Assembly: GCA_937981515.1 (NCBI GenBank)
Contig: CALJNY010000130.1
Location: 1 to 14,016, forward strand
Source: an uncultured Collinsella sp.
Lineage (GTDB): Bacteria; Actinomycetota; Coriobacteriia; Coriobacteriales; Coriobacteriaceae
Length of the DNA: 14,016 nucleotides
Reading direction: 5' to 3'
The position numbers were made by a program, and so were the translations under genes. The first letter of the stretch is position 1, and each line of letters starts with the position of its first letter. The notes below the pieces were generated by a model. That model did no database searches. It saw nothing but the letters and a program-made list of their open reading frames with translations, and was not told the DNA's origin. Shown piece after piece: positions 1 through 14,016 of this stretch.

Positions 1-96
1 CCAAGCACGCAAATCGTCGAGATGAACTGGCTGGCCGACAACGTGGTAGGCGCCATTCCACAGCCCAACGATGAGCCGAAAGTCCGCGCCCTATGA
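1..96 (+). CDS. 3' end of an unrecognised protein-coding gene (partial)
   Basis: Frame 1 is open from the window edge to a TGA at 94-96 and gives a 31-residue tail ending in PNDEPKVRAL. The stop overlaps the start of the next gene as ATGA, which suggests translational coupling and one transcript. The tail has a short hydrophobic stretch (WLADNVVGAIP) and a charged end, but no motif I can assign, so no function is proposed. That it is coding is inferred from the ATGA junction and the open frame. Confidence 0.6.
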   Translation, partial: PSTQIVEMNWLADNVVGAIPQPNDEPKVRAL

Positions 97-803
97 AGAT
101 CCTTGCCGTAGCCGATACCGAGGAACGATGCCTTTGGGAATGCTTTCGCAAGGAACGCTTTGAGGGTGTCGACCTGATTTTGTCCGCCGGCGATCTGGAC
201 CCGGATTATCTTGAGTTTTTGGTCACCGTCATCAACAAACCGCTCATCTACGTGCGCGGCAACCACGATGACCGCTATTCACGTCATGCACCGGGTGGCT
301 GCATCTGTGTCGAAGACGCCGTCTACGTGTACCGCGGCGTCCGCATTGCGGGGCTTGGCGGCTCCATGCGCTACCGAGACGGTGCCAACATGTATACCGA
401 GCGCGAGATGACCAAGCGCATGCGCAAGCTCTCCCGCAAAGTGAGGATGGTCGGCGGCTGCGACATCCTGCTCACTCACGCGCCCGCCGCCGGCATGGGC
501 GACTTGGATGATCTGCCGCATCGAGGATTCGAATGCTTTAACACGGCGCTTGAGTCCTGGGGGGCCGACTACATGGTGCACGGGCATGTGCATCAGAGCT
601 ATGGTCCCGATTTTCAGCGCAAGCGGCAACACACGTGCGGGACGACGATCATCAACGCCTGCGGCTATACGCAGTTTGAGCTGGACGAGGCGCGCTACCC
701 CATTCGTGGATGGCAGGCAGCCTGGCTCAATTCGCAAACCATGCGCCGCGAGCTCAAGCGCCACGAGGTCATCGAGTCCTCAACCGCCAGAACACCCTGG
801 TAA
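93..803 (+). CDS. calcineurin-like metallophosphoesterase
   Basis: A 236-residue protein of the calcineurin-like phosphoesterase superfamily, which hydrolyses phosphate mono- or diesters at a two-metal centre. The metal-binding motifs appear in order: D8 (in ADTE), GD at 33-34, GNHD at 56-59, TH at 128-129 (LLTHAP) and GHVH at 164-167. The first motif is normally D-x-H; here it is D8-T9-E10, so the usual histidine ligand is replaced by glutamate. There is no signal peptide or membrane segment, so a cytoplasmic location is likely. The start ATG overlaps the upstream stop (ATGA) and only a weak purine stretch precedes it, consistent with coupling. The substrate cannot be read from sequence. The family is clear and the specific role unknown. 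Confidence 0.85.
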   Translation: MKILAVADTEERCLWECFRKERFEGVDLILSAGDLDPDYLEFLVTVINKPLIYVRGNHDDRYSRHAPGGCICVEDAVYVYRGVRIAGLGGSMRYRDGANMYTEREMTKRMRKLSRKVRMVGGCDILLTHAPAAGMGDLDDLPHRGFECFNTALESWGADYMVHGHVHQSYGPDFQRKRQHTCGTTIINACGYTQFELDEARYPIRGWQAAWLNSQTMRRELKRHEVIESSTARTPW

Positions 804-826
804 CCACCTTTAAGGCTTGACCCTGC

Positions 827-926
827 GCCGGCCCCAAGCACCCCATCTCGCCCCTCAAGCCGTCGCTCGCGTACCAAAGTACGCGTCGCTCCTCTTTCGG
901 GGCGACCTGGGGCACTTGGAACCGGC
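827..926. repeat. 100-nt symmetric imperfect palindrome
   Basis: Outer 28-nt arms at 827-854 and 899-926 are near reverse complements: GCCGG/CCGGC ends, then CCAAG, CCCCA and CGCCCC blocks, with paired mismatches between them. A perfect central hairpin CGCGTAC-CAAA-GTACGCG lies at 868-885. All arms share one axis at 876.5, so the element folds as one rod with internal loops. It lies downstream of the phosphoesterase gene. The ORF-like frames across it show no protein features. It could be an intergenic palindromic repeat or part of the transcript end; no U-tract follows. Confidence 0.7.
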
Positions 927-962
927 TCGCTGCGATGCCATAACATTGACGCCAAAGTGCTC

Positions 963-1001
963 AAACCACCACAAAGGTGCCTGTCCCCTTTGTGGTGGTT
1001 T
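963..1001. terminator. perfect 15-bp hairpin, possible terminator or REP-like repeat
   Basis: Arms AAACCACCACAAAGG (963-977) and its exact complement (987-1001) flank a 9-nt loop. A short T run ends the right arm on the plus strand, so it could terminate the phosphoesterase transcript. The AAAGG-TGCCTGTCCC-CTTT core resembles, from memory, GGGGACAGGCACC-type palindromes scattered in bacterial genomes. That link is unverified. Confidence 0.55.
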
Positions 1002-1016
1002 TGGCCCGAGATAGCA

Positions 1017-1053
1017 AGAAACCCGGTCCTGCACGAGGCAGAACCGGGTTTCT
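1017..1053 (-). terminator. intrinsic terminator after rplA
   Basis: A 16-bp stem with one mismatch (AGAAACCCGGTCCTGC, 1017-1032, against 1038-1053) encloses a 5-nt loop. It lies 38 nt past the rplA stop. On the minus strand the stem ends in GGGTTTCTTG, a modest U-rich tail; on the plus strand it ends GGGTTTCTTT. It probably acts in both directions between the converging transcripts. Confidence 0.8.
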
Positions 1054-1090
1054 TTAGCAATGCTTGCTTTGCTCAGGCAGTAACTGTTAG

Positions 1091-1798
1091 TTACTCAGCC
1101 AGGAAGTCACGCTGGACAGCGGGATCGACCTTGACGCCAGGGCCCATGGTGGAAGACACGGAGATGGACTTGACGTACTTGCCCTTAGCAGAAGAGGGCT
1201 TGACGCGCAGGATCTCGGTGTACAGGGCAGCGTAGTTCTCGACGAGCTGCTGCTCAGAGAAGGACTTCTTGCCCAGGGGCACGTGGCAGATGCCATAACG
1301 GTCGGCGCGATACTCAACGCGGCCGGCCTTGAGCTCGGAGACCATCTTGGCGACGTCCATGGTCACAGTGCCGAGCTTGGGGTTCGGCATGAGGCCACGG
1401 GGACCAAGGATCTTACCGATGCGGCCAACCTTGGCCATCATGTTCGGCGTAGCGATAGCGGCGTCGAAGTTGATCTCGCCCTTCTGAATCTGGGCGACGA
1501 GCTCGTCGGAACCAATGATGTCGGCGCCGGCAGCCTCAGCCTCGCGGGCCTTCTCGCCCTCGGCGAAGACGGCAACACGAACGGTCTTGCCGGTGCCGTG
1601 GGGCAGGGAGATGGAACCACGGATGTTCTGGTCAGCCTTACGAGTATCGATGCCCAGACGGAAGTGGGCCTCGACGGTCTCATCGAACTTGGCGGTGTCG
1701 AGCTCCTTGATGAGCTTGGCAGCCTGAAGGGGGGTGTAGAGCCTGGCGCGGTCGATCTTCTCGGCAGCGGCGTTATAGCTCTTACCATGCTTAGCCAT
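1091..1798 (-). CDS. rplA: 50S ribosomal protein L1
   Basis: A 235-residue L1, the protein of the mobile L1 stalk of the 50S subunit that contacts E-site tRNA; in many bacteria it also represses its own mRNA. The family signature is at residues 117-143 ([20 protein letters not shown] and the following LMPNPKLGT). Two in-frame ATGs are separated by one codon (ATG-CAC-ATG). The second, at 1798, is chosen because AGGAGG at 1807-1812 lies 8 nt upstream of it but only 2 nt from the first (1804). It is the last gene of the block, 117 nt after rplK, and is followed by a terminator. Confidence 0.97.
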
Positions 1799-1871
1799 GT
1801 GCATTACCTCCTGTGGTTAAACGGGCGTGAGCCCTCCCACATCGTATCGTGTGCCCTATTGCACACATATA

Positions 1872-1897
1872 ACGGGCGCCCCGGTCGGGGCACCCGT
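1872..1897 (-). promoter_or_regulatory. GC-rich hairpin between rplK and rplA
   Basis: A 12-bp stem (ACGGGCGCCCCG with one C-A mismatch) has a 2-nt loop and is followed on the minus strand by TTATATG. It lies 18 nt after the rplK stop and about 70 nt before the rplA start. It could be an attenuator, an RNA-processing or stabilising hairpin, or part of an L1-responsive leader; the sequence does not decide. No strong U-run is present. Confidence 0.45.
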
Positions 1898-1915
1898 CAT
1901 TACCTAAAGAAATCG

Positions 1916-2344
1916 CTACTCAGCGATGGTGACGCCCATGGAGCGGGCGGTACCGGCGATGATCTTCTTGGCGGCGTCAATGTCGTTGGCATTGAGGTCC
2001 GGCATCTTGATCTCGGCGATCTTGGTGAGCTGCTCCTGGGAGAGCTGACCAACCTTGTCGGCCTGCGGCTTAGCGGAACCAGACTTGAGGTTCAGCTCCT
2101 TCTTGATGAGGTGAGCCGCCGGCGGGGTCTTGGTGATGAAGGAGAAGGACTTGTCCTCGTAGACAGAGATCTCAACGGGGATGATGTCGCCCTTCTTGTC
2201 CTGCGTCTCGGCGTTAAAGGCCTGGCAGAACTGCATGATGTTCACGCCAGCAGCGCCCAGGGCGGGGCCGACGGGAGGAGCGGGGTTTGCTGCACCAGCA
2301 GGAATCTGGAGCTTAATGACGTTGGCAACCTTCTTCTCAGCCAT
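1916..2344 (-). CDS. rplK: 50S ribosomal protein L11
   Basis: A 142-residue L11, the usual size. L11 forms the GTPase-associated centre of the 50S subunit and is where thiopeptides such as thiostrepton act. The N-terminal domain carries [20 protein letters not shown] (15-34), the conserved proline-rich helix region, and the C-terminal rRNA-binding domain ends in [10 protein letters not shown]. Two ATGs are again one codon apart (ATG-ACC-ATG). The second, at 2344, is preferred because the AAAGGA ribosome-binding site abuts the first but is 6 nt from the second. About 120 nt separate it from nusG upstream, where no clear terminator is seen. Confidence 0.97.
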
Positions 2345-2464
2345 GGTCATTCCTTTCGAATCACGAGTGTGAAGTACTTGCTATATCGTAAGCACGCACG
2401 TGTTAGAAGCACTCCTGAGATGAGCAGTCACAGAAGAAGCACGCTCGCGCGAACGGACGAAAAC

Positions 2465-3001
2465 TTAAGCGATGACAGCGACCTGGTTAAAGTCGAGCTC
2501 GACCGGCGTCTCGCGGCCAAAGATCATCAGCGTGACCTTGAGCTTGCCAGCCTCGGTGTTAACCTCGGAGACCTTGCCATCAAAGTCGGTAAGCGGGCCA
2601 TCGGTGACGCGGACGGACGTACCGACCTCAATATCAACCGAGGTGCGCTTGGGCGAATCGCCCTTACCGGGACGACGAGTCATCTTGTTGTACTCGTCGC
2701 GGGAAAGCGGAGCGGGCTTGCCGTTGCCGCCTAGGAAACCGGTGACGCCAGGCGTGTTACGAACACACGTCCAAGCATCGTCATCCATCTCCATGCGGAC
2801 CAGGACATAACCCGGGAAGATCTTGGAATCCTTGGTCTCACGCTTGCCACCCTCTTTAATCTCGGTGACGCGCTCCATAGGAATCTCGATATCAAAGATA
2901 CGGTCCTGCATGCCCATAGTCTCGATGCGATGCTCGAGATCGGACTTAACGCGGTTCTCGTATCCAGAGTAAGTGTGAACGACGTACCAACGCTTAGACA
3001 T
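2465..3001 (-). CDS. nusG: transcription termination/antitermination factor NusG
   Basis: A 178-residue NusG, which binds RNA polymerase and links it to the ribosome and to Rho. The NGN domain spans residues 1-110, with [14 protein letters not shown] at 5-18 and FPGYVLVRM at 62-70. A short linker leads to the KOW domain at about 127-155 ([19 protein letters not shown]). It lacks the long acidic N-terminal extension found in some actinobacterial NusG proteins. The start follows GAGGGG at good spacing, only 3 nt after the secE stop, so secE and nusG are clearly cotranscribed. Confidence 0.97.
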
Positions 3002-3004
3002 GGT

Positions 3005-3343
3005 TTAGCCCCTCAATCCAGAGAACAGAGCAAGAGCCTCGCCAAAGCCAGCATCGAGCAGAGCGATGACGACGCCGACGACGATCAGAGAAGCGCAAAC
3101 AACAACCGAGTAGTTCACGAGCTCCTTCTTATCGGGCCACGTGACACGCTTCATCTCGGACTTGACCGAAGCGAAATACTTCTTGGTGCGGGCGAAGAAA
3201 CCAGGCTTCTCGTTCTTCTTGGACTTCGCAGCCTTCTCGTTCTTCTTGGCAACGGCCTTCTTGGCCTCAACCTTGGAGTTGGCGGCAGCTTTGTTGGCAG
3301 GTGCCGGCTGCTGAGCCTTCTTCTTGTTCTTCTTGTTGGCCAT
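3005..3343 (-). CDS. secE: preprotein translocase subunit SecE
   Basis: A 112-residue single-span SecE, the clamp subunit of the SecYEG channel. Residues 1-47 are an unusually long Lys/Ala-rich, low-complexity extension, probably disordered and cytoplasmic. The conserved amphipathic region KSEMKRVTWPDKKELVNYS follows at about 61-79, then one membrane segment at about 79-99 (VVVCASLIVVGVVIALL). It ends 3 nt before nusG. The ATG follows GGAGGT at good spacing. A stem-loop upstream (3383-3410) separates it from tRNA-Trp and may tune read-through. Confidence 0.95.
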   Translation of the reverse strand: MANKKNKKKAQQPAPANKAAANSKVEAKKAVAKKNEKAAKSKKNEKPGFFARTKKYFASVKSEMKRVTWPDKKELVNYSVVVCASLIVVGVVIALLDAGFGEALALFSGLRG

Positions 3344-3382
3344 TTGGGTTACCTCCGCGCAATGCGCTTATACATGAGTAAA

Positions 3383-3410
3383 CCGTAAGCCCCCAAGTGG
3401 GAGCTTACGG
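3383..3410 (-). terminator. stem-loop between tRNA-Trp and secE
   Basis: CCGTAAGCCCCC (3383-3394) pairs with GGGAGCTTACGG (3399-3410) with one mismatch and a 4-nt loop. On the minus strand TTTACTC follows, a weak U-tract. It begins 10 nt past the tRNA CCA end. It could be a partial terminator, or a 3'-trailer structure that frees tRNA-Trp from the secE mRNA. Confidence 0.55.
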
Positions 3411-3419
3411 AATAATGAC

Positions 3420-3495
3420 TGGCACGCCAGGAAGGACTCGAACCCTCAACACTCGGTTTTGGAGACCGATGCTCTACCAATTGAACTACTGGCGT
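3420..3495 (-). tRNA. tRNA-Trp (anticodon CCA)
   Basis: A 76-nt cloverleaf with encoded CCA. The acceptor ACGCCAG pairs with CTGGCGT, the D arm contains TTCAATTGGTAGAGC, and the anticodon stem TCGGT/ACCGA encloses loop CTCCAAA, giving anticodon CCA. The T arm has GGTTCGAGT. The discriminator base is G, as expected for tRNA-Trp. It lies between rpmG and secE, a common bacterial arrangement. Confidence 0.97.
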
Positions 3496-3508
3496 ATGTG
3501 ACTAGAGA

Positions 3509-3658
3509 CTAGCGAGTCTCTTTGTGCAGCGTGTGGTGACGGCACCAGGGGCAATACTTCTTGATCTCCATACGATCAGGCATGGTCGACTTGTTCTTGG
3601 TGGTCGTATAGTTGCGGCGCTTGCACTCAGTGCACGCAAGAGTAACTAGAGTACGCAT
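3509..3658 (-). CDS. rpmG: 50S ribosomal protein L33
   Basis: A 49-codon gene with [12 protein letters not shown] at its start and [14 protein letters not shown] at its end. Two CxxC pairs (C9/C12 and C36/C39) form the zinc ribbon of the zinc-binding L33 form, and [11 protein letters not shown] at 13-23 is typical of L33. Zinc-free paralogues, where present, lack these cysteines and replace this form under zinc limitation. AGGAT lies just upstream of the ATG. It is the first gene after the promoter at 3704-3733 and is followed after 13 nt by tRNA-Trp. Confidence 0.95.
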
Positions 3659-3703
3659 GTATCCTGAACCTTTCATTTCCGCCCCGTACGGGCACGAGTT
3701 GTT

Positions 3704-3733
3704 ACTTTATCAGCTCCACGTAAGTGCTGTCAA
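3704..3733 (-). promoter_or_regulatory. sigma-70-type promoter for rpmG - tRNA-Trp - secE - nusG
   Basis: On the minus strand a perfect TTGACA (3728-3733) is followed by TAAAGT (3704-3709) with an 18-nt spacer, or ATAAAG with 17. The start site would fall near 3697, about 40 nt before rpmG. The 5' UTR contains a short CCCGTACGGG palindrome. Confidence 0.65.
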
Positions 3734-3875
3734 TGAAAACCTCGAGTCAATTGGTTCTCGGTGGATCCATTCATATTTGGAACACATCAATGAAGCCATC
3801 GAGAGCTAATCGACGGTGCATCCAGGACCATTATCGATCCTCTCGACACCAGCAACGGCTCAATATCCATTGCAG

Positions 3876-3910
3876 AAAAGAACCCGGCACCCATATAAGT
3901 GCCGGGTTCT
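3876..3910 (-). terminator. intrinsic terminator after tuf
   Basis: A perfect 12-bp stem AGAACCCGGCAC (3879-3890) / GTGCCGGGTTCT (3899-3910) with an 8-nt loop. On the minus strand it runs into TTCTTTTCTG. It starts 28 nt past the tuf stop, so tuf ends here and rpmG starts from its own promoter downstream. Confidence 0.9.
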
Positions 3911-3937
3911 CTAAGTCAGCTATATCAAAGAGCTAAT

Positions 3938-5128
3938 TTACTCAATGATCGTGGAGACGATGCCCGAACCGACGGTGTGGCCACCCTCGCGGATAGCGAA
4001 GCGCAGGCCCTCCTCCATGGCGATCGGGTGGATGAGGTCGCCCTCGATGGTGATGTGGTCACCAGGCATAGCCATCTCGGTGCCTTCGGGGAGCTTGACC
4101 GTACCGGTAACGTCGGTGGTACGGAAGTAGAACTGAGGACGATAACCATCGAAGAACGGGGTGTGACGGCCGCCCTCGTCCTTGGTCAGAACGTAGATCT
4201 CGCCGGTGAACTTGGTGTGCGGGGTAACCGACCCGGGCTTGCAGAGAACCTGGCCGCGCTCGATGTCCTCACGCTTGATGCCGCGGAGCAGCAGACCGAC
4301 GTTGTCGCCAGCCTCGCAGAAGTCCATGGACTTACGGAACATCTCGATACCGGTAACGACGGTGTTCTGGGTATCCTTGATGCCGACGATCTCGACGGGC
4401 TCGTTGAGCTTGAGCTCACCGCGCTCGACACGGCCAGTAGCAACGGTACCACGGCCGGAGATGGTCATAACGTCCTCAACGGCCATCAGGAACGGGAGGT
4501 CGTTGTTACGAGCAGGCGTCGGGATGTACTCGTCGACGGCCTTCATGAGCTCGCGAATGGCGTCCATCCACTTGGCGTCGCCCTCGAGAGCGCCCAGAGC
4601 GGAGCCACGGATGACGGGGATGTCGTCGCCGGGGAAATCGTACTCGGAGAGGAGCTCACGGGTCTCCATCTCGACGAGGTCGATGAGCTCGTCATCGTCG
4701 ACCATGTCGCACTTGTTCAGGAAGACGACGATGTAGGGAACGCCGACCTGACGGGCGAGCAGGATGTGCTCGCGGGTCTGAGCCATGGGGCCGTCGGTAG
4801 CAGCGATGACCAGGATAGCGCCGTCCATCTGAGCAGCGCCGGAGATCATGTTCTTGACGTAGTCAGCGTGGCCCGGGCAGTCAACGTGAGCGTAGTGACG
4901 GGCAGCGGTCTCGTACTCAACGTGGGAGACGGAAATCGTAATGCCGCGCTCGCGCTCCTCGGGAGCCTTGTCGATGTTCTCGAACGCAGTGAAGTCAGCC
5001 TTGCAGCCCTCGGTCTCGGAGAGAACCTTGGTGATGGCAGCGGTCAGCGTGGTCTTGCCGTGGTCGACGTGACCAATGGTGCCGATGTTAACATGCGGCT
5101 TAGTGCGCTCAAACTTCTCTTTGGCCAT
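3938..5128 (-). CDS. tuf: elongation factor Tu
   Basis: A 396-residue EF-Tu, the GTPase that delivers aminoacyl-tRNA to the ribosome. G motifs are intact: GHVDHGKT at 19-26 (P-loop), the switch I Thr at 64 in RGITIS, DCPGH at 83-87, NKCD at 138-141 and SAL at 176-178. Domains 2 and 3 follow at full length, ending [13 protein letters not shown]. The ATG follows GGAGG by a few bases. The gene stands alone between its own promoter and terminator rather than directly joined to rpsL-rpsG-fusA. A second tuf copy elsewhere cannot be excluded. Confidence 0.98.
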
Positions 5129-5171
5129 AAAGCCCTCCTCTTAACAGGTCGTCCCCGGACGGGACTTTGCC

Positions 5172-5180
5172 TTTATACCA
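5172..5180 (-). promoter_or_regulatory. extended -10 promoter for tuf
   Basis: TGG-TATAAA on the minus strand (TATAAA at 5172-5177, TG element at 5179-5180) is a good extended -10. No convincing -35 is present at normal spacing. The start would be near 5165, giving a UTR of about 37 nt. It sits just downstream of the hairpin that follows tRNA-Met. Confidence 0.5.
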
Positions 5181-5182
5181 TA

Positions 5183-5213
5183 GTGGCCTCTCAACATACT
5201 ATTGAGAAGCCAC
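5183..5213 (-). terminator. hairpin after the tRNA-Tyr-Thr-Met cluster
   Basis: A 12-bp stem (GTGGCCTCTCAA against TTGAGAAGCCAC, one G-T pair) with a 7-nt loop begins 12 nt after tRNA-Met. TACCATAG at the tRNA 3' end can also pair with CTATGGTA below the stem, extending the fold. No U-run follows, so it may be a processing structure instead of a terminator. Confidence 0.45.
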
Positions 5214-5224
5214 CGTGTTACCTA

Positions 5225-5301
5225 TGGTAGCGGTGACTGGATTCGAACCAGTGACGCCACGGGTATGAACCGTGTGCTCTAACCAACTGAGCTACACCGC
5301 C
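5225..5301 (-). tRNA. tRNA-Met (anticodon CAT), elongator type
   Basis: A 77-nt cloverleaf with encoded CCA. Acceptor GGCGGTG pairs with CACCGCT (G1-U72 wobble), and anticodon stem CACGG/CCGTG encloses loop TTCATAC. It lacks the C1-A72 mismatch and the three G-C pairs of initiator tRNA, so it reads as elongator Met. A lysidine-modified tRNA-Ile(CAU) is the alternative and is less likely. Confidence 0.93.
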
Positions 5302-5304
5302 GGA

Positions 5305-5380
5305 TGGAGCCTGCAACCAGACTTGAACTGGTGACCTCTTCGTTACCAACGAAGTGCTCTACCGACTGAGCTATACAGGC
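5305..5380 (-). tRNA. tRNA-Thr (anticodon GGT)
   Basis: A 76-nt cloverleaf with encoded CCA. Acceptor GCCTGTA pairs with TGCAGGC, and anticodon stem CTTCG/CGAAG encloses loop TTGGTAA. It lies 3 nt upstream of tRNA-Met in the same transcript and reads ACC and ACU codons. Confidence 0.96.
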
Positions 5381-5390
5381 ACTTGACGGG

Positions 5391-5472
5391 TGGGAGCTAT
5401 AGGATTCGAACCTATGTAGGCAGAGCCAACGGGTTTACAGCCCGTCCCCATTAACCACTCGGGCAAACTCCC
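5391..5472 (-). tRNA. tRNA-Tyr (anticodon GTA)
   Basis: A class II tRNA with a long variable arm. Acceptor GGGAGTT pairs with AGCTCCC, and anticodon stem ACGGG/CCCGT encloses loop CTGTAAA. After the discriminator A the genome reads CCC, not CCA, so the CCA end would be completed by nucleotidyltransferase, unlike its three neighbours. It is the first tRNA after the promoter. Confidence 0.96.
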
Positions 5473-5534
5473 AATCGTTCAAGTATTCGCAGGTCCTTTG
5501 GTCTTTTGGACCGCCGCCCCCGCGAACGAAGAAG

Positions 5535-5564
5535 ATAATACGATGCCACCTTGGGGGCTGTCAA
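5535..5564 (-). promoter_or_regulatory. strong sigma-70-type promoter of the tRNA-Tyr-Thr-Met operon
   Basis: A perfect TTGACA (5559-5564) and TATTAT (5535-5540, 5 of 6 matches) are separated by 18 nt on the minus strand. The start site would be near 5528. The leader of about 56 nt contains a small GGTCC-AAAA-GGACC-like hairpin (5499-5513) and no gene. Confidence 0.8.
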
Positions 5565-5796
5565 CGAAAACCTCTAGATACACGGTGCCGGGCGTATCTA
5601 TATAGCCGTGACCTGCGGTTTTATTGAGTTTGGATATGAAGGACAGTGGTTTTGGATACTGAGGTGACGTTTCCCAAGGTAACACTTTGCTGTAGTGGAG
5701 TACACCTTCAGTATCGAACTTCGATACCAGCTTATTTGCACCTATATATAGGTCGAGATCGGGGCTGCCCAGACAGAAGATTGCTCTTCCCAGGCA
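5565..5796. other. intergenic stretch without a convincing gene; two short palindromes
   Basis: No RNA gene or convincing ORF is seen. A minus-strand frame of 130 codons (5479-5871) is open here, but its N-terminus comes from the palindromic repeat and its C-terminus covers the tRNA promoter. It has no recognisable motif or good ribosome-binding site. Two small dyads stand out: GTATCGAA-C-TTCGATAC (5711-5727) and ACCTATATATAGGT (5740-5753). They could be protein-binding sites, but no adjacent gene explains them. Confidence 0.4.
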
Positions 5797-5800
5797 AAAT

Positions 5801-5946
5801 CGAGCGTGGATTTTCTTCCGTTTGAAATCGAGCGTGGATAATCTCCCACTTTGCCGTGCCATCGAATCCAAAGTGGCAGATTATCCACGCTCATTCACTA
5901 GGCGGAAGATTTTCCACGCTCGTGTGTCCGATAATCCACGCTCGAT
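5801..5946. repeat. nested inverted repeat built of five GAGCGTGGAT-type cores
   Basis: Two forward copies (from 5801 and 5829) and three reverse copies (ending near 5892, 5922 and 5945) share GAGCGTGGAT/ATCCACGCTC or one- to two-base variants. The pairing is nested: the inner pair, 5829-5853 with 5869-5892, extends through a CCACTTTG/CAAAGTGG block, and the outer pair, 5801-5820 with 5903-5922, extends through CTTCCG/CGGAAG. The result is a rod of about 120 nt with a 15-nt loop, plus an unpaired fifth core at 5929-5946. The cores include TTATCCACG, one base from the DnaA box TTATCCACA. Confidence 0.8.
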
Positions 5947-5972
5947 GACGATGACCAACCTCGCCCCGGCCT

Positions 5973-6192
5973 ATGTCTCGACCTGTAACAGTAAGAGGGT
6001 TATTCCTCCCCTATCTGTTACAGATCGAGATGTTTCGCAGAAACCCCCGCTTACGTCTCATTCTGTAACAGTAAGAACGGTTTTCAGCCTCTTCGTGTTA
6101 CGGATCGAGATGTTATCGGCCTTCCCTTGGCAATGTTTCGATCTGTAACTATAAGGAGGGTCTTCAGCCCACTCGTGTTACGGATCGAGACA
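5973..6192. repeat. three-unit palindromic array with an exact 80-bp period
   Basis: Units at 5973-6032, 6053-6112 and 6133-6192 are each 60 nt and are separated by two dissimilar 20-nt stretches. Counted by hand, identities are about 45/60 (1 vs 2), 46/60 (2 vs 3) and 42/60 (1 vs 3). Each unit is an interrupted palindrome: a TCTCGA-xCTGTAAC left arm and a GTTAC-xGATCGAGA right arm flank a variable centre. Register is kept to the base, and differences are substitutions, not indels. No ORF explains it. The repeats are too long and degenerate, and the spacers too short, for a CRISPR array. Confidence 0.85.
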
Positions 6193-6245
6193 AACCTGAA
6201 GCTTGGTTGGCGCCAAACACGCTGACTTATCGACATAAATAGAAA

Positions 6246-6276
6246 CGGGCCCTGTCCCACAAGGAAACAGAGCCCG
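6246..6276 (-). terminator. intrinsic terminator after tRNA-Thr(UGU)
   Basis: CGGGCCCTGT (6246-6255) pairs with ACAGAGCCCG (6267-6276) with one mismatch and an 11-nt loop. On the minus strand it is followed by TTTCTATTTATG. It starts 10 nt past the tRNA end. Confidence 0.8.
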
Positions 6277-6285
6277 AAACTCTCA

Positions 6286-6360
6286 TGGAGCCAGTGACAG
6301 GAATCGAACCTGCAACCCACTGATTACAAATCAGTTGCGCTACCGTTGCGCCACACTGGC
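6286..6360 (-). tRNA. tRNA-Thr (anticodon TGT)
   Basis: A 75-nt cloverleaf with encoded CCA. Acceptor GCCAGTG pairs with CACTGGC, and anticodon stem ACTGA/TCAGT encloses loop TTTGTAA. It reads ACA and complements the GGT isoacceptor at 5305-5380. It is a single-gene unit with its own terminator. Confidence 0.96.
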
Positions 6361-6390
6361 ACACTTGGCGCTTTCACGCGAAGCGAGTTA

Positions 6391-6419
6391 AGAATAAAGG
6401 AATTGCGGACGGGGCGCAA
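6391..6419 (-). promoter_or_regulatory. possible promoter of tRNA-Thr(UGU)
   Basis: On the minus strand TTGCGC and TATTCT (6391-6396) are 17 nt apart and place a start near 6384, about 24 nt before the tRNA. Matches to consensus are modest (3/6 and 4/6). TATAAC (6433-6438) further upstream is an alternative. Confidence 0.3.
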
Positions 6420-6512
6420 CAGGCCGCACGGCGTTATACAAATATGCAAAATCCAGCAACAACGCGTACCAGGCCCGTTCATTTCTGTCAGTGCGCCCTC
6501 AATCTTAAAACC

Positions 6513-6575
6513 ATTCGCCAGAACGAATAGTTTTAATTACAATTGCTATATATAAAACTATTCGTTCTGGCGAAG
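6513..6575 (+). promoter_or_regulatory. 22-bp perfect inverted repeat, likely operator of the HTH-HipA gene
   Basis: Arms at 6514-6535 and 6553-6574 are exact reverse complements separated by 17 AT-rich bases. Each arm is also close to a dyad of its own: ATTCG-N6-CGAAT at 6513-6528, and ATTCG-N6-CGAA(G) at 6560-6575. The two dyad centres are 47 bp apart. A -10-like TATAAA (6551-6556) lies between the dyads, without a good -35. The right arm ends 10 nt before the start codon, so a bound repressor would block this promoter. Autoregulation by the HTH domain is an inference. Confidence 0.7.
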
Positions 6576-6584
6576 GGTTTCGCG

Positions 6585-7925
6585 ATGCTTACTACCAAAG
6601 AAGCCGCCGAGCTGCTCGGCATCACTCCGCGCAGGGTGCATGAGCTCATAAAAAACGGAGCACTTGAGGCCCGCAAGGCTTCTGGTGTATGGCTCATCGA
6701 CAAAGACAGCGTCGACACGCGACTCCGCTCTGTGACCAAAACGGGGGGACGTCCCCGCCGCGGCCACGGTAAGAGCGAGATCGCGTTCACCCTCATGAAC
6801 CGCACGTACGAAGTCGCTCAGCTGGTCTACAGTACATCGCGAAAAGACTTTACCCACATCGGTGCCGACATCGATTACGCCCACGCCCCTATTGGAGTAT
6901 TTGGCCCTAATAGCCCCATATCGCTAGACTCCTTCCGCATCTGGTGGCGCGGCCGCGGTATCCCGCTCGCACGCATTGGGCTAGCCTCCCTGCTTGCAGA
7001 AGCCGCAGTCGATGTTCCCGATGAACTCGTCCAGCGAAATCTCGGCCTCTCCTTATCCGACCAGTATTGGATTAGGCCCCAAGGTTCCGGTCTCACCTGG
7101 GAGGATATCAACTTCTTCAATAACGCCTTTGATGACGTCTCGCTGTCCATTGCACCCTTTGCCCCAGAGGGAAAAGCGGCTGCCGCAAAGCCCGATAACA
7201 CCTCGGACGGCAATCTTCAAAAGTATTGGACGTGCGAGGGCGAACGTCGAATTCTGCATAAGGCAGGAGCGCACCTGGACCAGGAACCTTATAACGAGCT
7301 GGTGGCGACCGCGCTCCACCGTCGCATCCTAAACGCCTGCGATTATGTGCCTTACTCGCTCGAGGGCACGGGCACTTCCGCCCTGAGCACATGCGATGTC
7401 TTCTTAACTGATGAAGAAGAGTATGTCCCTGCGTTCTATGTAAACCAGCACGCAAACGCAGATGAACGGCTAACCGACTACGAGCGATATGTAGCAAACT
7501 GCGAGGAGCTCGGGGTGGCAGGCGTCAAGGATGCCCTTGACCGCATGATCGTATGTGACGACATCATTGCCAACTACGATCGTCATTGGCGCAACTTCGG
7601 CCTCGTGCGAAACGTCAACACGCAAGCTTGCAGACCTGCCCCCATCTTCGATTCGGGCTCATCGCTCTGGTGCAACATATCACTAGAGGAGCTTAGGGCG
7701 GGAGAGCACAGTTTTACCAGCGCACAATTTCATTCAAGCCCCGCCAAACAAATGTTGCTCGTCGAGGACATGGGCTGGTTTGGCTGCGACAAACTCGAAG
7801 GCTTCGTTGACGAGGCAATCGAGATTCTTTCCAGAAACGACGCGCTCACGGCAAGGCTGCCATATCTAAAAGAGGCGCTAACGTGGCGCCTCGAAAGAAT
7901 GATCGACATCGCTGAATGGAGTTAG
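6585..7925 (+). CDS. HTH domain - HipA-like kinase fusion protein
   Basis: A 446-residue protein. Residues 1-45 are an excisionase/MerR-type helix-turn-helix (LTTKEAAELLGITPRRVHELIKNG, then a GVWLIDKDSV wing). A middle region (about 67-200) has no motif I can name, although LSLSDQYW and TWEDINFF look conserved. The C-terminal half resembles the HipA Ser/Thr kinase fold: K226 in RRILHKAG as candidate ATP lysine, NYDRHWRNFG at 330-339 as catalytic loop (D332, N337), and D356 in APIFDSGSSLW as metal-binding aspartate. HipA proteins are toxin kinases usually paired with a separate HipB antitoxin; here the DNA-binding part is fused. Start ATG 6585 follows AAGGG by 7 nt; an upstream TTG (6543) would lie inside the operator. 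It is a single gene, convergent with yacP. Kinase activity and toxicity are inferred. Confidence 0.75.
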   Translation: MLTTKEAAELLGITPRRVHELIKNGALEARKASGVWLIDKDSVDTRLRSVTKTGGRPRRGHGKSEIAFTLMNRTYEVAQLVYSTSRKDFTHIGADIDYAHAPIGVFGPNSPISLDSFRIWWRGRGIPLARIGLASLLAEAAVDVPDELVQRNLGLSLSDQYWIRPQGSGLTWEDINFFNNAFDDVSLSIAPFAPEGKAAAAKPDNTSDGNLQKYWTCEGERRILHKAGAHLDQEPYNELVATALHRRILNACDYVPYSLEGTGTSALSTCDVFLTDEEEYVPAFYVNQHANADERLTDYERYVANCEELGVAGVKDALDRMIVCDDIIANYDRHWRNFGLVRNVNTQACRPAPIFDSGSSLWCNISLEELRAGEHSFTSAQFHSSPAKQMLLVEDMGWFGCDKLEGFVDEAIEILSRNDALTARLPYLKEALTWRLERMIDIAEWS

Positions 7926-7952
7926 CGAGGCAGCATTGCCCCGCCAACTTCC

Positions 7953-8630
7953 CTACCTCCCGCGCAGGGCCTTGAGCTTGGCCAGGGCATCGGGGCTCAG
8001 GCGACTGCCCAGAGTCATCTTGATTTGTGGAGCTTCCTCGGCCTCGTGCACGTCGTTGTCGATCTGTTTGATCTCGTCCACCAGCATACGGCTCGAGATG
8101 CGCGTAACACCCTTGCCCATGACGACGGCCTGGATCGTGCCGTCGCTCGACACCACGGAGCACGCGCGGCCTTCCTCGCGCGCCTCGATGCAGAGCTTCT
8201 GCACCACGGTATCGGCAGAGACGCCCGTCGGCGAGAACTCGATACGCACGCCGCGGGCCGGCAGGTTGGGGCGCTCGCTGGAGATATTGCCCGCGCCGTC
8301 AAACACGATCACAGCCTCGTAGCGGCCTTGGGCAAACGCGGCGACGTCGTTGATGAGCGCGGTGCGCGCCATATCGTGAACGTCGCTGGAATACGGATCG
8401 TCGGAATGGTCGTACACGAGCTTTTCGTAGCGCGGCGTGCAGTGGATCACGTTGTAACCGTCGACCACCAGCAGCTCGGGCTTATTGGAGTGCACCGTCG
8501 AGACTGGATCGGCGATGGCTTGCGCAAACGCATTGCCGCCCACGCCATAGGTCGCGGCCGAAACAATCGGCTTGGCCGAGCCCTCGCCAAAGCGCTTGGC
8601 CTTGGACTTGGCGCGGTTCTTCTTGGACAT
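7953..8630 (-). CDS. yacP: NYN-domain ribonuclease of the YacP/Rae1 family
   Basis: A 225-residue protein. After a basic, low-complexity N-terminus (1-50) comes an NYN (PIN-like) domain with the acidic metal-binding residues expected of the family: D57 and N60 in VVDGYNVIH, D111 in VIVFDGAGN, D140 in SADTVVQKL and D163 in VVSSDGTIQ. In Bacillus subtilis the relative Rae1 cleaves mRNA in the ribosomal A site. The start lies 3 nt past the rlmB stop, and its ribosome-binding site GGGGGAGGAG overlaps the last rlmB codons, so translation is coupled. The order cysS-rlmB-yacP matches the cysS-mrnC-rlmB-yacP order of Firmicutes, but no mini-RNase III gene (mrnC) is present between cysS and rlmB here. 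Confidence 0.88.
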   Translation of the reverse strand: MSKKNRAKSKAKRFGEGSAKPIVSAATYGVGGNAFAQAIADPVSTVHSNKPELLVVDGYNVIHCTPRYEKLVYDHSDDPYSSDVHDMARTALINDVAAFAQGRYEAVIVFDGAGNISSERPNLPARGVRIEFSPTGVSADTVVQKLCIEAREEGRACSVVSSDGTIQAVVMGKGVTRISSRMLVDEIKQIDNDVHEAEEAPQIKMTLGSRLSPDALAKLKALRGR

Positions 8631-8633
8631 GCG

Positions 8634-9548
8634 CTACTCCTCCCCCATGAGCTCGCCGGCATTGCGGCGCAGCCACTCAAAGCACAGCGCGGTGGTCGCC
8701 TGGGCCACGTTGAGACTCTCGGTCATGCCGCGCTGGGGAAGCTTGGTCAAAAAGTCGCATTTCTCGAGCACCAGGCGCGAGATGCCGTCGCCCTCGGAGC
8801 CCATGACGAGCGCCACGCGGCCCTCGAAGGGAGCATCCCAGCAGCTGCCCTCGGCGTGCTCGGAAGCGCCACCCACCCAAAAGCCGGCGGCCTTGAGGTC
8901 ATCGAGCGCACGGGCAATGTTGGGAACCTGCGCGATGGGCAGGTGCATGACGGCGCCGGCAGAAGTCTTATAGCTGCCGACGGTCACACCGGCGGCGCGC
9001 TTGTTGGCGATGACGACGCCGGCCGCGCCCACGACCTCGGCGGAGCGCGCGATGGCGCCAAAGTTGCCGTCGTCGGTCACATGGTCGAGCACGACGACGA
9101 GCGCCGGGCCGTCGCCCGCACGGTCGAGGATATCGGCAACATCGGCATAGGGGAAGTTGCCAACCTCGAGCGCAATGCCCTGGTGAGCGCCATGGCTCGA
9201 CAGTGCATCGAGCTGCGCGCGCGGCACATACTTAATGCGGACACCCGCAGCATTGAGGTCGTCGACCAGGCGCGACAAGGCGGCATCGCGCTCCCCGCCC
9301 TCGGCAATGAGCGCGCACTTGACGGGAAAGCCGGTACGCAGCGCCTCGGCGGCAGCACGGCGACCTTCGATAAACTCGCCCTTGGGAACCTGGACGTTAT
9401 CGCGGCTACGCTCGCGCTGCGGGCGAGCAGCCTGTGAGCGCTCGCGCTGGCTCTTGGGAGCGGCAGCGCGGTCGTTGCGGCGAATCGGACGCGAGCCAGA
9501 AGCAGCCTGCTTGCCTCCACGCGATGCACGCTTGCGATTGTCGGCCAT
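8634..9548 (-). CDS. rlmB: 23S rRNA (guanosine-2'-O)-methyltransferase RlmB (TrmH/SpoU family)
   Basis: A 304-residue SPOUT methyltransferase that would methylate a ribose 2'-OH in 23S rRNA (G2251 in E. coli) using SAM. A basic Arg/Ala/Ser-rich tail (1-55) precedes the substrate-binding domain (GEFIEGRRAAAEAL). The three SpoU motifs follow: DHVTDDGNFGAIARSA at 155-170, ALVMGSEGDGIS at 246-257 and LPQRGMTESLNVAQA at 270-284. ATG 9548 is chosen because AGGAGG lies 7 nt upstream; a longer frame starting at 9569 would read through that site. Target specificity within the family is inferred from gene context. Confidence 0.9.
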   Translation of the reverse strand: MADNRKRASRGGKQAASGSRPIRRNDRAAAPKSQRERSQAARPQRERSRDNVQVPKGEFIEGRRAAAEALRTGFPVKCALIAEGGERDAALSRLVDDLNAAGVRIKYVPRAQLDALSSHGAHQGIALEVGNFPYADVADILDRAGDGPALVVVLDHVTDDGNFGAIARSAEVVGAAGVVIANKRAAGVTVGSYKTSAGAVMHLPIAQVPNIARALDDLKAAGFWVGGASEHAEGSCWDAPFEGRVALVMGSEGDGISRLVLEKCDFLTKLPQRGMTESLNVAQATTALCFEWLRRNAGELMGEE

Positions 9549-9590
9549 AAAGCGACCTCCTAAATACAACTATCAAATGAAACAAATAGA

Positions 9591-9693
9591 CCGACCGCCC
9601 GAGGTGCGGCAGATTGCCTTGAAAGAGGAGGGCATTGACCTTGAGGTCATGCCCGACGATTGAAAGGCAAGGTGCCGTGGCTCGGGCGGTCGG
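9591..9693. repeat. 103-nt rod-like palindrome between cysS and rlmB
   Basis: Perfect 13-bp outer arms CCGACCGCCCGAG (9591-9603) and its complement (9681-9693) share one axis with three inner stems. These are TGCCG/CGGCA, an AAGGCA/TGCCTT pair and a GGGCATTGACC/GGTCATGCCC hairpin, separated by near-symmetric internal loops. On the minus strand (cysS to rlmB) the last arm is followed by a T-rich stretch. It may work as a cysS terminator or attenuator, or be an inserted palindromic repeat. CCCAAGCACCC just beside it also occurs in the palindrome at 827-926. Confidence 0.7.
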
Positions 9694-9715
9694 GTGCTTG
9701 GGAAACCCGCGGGGA

Positions 9716-11182
9716 TTAGAGAGATTTGATACGGGTGCCGGCGGCGGTATCCTCGATGGTGAGGCCCAGGTCCTTGAGCTGGTCGCGGATGGCGTCGGCC
9801 AGATCCCAGTTCTTGGCGGCGCGGGCTTCGGCGCGGGCCTCGAGAATCTTGGCAGCGGCCTCGTCCACGTCGTCACCCGTATAGGCGACCAAACCGGCGG
9901 CAACGCCCAGCAGGCCCAGCGGCAGCTCGACCTTGGGCTCGGGGAGCTCAACGCCAAGCGTATCGAGCAGCTCGGCCAGCGTGTCGGCGGCGGCAAGCGC
10001 GGCGGCCTTGTCGGCAGCGTCGCCCGCCTGCTCCAGGTACTGGTTGCACTCGGTCACAAAGCCAAAGACGGCACCCATGGCACCAGCGGTGTTAAAGTCG
10101 TCGTCCATGCACTCCTTAAAGGTGGCACGGGTCTCGGCGGCCTTGGCGGCAAACGCCTCGGCGGCAGCCGCATCGGCATCGGCCATCGCATGGTTCGCGG
10201 CCCAGCGCAGGTTCTCGACCGTACCGGCGATACGCGTGAGCGAGTTCTCGGCACCCTCCAGGCGCTCCCAAGAAAAGTCGAGCGGCGAGCGATAGCTCGT
10301 CTGCAACATCAGCAGACGCAGGGCCGCGGCAGAGTGCTGCTCGAGGACCTCGGCCAGCGTAAAGAAGTTGCCGAGCGACTTGGACATCTTCTCGCCGTCG
10401 ACCAGCAGCATGCCCGTGTGCATCCAGGTGTTGGAGAAACCCTGGTGCCAGGCGCAGGTGGCCTGGGCGCACTCGTTCTCGTGATGCGGGAAGGCAAGGT
10501 CGGAGCCGCCGCCATGAATGTCAATCGGAGTGCCCAGGTAGCGGTGTACCATGGCGGCGCACTCGGTGTGCCAACCGGGACGGCCCTCGCCCCAGGGGCT
10601 CGGCCAGCTGGGCTCGCCGGGCTTGGCGGCCTTCCATAGGGCAAAGTCGAGCGGGTCGTTCTTGTCCTCGTTCTCCTCGATGCGCGCACCCACCATAAGG
10701 TCGTCGATGTTGCGGCCCGAGACTTGGCCGTAGTTGGGATCGCTGCGCACGGCAAAGTACACGTCGCCGTTATCGGCGGCATAGGCATGGCCCTGCTCGA
10801 TGAGCGTCTTGATCATGGCGATCATGGGGCCGATCTCCTTGGTGGCGCGAGGACGCACATCGGGATCGAGCACGTTGGCGGCGCGCATAACGCCGATAAA
10901 CTTGTCAGAGAACTCCGTCGCAACCTCGACGGCGGTACGGCCCTGCTCGTTGTCGCGCTTGATTATCTTGTCATCGACATCGGTGAGGTTCTGGGCGAAT
11001 GTGACCTCGTAGCCGCTCGCGATGAGCCAGCGACGAATCACGTCAAAGCTGATGAACGTGCGGGCGTTGCCGATGTGGATGTTGTCGTAGACCGTGGGGC
11101 CGCACACGTACATGCGGACCTTTCCGGACTCGATGGGCTGGAACTCTTCCTTTTTATGGGTAGCGCTGTTGTAGATACGCAT
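9716..11182 (-). CDS. cysS: cysteinyl-tRNA synthetase
   Basis: A 488-residue class I synthetase that charges tRNA-Cys. The HIGH motif is HIGN at 36-39 and the KMSKS loop is at 265-269. Zinc ligands that select cysteine are in place: C27 in YVCGPTVYD, C208 in GWHTECAAM, and H233 and E237 in FPHHENE. The C-terminal helical and anticodon-binding region carries Ala-rich stretches and ends at full length. The ATG lies 3 nt past the ispF stop, so it is cotranscribed with the isoprenoid genes. The long palindrome downstream may separate it from rlmB. Confidence 0.97.
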   Translation of the reverse strand: MRIYNSATHKKEEFQPIESGKVRMYVCGPTVYDNIHIGNARTFISFDVIRRWLIASGYEVTFAQNLTDVDDKIIKRDNEQGRTAVEVATEFSDKFIGVMRAANVLDPDVRPRATKEIGPMIAMIKTLIEQGHAYAADNGDVYFAVRSDPNYGQVSGRNIDDLMVGARIEENEDKNDPLDFALWKAAKPGEPSWPSPWGEGRPGWHTECAAMVHRYLGTPIDIHGGGSDLAFPHHENECAQATCAWHQGFSNTWMHTGMLLVDGEKMSKSLGNFFTLAEVLEQHSAAALRLLMLQTSYRSPLDFSWERLEGAENSLTRIAGTVENLRWAANHAMADADAAAAEAFAAKAAETRATFKECMDDDFNTAGAMGAVFGFVTECNQYLEQAGDAADKAAALAAADTLAELLDTLGVELPEPKVELPLGLLGVAAGLVAYTGDDVDEAAAKILEARAEARAAKNWDLADAIRDQLKDLGLTIEDTAAGTRIKSL

Positions 11183-11185
11183 TCG

Positions 11186-11680
11186 TTACTCCTTAACGGT
11201 TTTCTGTAGCAGGCAGACGGCCCAGGCGCCGATTCCCTCGCCCTGGCCTTCCCAACCGAGCTTTTCGGTCGTAGTGGCGGCGACGCCCACGTTTTCGACG
11301 TCAACACCCAGGGCATGGGCAAGGTTGGCGCGCATGGCATCGCGGTGCGGGGTGATCTTAGGCTGCTGGCAGGCAATGGTGCAATCGGCATCGACAAACT
11401 CGAAGCCCAGCTCGCGCGCATAGTCCATCACGCGAGCGAGCAGCACCATCGAATCGGCACCCTCATAGGCGGGGTCGGTATCGGGGAATAGCTTGCCGAT
11501 GTCTCCCCCGCGGCAGGCGCCCAGAATGGCGTCGGCCAAGGCGTGCGCGAGCACATCGGCATCCGAGTGGCCCAGCAGGCCGCGCTCGTAGGGAATGTCG
11601 ACACCGCCGATGATACATCGACGCCCCTCCACCAGACGGTGAACGTCGTAGCCATGGCCAATGCGCAGGTTACTGAACAT
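11186..11680 (-). CDS. ispF: 2-C-methyl-D-erythritol 2,4-cyclodiphosphate synthase
   Basis: A 164-residue IspF, the fifth enzyme of the MEP isoprenoid pathway. It cyclises CDP-methylerythritol 2-phosphate with release of CMP and is usually a trimer. Zinc ligands D12 and H14 are in GHGYDVHRL and H46 is in GHSDADVLAHAL. The C-terminal TTTEKLGWEGQGEGIGAWAV is the family signature. It overlaps ispD by 11 nt and ends 3 nt before cysS. The enzyme of the intervening step, IspE, is not in this window. Confidence 0.97.
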   Translation of the reverse strand: MFSNLRIGHGYDVHRLVEGRRCIIGGVDIPYERGLLGHSDADVLAHALADAILGACRGGDIGKLFPDTDPAYEGADSMVLLARVMDYARELGFEFVDADCTIACQQPKITPHRDAMRANLAHALGVDVENVGVAATTTEKLGWEGQGEGIGAWAVCLLQKTVKE

Positions 11681-12398
11681 GGGGAAGGTCCTCTCCCTCG
11701 GCCATGCGACCGAGCAGAATCGCGGTTACGGGACGCAGGTCCTCGGGCACCGTCACCTTAAGGTTATCGCGCGGGCTCTGGACACAGCGGACGCGCCCGC
11801 CCATGCGCTCGACCAGCGACGAATCATCGGTGCCGATAAAGCCCTCGGCAATGGCTGCAGCGTGGGCGCGCTTCATAGCATCGACGCTAAAGATCTGCGG
11901 CGTCTGCGCAGCCCAGTACAGCTCGCGCGGCGGCGTCTCGACGATGTTGTCGCCATCGACGATCTTGAGCGTGTCGATCGCGGGCTGACCGCACACGACA
12001 CCGTCGAGGGCGCGGTCGCCCACAAGCACGTCGATCGCGTGGTCGATGGCCTCGGTCGTAATGAGCGGACGAGCACCATCGTGAATGGCGACGTATTCAA
12101 AGCCCGCCTGAACCGCATGCACGCCGGCACGGGTGGAATCCTGGCGGGTATCGCCGGCATCGGCAAAGCTGATGGGCGTGTCATAGTCAAACGGGTCGAT
12201 GGCCAGGCGGCGCATCTCGGCACGACGCTCGGCAGGGCAAACCACGACGATGTGGCCGACCTTATCGCTCCGATCGAACGCGCGGATGGACCAGCTCATG
12301 AGCGGACGGCCCGCCACGTTAACGAGCTGCTTGCCGCCGGGATTTCCAAAGCGCTGGCCGCTGCCGCCGGCAACGACCACGGCGCATACGGGCGCCAT
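11670..12398 (-). CDS. ispD: 2-C-methyl-D-erythritol 4-phosphate cytidylyltransferase
   Basis: A 242-residue IspD, which joins CTP and MEP to form CDP-methylerythritol. The nucleotide-binding loop AGGSGQRFG (10-18) is followed by K23 in GGKQ. HDGARPL at 106-112, TPQIF at 166-170, TDDSSLVE at 190-197 and NLKVTVPEDL at 212-221 are all family motifs. Its ATG shares one base with the disA stop (TAATG) and its 3' end overlaps ispF by 11 nt, so the three genes are translationally coupled. GGGGAA precedes the start. The short tail after residue 225 is unremarkable. Confidence 0.96.
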   Translation of the reverse strand: MAPVCAVVVAGGSGQRFGNPGGKQLVNVAGRPLMSWSIRAFDRSDKVGHIVVVCPAERRAEMRRLAIDPFDYDTPISFADAGDTRQDSTRAGVHAVQAGFEYVAIHDGARPLITTEAIDHAIDVLVGDRALDGVVCGQPAIDTLKIVDGDNIVETPPRELYWAAQTPQIFSVDAMKRAHAAAIAEGFIGTDDSSLVERMGGRVRCVQSPRDNLKVTVPEDLRPVTAILLGRMAEGEDLPHVQ

Positions 12399-13465
12399 TA
12401 TGCGTTCCCCTGTTTGGTGCCCTTCATGCGGTACAGCGAGTCCGCAAGAATGGCAGGGTTGTTGACGCCAAAGTCGCCCAAGCGCTCCGGATCCTCGCTG
12501 ATGTCATCCATGAGCTCCTGCAGCGAGCCGTACTCGTCGACGATCTTCTCGGCCACGCCGTCGCGCACGACGGACACGCGCGAAAGCGTGCGCAGGCCCA
12601 GCGGCGTCATGACGGAGTCCTCGTCCAAGTCGTCATAGCCCAGAACTGCCGCCACGTGCTGCGGGTCGGACAGGTCCTTAGGCGTCATACGGGCAAGCTC
12701 AGCGCGAATCTTCTCGGCGTTGGCCTCAGAGGAATCGCTTGCGTAGTCGCGGATCATCAAGTCGTATTCGGTATCCATGCTGGAGCCCGCGAGCTGCTCG
12801 AGCTGCATCTGCACGAGCTTGCCCTGGTTACCCAGCTTGACGATGCAATCCTTAAGCTCGGTCTTTGCCTGTTGCATGATCTCGAAACTCGAGAAGATGC
12901 CGGTGATGTCGGCGAGCGTGACGTAGTCGTCGAGCTCAAGGGCCGTCAGGCGCAGCAGGGAGCGATCGAGCGACTGACGGGTAGTCTGGAGCGTGGCGAC
13001 GAGCTGGTTGACCGAGCTCATGATGGTGGTGACGGGCTGGATCTCGTAGCTCTTGCCGTGGACGTACACGTTGACGACGGCACGACGAGCCGAAACCGAG
13101 ATCACGATGGCGTCGGTGAGCACCGACATGCGAGCGGCAGTACGGTGACGCATGCCCGTCTCACTCGTGGCGAGCGAGGGATCGGGATTGAGGTGGAAGT
13201 TGGCACGCAGGATCTGGGTGAGGTCGCCATCGATAACGATGGCACCGTCCATCTTGGAGAGCTCGAACAGGCGGTTCGAGGTAAACGAAATGTTGAGCGG
13301 GAAGCCGTCGTTACCGGCGGCGAGCACGTTTTCGGTGTCGCCGACGCAGATAAGGGCGCCCAGGTGACCGGCAATGATCATGTCGAGGGCGGTGCGGATC
13401 GGCTGACCGGGGGCAGTCAGGCGGATGGCCTGTTCCATACGCTTTTGCAGCTCGTTCTTATCCAA
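12398..13465 (-). CDS. disA: DNA integrity scanning diadenylate cyclase DisA
   Basis: A 355-residue DisA, which makes cyclic di-AMP from two ATP and, in Bacillus, scans DNA and pauses at branched structures. The N-terminal DAC domain carries the DGA motif at 73-75 and RHR-T at 106-109 (GMRHRTAAR). A helical linker follows at about 140-280, then a C-terminal HhH DNA-binding region (LGLRTLSRVSVVRDGVAEKIVDEYGSL, about 288-314). The start is TTG at 13465: no in-frame ATG exists before the upstream stop, and GGGAG lies 7 nt upstream of TTG. It leads the operon; radA, often upstream of disA, is absent here. No clear promoter was found upstream. Confidence 0.93.
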   Translation of the reverse strand: MDKNELQKRMEQAIRLTAPGQPIRTALDMIIAGHLGALICVGDTENVLAAGNDGFPLNISFTSNRLFELSKMDGAIVIDGDLTQILRANFHLNPDPSLATSETGMRHRTAARMSVLTDAIVISVSARRAVVNVYVHGKSYEIQPVTTIMSSVNQLVATLQTTRQSLDRSLLRLTALELDDYVTLADITGIFSSFEIMQQAKTELKDCIVKLGNQGKLVQMQLEQLAGSSMDTEYDLMIRDYASDSSEANAEKIRAELARMTPKDLSDPQHVAAVLGYDDLDEDSVMTPLGLRTLSRVSVVRDGVAEKIVDEYGSLQELMDDISEDPERLGDFGVNNPAILADSLYRMKGTKQGNA

Positions 13466-13601
13466 GGCATCGCTCCCATCGTATACGCTCCATAAACGTC
13501 AATAAGTTTCTCACGGTTTGCCCCTGTGACGCCCGCAAAATCCGATGCTTACAGAATGAGCGAACACAGCTGAGAGCCCCAATCCAAATGAGCTGCTTAT
13601 G

Positions 13602-13610
13602 TGGTAGCAT
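13602..13610 (+). promoter_or_regulatory. possible extended -10 promoter for the mntP riboswitch transcript
   Basis: TGG-TAGCAT (4/6 plus the TG element) would start transcription near 13618, just before the aptamer. No good -35 is visible. CATAAA at 13620-13625 is an alternative but would cut into the leader. Confidence 0.3.
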
Positions 13611-13623
13611 CGGGATTCGCATA

Positions 13624-13718
13624 AATGAGGGAGTAGTCGCGTGATCGGGTTCGCCTCCGGTGGCGCGGCAAGTCAACACACTGGCCGATGCGGCCTGGCT
13701 TGCCTTAATGAACGAGAC
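13624..13718 (+). promoter_or_regulatory. yybP-ykoY-type manganese riboswitch aptamer
   Basis: The leader carries the conserved yybP-ykoY pieces in order: GAGGGAGTAG (13627-13636), GTCAACACACTGGCC (13672-13686) and AATGAACGAGAC (13707-13718). It ends in an intrinsic terminator and stands before mntP, a known target of this Mn2+-sensing class. The last conserved segment overlaps the 5' arm of the terminator (from 13715), so aptamer and terminator should be mutually exclusive. Manganese binding would favour read-through and export. Family membership is recognised from conserved segments, not a covariance search. Confidence 0.88.
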
Positions 13719-13759
13719 TCGTGGCTGTGCGCGCAACGCGTACGCCACGAGTCTTTTTT
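13715..13759 (+). terminator. riboswitch expression-platform terminator
   Basis: AGACTCGTGGC (13715-13725) pairs exactly with GCCACGAGTCT (13744-13754). An inner CGCG/CGCG extension carries the stem to a CAA loop, and a TTTTTT run (13754-13759) follows. It sits about 53 nt before the mntP start codon. Confidence 0.92.
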
Positions 13760-13812
13760 GTTACTCCCCCAAGAGGTACACGCGGGCCCGCCCGCAGAGA
13801 GGGAGCCAGACT

Positions 13813-14016
13813 ATGGGACTCGCAGAGCTCGTGTTGCTCGCCGTTGGCCTTTCGATGGACGCCTTTGCCGTATCCATCTGCAAGGGCCTTGGCATGAAGA
13901 AGATCAACCTTAAGGTCGCCGTAGTGCTCGGCCTGTTCTTTGGCGGCTTCCAGGCAGGCATGCCCGTGATCGGATGGGAGCTTGGCAGTCAATTCATGAG
14001 CATCATCGGCCCCATC
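13813..14016 (+). CDS. mntP: manganese efflux pump MntP (5' part, cut by the window edge)
   Basis: The first 68 residues of an MntP-type inner-membrane exporter; the family is usually about 180-190 residues with six membrane segments. Segment 1 (3-22) holds the diagnostic SMDAFAVS with D16, and KGLGMKK follows. Segment 2 lies at about 35-57 ([21 protein letters not shown]). AGGGAG lies 7 nt before the ATG. The upstream yybP-ykoY element supports manganese export as its role. It diverges from disA. Confidence 0.93.

Follow-up and report, generated by a model that had tools for sequence, protein, structure and literature searches.

What keeps three diverged palindromes at exactly 80-bp intervals between two tRNA genes of Collinsella, and is the array unique to this place? 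The array was studied within a stretch of 14,016 nucleotides from an uncultured Collinsella sp. (hereafter the window), where it is enclosed by tRNA-Tyr and tRNA-Thr(tgt), with tuf and the ribosomal protein L1 gene nearby. An initial annotation had described three palindromic units of 60 nt in exact 80-bp register with 70–77% identity, and this description was confirmed. The conserved part of each unit is 57 bp long and consists of two 16-bp arms around a 25-bp core. The relevant features are as follows (no strand is given for units and spacers).

5797–5946: second repeat, five half-sites resembling GAGCGTGGATWWTC, starting at 5802 and 5830 (plus strand) and at 5883, 5912 and 5934 (minus strand)
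5975–6031: unit 1, with left arm 5975–5990, 25-bp core 5991–6015 and right arm 6016–6031
6032–6054: spacer of 23 bp separating units 1 and 2, with little conservation in the family
6055–6111: unit 2, with left arm 6055–6070, core 6071–6095 and right arm 6096–6111
6112–6134: spacer of 23 bp separating units 2 and 3, with little conservation in the family
6135–6191: unit 3, with left arm 6135–6150, core 6151–6175 and right arm 6176–6191

The start-to-start spacings are 80 and 80 bp, and the arms are complementary at 14, 12 and 13 of 16 positions in units 1, 2 and 3, respectively. Pairwise identity of the 60-nt units (from 5973, 6053 and 6133) is 75.0, 70.0 and 76.7%. The two 20-nt stretches that separate them share 6 of 20 letters and thus differ, as had been stated. 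A CRISPR array had been excluded rightly: near-identical short direct repeats with unique spacers are not found here, the window units being palindromic, 70–77% identical and variable in their cores. Some relatives have two units only at this locus (L001, L008, L009, L099, L118, L120).

A repeat family of Collinsella

A search across relatives, as suggested in the initial annotation, revealed the units in many other genomes. A two-arm pattern with at most two mismatches detected 26–67 units in 22 of 43 Collinsella genomes (the carriers); of the remaining genomes, three have one unit each and 18 have none. With the reversed pattern as control, no match was obtained in any of the 43. The palindromic unit is therefore not a product of chance. 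A BLAST-type search with the window array matched 14 of 39 related genomes, all of them among the 24 of the same genus. With a 63-position sequence profile (strict filters, 18 candidates scored per genome listed) 23 of 296 genomes of the class were matched, all from Collinsella and hence from 1 genus of 125. Unit-carrying records are assigned to Collinsella aerofaciens or Collinsella sp., and a search of phage records gave no match.

When all places of the pattern were collected, genome G015 contained 17 arrays with 42 units and genome G008 20 arrays with 44 units. Among 205 unique units, detected with cores of 20–30 bp permitted, 203 match the arms at 22 or more letters, and 200 of these have a core of exactly 25 bp. 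Neighbour spacings below 90 bp (n = 136) all measure 79–81 bp; the two counts are not independent, because many loci are orthologous to one another. Conserved arms, diverged centres and a fixed register, noted before for the window, thus hold for the family. In an annotated record of 0.9 Mb all 13 arrays are intergenic, five between convergent, five between codirectional and two between divergent genes and one between tRNA genes, and the neighbouring genes have no evident function in common.

The 17 arrays of G015 are spread over the chromosome, with dnaA at 1.734 Mb. This distribution, interrupted by a single gap, led us to reject clustering at terminus or origin; the sampled GC skew was too weak to locate the terminus. 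The gap, about 0.64 Mb free of units (0.40–1.04 Mb), lies roughly opposite dnaA and may represent depletion near the terminus. One genome otherwise free of the family (G022) has a single unit with a core shortened to 20 bp (L201, position 1503) and a truncated second unit about 76 bp beyond it. This is perhaps a transferred copy that decays where the cognate protein is absent.

The unit is a DNA site

A logo of 130 non-redundant units shows arms that are mostly near-fixed, TTT at the centre and TAG/CTA just inside the arms, whereas the remaining core and the spacer are weakly conserved. It had been proposed that selection acts on structure or on protein sites, and a structured RNA present in repeated copies (for instance a terminator, a small RNA or a stabiliser of mRNA) would account for the strong folding of the window units (z of −8.1, −5.2 and −6.2 on the plus strand; −8.3, −2.8 and −3.2 on the minus strand). 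Nevertheless, compensatory changes between the arms do not exceed those in shuffled alignments (88.9% paired cells observed versus 88.8% shuffled; covariation score 0.127 versus 0.125). At variable arm pairs C-A mismatches are common beside G-T (pair 6/52, whose two sides vary independently: G-T 0.25, C-A 0.22; pair 1/57: C-A 0.15, G-T 0.28). The core is less complementary than expected by chance at several symmetric positions (17/41, z −4.9), which may reflect avoidance of long perfect palindromes. Furthermore, unit orientation is mixed inside arrays and Rfam models detect only tRNAs across the window. As the arms lack covariation, the unit is a DNA site and not an RNA; the protein-site part of the proposal stands, and the RNA hairpin was dropped as a very improbable reading.

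To follow the evolution of the site, 29 pairs of orthologous arrays with equal unit number were compared, drawn from the window and five genomes. Substitutions per site amount to 0.046 in arms, 0.186 in cores, 0.183 in spacers and 0.075 in flanks, and gaps number 0, 2, 8 and 45, respectively, in a comparison that can hide larger changes because units were called only if 25 or more of the 32 arm letters matched and the core measured 23–27 bp, and because 28 further pairs with differing unit number were excluded. Cores evolve four times faster than arms at a nearly constant length. Since the flanks include coding sequence, the contrast in gaps should be conservative.

Copying and turnover of arrays

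The units of one array are hardly more closely related to each other than to units elsewhere. Within-array neighbours and units from different arrays gave values of 0.52 and 0.51 for cores and 0.36 and 0.35 for spacers in G015, and of 0.55 and 0.50 for cores and again 0.36 and 0.35 for spacers in G008. This agrees with the earlier statement that the array is not a recent duplication. An old local tandem duplication, with the register held by unequal crossing-over, would be in line with the variable unit number, which differs in 28 of 57 pairs of orthologous arrays compared. It does not fit the low similarity of neighbours, the constrained core length or a family spanning 17 and 20 arrays in two genomes, and we consider it hardly credible; as the sole cause, local duplication is refuted by the genome-wide copies. 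The initial annotation had tied such a duplication to two findings together, restriction of the units to this place and a lack of compensatory changes in the arms. The latter are indeed absent above the level of shuffles, but the units do occur elsewhere.

Similar cores are found in different arrays more often than in column shuffles in G015 (7 versus 0.58) and G008 (9 versus 0.66), and no such excess is seen in G040 (0 versus 0.20). Some of the pairs that share cores belong to neighbouring lac-type loci with duplicated genes, annotated as such in G008 and deduced from order in G015. Two unrelated loci of G008 (L033 and L055) have in common a two-unit block of 150 bp with 85% identity, and the similarity stops within about 10 bp of the edges of the doublet. 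A gap-free two-unit block of 141 bp is 86.5% identical between the likewise unrelated loci L043 and L045 of G015, where most other array pairs reach about 67–80% among the alignments listed. Judged from these few alignments, the copied piece may be the doublet, and with doublet copying the 80-bp register would travel along.

A nuclease-like protein accompanies the units

In G008 arrays are present at both sides of a gene, located outside the window, for a protein of 358 amino acids designated P0001. It combines a candidate AbiEi-like half with a half resembling Vsr and homing nucleases. The acidic and lysine residues of the catalytic site of a PD-(D/E)XK/Vsr-type nuclease are conserved in a set of 75 proteins, which were selected by motif, and our confidence in the explanation favoured below was slightly lowered for this selection. 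Orthologs (at least 84% identity) occur in 19 of the 22 carriers, one copy being interrupted by a stop; the 21 other Collinsella genomes contain none, and their best matches reach at most 43%. This correlation is confounded by descent, because the carriers are, as far as is known, a single group of relatives. Units are located on both sides of the gene at 17 of the 19 loci, that is, at all 17 uncut loci, and the remaining two are cut by a contig end and have units on the side left. Units also lie directly upstream of the P0001 reading frame. In G015 the DNA flanking this locus aligns at 91%, and the gene together with its units is replaced by one unit. According to this, the gene was lost by recombination between units.

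P0001 is likely the cognate protein of the arrays. It is not strictly required, a version that we rejected because three carriers lack it. The arms in these genomes are not clearly more decayed, so either P0001 was lost only recently or the arrays serve some other purpose as well. The adjacent gene product, P0002, has no Pfam or NCBIfam match, and an AbiEii nucleotidyltransferase toxin was not found beside P0001, the other neighbours being annotated as metabolic in the one genome inspected.

A different candidate was offered by the window itself. The gene at 6585–7925 encodes a protein with HTH_17 and HipA_C-like parts (HipA_C E value 0.0003, below the curated cut-off). Homologs with at least 95% identity were found in 8 of 30 genomes searched, all eight being carriers. 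This protein was rejected as the cognate factor, because such a homolog is present in only 8 of the 10 carriers searched: G040 and G043 keep 43 and 58 units with only a 40% identical paralog. A long inverted repeat just upstream of its ATG at 6585 (6514–6574, arms 6514–6535 and 6553–6574) looks like a putative autoregulatory operator.

Paralogs of P0001 have their own repeats

Like the units, the second repeat of the window is almost restricted to the carriers: 20 of the 22 have it, and among the 21 other Collinsella genomes 3 show one match apiece. In relatives it is present at both flanks of a P0001 paralog (about 34% identical) at all six orthologs checked. When the flanks of 20 P0001 paralogs were read, 12 had at least one 12-mer common to both sides.

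For a survey of the class the best 80 of 352 P0001 relatives were taken, yielding 79 loci, of which 76 were testable and 3 too near a contig end. The loci belong to Collinsella, Enorma, Olsenella, Atopobium, Slackia, Limicola, further Coriobacteriia and one Bifidobacterium. At least five 11-mers are shared by the two flanks at 50 of 76 paralog loci, the one Bifidobacterium locus included, and at 2 of 196 control ORFs (mechanical ORFs at least 1 kb away); 26 of the 76 loci fail this test. The proportion is 35 of 60 if P0001 orthologs are left out and 24 of 43 groups after removal of redundancy. Inverted repeats (at least 13) in either flank were counted at 49 of 76 paralog loci versus 40 of 196 controls. 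Judged from the flanking sequences, it is a general pattern across Coriobacteriia that P0001 paralogs are flanked by repeats of their own.

Several of these repeats are scattered as well. In Collinsella stercoris (G055) the palindrome flanking a P0001 paralog has 15 copies around the chromosome; it was not found in any of the 42 remaining genomes, and two of these contain a lone arm with three mismatches. For a third repeat class, BLAST gave 17 matching places in the 0.9-Mb record; this number may include the two strands of one palindrome separately.

Three details of these loci are recorded. At an Atopobium locus (UBA2090, L319) the palindromes upstream and downstream differ, each still being self-complementary, so that both arms have changed together. 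Two palindrome sub-families of C. stercoris likewise differ in both arms. Beside the P0001 paralog of Olsenella profusa (L293, 3670–4000) the 20-bp word GGGTGCGAATCGGGCCGTGT is repeated several times head to tail before the palindrome.

Interpretation of the array

The array is probably part of a population of palindromic sites that resides in the genome and belongs to the nuclease-like P0001, in a manner resembling RAYT-REPIN systems. The evidence taken directly from the sequences comprises the sites flanking the P0001 gene, the flank repeats of the paralogs, several of which also occur elsewhere in the genome, the conserved nuclease residues, the constrained arms and lengths, two-unit blocks that look copied between loci, and the removal of the P0001 gene from one genome by unit-to-unit recombination. 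Binding, cutting and copying by P0001 are steps that we infer. Through its AbiEi-like half the protein would bind the inverted arms in a cooperative manner, just as AbiEi antitoxins do with inverted repeats, and neighbouring units at 80 bp would be bound as one complex. The Vsr-like half would then nick or cut at the sites, and repair after cutting would copy, expand or contract arrays, so that units and doublets are gained or deleted. The 80-bp register would follow from the geometry of the bound complex and would also be carried along in block copying. Against this reading stand the three carriers without P0001, whose arms are not clearly decayed, and the 26 of 76 paralog loci that fail the flank test.

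Two further protein-based explanations have to be weighed. P0001 or another protein might only bind the phased arrays and thereby act in regulation or in organising the nucleoid, any nuclease activity being unrelated to the arrays, which would be kept because the bound complex is useful. The strict phase, the arm conservation, the near absence of changes in core length, array loci common to more than one species and the persistence of arrays in three genomes without P0001 would all suit such sites, as would the units directly upstream of the P0001 reading frame, since AbiEi proteins autoregulate through inverted repeats (PMC7319586). The conserved nuclease residues speak against this explanation. 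Moreover, the intergenic positions of the 13 arrays are of mixed kind beside genes of no evident common function, and scattered paralog-specific palindromes, present also downstream of the gene, misfit simple autoregulation. We therefore consider pure binding sites unlikely, though a rival to be taken seriously. The initial annotation had suggested an uncharacterised array of regulator or nucleoid-protein sites; protein sites are retained from it, while the link to a nuclease-like gene outside the window and the second repeat family inside it were missing.

Alternatively, the unit could be an ordinary REP- or MITE-like repeat spread in trans by a Y1 transposase of the IS200/RAYT type, with P0001 as a passenger. 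The units are palindromic, doublet-rich and REPIN-like (PMC3116915), and Y1_Tnp genes are present in 22 of 22 carriers. They are also present in 15 of the 21 other genomes, which are free of arrays. None of the 10 Y1 loci read, seven of them from carriers, contains a unit, and by coordinates none of the four Y1 genes of G015 and five of G008 is flanked by units, the nearest lying 1.7 kb from an array. A fixed GTAG or CGTC tag at the end of a 20–40-bp palindrome is not seen in the logo of the 130 units of 57 bp. A Y1 transposase as mobiliser is thus not supported and appears improbable, clearly more so than binding sites alone.

Returning to the favoured link between P0001 and its palindromes, such a combination of a nuclease and dedicated, scattered DNA sites is possibly new. 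More tentatively, and with slightly less than even confidence, we propose a new class in which AbiEi-Vsr fusion nucleases, in Coriobacteriia and beyond, each have their own co-evolving scattered palindromes spread by nuclease-directed copying, a class arisen independently of RAYT-REPIN and here building phased 80-bp arrays. REP-type repeats are common in bacterial chromosomes. If a further enzyme family, unrelated to the RAYT transposases, also has palindromes of its own, such enzyme-repeat pairs would have evolved repeatedly. An uncharacterised family of nuclease-like proteins would thereby gain a function, and intergenic repeats of gut bacteria would be explained. Each paralog points to its own site, so that many natural pairs are available for direct tests of binding and cutting specificity.

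Comparison with known systems

To our knowledge, RAYT transposases are the only cognate enzymes known for REP-type repeats. The BIMEs of enterobacteria are intergenic mosaics of palindromic units with regular spacing; the arrays described here likewise consist of regularly spaced intergenic palindromic units but differ in sequence, size and host. The Vsr-fold homing endonuclease I-Bth0305I has one split target, whereas the sites here are multi-copy palindromes flanking the gene. Unlike AbiEi antitoxins and Rv2827c, P0001 carries a nuclease-like half, has no recognised toxin partner adjoining it and is linked to sites scattered genome-wide. Among the openly licensed papers covered by our literature search, we found none that dealt with repeats of this kind in Collinsella or that linked DUF559/AbiEi-type nucleases to palindromes. 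Palindromic candidates are mentioned in a survey of structured RNA candidates from human microbiomes (PMC8040213), and the portion consulted does not describe these arrays. The closest resemblance is to RAYT-REP/REPIN systems, in which extragenic palindromes are scattered and also flank the gene of their cognate enzyme, doublets are proposed to be what is copied, and tandem arrangements occur (PMC3116915, PMC3733652, PMC8266576). There, however, the enzyme is a Y1 HuH transposase, whereas here it is AbiEi-like and Vsr-like, and the units here are 57 bp long with a mostly non-pairing 25-bp core and keep a strict phase of 80–81 bp.
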